NCBI GenBank assembly: GCA_020723385.1
Contig: DYIZ01000021.1
Coordinates: forward strand, 1-56,115
Direction: 5' to 3'
DNA from: Candidatus Aquidulcis sp.
Lineage (GTDB): Bacteria; Chloroflexota; Anaerolineae; Anaerolineales; UBA4823
DNA: 56,115 nt
In this document: piece after piece, positions 1 to 56,115 of the stretch
Layout of the letters: each line of letters begins with the position of its first letter
Position numbering within the stretch: the first letter of the stretch is position 1
The notes under the pieces: model-generated
Database searches by the model: none
What the model was told of the DNA's origin: nothing
What the model saw: the letters and a program-made list of their open reading frames with translations, nothing else
Position numbers and translations under genes: made by a program

Positions 1-54
1 GTCGTATTTATGCGATTGGTAAGGTTCAGTCAATCAATTTTGGCGAAAGTCCAG
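1..54. mobile_element. Probable end of an insertion sequence at the left contig edge
   Basis: Read on the minus strand, the sequence starting at position 54 is CTGGACTTTCGCCAAAA. The same 17 bases occur on the plus strand at 56061-56077, so the two window edges carry an inverted copy of one sequence that begins abruptly and continues outward. The kinase reading frame that enters it is closed within about ten codons. This is the picture expected when an assembly stops inside two copies of the same IS. Beyond the 17 bases the two copies diverge but stay partly alike, as left and right ends of one IS would. No transposase is visible because too little of the element is present. Confidence 0.55.
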
Positions 55-1294
55 TCAATAATTGGTTAGAGCTGTCAATGATTTCGATCGTGGCATCGCT
101 CTGCTTAGTGTTTAGCGGCCCATAGACACCCGTCAACAGCATATCGGCAAACCCCATGATCGCTCCAAGCGGTGTGCGCAGATCATGGCTGACGTTGGCC
201 AATAGTTGCGTTTTCAGGCGGTTTGCCTCTAAAGATTGTTGGTGCGCAAGACGAAGCTGTTCCTCGGTTTGCTTGCGCTCGGTCAGATCGTGAGCAAGGA
301 AAAGCCGTCCGGTGATTTTATTACTGCGGTCGAGCAAGGGTGAGACGTTGAACTCGTAAATTCGTGAGCCATTATCCTGATTAAAAGCGACTTCAACGGA
401 GACAGTGTCAACCGAACTGGTCAGATCGCGCAAAGATGGCTGGTTTTGCCAAAGCTGAAGAGCGTCAACCCCCAGGGATGAATGATCCCAACCAAAGATA
501 TGCTGGGCTACCGGATTGCAGTCAACCAGGCGATTTTGCGAGTCTAGAACGATCACACCATCCCGCAGGATTTCCACCAGGCGTTCGCGCGCCACAGGGG
601 TCAAATCGAGAAAACGGTAGCGGAATATCGCCAGGGCAAGCAGTGTCCCCGAAACGCTAAATGCAATCGGAGTGATATCCATCCCAGCGACAGCCGAAGG
701 GTCAAACGCATAGATGATACTGCCGATAAAAGGCGCTAACGAGGCGAACAAAATCAAACGAGTTTGCAGCGAATAGAGCTTGGGGAAGCGAAATATCGCC
801 CGCACCAATGCCAATACCCCTAAAACCATGAAAGCGTAGCTGTACGCAATTTCGACCCAAAACCAGGGGCCATGCTCATAAACCGCAACCCGGATACCCA
901 GTTCGGTATTGATGGTGATCGAAGGCCAGAGCTGATGGTGCCAGGTATTGGTGGCTGCCATGATAACGGACAAAGCTGGCAGCAGCAGAAGAAGAAAGAC
1001 CCGTTTTAGGGTTAACCATTTGTCCTGCTGGGTGTATCGCAAAACAAACACAAAAAAGAGAATGGGGGCAGTCTGGTTGCCAGGATATGAGACAACGGTC
1101 CAGAATAGTTTTGCTGCCACGGTGCCAGCAGCGCTTTCCATTGCAGCAGGCAAGGCCCATGCTGCGGCCGCAGCCATTAATATGGCCAGTTCCACTCCCC
1201 CACGCGCGGATCGCCGTCGCCAGGAAAACCATGTAATAATTCCCGACGCTAATCCCGCGATAATAAGCGATAAACTATACAGGTTGAAATGCAT
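26..1294 (-). pseudogene. Truncated sensor histidine kinase (7TM-PAS-HisKA, no ATPase domain)
   Basis: The N-terminus carries a seven-helix histidine kinase membrane module (about residues 5-240), then a PAS domain (about 245-350) and a HisKA dimerisation domain with phospho-accepting His370 in VSHDLRTP. The protein stops about 50 residues later, before any N, G1 or G2 box of the HATPase domain, so it cannot autophosphorylate on its own. The last codons (TGLSPKLID) come from the putative IS end at position 54. The start is taken at MHFNLYS, where family members begin. It lacks a clear Shine-Dalgarno, but TACAAA lies 5 nt upstream. It was presumably a full-length kinase of the KinB/NtrB-like membrane type before the insertion. 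Its signal and partner regulator are unknown. Confidence 0.8.
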
Positions 1295-1373
1295 CGTAGT
1301 TTGTATGACCCTCGGAACAACTATATCAAATAACGGATAGTCGGGCAAGGGGCATACAAATCTGTAAAATCGA

Positions 1374-1410
1374 AAGGGTTGTGGGCGGCAATTTGCCAGC
1401 CACAACCCTT
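1374..1410 (-). terminator. Hairpin downstream of the NBR1-Ig lipoprotein gene
   Basis: Arms AAGGGTTGTGG (1374-1384) and CCACAACCCTT (1400-1410) pair perfectly around a short loop. On the minus strand the hairpin is followed by a T-rich stretch. It lies between the end of the lipoprotein gene and the kinase gene, so it fits a rho-independent terminator. Confidence 0.6.
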
Positions 1411-1460
1411 CAGCGATTGCAGGTTGATGTGAATAACAACCGGATTTCAGTATCTGCGGC

Positions 1461-2015
1461 TCAAGGCACGACTACCTCGATGAAAACCGCATCCCCAAAA
1501 GGCAGCCCAGCGGGGTCGTATGCCTGCCAGGCGCTGCGGTAGGTGCCCGCTTCGGCAGGTGCAGTGAACACGATCCGAATGGTTGTCTCGACCCCGCTGC
1601 GGGCCGGGTAGAGCGCATGTTCTTCCGGCGCGCCCATGGCTGTCCCGGCGATCAATTTCAGCCGATAGCGCTCATCCCAATTGCATGTGCCGCTGTTGCG
1701 AACCTGCCAACGTTTGTCCAAGGTTTCCCCGGCAGAAACAAGCGTCCCATCGGGAATAGTGAGATCGTCGAGATAAGTCAGCCCCGCGCTGCATGCAGGA
1801 ACCACTGTCGGGCGGGAAATCTCCGTCTCGGCGGCTGCCGCCGGGGATGGGGTCTCCACTGGGAGCAGCGCCGCCGTGGGCGGCAGAAATGGCGCGGCCT
1901 GCAAGCCATTGTCAGCGGGCTTGCAGGCCGTTAGTATGTTGATCAGTACAAATGCGCAGAATATCAATCGTAAAGAGTAAAACGTAAAACGTAAAGCGTA
2001 ACTTTGACGAAGCAT
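1461..2015 (-). CDS. Lipoprotein with NBR1-type Ig-like domain
   Basis: A 184-residue secreted lipoprotein. The N-terminus is a hydrophobic helix ending in the lipobox ILTAC, followed by a low-complexity linker rich in Pro, Ala and Thr. Residues about 75-184 form one NBR1-like Ig domain, recognisable from VSAGETLDKRWQVRNSGTC and the closing GTYRSAW strand. In bacteria this domain is frequent on cell-surface proteins, where it probably mediates protein or carbohydrate contacts. The exact ligand is unknown. The start codon has GGAGA 5 nt upstream. The first ten codons overlap a heptamer repeat array (AACGTAA units), so the signal peptide is partly repeat-encoded. It lies downstream of recA on the same strand, but the repeats separate them. 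Confidence 0.75.
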   Translation of the reverse strand: MLRQSYALRFTFYSLRLIFCAFVLINILTACKPADNGLQAAPFLPPTAALLPVETPSPAAAAETEISRPTVVPACSAGLTYLDDLTIPDGTLVSAGETLDKRWQVRNSGTCNWDERYRLKLIAGTAMGAPEEHALYPARSGVETTIRIVFTAPAEAGTYRSAWQAYDPAGLPFGDAVFIEVVVP

Positions 2016-2063
2016 ACGTTTCTCCGGGCTTCCCTTACGTTTTACGAATTACGTTTTACGATT
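1967..2063. repeat. Inverted pair of heptamer arrays (AACGTAA / TTACGTT)
   Basis: Around 1967-2003 the sequence reads in 7-bp steps as variants of AACGTAA. Around 2034-2062 it reads as TTACGTT, TTACGAA, TTACGTT, TTACGAT. The two arrays are reverse complements and can fold on each other. The left array encodes part of the lipoprotein signal peptide, and the right array contains the recA stop codon. Confidence 0.75.
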
Positions 2064-3159
2064 CGTCCTCACCCAACCCACCGCCATCGCCGCCATCATC
2101 GCCGCCGCTGACCAGCGGAATGGGTACATCGCCGCTCATCGCCTGGTCGCGCACCGCAGCTTCGATCTCGGCAGACAGGATCGGGTTGTTGCGCAGGTAA
2201 TCTTTCGCGTTCTCGCGGCCCTGCCCGATGCGCAGGTCGCCATACGAGAAGAACGAGCCGCGTTTGGTGATGATTTCCAGCCCGGTCGCCAGGTCGAGCA
2301 GGTCGCCGGCTTTGGAGATGCCTTCGTTGTACATGATGTCGAATTCGGCCGTGCGGAAGGGCGGGGCGACCTTGTTCTTCACCACGCGCACCCGCGTGCG
2401 GTTGCCGATGACATCCTGGCCCAGCTTGATAGACTGGATGCGGCGCACGTCCAGCCGCACGGAGGCGTAGAACTTGAGGGCGTTGCCGCCGGTGGTCGTC
2501 TCCGGGTTGCCGAACATCACGCCGATCTTCATGCGCAACTGGTTGGTGAAAACCACCGCCGTCTTGGTCTGGTTGATCGCACCGGAAAGCTTGCGCAGCG
2601 CCTGCGACATCAGCCGCGCCATGGAACCCATCTGCGCGTCGCCCATATCGCCTTCGATTTCGGCGCGTGGCACCAGCGCAGCCACCGAATCGATGACGAC
2701 AATGTCAATCGCGCCGGAGCGCACCAGCGTCTCCGTTATTTCAAGGGCCTGCTCGCCGGTGTCCGGCTGTGAAATGAGCAGGTTGTCCACGTTGACGCCG
2801 CATCGCTCGGCGTACACGGGATCGAGGGCGTGCTCCATATCCACGTAGGCCGCGGTGCCGCCCAGCTTTTGCACTTCGGCCACAATGTGTTGGCAGATAG
2901 TAGTCTTGCCAGACGACTCAGGCCCATAGATTTCGGTGATACGCCCGCGGGGAATACCGCCTACTCCCAGGGCAATGTCGAGCGACAGCGCCCCGGTGGG
3001 GATAACCTCGACCACCATGTGCTGCGCCTCGCCCAGGCGCATGATAGCGCCGTCGCCGTATCGCTTGGTAATGTCGCCCAGGGCTTTCTCGAGGGCGATT
3101 GATTTTGATTCGTCTACCTCGTTAGCAGGAGGGACGGAGGGTTGAGATTTTTTAGCCAT
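2056..3159 (-). CDS. recA: Recombinase RecA
   Basis: A 367-residue RecA, the ATP-dependent DNA strand exchange protein that also triggers LexA self-cleavage. The Walker A motif GPESSGKTT is at residues 79-87. The Walker B region [17 protein letters not shown], the L2-adjacent [18 protein letters not shown] and the C-terminal core are all intact. The tail ends in a Gly- and Asp-rich acidic stretch, as is usual. The ATG is preceded by ACAGGAGT about 9 nt upstream. The gene stands alone: the upstream M23 gene ends just before a strong promoter with a LexA-like box at 3296-3323. The stop codon falls inside a heptamer repeat array. Confidence 0.97.
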
Positions 3160-3295
3160 TGCTATTTACTCCTGTTCTATTTTTTAGGCAAAATCCCTGT
3201 AATTGGGTAGGGTATTGATCCAAAACTTCCCATTCGTTCATGACATTATCTTTTTCCATCGAACAAATTGATTTGTAATGAGCGAATGTGGATAT

Positions 3296-3323
3296 AGTTT
3301 AGCACATCTGTTCGATATGTCAA
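3296..3323 (-). promoter_or_regulatory. recA promoter with LexA-like SOS box
   Basis: On the minus strand a perfect -35 TTGACA (3323-3318) is followed after 16 nt by TAAACT (3301-3296). The spacer contains CGAACAGATGTGCT (3314-3301), which matches 12 of 14 positions of the Gram-positive LexA/DinR consensus CGAACRNRYGTTYG. Such a site would let LexA cover the promoter. The long leader (about 135 nt) to recA has no other feature that I recognise. The match was found by eye and not scored. Confidence 0.6.
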
Positions 3324-4498
3324 GGGCTTGGGGTTTCCATCGCGCCGGGGGTGAAATCCTCGCCCGGCAGGGGCGGCGGTTCCACCGTGAAACCGTTGAA
3401 CCCCTTGAAAGTAAAGTAATTCACCACGCCGGGGCGAATTTCCATCTCGATCTCGTAGCTTTGCCCCCCATAGGCCGTGCGGATGTCGTACAGCCCGGCC
3501 GGCAGATCGCCAATCACCAGGTTTTCCCGGTAGTATGGGTCGCTGTTGACCCCGCCAAATCCGTAGGTGCGCGCCGTCCAGTTCTGGCGTGTGGCGCGTG
3601 AGGTAACGATGAACAACTGCGGCTCATCCAGCAAATATCCCGAGGTATCCATCACCCGCGCCGCCAGGATCCCCCACCCTACCGGCGGCGCCAGCCAAAG
3701 CTCTGGGTTACGGGACATAAAATAATTGTTCTCCCCCAGGCGGATCTCGAAGTGCAAGTGCGGGCCGGTCACCCGCCCGGTTTCGCCGGACAATCCCAGC
3801 GGGTCGCCGGCTTCCACATGCTGCCCATCGGCCACATCAATCTCATCGAGGTGGCCGTACAGGGTGAATAACGTCTGCCCCTCGTAGCCAAAATCGTGGC
3901 GGATGACCACCGCCAGCCCGTAGGGATCGGTTGGATCGTTGCCCCCCCGGTAGATGCCGTATCCCGCCCACACAATGCGCCCCGCCCCTGCGGCCAGCAC
4001 GGGCGTCCCATTCAGCACCGGAATATCCACCCCTGTGTGAATCACGTTTTCGAAGAATATGCCGCCGTAGCGATAATCCGCCAGCGGCCAGTTGACCTCG
4101 TCCGCAGCGATAGGCCGGGAGAAGAAAAAATGATCGAAGGGTGTGGGCGCCCACGGAATGGCGTAAAGCGGCGGACGCCAGGCAGAAACCGGCGCCGGTC
4201 CCGGCGACGGGAACACAAAACGCAGCGGATCGGGCGCCGGGGAGGGAATCTGGCCCGCAAGGGGGTCGGAGGATTGGGTTGCTTCTGCGCCGGAAGGCGT
4301 GCTCTCTGGGAGCAAAGGCGTGGCGAACCCGGTGGTCGGGATGGGCGCCATGAGAGTCTCGGCATAGGCTGGCGTTTCCATTCCGGTAGCCGTCGGCTGG
4401 CGGTCGCCGGTAGATGTGCAAGCCGTGAATTGAACCATCAGGATACCGGCCAACAGCCCCCCAAAGAACCGGCTGTAGCCCGAACGAACGCCGCTCAT
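3320..4498 (-). CDS. M23 (LytM-type) peptidase lipoprotein
   Basis: A 392-residue exported lipoprotein with signal peptide and lipobox QFTAC, a Pro/Thr/Ser-rich linker, and an M23 metallopeptidase domain. The zinc site is visible as HTGVD and GPHLHFE, with the LYGHLDE loop between them. A beta-sandwich-like C-terminal region follows. M23 enzymes cut peptidoglycan cross-bridges or act as regulators of amidases. The start at 4498 overlaps the stop of the upstream beta-propeller gene as ATGA. The frame stays open much further upstream, but that part lies inside the propeller gene and encodes a shadow sequence, so the lipoprotein start is preferred. Co-translation with the propeller protein suggests a shared envelope role. 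Confidence 0.88.
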   Translation of the reverse strand: MSGVRSGYSRFFGGLLAGILMVQFTACTSTGDRQPTATGMETPAYAETLMAPIPTTGFATPLLPESTPSGAEATQSSDPLAGQIPSPAPDPLRFVFPSPGPAPVSAWRPPLYAIPWAPTPFDHFFFSRPIAADEVNWPLADYRYGGIFFENVIHTGVDIPVLNGTPVLAAGAGRIVWAGYGIYRGGNDPTDPYGLAVVIRHDFGYEGQTLFTLYGHLDEIDVADGQHVEAGDPLGLSGETGRVTGPHLHFEIRLGENNYFMSRNPELWLAPPVGWGILAARVMDTSGYLLDEPQLFIVTSRATRQNWTARTYGFGGVNSDPYYRENLVIGDLPAGLYDIRTAYGGQSYEIEMEIRPGVVNYFTFKGFNGFTVEPPPLPGEDFTPGAMETPSP

Positions 4499-6660
4499 GG
4501 GGCCGCTCCGGTCGGGGGATTCGTGGATGAGGGCGTCGGGCTGGGGCGCGTGGGCGTTGGGCTGCGCGTGCGTGTCGGTGCGCGCGTTGGCGAGGGCGTG
4601 CGGGTGATGGTCGGCGTCGGCGTGGGCGTCGAGGGTTCGGGCGGCAAGGGCGTATCGGTGGGCGTCGGGCTGATGGGCGTCAGAGTCGGGCGGGAGGTGG
4701 GGGTCAGCGTGGGCGTGGGGGTCTCGTACCAGCGCGGCGTGGGGGTGAGCGTGCGGGTGGGCGGGACAACCCGTGTAGGCGTTATCAGCACTTCGGGCGG
4801 GTAAAGCTCCAGCATGGCCGAGCGCCAATCCAGCCCGTTGGTGAAAGCAAACTCGTTGAAACGCGCCGCCGGGTACGACGCCCGCCACGTCCCCAGGGCA
4901 GGCAGGCGCTCCCATTGATAAGCCGCCGCCAGCCGGGTGAAATCTACCCAATATCCGGGCGGGATCGCGGCCGCTTCCACGCCGCCGTGCTCGTAAGCCA
5001 CCGGATCGCCGGTAAAGCGAGCGCTGAAATCCCACGGCGCATCGCGCAGCGGCTCGCCCGTCGAGCCGTCCTGAAAACGCGCCCGCAGGAAAACGCGCCA
5101 GAAGGTGTCGGCCCCAAAATCCTCCCGTACCACCACCACCCAGCCGGCATTCAGCGGCAGGGTGTTGAAGGCAAAGGCGCGCCCGGTGTACAGCCAGTCC
5201 TCGACCATTCCGGGGCCAAGCGAGGAAGTCAATGGGACAAAAGCATTCTCCAGGGTTGCCAGAAAATCCCATCCAATTTCAGGCGCAATTTCGTCACGCA
5301 GCGCCAGGAATGATTCGTTGACGATATCGTGCATCAGCGCATGGGGCGCTTCCACATCCTCCAGCGCAACAACGAGCGCCCGCCCACCCGGCACATCGGG
5401 CGCAGGCGTGATCTTCGGCAGCCAGAGCGGGTCGGGGGTCTGTATGGCAGCTTCTTTATAGGGATATGGCAGCGGCCAGGGCAGCGCCACATCTCCCCAT
5501 ACCAGACCATCGACCGGGCCAGGCAGCGCCATCGGCGGCAGCGTCAGACCGGGTGTATCGAGCGGGTAAGCCGTGAGATAGGTGCTATTGGGGGCCAGCA
5601 GCGTGGTCAGCAGTTGCGACCCATCGCTGCTCCACACCGGCCAATCCCCGCTGCCTGCGTTGCGTGGCTGCGCCTGCTGGTCTCGGCTATCCCACACGTG
5701 CAGATTATGGAAACCGCCTTCGACCGACGCCCAGGCTATCGAATTGCCGTCCGGCGACCACGCCGGATGAAATTCTTTGGCGTTGCCTGTGCGGCTGAGA
5801 TTGGTAAAACGCTTGTCGGGCGTCTGGTCGAGATCGGCAATCCAGATGTCGTTTTCCCCGCTGCGATTGGAGACGAAAACGATCTTTCTCCCACCGGGCG
5901 CCCAGGCGGGAGAATGGTCGGCGGCCGGGTCTTCGGTCAGGCGAGTGGGCGGCTGGTCGCCCGCCGCCGGGCGGATCATCAATTCGAGGTTGTCGTCGAG
6001 GTAGGTTTCATGCACCACCCACAGCCCATCCGGCGACCAGGAAGGCGCCGCGTCGTATTCCAGGCTGTCGGTCAGGCGGGTGACAATGCCGGTGGGCAGG
6101 TCGAGCAGGTACAAGTCCCAATAGCCGCTGCGATTCGAGGCAAAAGCCAGCCGCTGCCCATCCGGGCTGATGGCGGGGGTGATGTCGTCCCACGGGCCGA
6201 TGGTCAGCCTCGAGAGCGACATAGATTGCGGCTGATAGGCAAAGAGATGGGTTTGATCACCCTCAGTCAGCGCCAGGATGACGATGCCGGGTTTGATGGA
6301 GACGGTCGCCAGCGGCGCAGGCGGGATGGTCGGGCGCGGGGTCGGGGTGATCGTGAGGCTCGCCTCGGCCACAAGTTCGGTAGCAGATGGCTGCGGCGTG
6401 GCGGATGGCCGAGGCGGGGAGTCGAGCGAGGGGGTTGGTGTGCTCGGCAGCAAGGGGGCCATGGTCAACTGTGGGATTTTCAACCCTCCTAAGGTCCAGC
6501 CGCTCACACCGAATAACCCCAACGTCAACAGGCTCAAGATCACGATATCAATCGCCAGCAGCAGAAATACACCACCGGGTGTCAGCCGGAGGCTCCAACC
6601 GCGCTTGCGGCGTGGTCGAGGGGGGCGGGGGTTGGGAACAGGCTCGGAGGAAAAATCCAT
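4495..6660 (-). CDS. Membrane-anchored PD40 (TolB-like) beta-propeller protein
   Basis: A 721-residue protein with a short basic N-terminus and one transmembrane helix (about residues 28-52). A Pro/Thr linker is followed by several TolB/PD40 propeller blades (about 150-390), recognised from repeats such as ISPDGQRLAFASNRSG, WSPDG and WAPGGRKIVFVSNRSG. A second globular domain (about 420-620) is of a kind I do not recognise; it may be a CAP/SCP- or LysM-free carbohydrate module. The last 90 residues are almost only Thr and Pro with some Arg, a wall-spanning or glycosylated type of tail. It probably faces the outside. It is translationally coupled to the M23 lipoprotein downstream. The function is not known. 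Confidence 0.75.
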   Translation of the reverse strand: MDFSSEPVPNPRPPRPRRKRGWSLRLTPGGVFLLLAIDIVILSLLTLGLFGVSGWTLGGLKIPQLTMAPLLPSTPTPSLDSPPRPSATPQPSATELVAEASLTITPTPRPTIPPAPLATVSIKPGIVILALTEGDQTHLFAYQPQSMSLSRLTIGPWDDITPAISPDGQRLAFASNRSGYWDLYLLDLPTGIVTRLTDSLEYDAAPSWSPDGLWVVHETYLDDNLELMIRPAAGDQPPTRLTEDPAADHSPAWAPGGRKIVFVSNRSGENDIWIADLDQTPDKRFTNLSRTGNAKEFHPAWSPDGNSIAWASVEGGFHNLHVWDSRDQQAQPRNAGSGDWPVWSSDGSQLLTTLLAPNSTYLTAYPLDTPGLTLPPMALPGPVDGLVWGDVALPWPLPYPYKEAAIQTPDPLWLPKITPAPDVPGGRALVVALEDVEAPHALMHDIVNESFLALRDEIAPEIGWDFLATLENAFVPLTSSLGPGMVEDWLYTGRAFAFNTLPLNAGWVVVVREDFGADTFWRVFLRARFQDGSTGEPLRDAPWDFSARFTGDPVAYEHGGVEAAAIPPGYWVDFTRLAAAYQWERLPALGTWRASYPAARFNEFAFTNGLDWRSAMLELYPPEVLITPTRVVPPTRTLTPTPRWYETPTPTLTPTSRPTLTPISPTPTDTPLPPEPSTPTPTPTITRTPSPTRAPTRTRSPTPTRPSPTPSSTNPPTGAAP

Positions 6661-6743
6661 GGGCTGTTTTGCGGGGTGCAGGAATCAGGCCAGTACCTTG
6701 CGCTCATGGGATTGTAGCATGGGCGGAGGGGAGCGTCAATCGA

Positions 6744-6776
6744 AGACCCCAGGGGTTTTCGAAACCCCTGGGGTCT
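6744..6776. repeat. 33-bp palindrome, copy 1
   Basis: Arms AGACCCCAGGGGTTTT and the exact complement around a one-base centre. It has the same outline as the palindromes at 23113, 40050 and 45976 and the split copy at 49505. It lies between the vWA gene end and the propeller gene start, so it could terminate the former on the minus strand. Confidence 0.85.
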
Positions 6777-6911
6777 GGTTAATAACCCTTCCCCCGCTGG
6801 ATCATGGCGGGGGAAGGCAGGCGGAGGAGTAGAGGATGCCCGGATGTCAGTGTCGTAGTAGGCCCTCGACAATATATATACTACTGAGACGCCTAAAAGG
6901 TTGACTGACTC

Positions 6912-8189
6912 TTACTCGCCGCTGGCGCACACGCCGACATCGTAATTACCGGTGATACGGATGATCTGCTCGGCGCCCGGCTCGACGCGCACGCCAGCCA
7001 GTTCACTGTCAATCACGCGGATCATCAGGTAATCCAACCGGGTAACCAGGTAACAGGGAACTTTCGGCTCGGCGTGTTCTTCGCCCACACCCGAATCGTC
7101 GGTCAGGAAAAGATAACGGCCCTGGGTGACGAGGGCGGAGGCCCGCATCAGATATTCGGCCTCGTCTGCAACGCCGCTGGCAGCCAGGGGATACATACGC
7201 ACGCCCATCTGGCGAGCTTTTTGGGCTAACTCGAAAGCAGCGCCGAAATTCTCGGTGTGCGGCGGAGCGTCAGCGACGTGGAACAACATGCGGGCAGTGT
7301 TGCCGCCGCGCCAATCGGCTTCGAGCGCGGTATCCAGAGCTTTTTCGACCGCTTCCGGGTAATCGCCGCCGCCGCCGGAACTTTGGGCCGAGAGTTGTTT
7401 CTGCATCTCATCCAGCGAGTCGGTGAATGCGTAATCACGAACAACATAGATATCGCCAGTATCCCGATAAACTACCAGCCCAAAACGCAAATCGGCAGTG
7501 GGATATTTTTCCCGGATGGCGCTGATGATGCTGCCCAATTCCGTGGTGAGATAATTCAGCTCATCGCTCATACTGCCGGTGGTATCAATCACCAGCATGA
7601 GATCCAACGCATCCGGGCGGTTGGCCAGCACATCGGGAGCAGAAATCTCGAAGATGCGGCTCTCGTCGAGCGCCAGCAGGTCAAGCGAGGCAGTGGCGAT
7701 GAGGGTCTCGCGGTCGGGCAGGCGGACCGTCACGGTGAAACGCGTGGCTGCGCCGGCTCCGTCCAGCGCCGGGAAGAATTGCAACGTGCCGTCAGTTGCC
7801 GCGTACGCGGTCAGCAGCGGTTCGCTGCTCCCCTCCGGGGTGATGGTCACCCAGGCATTGCTGAGTCCCATTCGGTCATTGCCCAGGATATGCAGCGTCA
7901 CACGCTCGCGCACAGCCACTTCGGGCAGCGATTGTCCGAGAGACGAGTCGCTCATCCTGGCAAGATAGCGCAAGAAGGCCGCATAATTGAGGTTGTCGTC
8001 AATATCGCCGGCGGTGAGTGTACCGGGCTGAACCGGCGTTCCGCCCGAGCCGCCGCCTGAAGCGGCTGCTTCTTTGACTGCATAACCGCCGCCAGATACC
8101 GGCGCGCCGCCGGCTGGACTGCAGGCCGAGAGCATAAGGGCGATAATAGCGAAAAGGGTTAGGATGAAAAGGGATTTGCGGGTAATCAT
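6912..8189 (-). CDS. vWA-domain lipoprotein
   Basis: A 425-residue lipoprotein with signal peptide and lipobox LMLSAC (lipidated Cys23), and a Gly/Ser/Ala linker. A beta-sandwich-like region (about 95-185) precedes a von Willebrand factor A domain. The MIDAS metal site reads DTTGSMSDE from Asp202, a D-x-T-x-S variant, and the vWA domain spans about 195-400. Such proteins bind partners in a metal-dependent way at the cell surface. The substrate is unknown. The start is set at MITRKS because AAAGGAGG sits 6 nt before it. The longer open frame to 8294 would put a non-signal stretch in front of the lipobox. No operon partner is obvious. Confidence 0.85.
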   Translation of the reverse strand: MITRKSLFILTLFAIIALMLSACSPAGGAPVSGGGYAVKEAAASGGGSGGTPVQPGTLTAGDIDDNLNYAAFLRYLARMSDSSLGQSLPEVAVRERVTLHILGNDRMGLSNAWVTITPEGSSEPLLTAYAATDGTLQFFPALDGAGAATRFTVTVRLPDRETLIATASLDLLALDESRIFEISAPDVLANRPDALDLMLVIDTTGSMSDELNYLTTELGSIISAIREKYPTADLRFGLVVYRDTGDIYVVRDYAFTDSLDEMQKQLSAQSSGGGGDYPEAVEKALDTALEADWRGGNTARMLFHVADAPPHTENFGAAFELAQKARQMGVRMYPLAASGVADEAEYLMRASALVTQGRYLFLTDDSGVGEEHAEPKVPCYLVTRLDYLMIRVIDSELAGVRVEPGAEQIIRITGNYDVGVCASGE

Positions 8190-8290
8190 ATCTGCCTCCT
8201 TTGATGGGTACTTAGAATATACCGCAGAAGGCAGAATACAGCTTGACAGCTTGTTGACATTGAGATGATAGTCAATCCCCAATAAGTCGA

Positions 8291-8666
8291 TCAAGACTTA
8301 ATTTCGATGATATTCTCGATTTCTTCCAATACCGTGAAAAGGTCTGGAGCGCCTGCCGCCTGAACGATATTTTCCCCAACATGTTTATGGTGCGGCGCAG
8401 TAGGCAAATTGGAAAAATGCGGAGCGTTGTCGTAACGAAAAACCAGCGACCCATCGGCGCGCTGGTAGTGGTATGTATGCCTTCTTGACACGTCTCCCCG
8501 AGCCAATGAACAGCTCGCGGAAGTGCAGAAGCGAGTTGTCAATAAAGTAGATATCGGCGCGTACAAACCAAACTTCGCCGCGATCATCAACCGATAAAAT
8601 GGGTTGAGCAACGAACGGCGAAGCAGAAAGCGCATCTCGAATCTTTTTGAGATAGCGATCAGTCAA
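8291..8666 (-). pseudogene. TumE-like toxin (DUF6516) with an internal frameshift
   Basis: The first frame, starting with TTG at 8666, gives MTDRYLKKIRDALS...LHFRELFI...KKAY. The family continuation YHYQRADGSLVFRYDNAPH is found in the next frame, ending at 8291 with NIIEIKS. Together they match the DUF6516/TumE toxin layout (about 120 residues), a family of small toxins paired with a DNA-binding or stabilising antitoxin. The break lies near 8475. One base too many or two too few there separates the frames. The TTG start overlaps the antitoxin stop by 8 bp. Either the toxin is inactivated, or the shift is a sequencing error or is bypassed. Ongoing translation through the shift is unproven. Confidence 0.7.
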
Positions 8667-8949
8667 GCCTGGCTTCCTTCAATGATTGACGCTGCGCTTC
8701 CAAATGACGCAAAGCTTCGACTTCCATCCACCAATCGAGATTGTCGAGCGTTTCTTCGATTTCCCCGGCTTTGAATTTACGTTCAAAATCATCCGAAGTC
8801 ATGCTGTAACGCGTTTCGTAAGGTTCGAGCGCTTGACGAGTGCGTTGTATCGCGTGATCGAGCAGTTTGGCCTCGCGTTTAATAGCCGACTCAAGTAATG
8901 GTTTGAGGCGTCTGGCGTCATTTGTGCGAACGGTTACTTGTTGAAGCAT
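8659..8949 (-). CDS. TumA-like antitoxin of a TumA/TumE pair
   Basis: A 96-residue, charged and mostly helical protein (LLESAIKREAKLLDHAIQRT...FEETLDNLDWWMEVEALRHLEAQ). It sits directly upstream of and overlaps the DUF6516 toxin frame, the standard order for this type of toxin-antitoxin pair. The start is set at MLQQVTV because GAGGAG lies 8 nt upstream. Identification rests on gene order and the tryptophan-rich acidic segment seen in antitoxins of this type, so it is a family-level call. No separate DNA-binding domain is evident. It may be retained because a functional or leaky toxin remains, or simply be recently orphaned. Confidence 0.6.
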   Translation of the reverse strand: MLQQVTVRTNDARRLKPLLESAIKREAKLLDHAIQRTRQALEPYETRYSMTSDDFERKFKAGEIEETLDNLDWWMEVEALRHLEAQRQSLKEARLD

Positions 8950-8984
8950 AATCCTACTCCTCGCGCCGGTTAACGCGCACAATT

Positions 8985-8990
8985 ATTATA
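8985..8990 (-). promoter_or_regulatory. -10 box of the toxin-antitoxin operon
   Basis: TATAAT on the minus strand, 35 nt before the antitoxin ATG. The -35 region is not recognisable. Confidence 0.45.
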
Positions 8991-9033
8991 CCGCTGGATC
9001 GAGATAAAATCTCATATCACGCGTTTACCAGAA

Positions 9034-10809
9034 TTAATCCTCGAACCCCATGCTGTACAGCGCCCAATACGCCCCCTGCTGCGCCAACAACTCGGCATGT
9101 GTGCCCTGCTCAGTGATACGCCCGTCTTGAATGACGACGATGCGGCTGGCGTTGATAACCGTAGAAAGCCGGTGGGCGATGACGAACGCCGTGCGGCCTT
9201 TCAACAGCCGCGCCAGCGCCGCCTGGATGATGCGCTCGGTCTGCGTATCCACGGACGATGTGGCCTCATCAAGAATGAGAATGCGCGGGTCGGCCAGCAG
9301 GGCACGCGCAAACGAGATGAGCTGCCGCTGCCCCACCGAAAGCGCCAGCCCGCCCTCCTCGACCTGCGTGGCGTAGCCATCCCGCAGATTGCTGATGAAC
9401 TCATGCGCCCCCACTGCAAGCGCGGCTGCCTCGATCTCGGCGTCAGTCGCCTCCAGCCGCCCAAAACGGATGTTCTCGCGCACCGTCCCGTTGAACAGGA
9501 ACGGGTCTTGCAGCACAATGCCCATCTGCCGCCGCAGGCTTTGCTGCGTCACTTCCCGCAGATCGTGACCGTCAATGATTACCCTGCCTGCCGTTGAATC
9601 GTGGAAGCGGGCGATGAGCTTGACCAGCGTGGACTTGCCCGCCCCGGTCTCGCCCACCAACGCCACCGTCTCGCCCGGCTGAACGTGGAGGTTGATGCCG
9701 CTCAAGACGGGAGCGGGGTCATCGGAATAGTGGAAATCCACCCCATCGAAGATCACCTCGCCCCGGATGGTGGGCAATTCCTGGGCCGCGGGGGAATCTT
9801 GCACCTCGACCGGGGTGTCCAGCAGCCCGAAGATGCGCTCACCGCCCGCCATCGTGGATTGGAACGTATCGTAACGCTGGCTGAGATCGCGAATCGGCTC
9901 GAAGAAGCGGTCAATGTACAGCACGAACGCCACCAGTACCCCCGGCGTAATGGACTCCCCGAGCACCGCCGTTCCCCCCAGCCAGACGATGAGCGCCGTC
10001 GCTGTTGTCCCCAACAAATCAATCACCGAGGGATACGCCGCGGCGATGCGCGCCGCCCGCAGGTTGGTATCCCGATTATTGCGATTCACATCGTCTCGAA
10101 AGCGGGCATAATTGATGTCTTCGCGCGAGAACGCCTGCACCACCCGCACTCCGTTTATATTCTCAGCCAGCACCGAATTGACCCAACTGATGGCCGCCCG
10201 CACCTTGCGGTAATTTTCCAGCGCAAACCTTTTGAACCAGATGGTCGCGGCGACCATCAATGGGATGGTCACAAACGTGATCAGCGACAGGCGCACGTTC
10301 ATCCCCACCATCACGATGATGATGCCGATCAGCGTGAAAAGATCGCGGGCAATTGCCAGTACCGCCCAGGTGATGAACTCGCGCAGCACGCCCACATCGT
10401 TGATCACCCGTGTGATCACGCGCCCCACCGAGTAGCGGCTGTAAAATGACAGCGAAAGCTGCTGCAAATGCCCGAAAAGCGCCGTCCGCAGATCGAAGAT
10501 GATAGATTGCCCCACTCGAGACATGATGTTCACCCGGCTGTAGATCGAAACCCATTGGAGGGCGATCACCAGCAGGTAGAGCAGCGCTGCGGTGCGCACC
10601 ACTTCCAGCGAGCCGGCGCGCAGCCCAGAATCAATTGCAATCTTCACAAAATATGGCCCAGCCACCGACATTGCTGAAGAAACCAGCATTAACAGTAAAC
10701 AGAAAAACAACTGCCAGCGATACGGCTTCGCAAACCCGATCAGCCGCCGGGTCACATTGGGATCGTACCCTTTCATCAGGGTGTCGTCGGAGGGGGGAGG
10801 AGTGGGCAT
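9034..10809 (-). CDS. ABC half-exporter, subunit with degenerate signature motif
   Basis: A 591-residue type IV ABC exporter half-molecule: six-helix transmembrane domain (about 30-320), then the nucleotide-binding domain with Walker A GETGAGKST, Q-loop, signature LSVGQRQ in place of LSGGQ, Walker B LILDEATSSVD with the catalytic Glu, and H-loop AHRLST. The altered signature suggests it forms half of a heterodimer, with one of the two composite ATP sites catalytically weak. The other half is probably the exporter at 12514-14352, whose Walker B Glu is replaced by Asp. The start could also be the internal Met in LMKGYDP. Substrate is unknown; lipids or drugs are typical for the family. Confidence 0.9.
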   Translation of the reverse strand: MPTPPPSDDTLMKGYDPNVTRRLIGFAKPYRWQLFFCLLLMLVSSAMSVAGPYFVKIAIDSGLRAGSLEVVRTAALLYLLVIALQWVSIYSRVNIMSRVGQSIIFDLRTALFGHLQQLSLSFYSRYSVGRVITRVINDVGVLREFITWAVLAIARDLFTLIGIIIVMVGMNVRLSLITFVTIPLMVAATIWFKRFALENYRKVRAAISWVNSVLAENINGVRVVQAFSREDINYARFRDDVNRNNRDTNLRAARIAAAYPSVIDLLGTTATALIVWLGGTAVLGESITPGVLVAFVLYIDRFFEPIRDLSQRYDTFQSTMAGGERIFGLLDTPVEVQDSPAAQELPTIRGEVIFDGVDFHYSDDPAPVLSGINLHVQPGETVALVGETGAGKSTLVKLIARFHDSTAGRVIIDGHDLREVTQQSLRRQMGIVLQDPFLFNGTVRENIRFGRLEATDAEIEAAALAVGAHEFISNLRDGYATQVEEGGLALSVGQRQLISFARALLADPRILILDEATSSVDTQTERIIQAALARLLKGRTAFVIAHRLSTVINASRIVVIQDGRITEQGTHAELLAQQGAYWALYSMGFED

Positions 10810-10824
10810 GGGGTCGAGTAAGGG

Positions 10825-10864
10825 GGTAAACTGGTAATTAGGTAATCAGGTAAACAGGTAAACA
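10825..10864. repeat. Octamer array GGTAAWYA
   Basis: Five consecutive 8-bp units (GGTAAACT, GGTAATTA, GGTAATCA, GGTAAACA, GGTAAACA) upstream of the ABC gene. Confidence 0.85.
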
Positions 10865-10943
10865 GGGACCGCCTGGCTCAGAGCCTTCAACAGCACTGTT
10901 CGTAGTAGGCGCTTGAGCGCCGCCGGCAGTCGCTACCAGCACT

Positions 10944-10992
10944 TGCTGAATGCTGACCGCTGAAAGCTGATTGCTGAATGCTGAAAGCTATA
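10944..10992. repeat. Heptamer array TGCTGAA
   Basis: Seven consecutive 7-bp units (TGCTGAA, TGCTGAC, CGCTGAA, AGCTGAT, TGCTGAA, TGCTGAA, AGCTATA). The rsmF stop codon at 10988-10990 lies in the last unit. Confidence 0.85.
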
Positions 10993-12517
10993 GCCATTGC
11001 AGCCCGCGTGGGTAATGATTTTTGACGATGCCCTGCACGCGCTTGCCCCAACCGAGGGGAAAGGCGAGGGGCGACTCACTCCCCCCATCGGTGTTCTCCC
11101 GATGGGAGTAGACGGAGGGGGGTAGAGCAACGGCGACGACCATCCATCCCGCCTCGCCATCGGAGCGCAATGTCATTCCACGCAGATACGCCTGCACTTC
11201 GGGGCTGTCGGCGGGCAGGGTCAGCACACGCTGAATACCGGAGGCCGCCAGGCCCATCGCCAAGGCGTGCGCTGGCTCGAAGCGATCCTTCTTGACCATG
11301 CCCAGCCACCAGCCCGGATGCACCACGCGCAATCCACCGAGATCGGGCAACCCCTCGGGCAGGGCATACAGCCGCGCACCGATTTGCGCCACCCGGTCGG
11401 TTTCGGGAACGTCAGCCAGCGTCTCCCTGCAAAAAGCATCGAATGACCGCTGACTGCCGACCGCCGACCGTTGACCGATGACCGTTGACCGTCTACGGTC
11501 TGCCGTCCTCGGTCTCTCGTCCCCGGTCTCCCGTCCCGTCTTTCTCATCAACGCCACGAAATGCCCCTCGCCGGGGGAAGTATGCGGCCATAATCGGGTT
11601 GCGAGTGGCAAATTGAAGGTTGCAGGGCCTGCCCTGAGCTTGTCGAAGGGTTGAAAATTGAAAGTTGTAAGATCAACCTTCAACCTGCAACCTTCAACTT
11701 TCAACGATGTCTCAACCGATTCAAACTCGGTGTGTTCTTCGAGAAACCCGCCAACAACCGCCTCGTCTTCCTCCGGGGCGAAGGTACACGTCGAGTAGCA
11801 CAACCAGCCGCCGGGGCGCACGAGGCGCGCCGCGTAGTGCAGAATCGCCGTCTGGCGCACGGCACACCCGGCAATCATCGCCTCGCTCCAGCCCTCGATG
11901 GCGGCGCGATCCTTGCGGAACATGCCTTCCCCCGAGCAGGGCGCGTCCACCAGCACCCGGTCGAAGAACGGCCCAAAGAAGGCCGCCAGCCGCTCCGGCG
12001 TCTCGTTGACGATGGCCGTATTGTGTACGCCCCACCGCTCCAGGTTGGCGACCAGATGACCGACGCGCTTGGTCTTGATCTCGTTCGCCACCAGCAGCCC
12101 CTGGTTTTGCATCAGGCTGGCAAGATGGGTGGTTTTCCCGCCGGGGGCGGCTGCCAGATCGAGGACACGCTCGCCGGGCTGGGGGGCCAGGATTTCGGCC
12201 ACCGCCTGGGCATGCGGGTCTTGCAGATAGTATAACCCCGCGGCGTGGTAGGGATGTTTTCCGGGGCGATCTTCGTCGGAGACGAGGAAGCCAGCAGGGG
12301 AGTAAGTGATAGGGGATAAGGGGAAAGGGGAAATGGCCTCGAATTGAGCGGGGGTCAGCTTCAGCGTGTTGACGCGCAGCCCGTGAGTGGGCGGCGAATC
12401 ATAAATCGTAGCAAACGCCGGATACTCATCGCCCAACAGCGCCGCCATCCGCTCCAAAAAGCGCGGCGGAATGACTGAAGGCTGATTGTTGACCGCTGAC
12501 CGCTTCTTTTCGCTCAT
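10988..12517 (-). CDS. rsmF: RsmF-type rRNA (cytosine-C5) methyltransferase with repeat-derived insertions
   Basis: A 509-residue NOL1/NOP2/Sun methyltransferase that uses SAM to make 5-methylcytosine in rRNA. The RsmF N-terminal domain (PPRFLERMAALLGDEY...GLRVNTLK) is followed by the Rossmann domain with DLAAAPGGKT. The catalytic cysteines are in DAPCSGEGMF and CYSTCTF. A PUA-like C-terminal region follows. Its length is swollen by in-frame repeats: a heptamer patch near FPLSPITYSP (12306-12333), heptamers plus a REP encoding FDKLRAG (11613-11709), fourteen heptamers (11444-11541) and a 63-bp palindromic element (11063-11125). All keep the frame and fall outside catalytic motifs. The start overlaps the stop of the upstream ABC gene as ATGA. 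Assignment to RsmF rather than another NSUN protein rests on the N- and C-terminal domains. Confidence 0.88.
   Translation of the reverse strand: MSEKKRSAVNNQPSVIPPRFLERMAALLGDEYPAFATIYDSPPTHGLRVNTLKLTPAQFEAISPFPLSPITYSPAGFLVSDEDRPGKHPYHAAGLYYLQDPHAQAVAEILAPQPGERVLDLAAAPGGKTTHLASLMQNQGLLVANEIKTKRVGHLVANLERWGVHNTAIVNETPERLAAFFGPFFDRVLVDAPCSGEGMFRKDRAAIEGWSEAMIAGCAVRQTAILHYAARLVRPGGWLCYSTCTFAPEEDEAVVGGFLEEHTEFESVETSLKVEGCRLKVDLTTFNFQPFDKLRAGPATFNLPLATRLWPHTSPGEGHFVALMRKTGRETGDERPRTADRRRSTVIGQRSAVGSQRSFDAFCRETLADVPETDRVAQIGARLYALPEGLPDLGGLRVVHPGWWLGMVKKDRFEPAHALAMGLAASGIQRVLTLPADSPEVQAYLRGMTLRSDGEAGWMVVAVALPPSVYSHRENTDGGSESPLAFPLGWGKRVQGIVKNHYPRGLQWL
11063..11125 (-). repeat. 63-bp coding palindromic element, copy A (inside rsmF)
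   Basis: On the minus strand this stretch matches 53 of 63 positions of 23779-23841 without gaps. Its core is the hairpin CCCATCGG / CCGATGGG. It is translated as LPPSVYSHRENTDGGSESPLA, in the same frame as the copy in the helicase-associated protein. Confidence 0.85.
11444..11541. repeat. Fourteen-unit degenerate heptamer array within rsmF
   Basis: Fourteen consecutive 7-bp steps drift from TGACCGC through CGACCGT and TGACCGT to CTACGGT, CTCTCGT and CTCCCGT. Read on the minus strand they encode an Arg/Ser/Thr-rich loop between the methyltransferase and C-terminal domains of RsmF. Confidence 0.85.
11613..11709. repeat. Heptamers plus REP within rsmF
   Basis: Units TTGAAGG, TTGCAGG, then a 24-bp REP (CCTGAGCTTGTCGAAGGG core, 11627-11650), then TTGAAAA, TTGAAAG, TTGTAAG, and four inverted units of type AACCTTC. 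All are in frame in RsmF; the REP encodes FDKLRAG. Confidence 0.85.
12306..12333. repeat. Short heptamer array GGGGAAA within rsmF
   Basis: Four 7-bp units (GTGATAG, GGGATAA, GGGGAAA, GGGGAAA) that encode FPLSPIT on the minus strand near the RsmF N-terminal domain. Confidence 0.7.
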
Positions 12518-14352
12518 CCCCCCTCCATCCGATGCGCTTTCACTTTCGGCGCGCCGTTCGTCTTGAGCGTCTCCATCTCCTCGCGGAAGCGTTCCTGGTC
12601 GCGCAACTGTAAATCGTAGATGTCGCGGTACAGCCCGCCGCGCGCCAGCAGCTCGGCGTGAGCGCCCTGCTCGACGATGCGCCCATGATCCATCACCAGG
12701 ATGATGTCGGCGCGGCGCACAGTGGACAGGCGGTGGGCGATGACGAACGTGGTGCGGCCCTCCATCAACCGGTCGAGCGCCTTTTGGATCAACCGCTCCG
12801 TTTGCATGTCCACGCTGGAGGTCGAATCATCGAGAATCAGGATGCGCGGATTCATCAACAGGGCACGCGCGATCGCAATCCGCTGGCGCTGGCCGCCGGA
12901 AAGCGTTATCCCTTTCTCGCCAACGACTGTATCATACCCATCGGATAATTCGGAGATAAATTCGTGCGCCTGAGCGGCTTTGGCAGCTTCCACCACCTCG
13001 TCCAGCGAGGCATCAGGCCGCCCGTAGGCGATATTTTCGCGAATGCTCACCGAGAAGAGCAGCGAGGTTTGCAGCACGATGCCGATCTGCCGCCGCAGGG
13101 CAACCAGGTCGCATTGACGCACATCGCAACCGTCCACCCGCACTTCGCCAGCGGCGACATCGTAGAACCGGGGGATGAGATTCACCAGCGAGGTTTTACC
13201 GCTCCCCGTCGGCCCAATCAGCGCCACAATCTGGTTAGGCTCCACCGTGAGGTGAATATCCTCCAGGGCTTGCGCCGTCTCGCCCTGGTAATGAAAGTCA
13301 ACGTGGTCGAACTCAACTTTGCCGGCCATCCCCCTGTCCCCTATCCCTTTTCCCTTCAAACCAGGGGATATGGGATAGGGGGAAAGGGGCGAACGGATTT
13401 CCGGCGCGGTATCCAGAATCTCGAAGGTGCGCTGCGCGCCGGCAACCGCTTCCCCGGCGGCGTTGACAAGCCAGGTGAGCTGCCCCACCGGCCCGGCGAG
13501 CAGCAGCAGGTACCCATTAAAGGCCACCAGCTCGCCGATGGTGATCTCGTTGCGCAGCACCATCGGCCCGCCAAACCACAAGATCAGGATTGTACCGACG
13601 GTGATGAGAAAGGTCGTGGTTGGCATGATTTTCGCCCACTCACGGATGACGCGCACGCGGGCGTTGAACAACGTCCGGTTGGCTTTGCCAAAACGCTCGA
13701 CTTCGTACGGCTCGCGGGCGAAGGCGCGTACCACCTGCACCCCGCTGACGTTTTCCTGCAAACGGGCAGACAGGTCGCCCAACGCGTTATCTACGGCGTA
13801 GAAATATTTGCCGATGCGCCGCCCGAAATCGGTGGTGATCAGCGCCAGGGGGATCAGTGGGAGCAGGGCAATCGGGGCCAGGCGGGAATTTTGGATGAAA
13901 AGCAGGGTGGTGATGCCCACCATCAGCACGCCCACCCGAATCAGCTCGACCACCCCGGAGCCGGTGAAGCGCTCGATGGCGCGCACATCCTCGATGCAGC
14001 GGCTGATGAGCTGCCCGGCCTGCGAATGATCGTGATAACTGAATGGCAGGCGCTGGATGTGATCGTACAGCCGGTTGCGCAAATCGTAGCCGATGTGAGT
14101 GGCGATCCACTCGCCGAGGTAGCGCTGCAAGTAAGTGAATCCGGCATGGGCGACGCCAATGCCGAAGATCAGCAAGGCGGTGTTGACCAGGAAACCCACA
14201 TCGCCCCGCACCAGGCCGATGTCTATCACACGCTGGATGAGGGCGGGCAAAACCAGGTTGAGGCCGGTGAGAACCAGCAGGGTCAACAGGTTAACGAGGG
14301 TCTGCGCCCAATAGCGGCGCAGGAAATGACGCAAGCGGAACAAAGATTTCAT
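12514..14352 (-). CDS. ABC half-exporter, subunit with Asp in place of catalytic Glu
   Basis: A 612-residue ABC exporter half-molecule: six transmembrane helices (about 10-310) and a nucleotide-binding domain with Walker A GPTGSGKTS, intact signature LSGGQRQR, and H-loop AHRLSTV. The Walker B segment reads ILDDSTSSVD, so the usual catalytic Glu is Asp. This change marks the degenerate ATP site in heterodimeric exporters such as TM287/288. The complementary defect (LSVGQ signature) is in the other half at 9034-10809, so the two probably pair. A heptamer array at 13331-13387 inserts a Pro/Gly/Lys loop between the transmembrane and ATPase domains. The start is set at MKSLFRL; an upstream TTG is possible. 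Confidence 0.9.
   Translation of the reverse strand: MKSLFRLRHFLRRYWAQTLVNLLTLLVLTGLNLVLPALIQRVIDIGLVRGDVGFLVNTALLIFGIGVAHAGFTYLQRYLGEWIATHIGYDLRNRLYDHIQRLPFSYHDHSQAGQLISRCIEDVRAIERFTGSGVVELIRVGVLMVGITTLLFIQNSRLAPIALLPLIPLALITTDFGRRIGKYFYAVDNALGDLSARLQENVSGVQVVRAFAREPYEVERFGKANRTLFNARVRVIREWAKIMPTTTFLITVGTILILWFGGPMVLRNEITIGELVAFNGYLLLLAGPVGQLTWLVNAAGEAVAGAQRTFEILDTAPEIRSPLSPYPISPGLKGKGIGDRGMAGKVEFDHVDFHYQGETAQALEDIHLTVEPNQIVALIGPTGSGKTSLVNLIPRFYDVAAGEVRVDGCDVRQCDLVALRRQIGIVLQTSLLFSVSIRENIAYGRPDASLDEVVEAAKAAQAHEFISELSDGYDTVVGEKGITLSGGQRQRIAIARALLMNPRILILDDSTSSVDMQTERLIQKALDRLMEGRTTFVIAHRLSTVRRADIILVMDHGRIVEQGAHAELLARGGLYRDIYDLQLRDQERFREEMETLKTNGAPKVKAHRMEGG
13331..13387. repeat. Inverted heptamer arrays within the ABC gene
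   Basis: CCCCTGT, CCCCTAT, CCCTTTT, CCCTTCA followed after four bases by AGGGGAT, ATGGGAT, AGGGGGA, AAGGGG. The two halves are complementary, and both are translated in the linker between the two domains of the exporter. Confidence 0.8.
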
Positions 14353-14436
14353 AGGCCAAAGACGACCGCAGATCGCCAACTGCCGGTGAGTGAGAAGACC
14401 GGCGGTTTGCGATCAGCGGTCGCGAAGAGGAATAGA

Positions 14437-14856
14437 TCAGTGATCTTCGGGCTTTGTCAGCTCGAAGGTTGTTTCTGCCCGGTCAACCACCGTGCGCTCG
14501 GGCAGCTTGACATCCTCGGGAGAAACCTGGGGGGCGAAGAACAGCGTCGCCGCAGCGATAAAAGAAGGCGCGCCGACCTCCGCCGGTAGTTGATTCTCGG
14601 CAGGCGGAGGCCTCCGCAGGTGGAGGGTCACATCGAGCTTGCGCGTCATCGTCTCGATGATGGTGGTTTGGGCAACTTCTTCGCCGCCAGCGTCGGTGAT
14701 GACAATGTCGAAGCTGGGGCGCTTCTGGAACGGGTCAACTTCCAGGCTGACGCGCACGCGCCGCCCATCGGGGTACGGCTCGACCGTGAAGGCGCGGATA
14801 CGCACCTCCTCGGGAGGCAGGGGGATTTCGTTGGGGTCCTGGAAGAAGAGGTCCAT
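14437..14856 (-). CDS. Hypothetical protein, about 139 residues
   Basis: I do not recognise this family. The protein is soluble, acidic and beta-rich by eye (RVRVSLEVDPFQKRPSFDIVITDAGGEEVAQ; TRKLDVTLHLR). It begins MDLFFQDPNEIPLPPEEVRI, has no signal peptide and shows no catalytic signature. It lies immediately upstream of the ABC exporter gene on the same strand, about 85 nt before it. A twelve-unit heptamer array abuts its start codon, so promoter and ribosome binding site are not clear. Coding character is supported by the frame and by conserved-looking alternating hydrophobic residues only. Confidence 0.6.
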   Translation of the reverse strand: MDLFFQDPNEIPLPPEEVRIRAFTVEPYPDGRRVRVSLEVDPFQKRPSFDIVITDAGGEEVAQTTIIETMTRKLDVTLHLRRPPPAENQLPAEVGAPSFIAAATLFFAPQVSPEDVKLPERTVVDRAETTFELTKPEDH

Positions 14857-14860
14857 GGTT

Positions 14861-15006
14861 TCAGTTGTCAGTTGTCAGTTAGCAGTTATCAGTTATCAGT
14901 TGTCAGTTATCAGTAATCAGTTGTCAGTTGTCAGTTGTCAGAAATCAACGATGAGTCGTTTGTTGCACTGTTCACTGATTACTGATCACTGATCACTGAT
15001 CACTCA
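14861..15006. repeat. Heptamer arrays TCAGTTG and ACTGATC
   Basis: Twelve consecutive 7-bp units of TCAGTTG/TCAGTTA type run from 14861 to 14944, followed after 30 bases by about four ACTGATC units (14974-15001). The DUF1015 stop codon at 15000-15002 lies at the edge of the second array. No gene is seen between. Confidence 0.9.
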
Positions 15007-16316
15007 CTGATCTTCCGGCATTCCATGTAAAACCGTTTCTCGTGAGCTTCGCCCATCGAGAAGGTTTTACGGGGCAGGGCGCCGTCGAGGATGACGGTCT
15101 TGAACAGGTCGCTTTTGTCCATCGCGGGAACGTAGAAGCCGATGTTGCCGGGCTTGCTCCCCAGGCTGACAACGACTTCATTGCCATGAACGTAATCAAT
15201 TTTCTCAGCGCCGCCGCCTTTGATGAATGGGTCGAGGAAGGCTTGCAGCGTGCCAACCGGCAGGTTGGAGGTGGGATTGGCGATCTCGATGAGGCCGAAG
15301 CCTTTGTCGCTGACGACGCCGATGGCCTGCTTAGGGCCGCTGGCTTTGTCCACCCGGCTGACCATGGTTTTCGCGTCAGCCAGCGGGGTGAAGGTGTAAT
15401 TACCACCAAAATGGGCATTCATCTCGGCCAGGATGTCACGCTTCAGCCCGAACAGGATGCGGTGAATCGGCTCGAAAACCAGCGCTTCGTCGTGGACGTT
15501 TTCGATCTCGACCAGGGCGTAGCGCGCCGGGTGGTTCATTCCAACCTTGGCTTTTATCTTTTCCCAGTAGGCCTTGGCAGTCGCCAGGGAGTGGTTGCCG
15601 TCGCCCATGGCGAAGAGCAGCACCGGCAAATTTGTAGCGACGCCATACTTGGCGGCGAACGTCTCGGGGCGCGCCAGCGCTTCGAGGGCCTGAACCGCCT
15701 GCTCTTCGAGGTCCGCCGGGACGAGATAACCCGCCAGGTGGCCGCTGTTTTGCATCAAATCGAAATTGTAGCGCGGGGTCAGTTTCCCTTTGGCCGCCGC
15801 AATCGGCTCGATGACAGTGCAGGCGGGATCGTCAATCAACACGAGAATGTGGGGCAGCTCCATCGCCGCGCCGTCGCGGATTTTGACGCGCGGCGGGATG
15901 CGCTCGATGATGGTGCCTTCGGTGGCGCGGATCAGGCTGGTGGAGCCTTTCGAATAGTCGTAACGCTCCAGGTCGAGCGCCAGTACCAGCCCTTTGCGGG
16001 TGTGCCCGCCCACGGTGCGCTCAACGTAGACGAAATTCTCGCTGGTCTCGAAGATTCCGTCGGTGAGATATTGACGCATGGTGTTCTGAATGCGGTGGAT
16101 ACGGTCTTCGACGCCGGGCTGTTCGAGGTGGACCTCGGGCAGGATGAGATTGAGCGTCGAGGGGGCGCTGCCCACGAACTGGCCGGCTTTGGCCCAGTAT
16201 TCAGGCTGCGAGGTGAACTGGTCGCAGGCGATGACGGCCCATTTTTTCAGATCAATACCCGGCTTGGGCAGCAAGATTTTGGGGATTTGCACGCCAATAG
16301 CGTCGTGAGTTTTCAT
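15000..16316 (-). CDS. DUF1015 family protein
   Basis: A 438-residue cytoplasmic protein of the DUF1015 (COG4198) family, recognisable from its opening (IGVQIPKILLPKPG...WAVIACDQFTSQPEYW) and the segment MGDGNHSLATAKAYWE. It matches the usual length (about 400-450). The biochemical role of this bacterial branch is not established; conserved His, Asp and Asn in GDGNHS suggest an enzyme. The ATG is preceded by CAGGAGACGAT. A -10-like TATAGT lies about 50 nt upstream in the 267-bp gap to the signalling operon. It appears to be transcribed alone, ending in heptamer repeats. Confidence 0.85.
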   Translation of the reverse strand: MKTHDAIGVQIPKILLPKPGIDLKKWAVIACDQFTSQPEYWAKAGQFVGSAPSTLNLILPEVHLEQPGVEDRIHRIQNTMRQYLTDGIFETSENFVYVERTVGGHTRKGLVLALDLERYDYSKGSTSLIRATEGTIIERIPPRVKIRDGAAMELPHILVLIDDPACTVIEPIAAAKGKLTPRYNFDLMQNSGHLAGYLVPADLEEQAVQALEALARPETFAAKYGVATNLPVLLFAMGDGNHSLATAKAYWEKIKAKVGMNHPARYALVEIENVHDEALVFEPIHRILFGLKRDILAEMNAHFGGNYTFTPLADAKTMVSRVDKASGPKQAIGVVSDKGFGLIEIANPTSNLPVGTLQAFLDPFIKGGGAEKIDYVHGNEVVVSLGSKPGNIGFYVPAMDKSDLFKTVILDGALPRKTFSMGEAHEKRFYMECRKISE

Positions 16317-16583
16317 ATCGTCTCCTGAGGGATGTGAGTTGCCCCACTATTTTACTATACTGTCCCCAGGTAACGCGGCGCGCTTCCTTTGCCTTACAGT
16401 TTTATCAAAGATTTGGCTCTCTCCAATCTGGTTTTACTACTCTCCTAAGCGATTTTCCAATGATCCCTGCAATACCGGAACCCCAGCGATCACCTGGTTT
16501 TCCACGCAGCGGGTGCTTTCGTCTACCAAACGTCGAACTGGAGCTATCACTGGTTTGATATGCGCCTTCCGGCAAACCTGGCA

Positions 16584-17729
16584 TCAGATAACCGGGACCG
16601 ATATTTCTATCGGCTCGATCACACCGATACCCTGAGAAATATTCTTCAACCTGGCAAGCATGAGAAAATTAATGATCTGCCCCTTGGGCACCAAAAGCAT
16701 ACCGTTTCTAGCGAGGATATCATTAGAGACGATCATGCCGGTTTTCAGTTCATCCAACCCGACGTTCATGATTTGGAACGTATCTTTTGGTTTGATCGGC
16801 CGACATGCCAGCACTTCAAGCAAATCTGGGTTGTATTCCTTGGCATGGGAATATAACCTGGAAATAGCCGAAGGTATAGATAATCCTCTACTGATCAACA
16901 CATCAAAATCCATAGCGATCTTGAGTATTTGAGCGCCGATCAATATTGAATATTCATCGGGATTTTGCTCAGGCAATGGGAGTGCTTGATACGGCTCTAA
17001 TTGTTTGGATATCATTTTCGAGATGATTTCCAAGCGGGGAATGTTGGCAAGCAGTTGGCTACTGACCAATGGGAACGAGTTATATAAATCTGTCTCACCT
17101 GCAGAAAGCTGCTTATTTTGATACACCTTTGTAAGGGTATCTGGAGGCAAAATGACACAACCGATGAGTGAAAGCATCGCCGCGATCTCGTATCGCCATA
17201 TATTTTGCAGCCTCATCTCCGTCGCCAATTGTTTTACGATACCCCTAAGACGGGAAGAGCGACAGAATGCTTCAGGATTCAATATACTCAGCACATCGGT
17301 GAGAACTTTGATACTACCGCTAAGGGTTTTTTCCAATAATTCTCGTTCCGCTACCACAAGTTCATATTGAACAATCCCGGCACGGATAGCTTTTTCAAAC
17401 AGTTCGGGTGGGCAAGGTTTAGTGAGAAAGCGGAAAATGTTGCCTTCATTGACGGCATCAATAGCTGTTTGTTGTTCTGCATTTCCGGTGAGCATGATTC
17501 GTACTGTGTCGGGCATCAATTCTTTTACTTTTACCAGAAATTCTATACCATCCATCTCTGGCATACGCATATCTGCTACTACAACATAATAGGGACCTTC
17601 CCGTTTCATGATCTCAAGGCCTTCGATGCCATTTGATGCTACGTCCAGGACAAAGTCCTTACGGAATTCGCGTTTATAGGCGGCTAGAACACTTGGATCA
17701 TCATCTACAAAAAGGATTTTTTCATTCAT
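16584..17729 (-). CDS. Response regulator with degenerate HD-type output domain
   Basis: A 381-residue protein: receiver domain (1-125, phospho-accepting Asp53 in VVADMRMPEMD, Lys in TKPCP), then a helical output domain (about 145-340) resembling an HD/HD-GYP domain. The expected metal-binding HD pair is missing, with MLSLIGCVILPP where active relatives carry His-Asp. It is therefore likely a signalling scaffold and not a c-di-GMP phosphodiesterase. The start at MNEKILF has GGAGAAGG upstream and overlaps the stop of the HDOD regulator by 8 bp. It is the last gene of a three-gene operon with a five-PAS kinase and an HDOD regulator. Confidence 0.75.
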   Translation of the reverse strand: MNEKILFVDDDPSVLAAYKREFRKDFVLDVASNGIEGLEIMKREGPYYVVVADMRMPEMDGIEFLVKVKELMPDTVRIMLTGNAEQQTAIDAVNEGNIFRFLTKPCPPELFEKAIRAGIVQYELVVAERELLEKTLSGSIKVLTDVLSILNPEAFCRSSRLRGIVKQLATEMRLQNIWRYEIAAMLSLIGCVILPPDTLTKVYQNKQLSAGETDLYNSFPLVSSQLLANIPRLEIISKMISKQLEPYQALPLPEQNPDEYSILIGAQILKIAMDFDVLISRGLSIPSAISRLYSHAKEYNPDLLEVLACRPIKPKDTFQIMNVGLDELKTGMIVSNDILARNGMLLVPKGQIINFLMLARLKNISQGIGVIEPIEISVPVI

Positions 17730-18936
17730 AACCTTCTCCACGATTGACGGCATCTTTGCAATAATCACGCCAAGGGGCCAAATCTTCCCCCAGACCAGCA
17801 TCGAAGAGGTATGTTGTATCTGGTATGGGCTTGACCCCTGTCATATTCTTTGGGTAAATATCATAATCTAGCGTATTTGCCAGATGTACTGCGGTTAGTG
17901 AAAGAGATTTCTCGCCGTTGTATAAACCGGGATGATGATGAAATGCAACTGCATCAACCGTTGGCGCCGGCAATCCCCAAATTCCCAGGAGATAGGCCCC
18001 AACTTTCGCATGAGACACGCCAAAAATGCTACGTTCTGCTTCATCCATCCCCACCTTTTTCCTGTTTGCGACCTCGGTTGCGATAAAATACTGGCCTGGA
18101 AAGTTGCTTGCCAGGATCAGTTTACCGATATCATGGAGGATTCCCGCGATAAATGCATTATCGGCCTCTTTTCTGTTAGCGAGGATCCCCTGAACAATAC
18201 ATCTGGAAAATGTCGCCACGGTTAAGCTATGATTCCACAGATTGTGAAGGGACAGGCGCTCAAGAATACTTTTATTAAACTGATCGAATATGGATACTGA
18301 GAGAACCAGCGACCGAATCGTATCCAGACCTAGTAAAACAACCGCCTGAGCAGGACTGGAGATATGCCCACTTAGCCCGAAAAAGGCAGAATTGGCCAAC
18401 TGGAGAATTTTAGCACTCATACCAATGTCGCGAGCGATAATCTGGCCGATTTTGCCTGGCGAAGCATCTGGAGAATCGATTTCTTGGGTCAATTCTGAAT
18501 AGAGCGTTGGCAAGCTAGGCACAGTTTTCATGCGGGAAACCAGTTGTTGAAGCTCCTGATTCCCCATAATTTCTTGCATCCCACAGGCCCGTTGGATCGC
18601 TGCTTTCAATTTATCTGCATCGCATGGCTTTGAGATGAATTGGTGTGCAAACTTGAGAGCCTGAAAACCAATGTCAGTGTCGGTGTAGCCTGATAACGCG
18701 ATGCGGACAATACGGGGATACAATTCATAGACATAGCGCAGTAACTCCACACCGCTCATCTCGGTCATACACATGTCGGACACCACAACGTCGAAGGATT
18801 CCTGAGCCAGCTGGTTCAGCGCATCTTGTCCGGTGTTCGCATAAGCCACATCCCATTCATAGCGCATTGAATGAAGCATCCTTTGCAAGCCTTGTAAAAC
18901 ACTTAGTTCGTCGTCAACAAATAATATTTTTTTCAT
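17722..18936 (-). CDS. Response regulator with HDOD output domain
   Basis: A 404-residue protein: receiver domain (1-125) with phospho-accepting Asp54 in VVSDMCMTEMSG and the KPCD lysine, followed by an HDOD domain (about 135-335: VPSLPTLYSELTQEIDS, LKILQLANSAFFGL-like helices, GILHDIGKLI and SHAKVGAYLLGIW). HDOD domains are HD-related but usually non-catalytic and act in signalling hubs. The segment HDIGKL is HD-like here, so residual hydrolase activity cannot be excluded. Start and stop overlap both neighbours (ATGA with the kinase), which indicates translational coupling and a shared phosphorelay. Confidence 0.88.
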   Translation of the reverse strand: MKKILFVDDELSVLQGLQRMLHSMRYEWDVAYANTGQDALNQLAQESFDVVVSDMCMTEMSGVELLRYVYELYPRIVRIALSGYTDTDIGFQALKFAHQFISKPCDADKLKAAIQRACGMQEIMGNQELQQLVSRMKTVPSLPTLYSELTQEIDSPDASPGKIGQIIARDIGMSAKILQLANSAFFGLSGHISSPAQAVVLLGLDTIRSLVLSVSIFDQFNKSILERLSLHNLWNHSLTVATFSRCIVQGILANRKEADNAFIAGILHDIGKLILASNFPGQYFIATEVANRKKVGMDEAERSIFGVSHAKVGAYLLGIWGLPAPTVDAVAFHHHPGLYNGEKSLSLTAVHLANTLDYDIYPKNMTGVKPIPDTTYLFDAGLGEDLAPWRDYCKDAVNRGEGYE

Positions 18937-21677
18937 TTGATGGATCGCCCGTTCCCATTATTTTCGATTGGGAGTTGCATTATAAATGTTGTACCCTTCC
19001 CAACCTCGGTCTCATAGGTGATCGAGCCGCCAAGCTTTTCAACGATAACATTATGTGCAATGGTTAATCCCTGTCCAGTGCCTTTACCGATCTTTTTTGT
19101 GGTAAAGAATGGCTCAAAAATCCGATCACGGATTGCTTCAGGGATTCCGCTCCCGGTGTCGGAAATTCGGATCTCTACCCAAGTATCCACTTTGCGAGTG
19201 CTGACTTTAATCTTTCCCTTCACTTTTGGATGATCCCCAATGACATCCGTAATAGCATAGGCGGCATTGGAGATCAGGTTGAGAACAGCCTGGTTGAATT
19301 CCCCAGGATAACAAGGGATAAACGGTAGTTTTGGATCGAAATCAGTCTCTACCTCTGAAGCATATTTCCACTCATTTCGGGCAATAGTAATTGTGGTATT
19401 GATTGCCCGGTTTATATCCAACAGCACCTTTTCTTTTACATCTGGATGCGAGAATTCTTTCATAGCGCGAACAATTTCCGAGACACGTTGAATACCATTC
19501 TGGGATTGCTGAAGCGCACCTGGGATCTCTTCGCACAAGTAACCTAGATCTATATCCAGGGTGATCGCGTCGATTGCCTGGATGAGTTCACCAGTTGGGG
19601 CGCCTTGCCGAGAAGCGAAAACCAACTCGTTATATTTTTGCATCAACCGCATCAAATCGGAAAAACTTTCGCTTAGGAAATGGGTGTTATCGCTTAGGAA
19701 TTGCATAGGTGTATTGATTTCGTGGGCAATTCCACTGGCTAGTTGCCCGATAGCCCTGAGATTTTGGGTTTGCCGCAATTGCGTTTCCAAAGCGGTTTCG
19801 TGTGTCACATCGCGCATGATCGTGACGTAACTGATAATCTCGCCAGAGTCATTTTTGATGGGAGAAATTGTCATATCGCATTCGAAACGCGTCCCATCCT
19901 TTTTTTTGTATGATTTACGAACCCGCCAAATTTCTCCTCGAACAATCTTGTTGATATTATCTTCTAAACTCTGTTTATCAATTTCGCCATAGCCAAGCAT
20001 GGTGAGAGGTTGGCCCAGAATGTCTGAAGCTTGATAACCAGTAATGGCAACAAAAGCTGAGTTTACGTACAAGACAGTGCTCTGTTTAGTGCTAATGACA
20101 ATTGCCTCCACCGCTTGTTCGATAGCTGTCAACAAACGGGCATGGTCAATCTCTGCGAGGTTCTTAAATGTCAAATCGTGGACGATACATTCAATCAAGT
20201 TTTTCTGACGATCAATAATGCGAAAGTTGATCTCGACATCTACCAGCGTGCCATTGGCCCTCTGTAGACGCGCATCAAGGCGGATTTCACCTTTTCCCCA
20301 GATCCTCTCATAAGCTTCCTGGAAAGTCTGGATCTTATCTCTGTCATAGAGGGATTGGAAGCGCATTGTTAATAATTCTTTCTTCTGATATCCCAATAAA
20401 TCACATGCCTTGGTGTTTGCGTCCAGAATATGGCCATCAAAACTGTAGAGAAAAACGGCATCATTGGAATGTTCAAATAAAGAACGGAATCTGCTTTCAC
20501 TCTCAAGAAGCGCTTGTTCGGCTTCGATACGATGGGTAATTTCTTCGATCAACCAGACAGTTCGACGATTATCATTTTGAATCGCATAGGTTGCGATTTT
20601 ATACCATCCGCTCAAGGTAGGAAATTGCACCTTTTCCGTTTCCCTTAATGGATATGCAGTTGCGTGTGCATCTGCCCCTAAAAAGACTTCGTCCAGGCAT
20701 TTTCCCAATAAATCTTTGTATGTGGTCTGTAGGTGATGGATAGTCGCGGCATTGCACCGAATAATTCGGCGGTTACTATCAGTTAAGATAATCATGTCAG
20801 AGATCGCATCGAATGTGACTTCCCACTCTTTCTTTGCCTTCTCTATCTGTGTTTCTAGCCGTTTTCGTTCAGTAATGTCTTGGATGGTTTCGATAGCGGC
20901 TATCAATTCATTATGGGCGCCAAATATTGGCGCAGCATCGAACGTAATATATCGGTTTTTACCGCCTATGTTAGGATACCAACCTTCAGCACATAAGCTG
21001 CCTTCTATAAGGAGTGACTTCGAGTACGTAGAATAAAGATCAGGCATATCACTGGATTTATTATCGACTATGATGTCTACTACACAGGGGCGGTAGTAAT
21101 CGTAGAATGCTTTCCAGTGGTCGCTTGTACCGATCAAATCCTGTGCTTTCATGCCTGTTAATTCTTCGCATGCCTGGTTCCAGTAGACGACCTTGTGTTG
21201 CGCGTCGATCACAAAGGTGGCTACCGCCGAGCTTTGGATGACGGATTCTATAAGCCTGTCCTTTTCCTTCAGTTCCTCTTCTGCCCGTTTGCGCTCCCTG
21301 ATATCCGTCAGCACGGCCACAGTGCCAATAAAACGATCTTCCTCAACCAGCGCACTCTTTGTGATCATTACAGGGATGTGTTCACCATTCCGGTGGATCA
21401 ACATATATTCGTGATGGTCTGATAAACCTAACCCTGGTTTCCCGTCAGTGGCAGCAACGATATCCCCTCGGGCAGAGAACATAAGGCTTTCCCAATGTCG
21501 CCCGATCAATTCCTCAGGGGCATAGCCTATCAACGCCGCTCCAGATGGATTGATATACTGGATTGAGCCGTCAGTATTTGTCACCCAAATCCCCTCGGGG
21601 ATTTTCTGGAATACTAAGCCATGAAATTCTTCCAAGGGGTCAATCTTAGCTAATACATGCAATTGTTCAATATCCAT
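18933..21677 (-). CDS. Multi-PAS sensor histidine kinase
   Basis: A 914-residue soluble kinase with about five PAS domains in a row (roughly 20-135, 145-275, 285-390, 400-520, 530-650). A HisKA domain with His652 in [11 protein letters not shown] and a HATPase domain ([27 protein letters not shown]) follow. There are no transmembrane segments, so it senses cytoplasmic signals such as redox or ligands; no haem or flavin site can be named from sequence alone. The start at MDIEQLH has GAGG 6 nt upstream; the open frame upstream runs into a mobile-element end. It is the first gene of an operon with two response regulators, linked by ATGA and 8-bp overlaps. A small palindrome (ACTGAT...ATCAGT, 21701-21716) sits in its leader. 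Confidence 0.9.
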
Positions 21678-21718
21678 ACTGACCTCGATAAATATTCGGG
21701 ACTGATAAGAATCAGTTA

Positions 21719-21945
21719 GTGCAAAAGTCGCATACAAGACAATTTAAGTCGAGTTTACACCTGCCATATCGGACAACCATTCATCGTCAAACAGAGTTCA
21801 TCTGCCGTCACATATAACGGAAAGTAGCTCGTATAGGCCTGCATATGGTGCGCTTTCTCGGCCGCTCTAACTTTGGCTGTTGTGGTTCTAATCAGGTCAC
21901 TGGTACCAGCAAGTTGTCAAACAAATTTGTATGCGACTTTTGCAC
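21719..21945. mobile_element. MITE-like element with 19-bp perfect inverted repeats
   Basis: GTGCAAAAGTCGCATACAA at 21719-21737 is repeated exactly in inverse orientation at 21927-21945. Between them, on the minus strand, an open frame of about 57 codons ends in NGCPIWQV and has no counterpart nearby. It could be the 3' remnant of a transposase, which would make this a deletion derivative of an IS. The element lies 42 bp upstream of the multi-PAS kinase start and may supply or block its promoter. ACTGATAAGAAT occurs as a direct repeat on either side (21701-21712 and 22002-22013). The 54 bp at 21950-22000 contain another imperfect dyad of GAAAAT and ATTTTC blocks. Confidence 0.7.
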
Positions 21946-22176
21946 CTGACTTGAAAATAGATTTTCATCCCTGGTGGTGAAAATGTATTTTCATGAGGAC
22001 TACTGATAAGAATTACCCATCATCTTATAATACATCTCCGTAGAGTTGTCTGTAAGATTTACCTAAAACTGGAATTACGTGTCAAACTACCCCCATAAAA
22101 CCAGCAGCCGCCCCATAAAATGGGGCGGCTGCTGCCGAAGCGCTGATTGCTGAAAGCTGATCGCCGACCGCTTTTC
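21946..22176. other. Intergenic stretch between the signalling operon and degV
   Basis: No gene is seen. It contains the AT-rich dyad around 21951-21991 (GAAAATAGATTTTC near TGAAAATGTATTTTC), the direct repeat at 22002, a hairpin with a 14-bp stem (22102-22134) and a short heptamer array (22141-22175: CGCTGAT, TGCTGAA, AGCTGAT, CGCCGAC, CGCTTTT) that abuts the degV stop. Confidence 0.7.
22102..22134 (-). terminator. Strong hairpin downstream of degV
   Basis: Arms CAGCAGCCGCCCCA (22102-22115) and TGGGGCGGCTGCTG (22121-22134) pair perfectly around TAAAA. On the minus strand a short T-rich run (GGTTTTAT) follows, so it fits termination of degV transcripts. Confidence 0.65.
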
Positions 22177-23025
22177 TCACATACCAGCCAGATAACAAAA
22201 CGCGACCGTTCCTGGCCCAACGTGCGTACCAATGACCGGGCTGACATCGGTGACGATCGCTTCGATGGGATTGAGCTTGCTGACGGCCAGATCGAGCATG
22301 CGTTTGGCTTCTTCCTCAGCATTGGCATGGATGGCAGACAGATATATGGGGGTGCGCCCGTTAACTCGCTCTTGCAACAACTCAACCAACCGCAGGTGCG
22401 CCTTGCGCCGGGTGCGCACGCGTTCCACAGCTTCGAGCTTCCCGTCCACGATTTCCAGAATCGGCTTGAGGTTGAGAGCGGTACCCAGGAAGCGCTGCGC
22501 CCCGCCGATGCGCCCGCCCCGATGCAAAAATTCGAGCGTGTCCACACAAATAAGAACGCCGGAATTTTCCCTGGCTTTCTCGGCGACAGCTTTGCATTCG
22601 GCCAGACTGCTGCCTGCTTCAGCGGCGCGCGCCGCCGCCAACACCTGGAAGCCGAGGCCCATACCGGACGATAACGAGTCGACGATCTCGATGGCGGCCT
22701 GGGGATACATGGCTTTGGCCTGTTCAGCGCTGCTGAGCGTGCCGGACAACTTTGACGAGATGACCACCGTCAGCACATCATAACCTTGCTGGGTCAAGTC
22801 CCCGAAGATACGGCTGAAAGAAGGGATAGACACCTGCGAGCTGGTGGGCATGACCGAAGCTTTTTCCAGGCGTTGATAGAATTCCACCGGTTGGATGTCA
22901 ATACCATCTTCGAGGGTTTCGTTTCCCCAGATGAGCACCAGCGGTCCTACAGAGATTTTGTATTGATCGAGAAAATGCTTGGGAATATAAGCGGTACTAT
23001 CAGTGACTAATGCAACTTTGGACAT
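22177..23025 (-). CDS. DegV family fatty-acid-binding protein
   Basis: A 282-residue DegV-fold protein. Family marks are the opening VALVTDSTAYIPK, the SSQVSIPSFSRIF segment, ISSKLSGTLSSAEQA and GGRIGGAQRFLGTALNLKPIL. The C-terminal GTHVGPGTVAFCYLAG closes the lipid pocket. DegV/FakB-type proteins bind a fatty acid and, when a FakA kinase is present, present it for phosphorylation; no FakA gene is in this window. The start is set at MSKVALV because GGAGGAAACCC precedes it; the open frame extends 59 codons further upstream into the intergenic region and is rejected. A heptamer array abuts the stop. Confidence 0.92.
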   Translation of the reverse strand: MSKVALVTDSTAYIPKHFLDQYKISVGPLVLIWGNETLEDGIDIQPVEFYQRLEKASVMPTSSQVSIPSFSRIFGDLTQQGYDVLTVVISSKLSGTLSSAEQAKAMYPQAAIEIVDSLSSGMGLGFQVLAAARAAEAGSSLAECKAVAEKARENSGVLICVDTLEFLHRGGRIGGAQRFLGTALNLKPILEIVDGKLEAVERVRTRRKAHLRLVELLQERVNGRTPIYLSAIHANAEEEAKRMLDLAVSKLNPIEAIVTDVSPVIGTHVGPGTVAFCYLAGM

Positions 23026-23112
23026 GGGTTTCCTCCAACGGATGATGGCGCCAATGGCTTTGGGGCTGAAATTATAACCCTCTTTATCCTTTTTCGTTGC
23101 GAGACATCTAAT

Positions 23113-23145
23113 AGATTCCCGGAGTTTTGGAAACTCCGGGAATCT
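23113..23145. repeat. 33-bp palindrome, copy 2
   Basis: Arms AGATTCCCGGAGTTTT and AAACTCCGGGAATCT around GG. It has the same length and outline as the 6744 copy but a different stem sequence, changed on both arms. It lies between two divergently transcribed genes, so it is not a terminator for either. Confidence 0.85.
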
Positions 23146-23217
23146 TTGCTGTCGCCGGCAATTTTGAGCTAAATTTTCGTGTTTTTCATCCAATTTGCGC
23201 ATTCACCGGCTTGACGG

Positions 23218-23223
23218 TAAAAT
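23218..23223 (+). promoter_or_regulatory. -10 box of a probably leaderless gene
   Basis: TAAAAT ends exactly 6 nt before the ATG at 23230. TTGCGC lies 17 nt further upstream. Transcription would start at or next to the A of ATG. No Shine-Dalgarno is needed or convincingly present. Confidence 0.5.
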
Positions 23224-23229
23224 GAGGCC

Positions 23230-24900
23230 ATGCCCGATCTCACCCAAAGCCTGCAAGGCCGCGACCTTGGCCACCTGCGCATCATCGCTGATCTGTGGGG
23301 GCTGGATTTCGACGCCCCCGACGCCCGCGTTGGCCTGCCCCGGTTGGCGGTCCTGCTGCTCGACCGGCAGCGGGTGGTAGAGACCATTGGCGAGCTGCCA
23401 TCCGGGGCGCGGCAGGCGCTGAATGATCTGATCCAGCACGATGGCCGCCTCCCGTGGGCTTTATTCACCCGGCGGTACGGCGCAGTGCGCGAGATGGGGC
23501 CGGGCAAACGAGACCGGGAGCGGCCGCACCGCAAAGCAACCACGCCCGCTGAGGCGTTGTGGTACCGTGCGCTGGTGTCGCGAGCCTTCTTCGAAACGCC
23601 CTCCGGCCCCGACGAACTCGCTTTCATTCCCGACGATCTGCTGCCGTTCATCCCCGCGCAAGCCGATGGCAAGGCTGCCCCCCTCGGGCGCGCCGCCACC
23701 CCCGCCGAGCGCGCCCACGTCATCCCCGCATCCGATCGCATCCTCGATGATGCCTGCACCTTGCTGGCAGCGCTGCGCCTACCCCCCTCCGGCTCCCCCC
23801 ATCGGGAGAGCGCCAATGGGGGGAGTGCACCGCCCCTTGCCCTCCACCCATCCACCCTCTACCCTCCACCCTCCACGCTTCAATCATTACTCAACTCCGC
23901 CACCTTGCTCGATTCTGCATCCATCCCCCTCCCCGATCCCACACGCGCCTTTCTCGAAGCGCCGCGCGGCGAGTCGCTGGCGATGCTCGTCCGCACCTGG
24001 CTGCACAGCGCCATGTTCGACGAGCTGCGCCTGATGCCCGGGTTGCGCTGTGAAGGCGATTGGCAAAACGACCCGCTGCGCGCCCGCCAGGCCATGCTGG
24101 ATTTCCTGTCTACCGTCGAAGCGAACAAATGGTGGTGCCTGCCCGCTTTCGTCGCCGATATCCGCCAGCAACATCCCGATTTCCAACGTCCAGCGGGCGA
24201 CTACGATTCGTGGTTCATCCGCGACGAGGCCAGCGGTGATTATCTACGCGGCTTCGAACATTGGAATGAAGTGGACGGCGCGCTCATACGCTATATGATT
24301 ACCGGCCCGCTGCACTGGCTGGGCATTCTCGACCTGGCCGCCCACGAACCCAAAGCCGCGCCCACAGCTTTCCGTTATTCGGGCTGGGCTGCGGCTCTGC
24401 TGCGCGGCGAAGCCCCCAGCGGACTCCCGGAGGAGAAAGAGCCAATCACCGTGCGGTCGGATGCCCGCCTGCGGGCGCCGCGCCTGGCCCCGCGTACCGC
24501 ACGTTACCTGTTGTCTCGTTTTTGCGAATGGGACACCGAAGAAACCGACGCTTACCGCTACCGGCTGACGCCCGCCTCGCTGGCGCGCGCGCGCCAGCAG
24601 GGGTTAACCGTCGCTCACCTGCTGGCGCTGCTGCGCCGCCACGCTGATGCAGCGCCACCCAGCCTGTTGAAAGCGCTCGAACGATGGGATCAGCGCGGCA
24701 CAGAAGCGCGCATCGAGACGACAACGGTGCTGCGGCTATCCTCTCCCGAGATGCTGCAAATCGTACGGGGATCGAAGGCCGCCCGCTTCCTGGGCGATCC
24801 CCTCGGCCCAACGACGGTCATTGTCAAACCCGGCGCGGGCGAGAAGGTGATGGCAATCCTGGCAGAAATGGGGTACCTGGGGGATTTGAAAATCGAATAA
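23230..24900 (+). CDS. Helicase-associated (XPB/Ssl2 N-terminal-like) protein
   Basis: A 556-residue protein with tandem winged-helix-like regions and a C-terminal segment typical of the XPB/Ssl2-like helicase-associated domain (LSSPEMLQIVRGSKAARFL, VIVKPGAGEKVMAILAEMGYL). It has no Walker motifs, so it is not itself a helicase; related proteins accompany an XPB-type helicase encoded elsewhere. Residues about 183-220 (LPPSGSPHRESANGGSAPPLA...HPSTLYPPPSTLQ) are a repeat-encoded insertion: the 63-bp palindromic element plus CCCTCCA heptamers. The -10 box TAAAAT is only 6 nt before the ATG, suggesting a leaderless mRNA. It ends at a long bidirectional hairpin shared with icd. Confidence 0.75.
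   Translation: MPDLTQSLQGRDLGHLRIIADLWGLDFDAPDARVGLPRLAVLLLDRQRVVETIGELPSGARQALNDLIQHDGRLPWALFTRRYGAVREMGPGKRDRERPHRKATTPAEALWYRALVSRAFFETPSGPDELAFIPDDLLPFIPAQADGKAAPLGRAATPAERAHVIPASDRILDDACTLLAALRLPPSGSPHRESANGGSAPPLALHPSTLYPPPSTLQSLLNSATLLDSASIPLPDPTRAFLEAPRGESLAMLVRTWLHSAMFDELRLMPGLRCEGDWQNDPLRARQAMLDFLSTVEANKWWCLPAFVADIRQQHPDFQRPAGDYDSWFIRDEASGDYLRGFEHWNEVDGALIRYMITGPLHWLGILDLAAHEPKAAPTAFRYSGWAAALLRGEAPSGLPEEKEPITVRSDARLRAPRLAPRTARYLLSRFCEWDTEETDAYRYRLTPASLARARQQGLTVAHLLALLRRHADAAPPSLLKALERWDQRGTEARIETTTVLRLSSPEMLQIVRGSKAARFLGDPLGPTTVIVKPGAGEKVMAILAEMGYLGDLKIE
23779..23841 (+). repeat. 63-bp coding palindromic element, copy B
   Basis: Matches 53 of 63 positions of the minus strand of 11063-11125 and is translated in the same frame (LPPSGSPHRESANGGSAPPLA). 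The hairpin core here is CCCATCGG / CCAATGGG. Confidence 0.85.
23845..23882. repeat. Heptamer array CCCTCCA
   Basis: Units CCATCCA, CCCTCTA, CCCTCCA, CCCTCCA, CGCTTCA directly after the 63-bp element, translated in frame as HPSTLYPPPSTLQ in the helicase-associated protein. Confidence 0.8.
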
Positions 24901-24903
24901 TAA

Positions 24904-24956
24904 TGCAAAAATGGGTCTTTGACGGCGCAATGCACCGCCAAAGACCCATTTTTGCA
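24904..24956. terminator. Bidirectional terminator between convergent genes
   Basis: TGCAAAAATGGGTCTTTG (24904-24921) and its exact complement (24939-24956) form an 18-bp stem with A/T-rich outer ends, so each strand ends in a T-run. The loop can pair further. It serves the helicase-associated gene (plus) and icd (minus). Confidence 0.9.
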
Positions 24957-24973
24957 ATCTTCCCTATCTGATA

Positions 24974-26380
24974 TCAGTCGTCCATGTGTTTGATGATGGC
25001 ATCGCCAAACTCGGAGCATTTGACTTCGATGGCGTTTTCCATCAACCGGGCGAAATCGTAAGTCACAGTGCGAGCAGCGACCGCGCCGGTCATGCCTTTG
25101 ACAACCAGATCGGCGGCCTCGTCCCAGCCCAGGTAGCGCAGCATCATCTCACCGGAGAGGATCACCGAACCAGGGTTGACTTTGTCGAGATCGGCGTACT
25201 TGGGGGCCGTGCCGTGTGTGGCCTCGAAGATGGCGTGGCCGGTCTCGTAGTTGATATTCGCACCCGGCGCAATGCCGATCCCACCCACCTGCGCCGCCAG
25301 CGCATCGGAGAGATAATCGCCGTTCAGGTTCAGCGTGGCGATCACATCATAATCTCTTGGGCGGATGAGAACAAACTGGAGGGTCACATCGGCGATGGAA
25401 TCCTTGATAAGCAGCTTGGACTTCCATTTGCCTTCGCCGTGGGTATCCCACAACTCCAGGGCCGCCTCGACCTCTTTCTTGATGCCATCCTTTTGGTCGG
25501 GGGACATCATTTCGAAACCAGGGTCAATCATCTTGGCGTTATCTTCGATGGTCAGACCAGGATTCTTTTCTTTGTTGCCCAATATCCAGGTTTCGCGCTC
25601 GGTGACGACATCGTTGCGGAACTCACGCACAGCCAGTTTGTAGCCCCAATCCTTGAAAGCGCCCTCGGTGAACTTCATGATGTTGCCCTTGTGAACGAGG
25701 TTCAAATTCTTGCGCTTGTTTTTCAAAGCCCACTGGATGGCGGCGCGTACCAGCCGCTCGGTGCCTTCCACAGAAACCGGCTTGACGCCGAAGGCAGCCG
25801 TCTCCGGGAAACGGAGTTTGGCGAATTCCTTCGGGAAGTTCTGCTTAAGCAGCTCGTTGAATTGTTTGTTTTCCTCGGTACCGTACTGGAATTCGATGCC
25901 GGTGTAGATATCTTCCGTGTTTTCGCGGAAGATGATCATATCCACATACTCCGGGTGTTTCACCGGTGAGGGCACACCGGTAAAGTAACGCACGGGGCGC
26001 TGACACACGTACAAATCGAGCAGCTTGCGCAGCGCCACATTCAGCGAGCGGATGCCGCCGCCGATGGGGGTGGTCAATGGGCCTTTGATGCCAACCAAAA
26101 ATTCCGCAAAAGCCTCCACCGTTTCATCAGGCAGCCAATTGTTGAATTGCAGAAAGGCTTTCTCGCCGGCGTACACTTCCATCCAAACGAATTGCCGTTT
26201 TCCGCTGTATGCTTTTGCCACAGCCGCGTCCAGCACCCGTTTCGAGGCGCGCCAGATGTCACGCCCGGTGCCATCGCCCTCGACAAATGGGATGATTGGC
26301 TGGTCGGGGACTTCCAGCTTGCCATCCTGTATGCGGATTTTTTCACCGTTTTCCGGTACTTTCACGATCTTGTAGGCCAT
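24974..26380 (-). CDS. icd: NADP-dependent isocitrate dehydrogenase
   Basis: A 468-residue isocitrate dehydrogenase that oxidises isocitrate to 2-oxoglutarate in the TCA cycle. Recognisable segments are [12 protein letters not shown], the substrate loop [26 protein letters not shown], the catalytic Lys region [15 protein letters not shown], and GIAPGANIN with the adenine-binding [11 protein letters not shown]. Cofactor preference for NADP is assumed from similarity to the E. coli type and not proven from a single residue. It is longer than the E. coli enzyme (416) mostly through internal insertions. AGGAGG precedes the ATG by 7 nt. The gene is monocistronic between a long repeat-bearing upstream gap and a strong terminator. 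Confidence 0.93.
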
Positions 26381-26537
26381 GCGCTACCTCCTGTAAGAGT
26401 TGTGCTTGATTATTGTAGAATTATACCTAACCTGACAAGTTGAGAACAGTGGCAATTTAGGCGGATTTGGATACAAAGAGATCAGTGTAAGCTTCTTTCT
26501 GTAAAATTGGCAAGGTCATAATACTGCCCGCCCACGA

Positions 26538-26649
26538 CTTTCTTAAAGTCGCGGAATCGCACCCTTCGACTGCGCTCAGGGTGCTTGGCAGGCAGGCTGA
26601 GCGCAGTCGAAGCCTGGTATTCAGAGCATTTGGCCGACTTTAAGAAAAG
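26538..26649. repeat. REP doublet framed by outer inverted repeats
   Basis: The inner pair CTTCGACTGCGCTCAG (26564-26579) and CTGAGCGCAGTCGAAG (26597-26612) is a perfect 16-bp inverted repeat of the REP type. It is framed by CTTTCTTAAAGTCG (26538-26551) and CGACTTTAAGAAAAG (26635-26649), which are complementary except for one extra base. It resembles a small non-autonomous element. Confidence 0.75.
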
Positions 26650-26686
26650 CCTGACTGCCCGCCACCCATCAGCCAGGAGAGACCAT

Positions 26687-26696
26687 GAACTAGTTC
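26687..26696. promoter_or_regulatory. Palindrome GAACTAGTTC, candidate operator 1
   Basis: A perfect 10-bp palindrome 205 bp before the first Nramp-like gene. The same palindrome occurs 99 bp before the second Nramp-like gene (31312-31321), with similar sequence following both. A shared regulator is an inference. Confidence 0.45.
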
Positions 26697-26901
26697 TCCT
26701 TTTTTGAAAATCATTCGTGAACCCCTCGAATTTTCATCCCAGGAGGTATTGGCCGGGCTTTCCTCAACTGTTACTATTTTTATACTTGCAGCCTCAATCA
26801 AAAAGCTCTCATTGCCAGGAGGTGTGTCTCAAATGATACGAAAAGAAAGAATATATTGATTTACTTCAAACTCTGATCTGATAACAAGCAAGGAGGAAGG
26901 C

Positions 26902-28404
26902 ATGGCTTCTAAAGACAGTTTACAAATTGGCGTGAGCCGCCCGGAATTACCTCTCGATGACCTACCAACACCAGAGGAGGTCTTTAATGTCCCTAAATTG
27001 AATTGGGGGCAGGTTTTCAAGTTCGTGCTCGGCCCCAGCATGATTGCCCTGGGCGCCTCGATCGGCAGCGGTGAGTGGCTGCTCGGACCGCTTGCTTTCG
27101 GCAAATATGGCTTCATGGGTCTCGGTTGGCTAATCACCATCGCCGCCGTTTTGCAGACCTTCTACAACATGGAAGTCGCCCGCTTTACCATGGCGACAGG
27201 CGAGGTTCCGTCGGTCGCTTTCAGCCGTACCCCGCCCGGCAAAGCTTTCTGGCTGCCCTTCACTCTGATCATAATCTACCTCGGCTGGATCTGGGGTGGT
27301 TGGGCCTCTACCGCCGGGCAAGGACTGTTTGCCCTGTTTGTTGGCCGGCCAAACGTCAAAGAAGAGTTGGAAGTAGTACGCATTATCGCTATCGGTTTGA
27401 TGATGCTATCGCTTGGCTTATTTCTGTTCGGGAAAAAAGTTTCCGAAACGCTGGAGAAGTTCAACACCTGGGCTGTATGGTTCGTGATGATTTTTGTCAT
27501 CGCCGTCACTGTCGCAATTGTCCCGGCCTCATATTTGGGCAGCGCGCTGGCCTCGGCTGTCATCCCGGCTCGCATCCCGGCCGGCATGGATATAACCCTG
27601 CTGGGCGGGATCATCGGTTATACCGGGTTTGCCGCCGGCTTCAACTTTATGCTGATCAATTACTACCGCGACAAGGGTTACGGCATGGGTCACAAGGTGG
27701 GCTTTATCGCTGGCTTGTTGGGTGGAAAGAAAAAAGATGTGCTTCCCAGCGGCGTCACCTTCCGGGAGAGCGAGAAGAACACCTCCTTGTGGAATCGCTG
27801 GTGGCGTTACCTGGCTATGGACCAGTGGGGTATCTTCTTCGTCGGCGCGATGCTGGGCATGTTCATCCCCTCCATCATGGTGGCTTATCTTACTACGATA
27901 CCGGGCGCTGGCATTCCCGAAAAAGCCAACATGCCGATCTACGCCGCCACAGAATTGGGACGCAACTATGGGCAGTGGCTATTCATTCTGACCCTGCTGG
28001 TCGGCACCTTCACCCTGTTCAAAACCCAGGCCACGATCCTCGAGATGGTCATCCGCAACACGGCAGACTCGGCTTACGCCATGTTTCCCAAGCTGCATGA
28101 ATGGACCAAGGGCGACATGCGCAAGTTCTACTACCTGGTGGCGGTCGTGATTATTTTGTTGATCGCGATCATCATTCACCTGGCCTTGCCGACAGAACTG
28201 TTGATAATCTCGTCCAATATGTCGAACCTGGCTGGGGTGATTTTCCCGCTGATCATGATCTACCTGAACTCCAAGCTGCCCTACCCGGCCCGCGCCAAGT
28301 GGTGGAGCATCCTGGTTCTGGTCATCTTTGCCCTGTTCTCCGGCTTCTTCTTCGCCAACTTTGTCTCTGTTCAATTCTTCAAGGTGCCGCTGGTGAAATT
28401 CTAG
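26902..28404 (+). CDS. Nramp-like transporter 1 without canonical metal site
   Basis: A 500-residue membrane protein with about eleven helices and the Nramp (SLC11) fold. In helix 1 the family motif DPGN is replaced by GASIGSGE (51-58). In helix 6 the metal-binding M-P-H segment is replaced by YTGFAAGFN. Both changes argue against Mn or Fe transport. It is encoded upstream of a two-component system, a second paralogue and lutABC, so an organic acid such as lactate is a plausible substrate (inference). AAGGAGGAAGGC precedes the ATG. A hairpin follows the stop. It is annotated as Nramp-family from overall sequence pattern only. Confidence 0.8.
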   Translation: MASKDSLQIGVSRPELPLDDLPTPEEVFNVPKLNWGQVFKFVLGPSMIALGASIGSGEWLLGPLAFGKYGFMGLGWLITIAAVLQTFYNMEVARFTMATGEVPSVAFSRTPPGKAFWLPFTLIIIYLGWIWGGWASTAGQGLFALFVGRPNVKEELEVVRIIAIGLMMLSLGLFLFGKKVSETLEKFNTWAVWFVMIFVIAVTVAIVPASYLGSALASAVIPARIPAGMDITLLGGIIGYTGFAAGFNFMLINYYRDKGYGMGHKVGFIAGLLGGKKKDVLPSGVTFRESEKNTSLWNRWWRYLAMDQWGIFFVGAMLGMFIPSIMVAYLTTIPGAGIPEKANMPIYAATELGRNYGQWLFILTLLVGTFTLFKTQATILEMVIRNTADSAYAMFPKLHEWTKGDMRKFYYLVAVVIILLIAIIIHLALPTELLIISSNMSNLAGVIFPLIMIYLNSKLPYPARAKWWSILVLVIFALFSGFFFANFVSVQFFKVPLVKF

Positions 28405-28430
28405 TACCGATTCAACGGCGGTCACACACC

Positions 28431-28478
28431 GGGGTGTTTCGAGTAAGTAACAGCTTGCTTGGAACACCCCCTTTGTTT
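28431..28478 (+). terminator. Hairpin after Nramp-like gene 1
   Basis: GGGGTGTT (28431-28438) pairs with AACACCCC (28463-28470), with an inner AAG/CTT pairing, followed by CTTTGTTT. A moderate rho-independent terminator. Confidence 0.55.
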
Positions 28479-28568
28479 GCCTGGATAGTGTTGTCCATCG
28501 GTCGTTCTGCGCGAGTCCCAGGGTTCCTATCAGTGATAGAATAAAACCTGTAGCCGTTAGAGGTGCTT

Positions 28569-30530
28569 ATGAGTGCTCAAGCTGCGAAACCGAATAGTGT
28601 CTCTACCTGGGCGCGGACAACTTTACCTCCCAGCGCTATTCGCACGCGCACCGGCTTGATTTTCTTTCTGGGCATATCCATCCTGATCTTGAGCACGGTG
28701 GGGGCCACAGTTTGGGTAAATTCCCTGGTCAATCAAGATGCTGAGAGGGCCACACTGCTAACCCGGCTCCAGGCGCAGGTGGTTGGATGGGGCGGACTCA
28801 CCCCTCAGCAGATGCAAACAACGCTGGCAGCGCGCGCGGAAATCACAGGGGCGCTGCAATCCCTCCTGGAGGGTGGAAAGCTGGCGCGGGGCGATGGTTC
28901 CACGCTCGAACTACCCCCTGAAGGAGATGAAACCCTGCTCCGACCGCTGCAAGAGGCCCTGGCAGCCTTATCGAGCCTGCAAATCTCCGGCGAAAATCTC
29001 CAGCAGGTGGAATCCGCTAAATCGGCCTTGCAAGCCGCGTTGAGCCAGGGATTGCAGATTGTCCAACTGCGCCGCTCGGAAAACTTGGGGATGGCGCGCG
29101 GACTTTATGCGGCCTTGTTTATCAGCATTACCTGTTTCCTCCTGGTGGGGCTGTGGTTTACCGAGGAATGGATTGCCAGGCCGCTGGAGGAACTGATTGA
29201 TATCACCTCCCGCATCAGCACCGGCGATTTGGATACCCCCATCCAACCCAGCGAAGGCCAGGAATTTGTCGAGGTGGTGGAGAGTCTCGAATCAATGCGC
29301 GTGGAACTGCGCGATTCCCGCGAAAAACTTGCTCGATGGGCAAAAGACCTGGAAGCGCGCGTGGCGCAACGCACACAGCAATTGATTGCACTCTCACGGG
29401 TTGTGACCGCGGCCAGCCGTTCCCAGGAGTTGGAACAGATTTTGCACACCGCTCTGGAACAGGCCCTGCAGGTCGTTGGGGTCGAGATGGGGGGCATCTG
29501 GTTGGTGGACGAAACCAATGGTCACTTATCCCTATCCGTCAGCCAGGGGATGTCGGAACAAATGCGGGAACATCTCCGCATTATCCAGGCTGGGGAAGGA
29601 ATTACGGGAGAGGCGGCCCGGTTGGGCGAAACCATCGTGCTTGAGGATATTGACCAATCTGCCCTGCGCGTAAAAATGCTGGCAACTTACGAGGAGTTAC
29701 GCAGCCTGGTAGCAGTTCCCATTCAGGTACATGACCGGGTTCTGAGCGTGCTGGATGTGATGACCCGCCAGCAGCGTTCTTTTAGCCCCGAAGAATTGAC
29801 CCTGCTAACCTCCATCGGTCAACAGATTGGCATCGGTATCGAAAACGCCCGCCTGATTCAGGAAATTCGCCAGCAGACCGAGCGCGTGGCCGCCTTGCAG
29901 GAACGCGATTGGATTAGCGCCGAACTGCACGATGGCCTGCTGCAAAGCCTGGGATATTTGTACCTGCAAGCCGACCAACTCGAAACCTTGTCCATCTCCA
30001 GGGATTGGCCTGAAATGGCGCAGAAGTTGGCCCACCAGCGCCAGGTTTTGGAGCAAATCTCCGGCGATATCCGGCGCTTTATTGCCGATTTGCGCAAGAC
30101 GCCCCCTCCCATGTCGCTCCAAAGCGCCTTGCAAAAAATGCTGGCCGACTTCAACCAAAAAACGCCGCTGGATGTCTCCCTGGAGATGGAGCAATCGTTG
30201 CGCCGGTTGAAAGCGGACCAGGTTGCCCACCTGGTTCGGATTGCCCATGAAGCCCTAATCAATGCCACCCAGCACGGACATGCAGGGAAAGTTTTCATCA
30301 CCTGCGCCATCTCGGGGGAACAGGGCGAACTAAGGATAGTGGATGATGGGGAAGGGTTTTCGCCTGAGTGGGTGCCGCCGCAGGGCGGCGAACACTTCGG
30401 GTTGAGCATCATGCGGGCGCGCGCGGCTCGCATTGGGGGAAATTTTTCATTGAGTTCCACGCCCGGCCAGGGAACCCGCATTTCCGTCACCTGGCCGCTG
30501 GAAATGGAACAGGAGGAATACCACCGATGA
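28569..30530 (+). CDS. NarX-type sensor histidine kinase with GAF domain
   Basis: A 653-residue membrane kinase: helix 1 (about 35-55), an extracytoplasmic helical region, helix 2 (about 180-200), HAMP, a coiled coil, a GAF domain (about 270-425), a HisKA_3 dimerisation domain with His454 in AELHDGLLQSLGYLY, and a HATPase domain (IAHEALINATQHG, DDGEGF). Such kinases signal to LuxR/NarL-type regulators, and one follows directly with an ATGA overlap. The start is set at the ATG with AGAGG 6 nt upstream instead of the adjacent GTG. Position between two transporters and lutABC suggests it senses the substrate of that pathway or a linked redox state. Confidence 0.9.
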   Translation: MSAQAAKPNSVSTWARTTLPPSAIRTRTGLIFFLGISILILSTVGATVWVNSLVNQDAERATLLTRLQAQVVGWGGLTPQQMQTTLAARAEITGALQSLLEGGKLARGDGSTLELPPEGDETLLRPLQEALAALSSLQISGENLQQVESAKSALQAALSQGLQIVQLRRSENLGMARGLYAALFISITCFLLVGLWFTEEWIARPLEELIDITSRISTGDLDTPIQPSEGQEFVEVVESLESMRVELRDSREKLARWAKDLEARVAQRTQQLIALSRVVTAASRSQELEQILHTALEQALQVVGVEMGGIWLVDETNGHLSLSVSQGMSEQMREHLRIIQAGEGITGEAARLGETIVLEDIDQSALRVKMLATYEELRSLVAVPIQVHDRVLSVLDVMTRQQRSFSPEELTLLTSIGQQIGIGIENARLIQEIRQQTERVAALQERDWISAELHDGLLQSLGYLYLQADQLETLSISRDWPEMAQKLAHQRQVLEQISGDIRRFIADLRKTPPPMSLQSALQKMLADFNQKTPLDVSLEMEQSLRRLKADQVAHLVRIAHEALINATQHGHAGKVFITCAISGEQGELRIVDDGEGFSPEWVPPQGGEHFGLSIMRARAARIGGNFSLSSTPGQGTRISVTWPLEMEQEEYHR

Positions 30531-31201
30531 ACAAAATCCGCATCCTGCTTGCCGACGACCATTCCCTGTTTCGGGAAGGGATTGCCGCCGTTTTGAACAA
30601 CCAGCCGGATATGGAAGTGGTTGGCGAGGCCAGCGATGGCCTGGAAGCCGTGATTTTGGCGCGCAATCTGCGGCCCGATGTCATTTTGATGGATGTCACC
30701 ATGCCAGGCACGGATGGGATCGAAGCCACCCGGCTGATTAAGCAGGAACAATCCGAGGTGCGGATTGTCATGCTCACCGTTCACGATGAACATGAGAACC
30801 TGTTCGACGCCATTCGCTATGGCGCTCAAGGCTATTTGCTGAAAACCATCCGCGCCCGCGAGTTGGTGGATATGCTTCATGCGGCCTACCAGGGAGAAGC
30901 CGCCGTGACGCCGGCCCTGGCCATGCGCATTATGGATGAATTTCGCCGCCTGACGGCCATTTTCCCGGCTGCTGCCGCTGACGAAGGTTCCAATATTGCC
31001 CTGTTGACGCCCCGCGAGCGCGAGGTGTTGACGCTCCTGGCGCGCGGCCTGAGCGACCGTGAGATTGCCCAGCAACTTACCGTCAGCCTGTACACCGTAA
31101 AATCTCACGTGCGGTCTGTCTTGCAAAAATTACAGGTCGCCAGCCGCCATGAAGCCGCCCGCCTGGCCCCACACGAACGACGCCCGAAGGATTCACATTA
31201 A
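30527..31201 (+). CDS. LuxR/NarL-family response regulator
   Basis: A 224-residue regulator: receiver domain (1-120) with phospho-accepting Asp56 in VILMDVTMPGTDG, Lys in LLKTI, and a C-terminal LuxR helix-turn-helix (LTPREREVLTLLARGLSDREIAQQL...TVKSHVRSVLQKL). It is the cognate partner of the NarX-type kinase, whose stop overlaps its start as ATGA. Likely targets are the two Nramp-like genes and lutABC; GAACTAGTTC is a candidate binding motif because it precedes both transporter genes, but this has not been shown. A longer open frame upstream (from 30368) lies inside the kinase gene and is discarded. Confidence 0.92.
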   Translation: MNKIRILLADDHSLFREGIAAVLNNQPDMEVVGEASDGLEAVILARNLRPDVILMDVTMPGTDGIEATRLIKQEQSEVRIVMLTVHDEHENLFDAIRYGAQGYLLKTIRARELVDMLHAAYQGEAAVTPALAMRIMDEFRRLTAIFPAAAADEGSNIALLTPREREVLTLLARGLSDREIAQQLTVSLYTVKSHVRSVLQKLQVASRHEAARLAPHERRPKDSH

Positions 31202-31293
31202 CCCTCACCCTGGCCCTCTCCTGAGGGGAGAGGGGATTAGGCGCTCCCTTCCCCCCTCGGGAGAAGGGCTGGGGATGAGGGTGTTTTTGCCAG
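31201..31293. repeat. Multi-stem palindromic repeat after the response regulator
   Basis: Outer ACCCTCA / TGAGGGT pair encloses two hairpins (CCCTCTCC...GGAGAGGG and CCCTTC...GAGAAGGG). Its right edge is followed by TTTTTG, so it may act as a terminator. It resembles widely dispersed CCCTCACCC-type repeats of unknown function. Confidence 0.75.
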
Positions 31294-31311
31294 GGCAAGT
31301 CGTCCAATCGA

Positions 31312-31321
31312 GAACTAGTTC
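31312..31321. promoter_or_regulatory. Palindrome GAACTAGTTC, candidate operator 2
   Basis: Second copy of the palindrome. Its downstream neighbourhood shares AAAATCAT, TGAA and CCAGGAGG blocks with copy 1 at 26687. Confidence 0.45.
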
Positions 31322-31420
31322 CCCGGCCCTCCAAAATCATCCTGAAATCATGCGCAGATGAAGCCAGGAGGAATGGTATTTCAACCTTCCCTGCGCTAAG
31401 ATTCTGAAGGAATGCAACCC

Positions 31421-32968
31421 ATGACTGAACCAGCCACTCCCCAACCGGCGCAAAAAGAAACTCTCTCGGGGCTTGAACCCTGGCAGGTGGGAGAACTGCC
31501 CCCCTTGCCAGTCGCCAGGGGCCTGAGTTTTTTGGGCATCCTGGGGCCGGGGGTGATTGTTTTGGGCGCGACCCTTGGCAGCGGCGAGTGGCTGCTCGGC
31601 CCGGCGACTTTTGTCAGGTATGGTCTTTCCTTGTTGTGGATTACCACCGCTGCGATTTTTCTCCAGACCATTTTCAACACCGAACTGATTCGCTACACCA
31701 TGTACACGGGCGAACCCGCCCTGACCGGTTTTATGCGTCTCAAGCCCAACTCGACCTTTTGGGCCTGGGTCTACGCCATTTTTTTCTTTTTCCAGGTCGG
31801 CTGGCCGGGCTGGGCCGGGGCCTCCGCCGGGGCGATTTTTTATCTTTTCGTGGGCCGCCTGGCCGGGAGCGCGGATACGCCGCTCGTCTATTGGATTGGG
31901 GTTGGCACGTTCCTGGCCTGTATTTTGATTTTGTTGTTTGGGCGACGCATCGAGCGCACGCTTGAAATCCTGAACTGGATTTTGATTTTTTTCATCCTGG
32001 GCGGGCTGGCCCTGCTCTGCTTCGCCTTTGCCGCCCCCGAGAAGTGGGGCGAGGCGCTGGCCGGGTTCGTCGGCTTTGCGCCACGCGCCGGAAAATTCAT
32101 CTTTATCCCCGAAGGGGCAGATTGGTTTTTGTTGAGCGCCTTTGCGGCCTATTCGGGGGCGGGGGGCGTGGTCAACCTGATGGTTTCCAGTTGGGCGCGC
32201 GATAAGGGCCTGGGCATGGCCGGGCAGGTCGGTTTCATCCCGGCTGCCATTGGCGCGCGCAAAGTCAACCTGAATCACATCGGCGCCCGCTTCGAGGTGA
32301 CACCCCAATCCCTGGCGCGCTGGAAACAATGGTGGCGGGTAGCCCAAATTGACCAATGGCTGGTGTTCGCTCTCGGGGCCATGCTTGGGATGGGGCTGCC
32401 AGCGATTCTTTACACCTCGTTCATCGAACCGGGCCGGGATATCCGCAGCGCGGCCATCGCCGCCGAACTATCTGCCGCCATGGCCACGCGCGGGATTGCC
32501 GTTTTTGCCTATCTGGTGGCGCTGATGGGCGCCTGGGTCTTGTTCAAGACGCAGCTCGACATCGTCGAGGGGATGGTGCGCTCGATGACCGATATTCTCT
32601 GGACTGGCAGCCGTCGCCTGCACAAACTGGCCGATGGGGATGTGCGCTACGTTTACTACGGCATCCTGGCGGCGGTTGTCGTCTGGGGAGTGCTGGCCCT
32701 GCGCCTGGCCCAGCCGATTATCTTGTTACAACTGGGCGCCAACATGGCCGGGATAGTTTTTATTATCAGCAGCCTGCACCTCCTTTACCTGAATACCCAT
32801 CTCCTGCCCAAAGAACTTCAACCTCCGTTGTGGCGGCGCATTGCCCTGGTTGCGCTGGCCCTGTTCTATGGTTTTTTTGTCTACGTCTGGTTGATGGGAG
32901 GCCTCGTCCCGGATTTCGACAAAGGCTTTTTGTTCAACATTCCCCAATACTTCAGTTCCAATCCTTAA
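31421..32968 (+). CDS. Nramp-like transporter 2 without canonical metal site
   Basis: A 515-residue, about eleven-helix Nramp-fold transporter, clearly paralogous to the one at 26902. Helix 1 reads GATLGSGEWLLGP (49-61) in place of DPGN. Helix 6 reads AYSGAGGVVNLMV in place of the metal-binding methionine and histidine. It ends 17 bp before lutA with no terminator between, so it is most likely co-transcribed with lutABC. The ATG at 31421 is preferred because GAAGGA is correctly spaced for it; an ATG three codons upstream touches the ribosome-binding site. Transport of lactate or a related acid is an inference from position. Confidence 0.82.
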   Translation: MTEPATPQPAQKETLSGLEPWQVGELPPLPVARGLSFLGILGPGVIVLGATLGSGEWLLGPATFVRYGLSLLWITTAAIFLQTIFNTELIRYTMYTGEPALTGFMRLKPNSTFWAWVYAIFFFFQVGWPGWAGASAGAIFYLFVGRLAGSADTPLVYWIGVGTFLACILILLFGRRIERTLEILNWILIFFILGGLALLCFAFAAPEKWGEALAGFVGFAPRAGKFIFIPEGADWFLLSAFAAYSGAGGVVNLMVSSWARDKGLGMAGQVGFIPAAIGARKVNLNHIGARFEVTPQSLARWKQWWRVAQIDQWLVFALGAMLGMGLPAILYTSFIEPGRDIRSAAIAAELSAAMATRGIAVFAYLVALMGAWVLFKTQLDIVEGMVRSMTDILWTGSRRLHKLADGDVRYVYYGILAAVVVWGVLALRLAQPIILLQLGANMAGIVFIISSLHLLYLNTHLLPKELQPPLWRRIALVALALFYGFFVYVWLMGGLVPDFDKGFLFNIPQYFSSNP

Positions 32969-32985
32969 AAGCATAAGGAGCCGAT

Positions 32986-33747
32986 ATGACCCAAAAAGTC
33001 CAATTGTTTATCACCTGCCTGGGAGAGCAATTCTACCCAACCGTGCTGGAAGGCATGGTAACGCTGCTGGAGCGGCTCGGCGTGGAATGCCAGTTCCCCA
33101 ACGCGCAGACCTGCTGCGGGCAGCCCTTCTATAACAGCGGTTTCCAGTCCGAAGCGGGCAAACTGGCGAAAACCTGGCTGCAAACCTTTGGGCAGAGCGA
33201 AGCCCCCATCGTCTCCCCCTCCGGCTCGTGCGTGGATATGGTACGACATCATTATCCCGAACTGTTCCCCGCCGGGACGCCGGAACACGCCCAGGCCGTC
33301 GCGATTGCCCAACGCACCTACGAATTCACCGAATACCTGGTGCATGTTCTCAATGTCACCGATGTCGGCGCTTATTTCCCCCACAAAGTCACCTATCACG
33401 CCTCCTGTCACGGGCTGCGTGGGCTGGGCTTGCGCACCGAAGCCAAACAACTCCTGGGGGCGGTGCGCGGCCTCGAAATGATTCCACTCAACGAGGAGGA
33501 AACCTGCTGCGGCTTTGGCGGGGTTTTCAGCGTGGTGTACCCCGAAGTCAGCCGGGCGATGATGCAGAACAAAGTCCAAAATATCCTCGCCAGCGGCGCG
33601 GAGATGGTGGTTGCCAGCGACGCGGGCTGCCTGATGAATATCGGCGGCGGCCTGCGCAAGGCTGGTTCATCCATGCGGGCTGTGCATACGATTGAAATCC
33701 TGGCAGCCAGCGAGTCGAATGGCGGCCTTAAGCGAGGTGCGCAATGA
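32986..33747 (+). CDS. lutA: Lactate utilisation protein LutA (CCG-domain Fe-S subunit)
   Basis: A 253-residue protein with two CCG domains: Cys43-Cys44 in QTCCGQPFYNSG and Cys174-Cys175 in EETCCGFGGVFSV, with Cys82 and Cys141 as further ligands. CCG domains hold [4Fe-4S] clusters in LutA/YkgE, part of the LutABC complex that oxidises L-lactate to pyruvate. The gene starts 17 bp after the transporter with AAGGAG before the ATG. It overlaps lutB as ATGA. Confidence 0.92.
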   Translation: MTQKVQLFITCLGEQFYPTVLEGMVTLLERLGVECQFPNAQTCCGQPFYNSGFQSEAGKLAKTWLQTFGQSEAPIVSPSGSCVDMVRHHYPELFPAGTPEHAQAVAIAQRTYEFTEYLVHVLNVTDVGAYFPHKVTYHASCHGLRGLGLRTEAKQLLGAVRGLEMIPLNEEETCCGFGGVFSVVYPEVSRAMMQNKVQNILASGAEMVVASDAGCLMNIGGGLRKAGSSMRAVHTIEILAASESNGGLKRGAQ

Positions 33748-35162
33748 GCGAAAGACCCACCTACATCAAGTTTGGAGAATACACCGAGCATATCCCGGCC
33801 AACATCCCGGCTGCGGTGCAACAAGCCACCGGGCGTTTCCTCGGCCTGCGTCAGATGCGCGTCTCCGAAATGCCCCAATGGGAGGAACTGCGCCAGGCGG
33901 CTTCCAATATCCGCCTGCACACCCTCGAAAACCTGGATTTCTACCTTGAAAAACTGGAACAAAACGTCCGCGCGGCGGGCGGGCAGGTGCATTGGGCCGC
34001 CGACGCCGCCCAGGCGCGCGCCACGGTGCTGGAGATTGCCAAAGAACACAACGTCAAACTGGCGGTCAAGGTCAAATCCATGGCGACCGAGGAGATTGGA
34101 CTGAACCATGCCCTCGAAGCGGCCGGCATCCAGACCTATGAAACCGATTTGGGCGAGTTCATCATCCAATTGATGGGCACCGGCCCCTCGCATATCATCG
34201 TCCCGGCGGTGCATCTCAAAAAGGAGGAAATCGCCGAGCTTTTCACCCAAAAATTGGGCGTCGAAGCGCCCCCCGACCCCGTCAAACTGACCGCCATCGC
34301 CCGCGCCACCCTGCGTGAGAAATTCCTTTCGGCGGAAATGGGCGTTTCGGGGGGCAACTTCCTCGTTGCTGAGACCGGCACGCTGGTCATCGTCACCAAC
34401 GAGGGCAACGGGCGCATGTGTACGACCATGCCCGACCTGCACGTGGCGGTGGTCGGCATTGACAAGGTTGTCCCCGATTGGGAGACGCTGACCGTGCTGC
34501 TCAAACTGCTGGCGCGCTCGGCCACCGGGCAAAAACTATCCACGTATACGGCCTTCATCAGCGGGCCGCGCCGGGCGGCGGGGGAGAACGGGCCAAAGGA
34601 ATTCCATCTCGTTTTGCTGGATAACGGGCGCAGCAAAATCCTGCAAGACCCGGTGGCGCGCGAAACGCTGAAATGTATCCGCTGCGGCTGCTGCCTGAAC
34701 GTTTGCCCGGTCTACAAAAATGTGGGCGGGTTCGCCTACGGTTGGTTCATCTCTGGCCCGGTGGGAGCGATTTTCTCCCCGCAAATCCTCGGCACCGAGG
34801 CGGCGCGCGAACTGCCCTTCGCCTCGTCGCTGTGCGGGGCTTGCGCTGATGTCTGCCCGGTAAAAATCCCCATCCCCAAGATTTTGCTGCACCTGCGCCG
34901 CCGGGTGGTCGAAGGCGACGAGTTCGCCCCCGCCTCCGCTCCGCTGATGGTGCGCGCCGGGGCCAAGCTGGGTACCTTTGCCCTGGGAGTTCCCTGGCTG
35001 TATCGTTTCGGCACGCGCCTGCTGCCCATTTTCACGGCCCCCTTCCGCAAAGACGGCTGGATGTCCAGCCTGCCCGCCCCGGCCAACCTGTGGACGAAAG
35101 TCCGCCCCTTCCCGGCTTTCCGGGCAAACTTCCGCCAGTGGTGGGCCAAGAGAACAAAGTGA
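33744..35162 (+). CDS. lutB: Lactate utilisation protein LutB (LUD domain plus ferredoxin-type clusters)
   Basis: A 472-residue protein: N-terminal LUD domain (about 60-300, KVKSMATEEIGLN and the VAETGTLVI segment). A ferredoxin-like part follows with Cys311, Cys314, Cys317 and Cys321 (CIRCGCCLNVCP) and a second set Cys364, Cys367, Cys371 (CGACADVCP). It passes electrons from lactate oxidation, with LutA and LutC. Translationally coupled to lutA. The C-terminal 90 residues are basic and Pro-rich and of the usual LutB type. Confidence 0.93.
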   Translation: MSERPTYIKFGEYTEHIPANIPAAVQQATGRFLGLRQMRVSEMPQWEELRQAASNIRLHTLENLDFYLEKLEQNVRAAGGQVHWAADAAQARATVLEIAKEHNVKLAVKVKSMATEEIGLNHALEAAGIQTYETDLGEFIIQLMGTGPSHIIVPAVHLKKEEIAELFTQKLGVEAPPDPVKLTAIARATLREKFLSAEMGVSGGNFLVAETGTLVIVTNEGNGRMCTTMPDLHVAVVGIDKVVPDWETLTVLLKLLARSATGQKLSTYTAFISGPRRAAGENGPKEFHLVLLDNGRSKILQDPVARETLKCIRCGCCLNVCPVYKNVGGFAYGWFISGPVGAIFSPQILGTEAARELPFASSLCGACADVCPVKIPIPKILLHLRRRVVEGDEFAPASAPLMVRAGAKLGTFALGVPWLYRFGTRLLPIFTAPFRKDGWMSSLPAPANLWTKVRPFPAFRANFRQWWAKRTK

Positions 35163-35169
35163 GGCTGAT

Positions 35170-35811
35170 ATGACAATTCCAACCAGCAACCCTGTACTCG
35201 AGAACCTGCGCCGCTCGCTGGGGCGCAGACCCGGCGACCCGGTTCCGCCCCGTCCGGCCATCCTGCCCCCTCGTCCAGCCGCCGCGCCCGAGGCCGAACT
35301 TGACCTGCTCTTGAGCGAAATCACCAAACTTTCGGGCGTGACCCAACGCCTGACCTCCGCCGAAATCGATTCGGCTCTCTCTGCGTTGCTCCTGGCCCAG
35401 GAGGTGAAAAAAGCCACCTTGTGGCCTACGCCCGGTCTGGCTGAACTCAAAATCGAGACGCGCTTGCGCCAATTGGGCGTGGAAATCGTCTCACCCTACG
35501 CCGACAAACAAGCCCTGGGGCAATGTGACCTGGGTGTGACCGAAGTGAGTTTTGCCCTGCCCGAAACCGGCACGCTGGCGCTGCTTTCGGACGGCGAAAG
35601 GCCGCGCGCCGTCTCGCTCGTGCCGCGCGTCCATCTCGCCATCCTGCGCCCGTCCGCTTTGCGCGCCGACCTGCACCAGATTTTTCTCGAAGCGAAAAAC
35701 CACCATTACATGATTTTCATCACCGGCCCCAGCCGCACCGCCGATATCGAACTGACCGTTACCCTGGGCGTGCATGGGCCGAAGGCGTTGTACGTGTGGG
35801 TTATGGAATAG
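35170..35811 (+). CDS. lutC: Lactate utilisation protein LutC (LUD domain)
   Basis: A 213-residue LUD-domain protein: a Pro-rich N-terminus, then LGVEIVSPYADKQALGQCDLGVTEVSFALPETGTL, and the closing FITGPSRTADIELTVTLGVHGP typical of LutC/YkgG. It has no Fe-S cysteine motif, as expected. GAGG lies 5 nt before the chosen ATG, and the gene begins 7 bp after lutB. It closes the transporter-lutABC operon; no clear terminator follows. Confidence 0.92.
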   Translation: MTIPTSNPVLENLRRSLGRRPGDPVPPRPAILPPRPAAAPEAELDLLLSEITKLSGVTQRLTSAEIDSALSALLLAQEVKKATLWPTPGLAELKIETRLRQLGVEIVSPYADKQALGQCDLGVTEVSFALPETGTLALLSDGERPRAVSLVPRVHLAILRPSALRADLHQIFLEAKNHHYMIFITGPSRTADIELTVTLGVHGPKALYVWVME

Positions 35812-36241
35812 GCTGGTCTGCGATATATTTGCGGATGAGAATGCGGGTAGAACCAGTCGGCCATGGCCACGTTATAAGGCCGACTTAGGCATGCCCTCGG
35901 CCCTCTCTGCGTAAACTGGCTCACTCCTGGCTGCCTGCCTGGCATTCAGTTGGAGCTTTTGGACATCTGGTGAACCTGGTTCGTCCTAAACTCATCCTAT
36001 CCATCCCTTATGCTACCCTCCTTTTGAACCTGGGCTTCATTGCCAAACAAAAAGCCCCTCCTCAGCGCATCGAATACTCACAAGTGACCGGCACTTGAAA
36101 AGCCCGTATTCTGCCATTTTAAGCGTCCACAGCGCCGGTCACTTGACAACCTCTGCATGCACACTTCGACGCGTTACCCTTATGCTATAATTCACGAATA
36201 AGGCCAACTTTTGCCAATCCCCAAATTGTACGGAGACCTCG
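35812..36241. other. Intergenic region with a 12-bp inverted repeat
   Basis: No gene is seen. CAAGTGACCGGC (36081-36092) and its complement (36134-36145) frame 41 bp. TATAAT lies about 55 nt before the ATPase start and is its likely -10. The rest shows no structure I can name. Confidence 0.7.
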
Positions 36242-39181
36242 ATGACCGACGAGAATAAAGCCTCAAGCCAGACGCCCGATGCCGAAGAATCCTGGTACAC
36301 CCTTGAAGCTGAAGATATTTTGACTCAATTGGCGACTTCACTCGAAACGGGCCTTTCCTCCGAGGAAGCCAGTCAGCGGCGAGAAAAGTATGGATTCAAT
36401 CAACTCACCGAAGCGCCTCGACCATCTTTCTTGAAGCTGCTCCTTGAGCAGTTCAACAACTTTATCGTTATTTTGCTCATCGTCGCGGCCGTCATCTCGG
36501 CGCTGCTCGGCGAGTGGGTGGATTCAGCCGCCATTATGTCCATCGTGATCTTGAACGCCACCCTGGGAGTAGTCCAGGAGCGGCGCGCCGAAGAAGCGTT
36601 AGCGGCTTTGAAGAAGCTGGCCGCACCGGATGCACAAGCCCTGCGCGACGGCCACCGGCAAATTGTGCCGGCCCGCGAGCTGGTACCGGGCGATGTAGTC
36701 TTTATCGAAGCGGGTAACTACATCCCGGCAGACGTGCGCCTGCTGGAGGCGGTCAATCTGCGAGTGGAGGAGGCCGCCCTCACCGGGGAATCCGTCCCGG
36801 TCCAAAAGGATGCCAATATCCGGCTAGAATCGAACGTGCCGCTGGGCGACCGCAAGAATACCGCTTTCATGGGCACACTCGTCAACTACGGGCGCGGGCG
36901 CGGCGTTGTGACCAGCACGGGCATGCACACCCAAATCGGCCTGATTGCCGAGATGTTGCAACAGGTCGAAGAAGAACAGACCCCGCTGCAACGGCGGCTC
37001 GACCAATTGGGCAAGCTCCTGGGTTGGGCGGCGTTAGCCGTTTGCGGGCTGGTGTTCGTGGTGGCTGTTTTTCGGAACACAGACCTGGGGATGCTGCGCG
37101 GGCCGGGCGGTGGGCTGCTGGCATATCTCGACCATGCCAAAGAGCAGCTCGTCGAGATCTTCATGCTGGCGGTTGGGCTGGCGATTGCCGCCGTACCCGA
37201 AGGGCTCCCGGCAGTCGTGACGATCAGCCTGGCATTGGGGATGCGCGAGATGGTTCGCCGCCACGCCCTGATCCGCAAGCTCTCCTCGGTCGAGACGCTC
37301 GGCTCGACCACCACCATCTGCTCCGACAAAACCGGCACGCTGACCCAGAACGTCATGACGGTCACTCGCCTGTGGAGCGACGGCGCGTCCATCAACATTA
37401 CGAGCAAAGGCCACACCCTCGAGGGTGAATTCTCGGTCAACGGCAAGCCGGTGGATTTGGTCAATTACCAGTCGGCGCTGACGACTCTGTGGGTTGGCGC
37501 GCTGAATAACGATGCCGAGATGGAAATCTCCGGCGAGACCGAGGGAGGCGCTACCTACCGGATGGTAGGCGACCCCACCGAGGGATCGCTGCTGGTTGCG
37601 GCTGCCAAGGCCGGTGCGCTGCCCCGCCCGCTGAACCAGGCTTACCCTCGGGTCAACGAAGTCCCCTTTGACTCCGGCCGCAAGCGGATGATCACCATCC
37701 ACCATATCAAAGACCCCCGCCCGGAGGATATTTCACCCTTCGACGAACAGAAGCGCTACAAAGGGTACGTTGTCGCCGTCAAAGGCGCCCCAGACCTGGT
37801 GCTCAATCTTTGCACGCATTACCAACGCACGGACGACACTTCCGCCCCATTGGATGAAAACCAGCGCATGCGCATCCTGGCAGCCAACGACGCCATGACT
37901 CAGGATGCTTTGCGGGTGTTGGGCGTGGCGTACCGCGTCGTTCCCGAAATTCCTGATACAACCAATGTGGCTGCCATCGAGAAAGATTTGATCTTTGTGG
38001 GGCTGGTGGGCATGATAGACCCCGCCCGGCCCGAGGTAGGCCCTGCCCTGGCGAACGCCGCCAAAGCAGGTATCCGCACCATTATGATTACCGGCGACTA
38101 TCCGAACACAGCACGCGCTATCGCCGAGGGCATCGGCCTGCTGCGCCCGGGGCACCAGGTGCTCACAGGCCGCGACCTGGATTCGTTGGATGACGAACAA
38201 ATGCAGCGCGAGGTCATGCGCACCGATGTATTTGCCCGCGTCTCGCCGGAACACAAAATGCGCATCGTGGATGCGCTGCGCGCTAACAACCAGGTGGTCG
38301 CCATGACCGGCGACGGCGTGAACGATGCGCCATCCATCAAACGCGCCGACATCGGCGTGGCGATGGGCATCACCGGCACGGATGTCGCCAAAGAGTCCGC
38401 TGACATGGTGCTCACCGACGATAATTACGCCAGTATCGTATCGGCGGTCGAGCAGGGGCGCGTCATTTACGATAACATACGCAAGTTCGTGTTCTTCCTG
38501 CTCTCGTCAAACGTGGCCGAGATCATGATCATCTTCCTGGCGACGCTGGCCGGGCTGCCTTCCCCGCTGACGGTCATCCAGCTTTTGTGGCTGAATTTGC
38601 TCACTGATGGCGCGCCTGCCCTGGCGTTAGCCATGGAAAAAGGCGATCCCACGATCATGAATCGCAGCCCGCGTCCCGCCAAAGAGCCGATCATCAACCG
38701 CTCGATGCAGTTGGGCATCCTCATCCAGACCATCACACAGACCGGATCGGTGTTGACCGCGTTTGCGATTGGCCTGCTGTGGCACCTGGGCGCCGGCGAC
38801 GGCATCCCGGCGGGCGTCAATCCATTGGCGTTCTTGCTAAGCTATGATTGGAGCACCGTGGATGTACAAACCGCCGAAACGATGGCGTTTGTCACCCTGT
38901 CATTGTGCGAGCTGTTCCGCGCTTACACCGTCCGCTCTGAACGGGTTTCCATCTTCCGGCTGGGCGTCTTTACGAACAAGTATATGCAGTACGCAGTTGG
39001 GCTTTCGGTAGTTCTGCTGCTGCTCGTCGTCAGCGTGCCGTTCTTGCAGCCTATCTTCAACACGCACTTCCCCAATCTACGCGAATGGGGTGTGGTTCTG
39101 GGATTGTCTGTCATTCCGGCAGTTTCCGAGGAAATAACGAAGGCTTACCTGCGTTGGCGAGACCGGAAGCGCGCCCGCTAG
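36242..39181 (+). CDS. P2-type cation-transporting ATPase
   Basis: A 979-residue P-type ATPase: actuator-domain TGES (181-184), phosphorylated Asp362 in SDKTGTLTQN, ATP-binding KGAPDLVL, hinge GDGVNDAPSIKRADIG, and about ten transmembrane helices. Helix 4 holds PEGLP and helix 6 holds NLLTDGAPALALAME, the pattern of Ca-type P2 pumps. Ion choice (Ca, or Na/K) cannot be fixed from this view. The N-terminus has the cation-ATPase N domain (GLSSEEASQRREKYGFNQL). GGAGA precedes the ATG. It stands alone, with a 16-bp palindrome CGGTTGCGCGCAACCG 65 bp after its stop. Confidence 0.93.
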   Translation: MTDENKASSQTPDAEESWYTLEAEDILTQLATSLETGLSSEEASQRREKYGFNQLTEAPRPSFLKLLLEQFNNFIVILLIVAAVISALLGEWVDSAAIMSIVILNATLGVVQERRAEEALAALKKLAAPDAQALRDGHRQIVPARELVPGDVVFIEAGNYIPADVRLLEAVNLRVEEAALTGESVPVQKDANIRLESNVPLGDRKNTAFMGTLVNYGRGRGVVTSTGMHTQIGLIAEMLQQVEEEQTPLQRRLDQLGKLLGWAALAVCGLVFVVAVFRNTDLGMLRGPGGGLLAYLDHAKEQLVEIFMLAVGLAIAAVPEGLPAVVTISLALGMREMVRRHALIRKLSSVETLGSTTTICSDKTGTLTQNVMTVTRLWSDGASINITSKGHTLEGEFSVNGKPVDLVNYQSALTTLWVGALNNDAEMEISGETEGGATYRMVGDPTEGSLLVAAAKAGALPRPLNQAYPRVNEVPFDSGRKRMITIHHIKDPRPEDISPFDEQKRYKGYVVAVKGAPDLVLNLCTHYQRTDDTSAPLDENQRMRILAANDAMTQDALRVLGVAYRVVPEIPDTTNVAAIEKDLIFVGLVGMIDPARPEVGPALANAAKAGIRTIMITGDYPNTARAIAEGIGLLRPGHQVLTGRDLDSLDDEQMQREVMRTDVFARVSPEHKMRIVDALRANNQVVAMTGDGVNDAPSIKRADIGVAMGITGTDVAKESADMVLTDDNYASIVSAVEQGRVIYDNIRKFVFFLLSSNVAEIMIIFLATLAGLPSPLTVIQLLWLNLLTDGAPALALAMEKGDPTIMNRSPRPAKEPIINRSMQLGILIQTITQTGSVLTAFAIGLLWHLGAGDGIPAGVNPLAFLLSYDWSTVDVQTAETMAFVTLSLCELFRAYTVRSERVSIFRLGVFTNKYMQYAVGLSVVLLLLVVSVPFLQPIFNTHFPNLREWGVVLGLSVIPAVSEEITKAYLRWRDRKRAR

Positions 39182-39246
39182 AGACCCGCCGCGTGATTAA
39201 CCCGCTCAAAGGGGATGACAATCCCCGTACCTGGGGCGTCGGACGC

Positions 39247-39262
39247 CGGTTGCGCGCAACCG
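39247..39262. repeat. 16-bp perfect palindrome
   Basis: CGGTTGCGCGCAACCG between the ATPase and PilZ genes. No T-run follows; its role is unclear. Confidence 0.6.
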
Positions 39263-39330
39263 CGTTGTCCCCCGCGAGCATTTTGGCAAACTGGTAGTAA
39301 AGCCCAGAAACTCAACAGAGGAGAGCCGCG

Positions 39331-40041
39331 ATGAACCTGAATGATGATCTCATGAACCGCTTTGGTGTCATTCACGATACCCAGAAACCCCTCAAACTGA
39401 TCAATTCGTATCGCGGCTTACCGATTGCTTATGATGCCAGGGTCATCACCATCAGTCAGGGTTATGTGGCCTGCAAAGTTCACGAGTATCAAGCGGTGTG
39501 CATGGCTCTGGAGGGTAAAACATACATCCAGTGTGATCTGCTGCCCGAGATATTACAAGCCCGCCCGGTAGCGGTTGATGTTCTCAAAAAAGAGGCGATT
39601 CTCACCGAGTTCGTAGGGGTCGGACAATCGGTGGGGAAACGCGCTGCCGTGCGGGTCCAGCCGAAAGAACCGGCGGATGTGGAAATCTACGATGGGGAGC
39701 ATCGCATCCCGGGCAAGCTGGCCGACATCTCATCTACCGGGGTTGGCGTCTTCACTTTTGCCACCTATATCTATGGCGATCTATCCTTCACCAAGAATTC
39801 GGATGTCTTCGTGGACGTGCGCCTGCCCGGCAGTGATCAAATTTTGCGCTTCGAGGGCAAGATCAACAGCGTCGTTCATCAAAAAGGGACGTTTTTACAC
39901 CGCCTGGGCGTCAAAATCCTGCCTAACCCGACAGCCGAGCCGGTGTTGCAGCAATACGTGGGGCGCCGTCAAGACGAAGTCATGCAAGAGTTGCGCGCCA
40001 TTTACGAATCCATGGTGCGCGAGAAAGAACGCAAGGGTTGA
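39331..40041 (+). CDS. PilZ-domain protein
   Basis: A 236-residue protein with an N-terminal YcgR-like flap domain (about 1-105) and a C-terminal PilZ domain (about 108-215). The c-di-GMP motifs are present: RAAVR fits RxxxR and DISSTG fits DxSxxG. It therefore most likely binds c-di-GMP and changes the activity of a partner, for example in motility or surface behaviour. No partner or diguanylate cyclase is encoded nearby; the only HD-GYP-like gene in the window is degenerate. GAGGAGAG lies before the ATG. A 33-bp palindrome follows the stop. Confidence 0.85.
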   Translation: MNLNDDLMNRFGVIHDTQKPLKLINSYRGLPIAYDARVITISQGYVACKVHEYQAVCMALEGKTYIQCDLLPEILQARPVAVDVLKKEAILTEFVGVGQSVGKRAAVRVQPKEPADVEIYDGEHRIPGKLADISSTGVGVFTFATYIYGDLSFTKNSDVFVDVRLPGSDQILRFEGKINSVVHQKGTFLHRLGVKILPNPTAEPVLQQYVGRRQDEVMQELRAIYESMVREKERKG

Positions 40042-40049
40042 TTACCCGC

Positions 40050-40082
40050 AGACCCCAGGGGTATTGAAAACCCCTGGGGTCT
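40050..40082. repeat. 33-bp palindrome, copy 3
   Basis: Stem AGACCCCAGGGGT / CCCCTGGGGTCT, the same stem as copy 1 with a different loop. It lies after the PilZ gene and before nurA. Confidence 0.85.
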
Positions 40083-40170
40083 TCAATTAACCCAAAAAAT
40101 TTGGCCTTGCCATCCAGCCCGTTTCCCCGTACAATACATAAAACAAACGTTCTGGATAGCAAGGAGCCGC

Positions 40171-41358
40171 ATGTCGCTCGATTTCCAACAAATTCACGAG
40201 CAAGTCAGGCAATTGGGAGAGAACGCTCCAGGGCGTGAGCGCCGTTTGCAAGTGCTGCGCCAGCAGGCGTGTGCGCTTTTAACTGCCAACGCTCACGAAG
40301 TGGAAGCGCTGCGGCAGAAGGTCGAACGCATCGTCCGCAGCGTTGACCCGTCGCTGCGCTGCGCCCTGCCGGTCACTGAGCATTTGGATGCCTGCCATCC
40401 AGAGCCGCCGCTCCCCGAGGGGGTGAGCGTCCTGGCAGCTGACGGCTCGCAAATCTTTCTCGATCACCACGCGCCGGTCGAATATTTCCTCATCAACATC
40501 GGTACCATCCAGATGCGCTACGGCGACACCCAGCCGCCGAAGATCACCGTCGAGAGCGACCTTCAGTACGGGGAGGCGATTGATTTCGCCAAAGATTATC
40601 CCAGCGAGGAGCGCATCTCGCTGCTGCGTGACTTGCGAGAGCGGGAGAAACTGGCCGAGCTGGCTTTACAACTTTCGCCGCCAGTGGTCACCCTCACCGA
40701 TGGGCCGCTCGAACTGTGGGGGGCGAAGGGCGGCCCGGACGAGGCCAGCCGTCAAGGGCTGGATGATTATCTCGAGGCGCTCACCCGGCTTCAAGCCAGT
40801 GGCGCGATCACTGCCGGCTACGAAGACCGCCCCACCGAAGATTACGTCATCCGCCTGCTCGAGGTCGCCTCGCAGCCCGATGAAGACGCCCGCCAGCGCC
40901 CCCTGCGCGGCGTGCGCGACGCAGACTTGTTCCGCAGTCTGCTTGGGCCGGGCGAGCGTTCGGCGGTTTTCGAGATCCAATCCCGTTTCGCCAGCCTGTA
41001 TAAACGCCGCCACGAAAATCTGGCGCTGCACTTTTTCTACTTGAACGTGGGGCGCGCTAAACACCCCAGCCTGGCGCGGGTGGAAATCCTCGGCTGGGTA
41101 GCGCAGGAACAGGAAAAAGACAAGCTGAACACGCTGCACGCCGTTTTGACCAGCCAGTGCCGCACAATGGGCACACGCCCATATCCCTATTTGCTGCACC
41201 GCGCCCACGAAACCGCCCGGGTGACCCCAGACGAGAAGAATCAACTGGAACTCATGATGGGCGTCGAATTACGCAAACACGGCCTGACGAGCGAAGAATC
41301 AAACAAGCAGGGACTCAAGAATTTGGCGGGCAAGGGAAGGTATAAAGGAGCGGGCTGA
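40171..41358 (+). CDS. nurA: NurA-domain nuclease
   Basis: A 395-residue NurA-like 5'-3' nuclease. The acidic metal site is visible as Asp91 in AADGSQIF and Asp177 in TLTDGPLEL, with the N-terminal helical extension usual in bacterial members. NurA acts with the HerA hexamer to resect DNA ends. Here nurA is followed by a HAS-barrel-like gene and herA, which confirms the pairing. AAGGAG lies 5 nt before the ATG. Function could be DNA repair or defence; sequence does not separate them. Confidence 0.85.
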   Translation: MSLDFQQIHEQVRQLGENAPGRERRLQVLRQQACALLTANAHEVEALRQKVERIVRSVDPSLRCALPVTEHLDACHPEPPLPEGVSVLAADGSQIFLDHHAPVEYFLINIGTIQMRYGDTQPPKITVESDLQYGEAIDFAKDYPSEERISLLRDLREREKLAELALQLSPPVVTLTDGPLELWGAKGGPDEASRQGLDDYLEALTRLQASGAITAGYEDRPTEDYVIRLLEVASQPDEDARQRPLRGVRDADLFRSLLGPGERSAVFEIQSRFASLYKRRHENLALHFFYLNVGRAKHPSLARVEILGWVAQEQEKDKLNTLHAVLTSQCRTMGTRPYPYLLHRAHETARVTPDEKNQLELMMGVELRKHGLTSEESNKQGLKNLAGKGRYKGAG

Positions 41359-41401
41359 AGCCCGCGCGACAAACGTGAACGGGCAAAGGAAGGTACAAGC
41401 C

Positions 41402-42010
41402 ATGAGTACAATCCAGATTGGACACTTGCTGCGCGGCAACACCACTGGCTTCATTGTCGGCTGCCGCGTGGCGCAGTTCGAGAGCGATGCGCCCGCCTTC
41501 GGCGCGCTGGTGCGCGTCCCGCTGGCCGACGGCCTGGAAGCGTACGGCCTGATCTATGACATCCACATTGACGACGACGGCATGGTGCGCCAACTGGTCA
41601 CAGCCGAGAATGTGGATATGACCACCATCGCCGACAACCGCGAAAATCGCACGGTACCGGTGGAGATGAGCGTGCTGTCGGTGGGGTATAAACAGGCGGG
41701 CAGGGTTTATCATCTGCTGCCGCCGCGTCCCCCGCTCAGCCTGGATGTGATCTACCTGTGCGACACCGCCGAGTTATGCGCTTTCACCAGCGCAGGGCGA
41801 TTCGGCTACTTCCGTCACATCCTGCGAGCCGCCGACCTGCCCACCGGCGAGCTGCTGGCCGCGCACGTGCTCCAGGCGCAAGCCGCTCACCAGGAAGTAG
41901 GGGATATAGCGTGGGCTGGTGAGGCAACGAAAGAGTTGATCACGCTGCTGCGAGACGATTACCCGGCGTTGATGGCGGTGCTGGGGGCGTTGGGAGAAGT
42001 GGTTAACTAA
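41402..42010 (+). CDS. Stand-alone HAS-barrel-like protein
   Basis: A 202-residue protein without ATPase motifs. Residues about 1-110 (GHLLRGNTTGFIVGCRV...ALVRVPLADGLEAYGLIYDIHIDD) look like the HAS barrel found at the N-terminus of HerA, and the following part is helical. Its place between nurA and herA suggests that it is a third subunit of the complex, perhaps an adapter of NurA to HerA. The ATG at 41402 is chosen because AAGGAAGG precedes it. Its stop codon lies inside the left inverted repeat of the GxxExxY module. The family assignment is tentative. Confidence 0.6.
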   Translation: MSTIQIGHLLRGNTTGFIVGCRVAQFESDAPAFGALVRVPLADGLEAYGLIYDIHIDDDGMVRQLVTAENVDMTTIADNRENRTVPVEMSVLSVGYKQAGRVYHLLPPRPPLSLDVIYLCDTAELCAFTSAGRFGYFRHILRAADLPTGELLAAHVLQAQAAHQEVGDIAWAGEATKELITLLRDDYPALMAVLGALGEVVN

Positions 42011-42517
42011 ACACGAAGGATATTAAGGATGAACACAAAGGGGCACGAAAAGAAGATTGTAAAAGCGCGAAGGGTGTTTGCGCCTATTCCTTTGGAGACG
42101 GAGCGAATCGGGAAGGCAGTGTTAGATGCTGCTTTCAAAGTTCACACCACATTAGGGCCAGGTTTGCTCGAAACAGTGTATGAGACCTGCCATGCTTTCG
42201 AGATTCGGCAAAGTGGCTTGCTTGTCGAAACCCAGGTGGTGCAACCAGTCGTTTACAACGGGATTAACGTCGATACTGGTTTTCGCGTGGATTTGCTGGT
42301 CGAGAAATGTGTCATCGTCGAGATCAAAGCCGTAGAAGCATTGCCCCCCGTTCACGAGGCGCAGCTTTTGACATATCTTCGACTTAGCGGCATCAGACTT
42401 GGCTTCCTGATCAATTTCAACGTACTACACCTCAAAGACGGCATCAAACGCAGGGTTGTTTGAGCCTGTCATTTAAATTTGTGCCCTTCGTGAAAACTTC
42501 GTAACCTTTGTGTTTAG
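42007..42517. mobile_element. Module carrying a GxxExxY gene, with terminal inverted repeats
   Basis: CTAAACACGAAGG (42007-42019) and its complement with one mismatch (42505-42517) frame the gene. Similarity of the two ends continues inward for about 40 bases with two small gaps, through AAGG...CACRAAGGGGCAC. The module begins at the stop of the HAS-barrel gene and ends just before the herA ribosome binding site. It reads as a small inserted unit that kept both neighbours intact. Confidence 0.7.
42029..42463 (+). CDS. GxxExxY protein
   Basis: A 144-residue protein of the GxxExxY family, named from the motif in GPGLLETVYETC (residues 44-55). The family is thought to have a PD-(D/E)xK nuclease-like fold, here with Asp in GFRVDLLVEK and Glu-x-Lys in VIVEIKAVE. 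Function is unestablished. It lies inside inverted repeats between the HAS-barrel and herA genes and so probably arrived as a mobile module. AAGG is very close to the ATG, so the ribosome binding site is poor and the start may be a little downstream. Confidence 0.8.
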   Translation: MNTKGHEKKIVKARRVFAPIPLETERIGKAVLDAAFKVHTTLGPGLLETVYETCHAFEIRQSGLLVETQVVQPVVYNGINVDTGFRVDLLVEKCVIVEIKAVEALPPVHEAQLLTYLRLSGIRLGFLINFNVLHLKDGIKRRVV

Positions 42518-42531
42518 ATAGGAGACAAAGG

Positions 42532-44226
42532 ATGACAGAATCTATTGATGCAATCGGTTACATCGTCGGCGGCGGGTTGAAAGAGAACCTGAATATCCGC
42601 CTGACCGTCCCGTCGCAAGACGTTCAAGAAGGCGCGTTTGTCGTTGTCGAGAGCGGCGAGTGGCATTTCTACGGGTTGGTGACCGACATTCTGCTCGGCG
42701 CCACCGACCCGCGCTTCGCCGATGAGCAATCGGAAACGCGCCTGCCGCACGCGCTGGCGCAAGCCCTGCACGGGCAAACGCTCTACACCAACCTGGAAGT
42801 GCTGCCCACCCTGATGTTTGATATTGGGCCGGAGCCGGGCACGCCGGAGTACAACGAGTGGCTGGCTGCCCTCGGGGACGAGACGCCCCGCCCGGTTCCA
42901 GTCAAGACCGTCCCGCCCCACCACGCGCCCGTGCGCCTGGCTGCCCCCGGCGACATCGCCGAAATCTTCGGTAATCCCGACGAGAAGGGCAATTTCATCG
43001 TTGGCTACACGCGCGAGCAGGGGCATCCGGTGTGCATCAATCTCGGTAAATTCGTGCAGCGCTCGTCGGGTGTGTTTGGCGCGACCGGCACAGGCAAATC
43101 CTTCCTCGTGCGCCTGCTGCTCGCCGGGCTGATCCACGACAACGCCGCCTCGGTGCTGGTGTTCGACATGCACAACGAATACGGCTTCGACGATACCGCC
43201 TCCGACACCGGTCAGCGCGTCATCGGGCTGAAGACAAAGTTCCACAGCCGGGTGCGGGTGGTGGGTCTCGGGCAGGGGGCGCAAATCCGGGGGCAGACGC
43301 CGGATTTCAACCTGGAAATCGCCGCCAGCGACATCATGCCCGCCGACATCGAGATGCTGATGCGCGAGCTGAACCTGAAAGAGACCACTCCGACCACGCT
43401 GGAAGCCCTGTGGAACGAATTCCACGGCGATTGGTTCCGCCAGTTCCGCGAGATGCGCAATGGGGCGGTGGTCGAGACCGACGACGGAAAAAAAGTCCCC
43501 GCCGGCGATAGCGTGGCCGCCTGGGCCAACTCGGCCGGGGTGAACGTAATGGCCGCCGAGGGATTGCACTCCAAGCTGGGGCGCGTCTTCCGCCTGCCTT
43601 ACGTGGTCGAGCAGCCCGCCGCCGACACGATCGGCGAGATCATCAAGGCGCTGGAGGGCGGGCAGCACGTGGTGCTGTCGTTCGGCCATCACGAGAGCGA
43701 CCTGGATTATCTGCTGGTCTCGAACCTGCTCACCCGCCGCATCCGCGACGCCTGGGAGAAGCGCACCAACGCCTTCCGCACTACCGGCAAGGATGAACCC
43801 CGCCCGCTGGTGATCGTGGTCGAGGAGGCGCACAAGCTCCTGAACCGCGAGATGGCCGCGCAAACCACGTTCAGCACCATCGCCCGTGAGATGCGCAAAT
43901 ATTACGTCACGCTGCTGATCATTGACCAGCGCCCGTCACAAATCTACGATGAGGTCATGTCGCAACTGGGCACGCGCATCTCCGGCTGGCTGGGCGATGA
44001 GGACGACATCCACGCCGTGCTGTCGGGGCTGGCGGGACGCGAGGCGCTGCGCGGGATGCTGGCGCGCTTGCAGCCCAAAGAGGAAGTGCTGCTCCTGGGG
44101 TGGGGCGTGCCCATGCCGCTGCCGGTGAAGTCGCGGCGGTACGATGGTGCGTTCTGGGAGGAGCTGCTGGGTAAAAGCGGCGGTAAGCGCAGCGTGGAGC
44201 AGAATTTGAAGGAGTTGGGGTTTTAA
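42532..44226 (+). CDS. herA: HerA-type hexameric DNA translocase
   Basis: A 564-residue FtsK/HerA ATPase: N-terminal HAS barrel (about 1-100), Walker A GATGTGKS (183-190), Walker B LVIVVEEAHKLL, and the conserved DQRPSQI and SQLGTRISG segments near the C-terminus that mark HerA sensors and arginine finger. It pumps DNA for NurA. AGGAGA lies 8 nt before the chosen ATG at 42532; an ATG at 42508 is inside the preceding module's repeat. The gene is the motor of the nurA, HAS-barrel, herA cluster, with a DUF3800 gene downstream. Confidence 0.92.
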   Translation: MTESIDAIGYIVGGGLKENLNIRLTVPSQDVQEGAFVVVESGEWHFYGLVTDILLGATDPRFADEQSETRLPHALAQALHGQTLYTNLEVLPTLMFDIGPEPGTPEYNEWLAALGDETPRPVPVKTVPPHHAPVRLAAPGDIAEIFGNPDEKGNFIVGYTREQGHPVCINLGKFVQRSSGVFGATGTGKSFLVRLLLAGLIHDNAASVLVFDMHNEYGFDDTASDTGQRVIGLKTKFHSRVRVVGLGQGAQIRGQTPDFNLEIAASDIMPADIEMLMRELNLKETTPTTLEALWNEFHGDWFRQFREMRNGAVVETDDGKKVPAGDSVAAWANSAGVNVMAAEGLHSKLGRVFRLPYVVEQPAADTIGEIIKALEGGQHVVLSFGHHESDLDYLLVSNLLTRRIRDAWEKRTNAFRTTGKDEPRPLVIVVEEAHKLLNREMAAQTTFSTIAREMRKYYVTLLIIDQRPSQIYDEVMSQLGTRISGWLGDEDDIHAVLSGLAGREALRGMLARLQPKEEVLLLGWGVPMPLPVKSRRYDGAFWEELLGKSGGKRSVEQNLKELGF

Positions 44227-44290
44227 GTTGGAGACATGATGCATCAGCAAGTAAGACAATTACGATGAAAATCCTGATGAAGTTAACTCG

Positions 44291-44911
44291 ATGATCACAT
44301 TTACCTTTGCAGGCGATGAATCGGGCGATGTCAGTTTTAATTTTGGGAAGGGCGCATCGCGTTATTTCGTAGTTGCGGTTATCGCTACATCAAATCCAGA
44401 TGGATTACGTGCAGTACTGGACAGGGTGCGAAGAGATTCCGGATTGCCCCAAGCCTATGATTTTAGTTTTCACGCGCTCACGTCAGAGCGCCTTCGCGAA
44501 CGGGTGCTTACAACTCTTGGAGCAGCGGATTTCGATGCTTGGGCGTTGATTGTGGATAAGACCACTCTGCCTGACACTTTCAAGTTGTTCATGTCCGGCC
44601 TGGATGTTTATCTATATTTCGTGTCGGAATTGATTCGGCAAATACCATCCGAAAAACGTCAAGATGCTCTCTTGATTCTAGATGAATTTGGCGATCCGTA
44701 CGAAACCCGCGACGAGCTCAAACGTTTGATGAAGGCGCGCCAGATCAAACATGGATTCCAACGAATTTCTGTCCGCCGTTCAAAGAGTGAATCACTCATC
44801 CAGATTGCTGATCTGGTGGCAGGCTCCATTCTAAGCCGCGATGCTCACAATGAAACCGGCGCGTTTGACCTGCTTTCGAGCAAAATTAGGAGTTTAATTG
44901 AGTATCATTAA
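44291..44911 (+). CDS. DUF3800 family protein
   Basis: A 206-residue protein of the DUF3800 family, recognised from DESGD near the N-terminus, LLILDEFGD and the closing IQIADLVAGSILSRD. Related proteins have an RNase H-like fold and are common in phage and in variable or defence regions, but no activity is established. It follows herA by 65 bp on the same strand, suggesting association with the nurA-herA cluster. There is no good ribosome binding site, and base use is AT-richer than herA, which hints at separate origin. Confidence 0.75.
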   Translation: MITFTFAGDESGDVSFNFGKGASRYFVVAVIATSNPDGLRAVLDRVRRDSGLPQAYDFSFHALTSERLRERVLTTLGAADFDAWALIVDKTTLPDTFKLFMSGLDVYLYFVSELIRQIPSEKRQDALLILDEFGDPYETRDELKRLMKARQIKHGFQRISVRRSKSESLIQIADLVAGSILSRDAHNETGAFDLLSSKIRSLIEYH

Positions 44912-44917
44912 AGTAAC

Positions 44918-44990
44918 CTGCCCCGCTAGCTCGATCCTTCACGTAGAGAAGGGAGCAGGCCGCCACAATCGGCGACTTTTCGCGGGGCAG
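44918..44990. repeat. Branched inverted-repeat structure
   Basis: CTGCCCCGC (44918-44926) pairs with GCGGGGCAG (44982-44990). Inside lie CCTTC/GAAGG and CGCC/GGCG hairpins, so the whole can form a three-way junction. It is located after DUF3800 and has no clear T-run. It may be a repeat or a structured RNA. Confidence 0.55.
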
Positions 44991-45076
44991 GGAAGTCTTT
45001 ATGACTTTTACATAGCTATCATATCGAATTTCACGATCAGAGTCAATAGGCGCACTTTCAGGTTCTGAGGTTGGAA

Positions 45077-45104
45077 TTGACAAACCTTCTACTCTGCATA
45101 AACA
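45077..45104 (+). promoter_or_regulatory. Promoter of the DinB-like gene
   Basis: TTGACA (45077-45082), 16-bp spacer, TAAACA (45099-45104), 20 bp before the ATG with CCAGGAGG between. It has the same arrangement as the recA promoter. Confidence 0.5.
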
Positions 45105-45123
45105 AATATCCCCAGGAGGAAAA

Positions 45124-45960
45124 ATGATTGAAACAATTCTGTCATCTGCTGTCACCGGTTTCACTGCCATCACCCACCCCCTCACCGACAAAGACCTCGA
45201 CCGCCCATGGAACTGGCACGGTTACGAAGAGGGTATCCGCTTCGGCTTCTTCCGCGTTTACGAGGAGCTTTGCCAGCTCGCCGCCCGGCTCGAAGCCAGA
45301 CGCACCCTGACCACTGCCCGTCGCATCATGGCGCAGTACCACGCCGCGTATCTCGACTTGCAGGCTGTGCTGCTCGGCGTGAGCGACGAATTGGCCTTGC
45401 AGCCTCCAGCCGAAGGGGAATGGCCGCTGCGGGAGGCGCTGGCGCACATCGTGCAGGCCGACCGCGGCTTCTTCACCGCCAACCATTTCGGCCTCGACCT
45501 GGCCCGCAAAGGCGGCGATCCCTTCGAGATGACCGAAGCGATCTGGAACGGTTTCTGGGCCGATGCGCCGTTCGCTGAGTTGAATGAAAAAGGCAAATTG
45601 TCCGAAATCCAGTCATATCACGCCAAATTGCACCCGCGTATTATCAACGAATTCACTGGCGTGACCGCGGACGAGTTGAATCTGCCGATCCGGTATTGGG
45701 AAGAAACCCCATTTTCACTCGAATACCGGCTGCACCGCTTCCATTCCCATATGCGCCAGCACACCATTCAGGCCGAGAAGACCCTGGCAATGTTGGGTCA
45801 GCCGCCCTCCGAGGCCAGGCGGCTCCTGCGGATGATCTACAACTCCCTGGCAGCAGCCGAATCCGCCGCGCTTGCCGTCGAAACGGGCGAAACACCCGAT
45901 GTGAAGGCTGTGGCTGAATACATCTCTGCCTTGACGAAAGAAATCTCTGCTGCGTTGTGA
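45124..45960 (+). CDS. DinB-like (DinB_2) metal-binding protein
   Basis: A 278-residue four-helix-bundle protein of the DinB/DUF664 superfamily. The metal-binding histidines are visible in EALAHIVQADR (His108) and in the cluster LHRFHSHMRQH (about 204-213). Members are thiol-dependent transferases or have unknown roles. AGGAGG lies before the ATG and a promoter is visible. The two halves look like a duplication of the fold, with the second half carrying the His cluster. Substrate is unknown. Confidence 0.75.
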   Translation: MIETILSSAVTGFTAITHPLTDKDLDRPWNWHGYEEGIRFGFFRVYEELCQLAARLEARRTLTTARRIMAQYHAAYLDLQAVLLGVSDELALQPPAEGEWPLREALAHIVQADRGFFTANHFGLDLARKGGDPFEMTEAIWNGFWADAPFAELNEKGKLSEIQSYHAKLHPRIINEFTGVTADELNLPIRYWEETPFSLEYRLHRFHSHMRQHTIQAEKTLAMLGQPPSEARRLLRMIYNSLAAAESAALAVETGETPDVKAVAEYISALTKEISAAL

Positions 45961-45975
45961 CGCCAACTCGCCGGT

Positions 45976-46008
45976 AGACCTCACAGGTTTTAAAAACCTG
46001 TGAGGTCT
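45976..46008. repeat. 33-bp palindrome, copy 4
   Basis: Stem AGACCTCACAGGTTTT and its complement. It is closely related to the outer stem of the large palindrome at 49505 and lies between the DinB-like and ferritin genes. Confidence 0.85.
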
Positions 46009-46091
46009 TGCCTGTCACCTTTCGACCGCTTCATCATCCAATAAATCGGATATAATTACCCAAAATTCACTCAAAAAAGGGAGAAACCACG

Positions 46092-46589
46092 ATGCTTTCC
46101 AAAACCATGCAAGATGCAATCAACGAACAAATCAAGAACGAGCTGTATTCGGCTTATCTCTACCTCTCGATGTCGGCCCACTTCGACGAGAAGAACCTGC
46201 CCGGCTTCGCCAAATGGCTTCGTGTCCAGTTCGAAGAGGAACAGGGTCACGCGCTGAAGTTCTACGATTACATCATCGAGCGCGGCGGGCGCGTGGCGCT
46301 GCAAGCCATCCCGCAGCCGCCGTCCGAATGGGCCTCTGACCTGGCCGCCTTTCAGCAAGTGCTCCAACACGAGCAGCACGTCACTGCGCTCATCCACAAA
46401 CTCTACGAGACCGCCCTGGCCGAGAAAGATTACGCCGCCCAGTTTATGCTTCAATGGTTCATCAACGAGCAGGTGGAAGAGGAAAAGAACGCCTCCGAGA
46501 TCGTCGCTCAGCTCGAGCTGATCGAAGCGCGCGGCACGGCTGTGCTCATGCTCGATCATCGCCTGGGCAAGCGCGGCGGCGAAGACTAA
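46092..46589 (+). CDS. ftnA: Non-haem ferritin
   Basis: A 165-residue ferritin with the complete ferroxidase centre: Glu17, Glu50, His53, Glu94, Gln127 and Glu130. It oxidises Fe(II) and stores the mineral in a 24-subunit shell, protecting against iron and peroxide. TATAAT is at about 46049 and GGGAG precedes the ATG. There is no haem-binding Met as in bacterioferritin. A 13-bp hairpin with flanking T-run follows the stop. Confidence 0.95.
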
Positions 46590-46612
46590 TCCGTTACCAC
46601 CCAATACCTACC

Positions 46613-46648
46613 AAAAAGTGGAAAGAGTTTATAATCTTTCCACTTTTT
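46613..46648 (+). terminator. Terminator of the ferritin gene
   Basis: AAAAAGTGGAAAG (46613-46625) and CTTTCCACTTTTT (46636-46648) form a perfect 13-bp stem followed by a T-rich end. Confidence 0.85.
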
Positions 46649-46666
46649 GTTTTGTGGAGGATTTTT

Positions 46667-47110
46667 GTGAACATTCGTCTCTACCGCCCTACAGATTATC
46701 CCGAATGGCTGCGCATGCGCCTGGCTTTGTGGCCCGACGGCTCCGAGGAAAGCTGGCGCGCCGAGATCGCTGAAATCCTGGCCGACCCACAGCAGCCGGT
46801 ATTCGTCGCCGAAAGCCCGGATGGCAGATTGGGAGGATTCATCGAAATCTCGCTGCGCAAATACGCCGACGGCTGCGACAGCAGCCCGGTGGGTTACATC
46901 GAAGGCTGGTATGTGGATGCCGACCTGCGCCAGTTGGGAATCGGCGCCCGGTTGGTGCGCGCCGCCGAAGACTGGGCGCGCTCACAGGGCTGCACCGAGA
47001 TGGCCTCCGACACCGAGATCGAGAATCTCATCAGCTTCCAGGCGCACCTCGCCCTCGGGTACGAAGAATCCGAGCGATTGATACACTTTCGCAAATCCAT
47101 CCTGTCCTGA
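46667..47110 (+). CDS. AAC(6')-I-like GNAT acetyltransferase
   Basis: A 147-residue GNAT N-acetyltransferase. The pattern WPDGSEESWRAEIAEILAD, RKYADGCDSSPVGYIEGWYV, the acetyl-CoA loop LRQLGIGARL, and MASDTEIENLISFQAHLALG with RLIHFRK matches the AAC(6')-I aminoglycoside acetyltransferase group. Members occur in many chromosomes and need not confer resistance. The GTG start is chosen because GTGGAGG is 6 nt upstream, and earlier frames overlap the ferritin gene. Confidence 0.85.
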   Translation: MNIRLYRPTDYPEWLRMRLALWPDGSEESWRAEIAEILADPQQPVFVAESPDGRLGGFIEISLRKYADGCDSSPVGYIEGWYVDADLRQLGIGARLVRAAEDWARSQGCTEMASDTEIENLISFQAHLALGYEESERLIHFRKSILS

Positions 47111-47117
47111 TTCCCGT

Positions 47118-47123
47118 TATAAT
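47118..47123 (+). promoter_or_regulatory. -10 box 6 nt before the YciI-like ATG
   Basis: TATAAT ends 6 nt before the ATG at 47130, leaving no room for a leader with a ribosome binding site. A clear -35 is not seen. Confidence 0.5.
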
Positions 47124-47129
47124 CGAGCC

Positions 47130-47438
47130 ATGTCCCATTACCTGTATCTCATTCACCCCTTCCGCGATGGATTCTTCGAGCAGCCCACCCCCGAAGAGGA
47201 ATCCGCCATGCAGGCTCACTTCGAGTATCTCAAACGGGCCACAGAAGCCGGCATCGTGCTGCTGGCCGGCCCCTGTCTCGACGACTCTTTCGGGCTGGTC
47301 GTCTTCCAGGCCGAGAACGACGCCGCCGCGCAGCAGTTCATGTTCGACGACCCATCTGTAAAGCGCAATGTGATGATGGCCGAGCTGCACCCGATGCGGG
47401 TGTCGTTGATGAGTTCATCAACAACGGTGGATGTATAA
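47130..47438 (+). CDS. YciI-like protein
   Basis: A 102-residue YciI/YCII-related dimeric ferredoxin-like fold protein. The opening HYLYLIHPFRDGF, the segment MQAHFEYLKRATEAGIVLLAGP and the FDDPSVKRNVMMAELHPM end are typical, with the conserved His and Asp of the putative active site. Function of the family is mostly unknown. The -10 box is right before the ATG, which suggests leaderless translation. It is followed by a separate TATAAT before the metallophosphoesterase gene. Confidence 0.85.
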   Translation: MSHYLYLIHPFRDGFFEQPTPEEESAMQAHFEYLKRATEAGIVLLAGPCLDDSFGLVVFQAENDAAAQQFMFDDPSVKRNVMMAELHPMRVSLMSSSTTVDV

Positions 47439-47498
47439 TGCGTTGACCATCACGCTCGGAACAGCCCAGGCGGATATTCGACACCACAGGAGATCACT

Positions 47499-48863
47499 AT
47501 GCTCGTCATCGTCAGCGACCTGCATCTAACCGACGGCACGACCAACAAAGATATCAGCGCCGATGCCTTTCGGCTGCTGGCTGACCGCATTCGAGATCTG
47601 GCTGAGCGCGCCTCATCCCGGGCGGATGGCGTGTATCGCCCCATCGAGCGCATCAACCTGCTGCTGCTGGGCGATATTTTCGACCATCTTCACTCGACCC
47701 GCTGGCTGGATGAGAATCCCGGTCAGCTCGGCTTTGCCCGCCCGTGGGACGATCCGCAAACGTCGGCGCTTTCGGCAAAAATCGCCGCCATCACTGACGG
47801 CATTTTGCAGCACAACGCCGATTCACTGGCCATCCTCAAGAAAATGAGCGCCGGGCAGGCCATCACTGTGCCGACCGCTCCTGCTGTTGGCGGGCGACTT
47901 CCGCGGCGGCAGCCGGTTCCCGTGCACATCTTTTACATGGCCGGCAACCACGATTGGTATTTTCACCTAACATCACCGGCTTACGACGCCATCCGCCAGA
48001 AAGTGATCGCTGCCGCCGGGTTGAGCAATACCCCGCAATTATTCCCTCACAGGCTGAGTGAATCTCCCGAGATCGAACGCATCTGCCAGGCGCACCGGGT
48101 TTACGCGCAGCACGGCGACGTTTACGACCCCGTCAATTATGACAAGATCAAAGGGCGGGATGCCGCCACCCTCGGGGATGCGATCGGCATCGAGCTGATT
48201 GACCGCTTCCCGGTTGAAGTCCAGCGCCAATTGGGGGCGATGCTCCCCCTGGCGTTTATCCACGCCCTGAGAGAGATCGTCAATGTCCGCCCGGCGCTGC
48301 TCGCGCCAGCCTGGATCGAGAGCCTGCTCCAACATTACGCCCTCAAACCATCCCAGGCGCAACAGATCAAAAATATCTGGAACTCGCTGGCCGATGAATT
48401 TCTCAGAAATCCGTTTGTCCGCAGTCTCGACAAGCCGCTGGCCCTCGACAAGGTGGATGCGTTAGAAGTGGTGCTCAAGCTGACCAAAAAGACCTCGCTG
48501 CAATTCATCAGCGACATCACCACCTTCGTTTCGCAGATCCTGTGGGGCGGCGATATTTCCTTTTCCAAGCACGCCTTGAAAGAACAGTCCTTCCTCGATC
48601 GCAGCGCGGACTACATTGTTTACGGGCACACCCACCACCAAGAAATCGTGCCGTTGGATGTTCACGTTGCAGGCGGGCAACCCACCAGCCAGGTTTACTT
48701 CAACTCTGGCACCTGGCATCCGCTGCACGAGCTGGCGCGCCGCAACCCCAACGAGGCTAATTTCGTCAGTCAGAATGTGCTGACCTACCTGGTCTTCTTC
48801 GAGGACGACGAACGCCACGGACGACCTTACGAGACCTGGTCGGGCACACTGGCATGGGTGTGA
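47499..48863 (+). CDS. Calcineurin-like metallophosphoesterase
   Basis: A 454-residue metallophosphoesterase with the full metal motif set: SDLHLTDG (Asp7, His9), LLLGDIFDHLHS, AGNHDWYFHL and YGHTHHQE. The insert between the third and fourth motif (about 170-365) is large and helical, and typical for a separate subgroup of unknown substrate. CAGGAGA lies before the ATG. The gene overlaps the isochorismatase-type gene by 10 bp, so it is the first gene of a five-gene operon. Confidence 0.9.
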   Translation: MLVIVSDLHLTDGTTNKDISADAFRLLADRIRDLAERASSRADGVYRPIERINLLLLGDIFDHLHSTRWLDENPGQLGFARPWDDPQTSALSAKIAAITDGILQHNADSLAILKKMSAGQAITVPTAPAVGGRLPRRQPVPVHIFYMAGNHDWYFHLTSPAYDAIRQKVIAAAGLSNTPQLFPHRLSESPEIERICQAHRVYAQHGDVYDPVNYDKIKGRDAATLGDAIGIELIDRFPVEVQRQLGAMLPLAFIHALREIVNVRPALLAPAWIESLLQHYALKPSQAQQIKNIWNSLADEFLRNPFVRSLDKPLALDKVDALEVVLKLTKKTSLQFISDITTFVSQILWGGDISFSKHALKEQSFLDRSADYIVYGHTHHQEIVPLDVHVAGGQPTSQVYFNSGTWHPLHELARRNPNEANFVSQNVLTYLVFFEDDERHGRPYETWSGTLAWV

Positions 48864-49546
48864 AAACCAACTACTTTACCCCCGACACTCTCGAAATCAA
48901 AGCGCTCGATATGCTCCGGGAGATCGAGCCATACTGCCGGAAGCGGGCCATCGGGTTTGACCCGGCCCGCTCGGCGTTGTTCGTGCTGGATATGCAGCGC
49001 TATTTTCTCGAAGAAAACTCCCATGCCCACGTTCCCAGCGCGGCGGCGATACTTCCCGGAATCAGGGCGCTCGCCGGGGCCTTCAGCACACGCCGCCTAC
49101 CTATAGTCTTCACCCGCCACGTGAACACTCCCCAAGATGCCGGCTGCATGGGAACCTGGTGGCGTGACCTGCTCACCGATGGCAACCCGCTCAGTGAAAT
49201 CACCCCCGAATTGGACAGCTCCACCGGCAACGTCCACCGCAAGAGCCAGTATGACGCCTTTCATGGCTCTTCGTTGAATGCCTGGCTGCGCGACCAGGGT
49301 GTGACGCAAATCGTGATCTGCGGCGTGATGACGCATTTATGCTGTGAAACCACCGCCCGCGCCGCGTTTACGCACGGCTACGAGGTGTTCTTCACGGTAG
49401 ATGGCACAGCCACGTACAACGAGGCCTTTCACCGGGCGACTCTGCTGAACCTGTCGCACGGCTTTGCGACAGTGGTGAGGGTCAATGAAATTCTGTCAGC
49501 GATTAGACCTGACAGGTTTCCTGATTCAAGCCGATCCGCGAGCTGA
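48854..49546 (+). CDS. Isochorismatase-family hydrolase
   Basis: A 230-residue cysteine hydrolase with the catalytic triad Asp46 (LFVLDMQ), Lys130 (HRKSQYDAF) and Cys163 (MTHLCCETTAR). It resembles nicotinamidase and isochorismatase; the exact amide or vinyl-ether substrate cannot be fixed. There is an extra N-terminal extension of about 38 residues. It overlaps the metallophosphoesterase gene. The last eleven or so codons fall in a 94-bp palindromic element that also contains the start of the next gene. Confidence 0.88.
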   Translation: MGVKTNYFTPDTLEIKALDMLREIEPYCRKRAIGFDPARSALFVLDMQRYFLEENSHAHVPSAAAILPGIRALAGAFSTRRLPIVFTRHVNTPQDAGCMGTWWRDLLTDGNPLSEITPELDSSTGNVHRKSQYDAFHGSSLNAWLRDQGVTQIVICGVMTHLCCETTARAAFTHGYEVFFTVDGTATYNEAFHRATLLNLSHGFATVVRVNEILSAIRPDRFPDSSRSAS

Positions 49547-49598
49547 AGGGGATAATCGGTGGGCGCAGTCGAATCAGCCGCGAAAACCTGTCAGGTCT
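49505..49598. repeat. 94-bp interrupted palindrome across a gene junction
   Basis: Outer arms AGACCTGACAGGTTT (49505-49519) and its complement (49584-49598), middle arms CTGATTC (49521-49527) and GAATCAG (49571-49577), inner arms CCGAT (49531-49535) and ATCGG (49555-49559). Outer arms match the 33-bp palindrome family. The element encodes the end of the isochorismatase-type protein and the start of the FAD oxidoreductase. Confidence 0.85.
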
Positions 49599-50479
49599 CC
49601 GAGGTACTCATCATCGGCGCAGGCCCGGCAGGGTTGGCAGCCGCCATGCAGCTCGAACGCTATGGCATCAAACCGCTGGTTTTCGAGCGGGATGAGATCG
49701 GCGGGCTGCTGCGCAATGCCAATCTTGTCGAGAATTACCCTGGTTTTCCGGGCGGTATCGCCGGGCCGAAGCTGTTACGGCTGTTCGCGAGACAGGCGCG
49801 GCAGGTGGGCATCAGCGTGATTCCCGAAGCAGTCACCTCGCTGGATTGGGATGGGGCAGCCTTTCGGGCGGAGACCCCGTCGGGGGTGTACAACGCGCGG
49901 GTCGCAGTGATCGCCGCGGGGACGAAGCCGAAGGCTCTTACGGGGCTGGATTTTCCCCCGGAACTTAGCGACCGCATCGGGTACGAGGTTTTCCCCCTGC
50001 TGGGCATCCACGGCCAGCAGGTGATTATCATCGGCGCGGGCGACGCGGCGTTCGATTACGCCCTCAATTTGAGCCGTCGAAATAAGGTTATAATTCTGAA
50101 CCGCGGCGACCAGGTTCATTGTCTGCCCCTGCTCAGGGAGCGGGCGAGGATCTGCACCCGCATTCATTACCGCCCGAACACGGCCATTACCCGGCTCGTT
50201 GGTTTACCCGAGGGCGGTATGACGGTGGAATGTCTCAGCCCCGCCGGCGCGGCTGTCATCGAGGCCGATTATCTTCTCGGCGCGATTGGCCGCGATCCGC
50301 AGCTCGATTTTGTTTCGGCTGCGCTGCTGGAGCAATCGGCAGAACTGGAATCACGGGGCATCCTCCACTTCGTCGGTGATGTCAAAAACGGCCTGTACAG
50401 ACAAACGGCCATTGCCGTAGGCGATGGTCTATTGGCCGCGATGAAAATCTACCAACTGTTGAAGGAGGATGCCCAATGA
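49559..50479 (+). CDS. FAD-dependent oxidoreductase of thioredoxin-reductase type, no CxxC
   Basis: A 306-residue two-Rossmann flavoprotein: FAD site IGAGPAGLAAAMQLE, NAD(P) site IIGAGDAAFDYALNL, and the closing FVGDVKNG...TAIAVGDG. In thioredoxin reductases a CxxC lies just before the second Rossmann motif; here that segment reads EVFPLLGIHGQQ and has no cysteine. The enzyme may instead reduce ferredoxin or a partner such as the radical SAM protein downstream, which overlaps it as ATGA. The start is GTG within the palindrome; the first 14 residues are repeat-encoded. Confidence 0.85.
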   Translation: MGAVESAAKTCQVSEVLIIGAGPAGLAAAMQLERYGIKPLVFERDEIGGLLRNANLVENYPGFPGGIAGPKLLRLFARQARQVGISVIPEAVTSLDWDGAAFRAETPSGVYNARVAVIAAGTKPKALTGLDFPPELSDRIGYEVFPLLGIHGQQVIIIGAGDAAFDYALNLSRRNKVIILNRGDQVHCLPLLRERARICTRIHYRPNTAITRLVGLPEGGMTVECLSPAGAAVIEADYLLGAIGRDPQLDFVSAALLEQSAELESRGILHFVGDVKNGLYRQTAIAVGDGLLAAMKIYQLLKEDAQ

Positions 50480-51444
50480 AAATGATCGCCTCGGCAGGCA
50501 GGGATGATGTGGCCGTCGTTTACATCGTCGAGCTGGATAACGGGAAGCTGGTGGAATGCGTCGAAGCGGTGCAGCCGCCCATCCCGCGTGAAGCCAAGTG
50601 GGTGCTGCTGGTTTCGACAATGTTCGGCTGCCCGATTGGCTGCAAGATGTGCGATGCAGGCGGCTTTTATCACGGCAAACCTACCGCTGAAGAGATCTTC
50701 GCACAGGTTGATTTTCTCGTGGAGAAACGCTTTCCAGGGGGGCGAGTCCCTTCTCGGCAGTTCAAAATCCAGTTCGCCCGCATGGGCGAGCCAGCCCTCA
50801 ATCCGGCGGTGCTCGATGTGCTCGATGAGTTACCGAGTCGTTATGAAGCGCCCGGTTTGATGCCGTCCATCTCGACCGTCGCGCCCGCTGGAACGCGGCG
50901 CTTCTTTGAGCGGCTGCTGGAAATCAAACGAGAGAGATATTCGGGCGGGCATTTCCAATTCCAATTCTCGCTGCACACCACAGACAAAGCCCTGCGGGAC
51001 GCGCTCATCCCGGTGAAAAAGTGGCGCTTCGAGGAGATGGCGGCCTACGGTGAGCGCTTCTACGCTCCCGGCGACCGCAAGCTGACCCTGAATTTCGCCC
51101 TGGCCCATGGGAATCCAATCGAACCCGAGGCGCTACTGCGTCACTTCGATCCGGGGAAATTCATTGTCAAGATCACCCCGCTCAACCCCACCTACCGCGC
51201 CGCCGAGAACCGGTTGTCATCGTACATTGATCCCTGCCAGGCCGAGGGATATGCTATCGTCAACGCCTTGCGCGCCGCCGGTTACGAGGTGATCGTGAGC
51301 ATCGGCGAGGTGGAGGAGAACCGCATCGGCAGCAACTGCGGGCAGTACATTCGCACGCATCTGTCAGCTACGCAGCCGATCCGAGATGGATATACCTACG
51401 ATCTTCAACCCTTCGACATAGTCAAGACAGGTTTTGTCAAATGA
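50476..51444 (+). CDS. RlmN-like radical SAM protein lacking one catalytic cysteine
   Basis: A 322-residue radical SAM protein. The cluster cysteines are Cys52, Cys56 and Cys59 in GCPIGCKMC, the spacing of RlmN/Cfr. The C-terminal NCGQYI holds Cys288 at the place of the methyl-carrying cysteine of RlmN (Cys355 in E. coli). The second RlmN cysteine, seven residues before the cluster (E. coli Cys118), is Leu45 here. It therefore may not methylate RNA, or may do so by another route. It overlaps both neighbours (4 bp each) in the operon with an FAD oxidoreductase and a Nudix hydrolase. Confidence 0.82.
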   Translation: MKMIASAGRDDVAVVYIVELDNGKLVECVEAVQPPIPREAKWVLLVSTMFGCPIGCKMCDAGGFYHGKPTAEEIFAQVDFLVEKRFPGGRVPSRQFKIQFARMGEPALNPAVLDVLDELPSRYEAPGLMPSISTVAPAGTRRFFERLLEIKRERYSGGHFQFQFSLHTTDKALRDALIPVKKWRFEEMAAYGERFYAPGDRKLTLNFALAHGNPIEPEALLRHFDPGKFIVKITPLNPTYRAAENRLSSYIDPCQAEGYAIVNALRAAGYEVIVSIGEVEENRIGSNCGQYIRTHLSATQPIRDGYTYDLQPFDIVKTGFVK

Positions 51445-51905
51445 AACTTGCCACCCTGTGTTATCTCAAAAAAGACGGCTGCACCCTGATGGTGCATCGT
51501 ATCAAAAAAGCCAATGACATGCACCAGGGCAAGTGGAACGGCCTGGGGGGCAAACTGCACCCCGGCGAGACGCCCGAAGCCTGCGCTATCCGCGAGATCG
51601 AGGAAGAATCTGGCCTGCGGGCGATCCGCCCCATACTGAAAGGTATTATCACCTTTCCCGCCTTTGACGACATCGAGGACTGGTACTGCTTTATCTTCGT
51701 CGCGCGTGAATTCACCGGTGAGCAGATCAGCGACTCGCCGGAAGGCACATTACGATGGGTGCCCGATTCCGAATTGCTGGGGCTAAACCTGTGGGCGGGC
51801 GACCGGATTTTCCTGCCCTGGCTGGAACAGCCGGGCTTTTTTTCGGGTGAGTTCATTTACGAGCATGGAGAGTTGGTGCGGCATTCGGTGGTGTTCTACG
51901 AATAG
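51441..51905 (+). CDS. Nudix hydrolase (MutT-like)
   Basis: A 154-residue Nudix enzyme with the complete box at residues 37-59 (G37, E43, REIEEESGL from Arg51). The opening WNGLGGKLHPGE and the size resemble 8-oxo-dGTP diphosphatases of the MutT/MTH1 type. It is the last gene of the metallophosphoesterase, isochorismatase, FAD, radical SAM, Nudix operon. Nucleotide clean-up is the simplest guess, but processing of a modified nucleotide made by the operon is possible. Confidence 0.9.
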   Translation: MKLATLCYLKKDGCTLMVHRIKKANDMHQGKWNGLGGKLHPGETPEACAIREIEEESGLRAIRPILKGIITFPAFDDIEDWYCFIFVAREFTGEQISDSPEGTLRWVPDSELLGLNLWAGDRIFLPWLEQPGFFSGEFIYEHGELVRHSVVFYE

Positions 51906-51980
51906 GCGCTTTACTACCAAATCATAATATCAACGCGAATAGCGCGAATGGGCGAATGACGCGAATTTTATGTGGATCAA

Positions 51981-52144
51981 GCACCCTGAGCGTAGTCGAA
52001 GGGTGCGGTGCTGAATGCCATCGGCGTGCTTCGACTACGCTCAACATGCCTGCCCTGAGCGCAGTCGAAGGGCCTGCCCTGAGCGCAGTCGAAGGGCCTG
52101 CCCTGAGCGTAGTCGAAGGGCCTGCCCTGAGCGTAGTCGAAGGG
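51981..52144. repeat. REP hairpin and 24-bp tandem array
   Basis: GCACCCT/AGGGTGC hairpin around GAGCGTAGTCGA (51981-52006), an inverted relative (CTTCGACTACGCTCA, about 52030-52043), then four head-to-tail 24-bp units (52049-52144) of CCTGCCCTGAGCGCAGTCGA plus AGGG, two with GCAGTC and two with GTAGTC. All six frames stay open, which creates false ORFs. It lies between convergent genes. Confidence 0.95.
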
Positions 52145-52165
52145 CCAACTCTCAAATCAAGACTC

Positions 52166-53557
52166 TCACACAGACGGCGCGGGGGCAAGGGTTATCACAA
52201 TGGTTGTCCCCTGGCCTTTTCCCGCTGATTCAGCGGAAATCTCGCCGCCCAGGGCGGTTACCAGCGCCTTGCAAATTGCCAGTCCTAAACCCATCTTGCC
52301 CGTATTTGCCCCGCGCGCCTTGTCGGCGCGGTAAAAACGATCGAACACATAAGGCAAATCCTCGGGGTCAATGCCCGACCCACTATCGCTCACCCGCAAC
52401 TGGATGCGGTCGCTCACCACTGTGCTGAGGGTGATCCTGCCCCCCTTGGGGGTATAGCGTAGCGCATTATCCACCAGGTTTTTCAAAACTTGCAGCATAC
52501 GCCCCTCATCCACCAGGATAGGCGAAGTGGATTCGGGGACATCCAGCGTTACTTCCACTCCCTGCCGGGCTGCAATCGGCTGATAGGCCTGGTAAATCCG
52601 TTCGAGCAGCGCCGATGGCCTGACGGGCTGAAGCTGGAGATCAAGCCCCCCGCCTTCCACCTGTGTCAAAGTGCTCAAGTCGCTCACCAGTCGGCGCAAG
52701 TGATCAATTTCCGTCTTGATAATATCAATGCGCTGCGGCGTGAGCGTTACTTCACCTTCTTCCAACATTTCGATGTAACCAGAGATAATTTGCAGCGGCG
52801 TACTCAGGTCGTGAGTGATATCTGCGGTCATGCGCTTGCGCTGCTGGTCGGCCTGAACCAGATCAGCGCTCATCTGATTGAAGGTGGCGGTGAGCTGGCC
52901 GAGTTCATCTTTAGACGTGACGGGCACCTGCTGCTGCAAGTTGCCGTGCGCCAGCGCCTGCGAGGCCTGTGTCAGGCGGCGGATGGGTTTGAGCAGCCCG
53001 CCGGCCAATAAAAAGCCCATCGCAACCGCCAACAACACTCCGGCCAGGGCCGCCAACCCGATTGCCAGGGTGGTGCGCTGGAGAAAGAGCTGCTCCTCCG
53101 GGCTGAGCTTGAACTGGAATTTTGTATCCGGTAATATCCACGCGACCGTCTGCCCATCCACTTCCACCGGGATTGCCTCCCGGATCATATCTGCCGGCAC
53201 CGTCTGCCCGACTTCAAAATTAAAAGTGGGGATCAAGGCATGATACGAGGTATCCACCAAACCATGGACACCGCGAAGGTTATTCATTTCAGGGTGGTCA
53301 TCAGGAACACCCGGCTGACTGGGGCCGGGCGGCTGACGATTTGACTGAATGTAGTAGTCAAAAAAGCCTTCCAACGTGCCATTGGCGGTGTAGTAAGTTT
53401 GCACGGTTTCTGTCAACAAGGCGGTTTGCTCTTCTACCACCAGGTTCATCAACGATTGATTAGAGGTCAGCCGGATGAGAGCGGAAATTACCAGAACGGT
53501 AACCAGCGCCACAACCAGGTAGGAAAAAATCAACTTGCCTTGCAAAGACCGTCTCAT
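52166..53557 (-). CDS. Membrane sensor histidine kinase (HAMP type)
   Basis: A 463-residue kinase: helix 1 (about 10-30), extracytoplasmic sensor (about 31-155), helix 2 (about 158-180), HAMP, HisKA with His249 in DITHDLSTPLQII, and HATPase (LVDNALRYTPKGG, DSGSGIDPEDLPYVFDRFYR, MGLGLAI). It overlaps the response regulator gene upstream as ATGA, so the two form one system. Family members of the BaeS/EnvZ style respond to envelope or metal stress. The signal is unknown. Confidence 0.93.
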   Translation of the reverse strand: MRRSLQGKLIFSYLVVALVTVLVISALIRLTSNQSLMNLVVEEQTALLTETVQTYYTANGTLEGFFDYYIQSNRQPPGPSQPGVPDDHPEMNNLRGVHGLVDTSYHALIPTFNFEVGQTVPADMIREAIPVEVDGQTVAWILPDTKFQFKLSPEEQLFLQRTTLAIGLAALAGVLLAVAMGFLLAGGLLKPIRRLTQASQALAHGNLQQQVPVTSKDELGQLTATFNQMSADLVQADQQRKRMTADITHDLSTPLQIISGYIEMLEEGEVTLTPQRIDIIKTEIDHLRRLVSDLSTLTQVEGGGLDLQLQPVRPSALLERIYQAYQPIAARQGVEVTLDVPESTSPILVDEGRMLQVLKNLVDNALRYTPKGGRITLSTVVSDRIQLRVSDSGSGIDPEDLPYVFDRFYRADKARGANTGKMGLGLAICKALVTALGGEISAESAGKGQGTTIVITLAPAPSV

Positions 53558-54243
53558 TCGGCCGCCTCCAGAAAACGATAGCCTACCCCAAACACGGTTT
53601 CGATAAACTGAGGCTGATCCAGGTTATCATCCAGCTTCAGGCGCAGGTTGCGGATATGAATCTTCAAGGTTGCCTCGGAACCACTGTAGCCATTTTCCAC
53701 CAGGCGCATACACAACTCCGCCCGCCGCACCACCTGCCCTGGAGACTGCATCAGCATTTCCAAAACCAGGAATTCGAGGGGAGTCAGCTCGATCACCTGA
53801 TTCTGCTTCCTGATCTCATGCTTGCCGTGATCGAGCGAAATATGGCCGATTACCAGTTGCGCTTCCCCAGACTCCTTGGGAGCGGCCCGGCGCAGCACGG
53901 CGCGCATACGCACCAGCAGCTCACGCAGCCGGAAAGGCTTGGTGATGTAATCGTCGGCGCCTAAATCGAAGCCGCGGATGAGGTCTGCTTCCTGCTGCCT
54001 GGCGGTGATCATGATGACGGGGATGCTCGATTCGCGCCGCAGCTGGCTGATGAATTGATACCCATCCATATTGGGCATCATAATGTCCAACAAGATCAGA
54101 TCAGGATCGGATTCGTGGACGACATCCAGCGCGTCGCGCCCGTCTGAGGCGGTCAACACCTCAAAATCCTGGCTGCTGAGAAAGTCGCTCAACAACACCT
54201 GCACGTTTCTTGTATCATCCACAACCAGAATTTTTCTCGTCAT
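53554..54243 (-). CDS. OmpR-family response regulator
   Basis: A 229-residue regulator: receiver domain (1-120) with phospho-accepting Asp53 in LILLDIMMPNMDG and Lys in TKPFRL, and a winged-helix DNA-binding domain (about 130-225, ELTPLEFLVLEMLMQSPGQ, KIHIRNLRLKL). It is followed directly by its kinase. The ATG at 54243 is preferred over the in-frame upstream start. TATAAT ends 6 nt before it, so the mRNA may be leaderless. A hairpin with 16-bp arms lies 33 bp upstream. Confidence 0.93.
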   Translation of the reverse strand: MTRKILVVDDTRNVQVLLSDFLSSQDFEVLTASDGRDALDVVHESDPDLILLDIMMPNMDGYQFISQLRRESSIPVIMITARQQEADLIRGFDLGADDYITKPFRLRELLVRMRAVLRRAAPKESGEAQLVIGHISLDHGKHEIRKQNQVIELTPLEFLVLEMLMQSPGQVVRRAELCMRLVENGYSGSEATLKIHIRNLRLKLDDNLDQPQFIETVFGVGYRFLEAAE

Positions 54244-54249
54244 GTGTAG

Positions 54250-54255
54250 ATTATA
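54250..54255 (-). promoter_or_regulatory. -10 box 6 nt before the response regulator ATG
   Basis: TATAAT on the minus strand ends 6 nt before the ATG, the same arrangement as at 23218 and 47118. Confidence 0.5.
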
Positions 54256-54275
54256 CCCAATCTGTTTCTCCCAGT

Positions 54276-54314
54276 TATGAAACAGGATGGGTGTCCAGCC
54301 CATCCTGTTTCATA
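54276..54314. terminator. Hairpin with 16-bp arms between the two minus-strand operons
   Basis: TATGAAACAGGATGGG (54276-54291) pairs perfectly with 54299-54314 around TGTCCAG. It lies about 155 bp after the DUF4956 gene. No T-run follows, so termination is plausible but unproven. Confidence 0.5.
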
Positions 54315-54470
54315 CTGAGGAGAAGAGGAGAAACCTTTTGCATCGTCTTTGAGCTTTTGGATTGGTCTACGCTGCCCATATCAGCGTCCCAACCAAACAT
54401 CTTCGACCTGATATCATCTTATCACTTCGAACGAGCGGATTGGTTTATTTTTCGTATACGCCGGGATGAT

Positions 54471-55115
54471 TCACCTTGACTGTACATCACCATTGATAAG
54501 CACCACTGCCTCGGATTCAGCATTGTACAGCCAATCGGCCTGGGTCGAATCATCATAATAAATCTTCAGATCGGCAATGTCGCGCACAAAATCCACTTTG
54601 CCAACCGCGATGCGCTTGATTTTCAGGCCGGTGCGCATTTCCAGGTCAGCCAGTAATTCCGCACGGCGATCAGGGCGGATCAGTTCGATCTTTTCGTACA
54701 CAATCCGCTTGGAGGTTGTGTAACGAAAGCCCCATTCTTTCTCCAGCACCAGCAAAATTGCCAGGATAGCCACATTGGCTGCCACAAGCTGCGGCCAGAT
54801 CGTACCGTCTGATGCAGCCGAATTCATGACCGGCAGCGCGGCGATGATGAATAGATAAGTCATCTCGCGGATGGGTACCGGGTCAGTGCGATACCGTAAA
54901 ATCGAGAAGATCGCAAACAGGCCGAAACCCACCCCCACCCCAATCTCGATGCTGTTCATGAAGCTCAAAACGAAATAGATGACGGTGTTGAAAGCCAGGT
55001 ATGTGAAAACATACGACTTGTTTTGAGTGGACGGGTAATAGATAAAGCGCACCACAATTAACGCCACCAAGAAATTAAAACCAAAGCCCAAAAGAAAACT
55101 CCCCAAATCACTCAT
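54471..55115 (-). CDS. DUF4956 membrane protein
   Basis: A 214-residue protein of the DUF4956 family: about four membrane helices (residues 5-25, 35-55, 60-78 and 95-130 by eye) and a cytoplasmic C-terminal domain (ERKWGF-like EKEWGFRYTTSKRI and the KVDFVRDIADLKIYYDD end). The family is regularly encoded with a VTC-domain protein, as here, where it overlaps the VTC gene by 8 bp. It probably anchors the polymerase or forms the channel for polyphosphate. No biochemical proof is known to me. Confidence 0.85.
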   Translation of the reverse strand: MSDLGSFLLGFGFNFLVALIVVRFIYYPSTQNKSYVFTYLAFNTVIYFVLSFMNSIEIGVGVGFGLFAIFSILRYRTDPVPIREMTYLFIIAALPVMNSAASDGTIWPQLVAANVAILAILLVLEKEWGFRYTTSKRIVYEKIELIRPDRRAELLADLEMRTGLKIKRIAVGKVDFVRDIADLKIYYDDSTQADWLYNAESEAVVLINGDVQSR

Positions 55116-55971
55116 AATTTGCAGCTCCTTTGATCATTTTTTCAACCCATAGCATCTTGGGTTTCAATGCGTTTTTCTTCACATGATCGTACAACATGGA
55201 AACACCCAGGCAGTATTTACTAAATCCACGCGGGTGGATTCTCTGAGCGCGCATCTGCGCTAAAAAGGGCGAGAGCCGGCCATTCTTGTCCATCTTCACT
55301 TCAGCAACTGCGATGCCATCGAGCTGCACGACATGGTCAGCGGTATAAAATGTCAAATCAACATCCAGCGTGACACGCTCACAGCACTGTTTGCTCACCA
55401 GCGTGATGCGTGTAAAAGTATTCCAAAGTTTTGGCTCCAGCGCCTGGCATTCGAAAGGGAAAACGCCGTGCAGCCAGTTTTCGGCTTCTCGCGTGATCTC
55501 GACCACTGGTTGAGCGGTCAACACACGATCCTTGATGGTGCGGCCTTTGCGTGTTTTGTGCTTTACTTCCAGAAACGACAAGCTCGAATCGGTGTATTCA
55601 CGGCTGCGTACTTTATACCGTTCTGCGCGGTCGTTCACGTGTAAGTTATAAAGATCGAAACCGGGAGTATCGAAATATAGCGTCCGATAGTGGCTCAGCC
55701 GCTGGCAATACACTGATAACATCCAATAATCGTGCTGAAGCGCCGACAAGGCTTTGAACAATTGCTCATGGGACATCACGAACTTGGTGTCAGTACGGTT
55801 CAACAGCGCCACCGAATCCATTTGCTTCAAGCCGATGGGAGCGTAGCCAGCCGCCAGGGTCTCCAAAGTGGGGGAGGTGGTATACCATCCCCAGGTTGTT
55901 TCTGGCACCATCCAGGGTTGCAGCCGGGATATGGATTGGGTTGTTGTCGTCATCCGGGATGTATGGTTCAT
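55108..55971 (-). CDS. VTC-domain polyphosphate polymerase
   Basis: A 287-residue VTC-domain protein of the triphosphate tunnel metalloenzyme fold. Basic tunnel residues are visible: Arg59 and Lys63 (LNRTDTKF), Lys120, Arg122 and Arg124 (KVRSRE), and the acidic-basic strand LEVKHKTRKGR. The C-terminal GFSKYCLGVSMLYDHV helix is also typical. In yeast the VTC complex makes polyphosphate from ATP; bacterial members are thought to do the same. AAAGGAG lies 8 nt before the ATG. It is first in an operon with the DUF4956 membrane protein. Confidence 0.9.
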   Translation of the reverse strand: MNHTSRMTTTTQSISRLQPWMVPETTWGWYTTSPTLETLAAGYAPIGLKQMDSVALLNRTDTKFVMSHEQLFKALSALQHDYWMLSVYCQRLSHYRTLYFDTPGFDLYNLHVNDRAERYKVRSREYTDSSLSFLEVKHKTRKGRTIKDRVLTAQPVVEITREAENWLHGVFPFECQALEPKLWNTFTRITLVSKQCCERVTLDVDLTFYTADHVVQLDGIAVAEVKMDKNGRLSPFLAQMRAQRIHPRGFSKYCLGVSMLYDHVKKNALKPKMLWVEKMIKGAANYE

Positions 55972-56060
55972 TCTAGATCTCCTTTGAGCGCAAGTGTGCT
56001 CGAGTTATGCTGATCATATCCCCTGGCCGCCCTTAAGTGGTTTATTTTTTGTATAAGCAC

Positions 56061-56115
56061 CTGGACTTTCGCCAAAAAATTGAAATGAGCACTGGTTTTC
56101 TGGTAGGATAGGGGT
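56061..56115. mobile_element. Probable end of an insertion sequence at the right contig edge
   Basis: CTGGACTTTCGCCAAAA (56061-56077) on the plus strand is the inverted counterpart of 38-54. The rest of the window (38 bases) carries no gene. The flanks of the two copies share no target duplication, so they are two separate insertions or contig joins. Confidence 0.55.

Follow-up and report, generated by a model that had tools for sequence, protein, structure and literature searches.

Two Nramp-fold carriers with a GSGE helix-1 motif adjoin lutABC in a Chloroflexota genome and may carry small organic acids

Gene layout of the locus

The window, a stretch of 56,115 nucleotides from a Candidatus Aquidulcis sp. 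contig, carries two Nramp-fold carriers, a two-component system and lutABC between positions 26902 and 35811:

26902..28404, + strand: NrA, Nramp-fold carrier of 500 aa (ORF; NF037982, 156.5 bits; helix 1 GASIGSGEW, with G55, S56, G57 and E58)
28431..28470, + strand: hairpin of 18 pairs directly 3' of NrA, a possible terminator or attenuator
28563..30530, + strand: sensor kinase of 655 aa (HAMP, GAF, HisKA_3, HATPase)
30527..31201, + strand: NarL-type response regulator (ATG at 30527)
31412..32968, + strand: NrB, Nramp-fold carrier of 518 aa (NF037982, 155.2 bits; helix 1 GATLGSGEW, with G56, S57, G58 and E59)
32986..33747, + strand: LutA, two CCG cysteine-rich stretches (PF02754, 112.2 bits)
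33744..35162, + strand: LutB, LUD domain and 4Fe-4S dicluster (TIGR00273, 479.6 bits; cut-off 444.8)
35170..35811, + strand: LutC, LUD domain, 213 aa (PF02589, 74 bits)

The ORF coordinates confirm the gene order and positions given in an earlier note on this DNA, including the spacing of 17 bp between NrB and the co-directional LutA. Overlaps of 4 bp join LutA to LutB and the kinase stop to the regulator ATG. The assignment to LutABC, a family that oxidises lactate to pyruvate, follows from the LutB equivalog (TIGR00273), the CCG stretches of LutA, the LUD domain of LutC and the adjacency of the three genes. Because the strong hairpin sits 3' of NrA, this gene may form a transcription unit of its own; terminator-like sites in the region number 12, against 12.2 expected from shuffles.

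Family and fold of the carriers

Neither NrA nor NrB matches the Pfam Nramp model (PF01566) at E 1, and the same is true of five relatives (L045, L047, L074, L127 and L146); as controls, MntH scores 450 bits and an NRMT-like protein 336 bits. The NCBIfam model NF037982 (Nramp_1; cut-off 50) detects both. Against the amino-acid permease model PF13520, NrA reaches 9.7 bits, below the cut-off of 27, and NrB has no match. Searching the PDB by sequence, from NrA, from NrB and from alignment A1, gave no Nramp match. The AlphaFold models (pLDDT 90.2 for NrA and 88.1 for NrB) have solved Nramps as their top structural matches (DraNramp, Z 32.2 and 32.6, respectively), and the best non-Nramp matches of these predicted models reach Z 26.2 (NrA) and 25.7 (NrB). 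The Nramp identity proposed earlier is therefore upheld by NF037982 and by structure, despite the missing PF01566 match.

NrA and NrB are old paralogues, falling into clades of 19 and 65 rows (SH-aLRT 100 and 98) in a quick tree that carries long-branch warnings. A plasmid search for NrB gave four records, one of them with a place covering at least 80%, all below 60% identity.

The helix-1 motif and the putative binding site

In the helix-1 place of the Nramp DPGN, both carriers have GSGE, as had been read from the sequence before. Among the 97 readable rows (of 99; the count excludes L045, L047 and L155, which are too distant), 87 have GSGE and 10 GGGE, so that both glycines and the Glu are kept in every one; neither the Nramp DxxN nor the NRMT DxxG occurs in helix 1 of these rows. 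L045 and L047 also have GSGE, and L155 does not. The carriers thus belong to a separate branch with a motif of its own, which is better wording than a lost motif.

Profile comparison with MntH and the motif rows place a Gly of this branch at the metal-site Asp of Nramps, and E59 of NrB at the metal-binding Asn59. Mutation of that Asp to Ala in DraNramp (D56A) is reported to abolish metal transport (PMC10185341). The profile comparison aligns helix 1 and fails at helix 6, the helix of the Nramp A/CxxM motif, and so places no counterpart of M230. In the NrB model helix 6 breaks at 248-251; two of 99 rows have a Met within this break (at 250), and 18 rows have one at 253. In the predicted models the GSG of NrA and NrB appears to share the structural register of AdiC G25-S26-G27, and in AdiC a backbone amide of the GSG is reported to bind the substrate carboxylate (PMC5877779, PMC5803215). 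E59 could alternatively bind a cation.

Linkage to 2-hydroxyacid oxidation genes in the class

We find 2-hydroxyacid oxidases (LutABC and/or GlcDEF-type) at 8 of 12 other loci in the window's class, representing 6 of 10 genomes; at the remaining four loci the carrier is flanked by GAF/Cache sensor genes. Three of the 12 loci (L040, L041 and L042) come from one genome, G137, and L041 and L042 overlap on one contig. Dropped before counting as duplicates or near-copies were L039 (equal to L101), L046 (equal to L061) and L053 (at 95% identity to the window); L044, a 3-kb contig, was dropped too, and the very distant L045, L047 and L048 lie outside the count. Around other Nramp-model matches (MntH-like or NRMT-like carriers, including a fragment in L175), 20 control windows from 19 genomes, 9-20 kb long with six below 15 kb, gave two weak oxidase matches and no lutABC. 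The difference holds for loci (8/12 versus 2/20; P = 0.0015, Fisher) and for genomes (6/10 versus 2/19; P = 0.009, Fisher), in a comparison designed after the linkage had been noticed and with GlcF, GlcDE and glycerate-kinase probes taken from L054, which is itself one of the 12 cases and matches itself. With control windows nearly empty, chance linkage within the class is unlikely.

lutABC adjoins the carriers in four further class genomes, so the lack of conserved lut linkage that, by the earlier note, would refute its reading is not what we see. The order is kinase-regulator-NrA-NrB-lutABC in L043 and L107, NrA-NrB-lutABC-glcF-like in L101, and NrA-lutABC-glcF-glcDE in L042. Glycolate-oxidase-type genes adjoin the carriers in other genomes: L054 has NrA, one small ORF, kinase, regulator and NrB, followed by glcF-glcDE-glycerate kinase in the place of lutABC. 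The stretches of L101 and L107 reach contig ends.

LutB is present in 86 of 199 class genomes, and carriers of the NrA/NrB kind, from a reading of the matches, in only six, four of which (the window included) have them beside lutABC. At two loci, L195 and L203, lutABC is closely related (60-68% identity) and no carrier accompanies it. In a crude screen by hydropathy, just two of 20 class lutABC loci with no known Nr neighbor had a gene for a multi-spanning membrane protein within 5 kb; the absence of Nr genes there is partly by choice, since genomes known to have Nr beside lut were left out. In the genome of the window there are, in addition, three matches to lactate permeases of the LctP family, of which one is full length and two are partial at contig ends. 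Three probes from this genome were used, since a single probe missed two of its three own matches; they match none of 104 Nr stretches, although they may miss distant LctP.

The wider branch

Beyond the class the linkage thins out. From 345 relatives a genome scan retained the best 80 loci by their rank against NrB, and LutB occurs at 14 of these 80 overall; because of this ranking, NrA relatives outside Chloroflexota could be missed. By record titles the branch spans at least Chloroflexota, Gemmatimonadota, Acidobacteriota and Poribacteria. Of 49 genomes that hold an NrB relative, 25 have no LutB match above 400 bits, in a search that covered 50 of the 80 loci, including all 13 LutB loci then known and leaving out L053. 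The proportion of LutB genomes with LutB beside NrB (13 of 24) is inflated, because all 13 known loci were retained; 14 of 80 loci is the proportion to rely on. We therefore reject lut linkage as a rule for the entire branch, since most retained NrB relatives lie elsewhere.

The neighborhoods are heterogeneous, and many neighbors outside the class encode peptidases or are unrelated genes. In Gemmatimonadota, LutB and NrB share a stretch in 11 loci, up to about 9 kb apart, and in an 11-locus cluster a gene of the S9-peptidase type (by Pfam on one member) immediately precedes NrB relatives of ~60% identity, overlapping them by ~28 bp in six. An Ldh_2 gene (malate/L-lactate dehydrogenase family) ends <10 bp upstream at two Poribacteria loci that are close relatives, and SMP-30/gluconolactonase genes are neighbors in two Poribacteria. 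Also outside the class we find one peptidase gene each of the families M20 and S58, and L131 has an enzyme of the D-serine-dehydratase type with a class-V aminotransferase. Metal-related neighbors are an HMA P-type ATPase (L071) and a CusF/SCO1 protein (L060); L101 has a TerC domain fused to its glcF-like part.

The kinase

The kinase has two hydrophobic segments ahead of HAMP (by eye), of which the second is strongly kept, whereas the periplasmic part between relatives is variable. It scores 166.7 bits on the NarQ equivalog (cut-off 553; best stretch from residue 367) and 111.4 bits on the NarX equivalog (cut-off 578). Its description as NarX-type thus applies from about residue 186 onward and stops short of equivalog rank. 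Both scores lie below cut-off and the periplasmic part is variable, and naming the kinase a nitrate or lactate sensor finds no support in them. The suggestion that the kinase senses the substrate has the position of the gene in its favor and no further support.

Interpretation

We regard small organic acids (lactate, glycolate) as the more likely cargo of NrA and NrB than metals, because the binding site, judged from sequence, is rebuilt and because lactate or glycolate oxidation genes adjoin the carriers here and in several relatives. It seems to us somewhat favored that NrB, and probably NrA, import 2-hydroxymonocarboxylates through the GSGE site, with LutABC oxidising them and the kinase-regulator pair switching the set on. 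The first substrate would be L-lactate, with glycolate-type acids in relatives. The unwound GSG of helix 1 would hold the substrate carboxylate by its backbone amides, as in amino-acid permeases, and the invariant E59 may be the site that couples transport to protons or cations. LutABC would then oxidise the imported acid, lactate yielding pyruvate, and the linked pair would activate these genes in the presence of substrate.

The earlier proposal that this branch moves lactate or a similar hydroxy acid keeps the class linkage and the carboxylate-like site on its side, and as a statement on the wider branch it is opposed by the 14 of 80 loci. Lactate uptake need not depend on NrA and NrB, since the window genome also holds LctP-family matches, and lactate alone does not account for the branch, since most of the wider NrB group lies away from lut genes. 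A bolder reading, which we put forward tentatively and a little short of probable, is that the whole branch consists of hydroxy-acid symporters whose metal site has become one for carboxylates (the GSG together with a Glu for coupling), the two paralogues and the kinase forming an exchangeable module for uptake that precedes 2-hydroxyacid oxidases of different kinds. If so, the automatic name "Nramp family divalent metal transporter" would be wrong for the whole branch, a few helix-1 residues would switch one fold between carboxylate and metal substrates, and uncultured Chloroflexota would gain a lactate/glycolate uptake system.

The peptidase, gluconolactonase, D-serine-dehydratase-type and aminotransferase neighbors outside the class, together with the 25 of 49 genomes that have no strong LutB, would fit a branch that carries other carboxylates or amino acids (amino acids, pyruvate, sugar acids), with the lut and glc contexts as one specialization. 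We think this unlikely, as all eight class loci outside the Cache group carry 2-hydroxyacid oxidases, of two different systems.

Still less probable is that one carrier is a transporter-like sensor working with the kinase, as UhpC works with UhpB, while the other is the importer. Two old paralogues do share one kinase-regulator pair, the kinase conserves its second hydrophobic segment over its periplasmic part, and all four same-family NrA relatives lie between GAF/Cache sensor genes (seven of eight gaps <25 bp, one overlap); however, both window carriers retain GSGE, and in G137 NrA lies <10 bp from lutA (L042) and NrB <10 bp from the kinase gene (L041), the reverse of the window. With roles so inconsistent across genomes, we reject NrA as sensor with NrB as importer.

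Equally improbable is that NrA and NrB are still divalent-metal importers, supplying for instance iron to the iron-sulfur Lut proteins: the fold and the NF037982 name, the P-type ATPase, CusF/SCO1 and TerC neighbors, an E59 able to ligate a cation and the reported Mn2+ import by YcsG, a Nramp relative of an organic-acid operon (PMC10448178), speak for it, but helix 1 has neither the Nramp DxxN nor the DxxG reported for NRMT (PMC8806188), and the Asp whose alanine mutant is reported transport-dead in DraNramp (PMC10185341) is Gly here.

Comparison with known systems

The earlier note held that a role for Nramp-like proteins in moving lactate or a similar hydroxy acid was not known to be established. 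A precedent is PxpT/YcsG, which like NrA and NrB is described as a Nramp relative within a carboxylate-catabolism operon; deletion of pxpT is reported to prevent growth on 5-oxoproline, which complementation restores (PMC13274462). The role is disputed, YcsG being reported elsewhere as a Mn2+ importer (PMC10448178). By title or abstract start we found no paper that ties an Nramp-type protein to lactate or glycolate operons, most subscription journals lying outside the search. PxpT differs from NrA and NrB in operon, substrate and length (436 aa), and the structure entry for YcsG (9a52), which comes from integrative modeling rather than from a crystal or cryo-EM, matches them at Z 30.2 (NrA) and 29.1 (NrB).

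DraNramp shares the fold of NrB (Z 32.6, rmsd 2.9 over 376 residues). Unlike NrB, it and the canonical Nramp/MntH (SLC11) proteins have DPGN rather than GSGE, at 14% identity, and PF01566 misses NrB. EleNRMT and the NRMTs resemble the GSGE branch in combining the Nramp fold with a rebuilt ion site, and differ in retaining the helix-1 Asp, as DxxG, by the published account (PMC8806188); PF01566, which NrA and NrB do not match, gives 336 bits for a relative in the class that is close to EleNRMT. AdiC (SLC7) shares with them the LeuT fold and a GSG where helix 1 is broken, seemingly in an equivalent structural register, and is a weaker structural match than DraNramp (Z 25.1 for NrA and 23.8 for NrB). 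Finally, lutABC/lldEFG is paired with an LctP-type permease in known systems; the window has the same oxidation genes, with Nramp-fold carriers in the permease slot.

Gene block and fold of the carriers

The two Nramp-fold carriers of the window, NrA and NrB, lie with a two-component system and lutABC in a single block:

26902-35811, forward strand: open reading frames (ORFs) for NrA, sensor kinase, response regulator, NrB, lutA, lutB and lutC, in this order

NrB ends 17 bp before the start of lutA, there is a 4-bp overlap between lutA and lutB, and 7 bp separate lutB from lutC. An 18-pair hairpin lies directly 3′ of NrA, so that NrA may be a transcription unit separate from the kinase. LutB, at 479.6 bits, exceeds the cut-off of the curated LutB/LldF model (444.8), two CCG stretches are present in LutA, and LutC contains a LUD domain; the same genome holds one further strong LutB-like match, within a 734-aa frame. 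After lutC (36242-39181) stands a 979-aa ORF that, judged by eye, looks like a P-type cation ATPase.

By sequence, NrA and NrB are only partly recognizable as Nramps. The Pfam model (PF01566) has zero matches in the window genome, NrA and NrB included, and zero in five of their relatives, against 450 bits for MntH and 336 bits for an NRMT-like protein, both controls from the same class (Anaerolineae). The NCBIfam model NF037982 ("Nramp family divalent metal transporter") gives ∼156 bits for each carrier and no other match in the window genome. The Nramp fold is given by the predicted structures (NrB: pLDDT 88.1, pTM 0.90; NrA: pLDDT 90.2, pTM 0.90). In a structure search, the NrB model aligns to DraNramp over 376 residues with Z 32.6 and rmsd 2.9, and the NrA model over 379 residues with Z 32.2 and rmsd 3.1. 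The top matches of both are solved Nramps; the best non-Nramp entries reach Z 25.7 (NrB) and 26.2 (NrA), and part of the Nramp entries score no higher than these. The earlier note was right to describe Nramp-fold carriers with an altered helix 1 beside lutABC.

Linkage to hydroxyacid oxidation within the class

We examined 12 NrA/NrB loci from 10 class genomes other than that of the window. Class membership was taken from genome taxonomy for 10 of the loci (L061 and L101 via their copies L046 and L039) and from the record title for the other two (L054 and L107). A lutABC set is present in four loci: L043 and L107 (each with kinase, regulator, NrA, NrB, lutABC), L101 (NrA, NrB, lutABC, glcF-like gene), and L042 (NrA, lutABC, glcF, glcDE-like genes). 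Glycolate-oxidase-type genes occur in four more, just upstream of NrB in L041 (glcDE-like), on the opposite strand ∼3-4 kb from the Nr gene in L061 and L040, and in L054. The last is the most telling locus: NrA, a small ORF, kinase, regulator, and NrB are followed by GlcF at 309.5 bits (cut-off 333), a fusion of GlcD and GlcE at 534 bits (cut-off 568; for the GlcE part, 216 bits against 284), and a protein resembling glycerate 2-kinase at 200 bits (cut-off 550), names that are approximate since the scores fall under the cut-offs. The remaining four loci (L049-L052), of the window's own family, have no hydroxyacid genes; their NrA relatives stand, mostly at gaps of <25 bp, between GAF/dCache sensor proteins in which Pfam finds no kinase domain.

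Among 20 control windows around other class matches of the Nramp model, none has lutABC and two have weak matches to hydroxyacid-oxidation genes (27% GlcDE; 40% glycerate kinase). The difference gives Fisher values of 0.0015 by locus (8/12 vs. 2/20) and 0.009 by genome (6/10 vs. 2/19), which are guides only, given the common ancestry of the loci and a comparison made once the pattern was known. The idea of the earlier note, which absence of conserved lut linkage would have refuted, survives this test within the class (lutABC in 4/12 loci vs. 0/20 controls).

In L101 (6246-8708), an 820-aa ORF directly after lutC has a TerC membrane domain fused to an iron-sulfur/CCG part that resembles GlcF. 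In L041 (7765-9296), NrB seems broken into two ORFs that overlap in different frames, by frameshift or assembly error.

The carriers are an optional partner of lutABC, as lutABC loci without them indicate. LutB (E 1e-100 or better) occurs in 86 of 199 class genomes and GSGE-type carriers, in our reading of the matches, in six (G000, G085, G098, G118, G137, G155), five of which have LutB, adjacent in four. No GSGE-type carrier was found in 20 other lutABC loci that we picked by hand; these include L203, with the same lutABC-glcF-glcDE set, and L195, with a close lutABC. An NRMT-like Nramp gene (helix-1 NDAGG; L185, 17177-18487) lies ∼8 kb from lutABC, with a second match beside it. LctP-family matches occur at three places in the window genome (one full length, two at contig ends), with no lut or Nr genes around them in the fetched stretches, and three LctP probes had no match in 104 Nr stretches.

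Relatives beyond the class

The species genomes of GTDB, when scanned, yielded 345 relatives; we kept the best 80, ranked by NrB. A quick tree, which came with long-branch warnings, sets NrA-type proteins apart as a clade of their own, here restricted to Chloroflexota, and NrB-type proteins extend to Gemmatimonadota, Acidobacteriota, and others. LutB is present in 14 of these best 80 loci (L053, L101, L107, and 11 from Gemmatimonadota, whose gene order is partly common by descent), and strong LutB is absent from 25 of 49 genomes with NrB relatives checked. In two sister loci from Poribacteria, an Ldh_2 gene lies <10 bp upstream. Among ten further loci at phylum level, two (L148 and L153) have, ∼3 kb away, a gene that combines LutB with LutA-like parts. 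Many other neighbors are unrelated. In six Gemmatimonadota loci (L074, L075, L080, L089, L090, L092), the upstream gene shares ∼28 bp with the start of the NrB gene, which suggests another substrate context; in L074, Pfam identifies this gene as an S9 peptidase.

Two records carry questionable names. The contig labeled Blastopirellula marina (L053) has an NrB 95% identical to that of the window and, as there, the kinase, the regulator, and the lut genes; its label looks wrong, or the bin mixed. The Klebsiella pneumoniae label of L082, a MAG whose NrB relative belongs to an environmental clade, is doubtful.

Sensor kinase

The kinase has HAMP, GAF, HisKA_3, and HATPase domains, and its matches to the NarX and NarQ models are far under cut-off. 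Across relatives its periplasmic part varies in length, down to ∼30 residues in L107 (a kinase shortened elsewhere as well), and strong conservation is seen in its second hydrophobic segment. Our guess is that the signal might be sensed inside the membrane or by way of a partner carrier.

Binding site and substrate

When NrB is aligned by profile with 14 MntH proteins of the class, its G56-S57-G58-E59 falls on MntH D54-P-G-N57, and the structural alignment with DraNramp begins in register of D56-N59 (44 on 44). G56, G58, and E59 are invariant in all 97 readable rows of a 99-row family alignment; position 57 is S in 87 and G in 10. The helix 6 break of the NrB model (248-251) has small residues, with M in two of 99 rows, at 250. 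Just past it, where the counterpart of the Nramp Met may also lie, M stands at 253 in 18 of 99 rows. DraNramp is described as binding metal by Asp, Asn, and Met, with D56A devoid of metal transport (PMC10185341).

The GSG of NrA/NrB appears to fall on AdiC G25-S26-G27; the alignments begin at model residues 41 (NrB) and 40 (NrA) on AdiC 10, and from there up to the motif the register is inferred. The GSG that breaks the helix in AdiC-like transporters is reported to bind the substrate α-carboxylate, with backbone amides now proposed (PMC5877779, PMC5803215). It would be reasonable to propose that the site has been rebuilt for a carboxylate, with coupling through E59.

The earlier note had proposed transport of lactate or a similar hydroxy acid. 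This gains support from the linkage within the class, the swap to glycolate-type genes, and the carboxylate-type motif. We widen the hypothesis from lactate to 2-hydroxymonocarboxylates, with strong linkage confined to the class. A single genome supplies three of the eight positive loci, and some relatives have metal-related neighbors: L071 has an HMA P-type ATPase, L060 a CusF/SCO1 protein, and L101 the TerC domain. For these reasons we favor only by a little that NrB, and probably NrA, import short 2-hydroxymonocarboxylates oxidized by LutABC. That the two are still divalent-metal importers becomes slightly more likely for the same reasons but seems improbable.

Among the papers listed by our literature searches, none ties Nramp-type proteins to lactate or glycolate operons in its title or the opening of its abstract. 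Shin et al. (2014) present an "Nramp outgroup" as a possible link from carriers of nonmetal substrates to metal carriers (PMC4072509). PxpT of C. glutamicum, required for growth on 5-oxoproline, is reported to have its top matches in the TCDB Nramp family and 50% identity to YcsG (PMC13274462), which another group calls a Mn2+ importer (PMC10448178). NrA and NrB have a GSG motif in common with AdiC, apparently in the same register; they differ from the Nramps and MntH in carrying GSGE at the place of the DPGN metal site.
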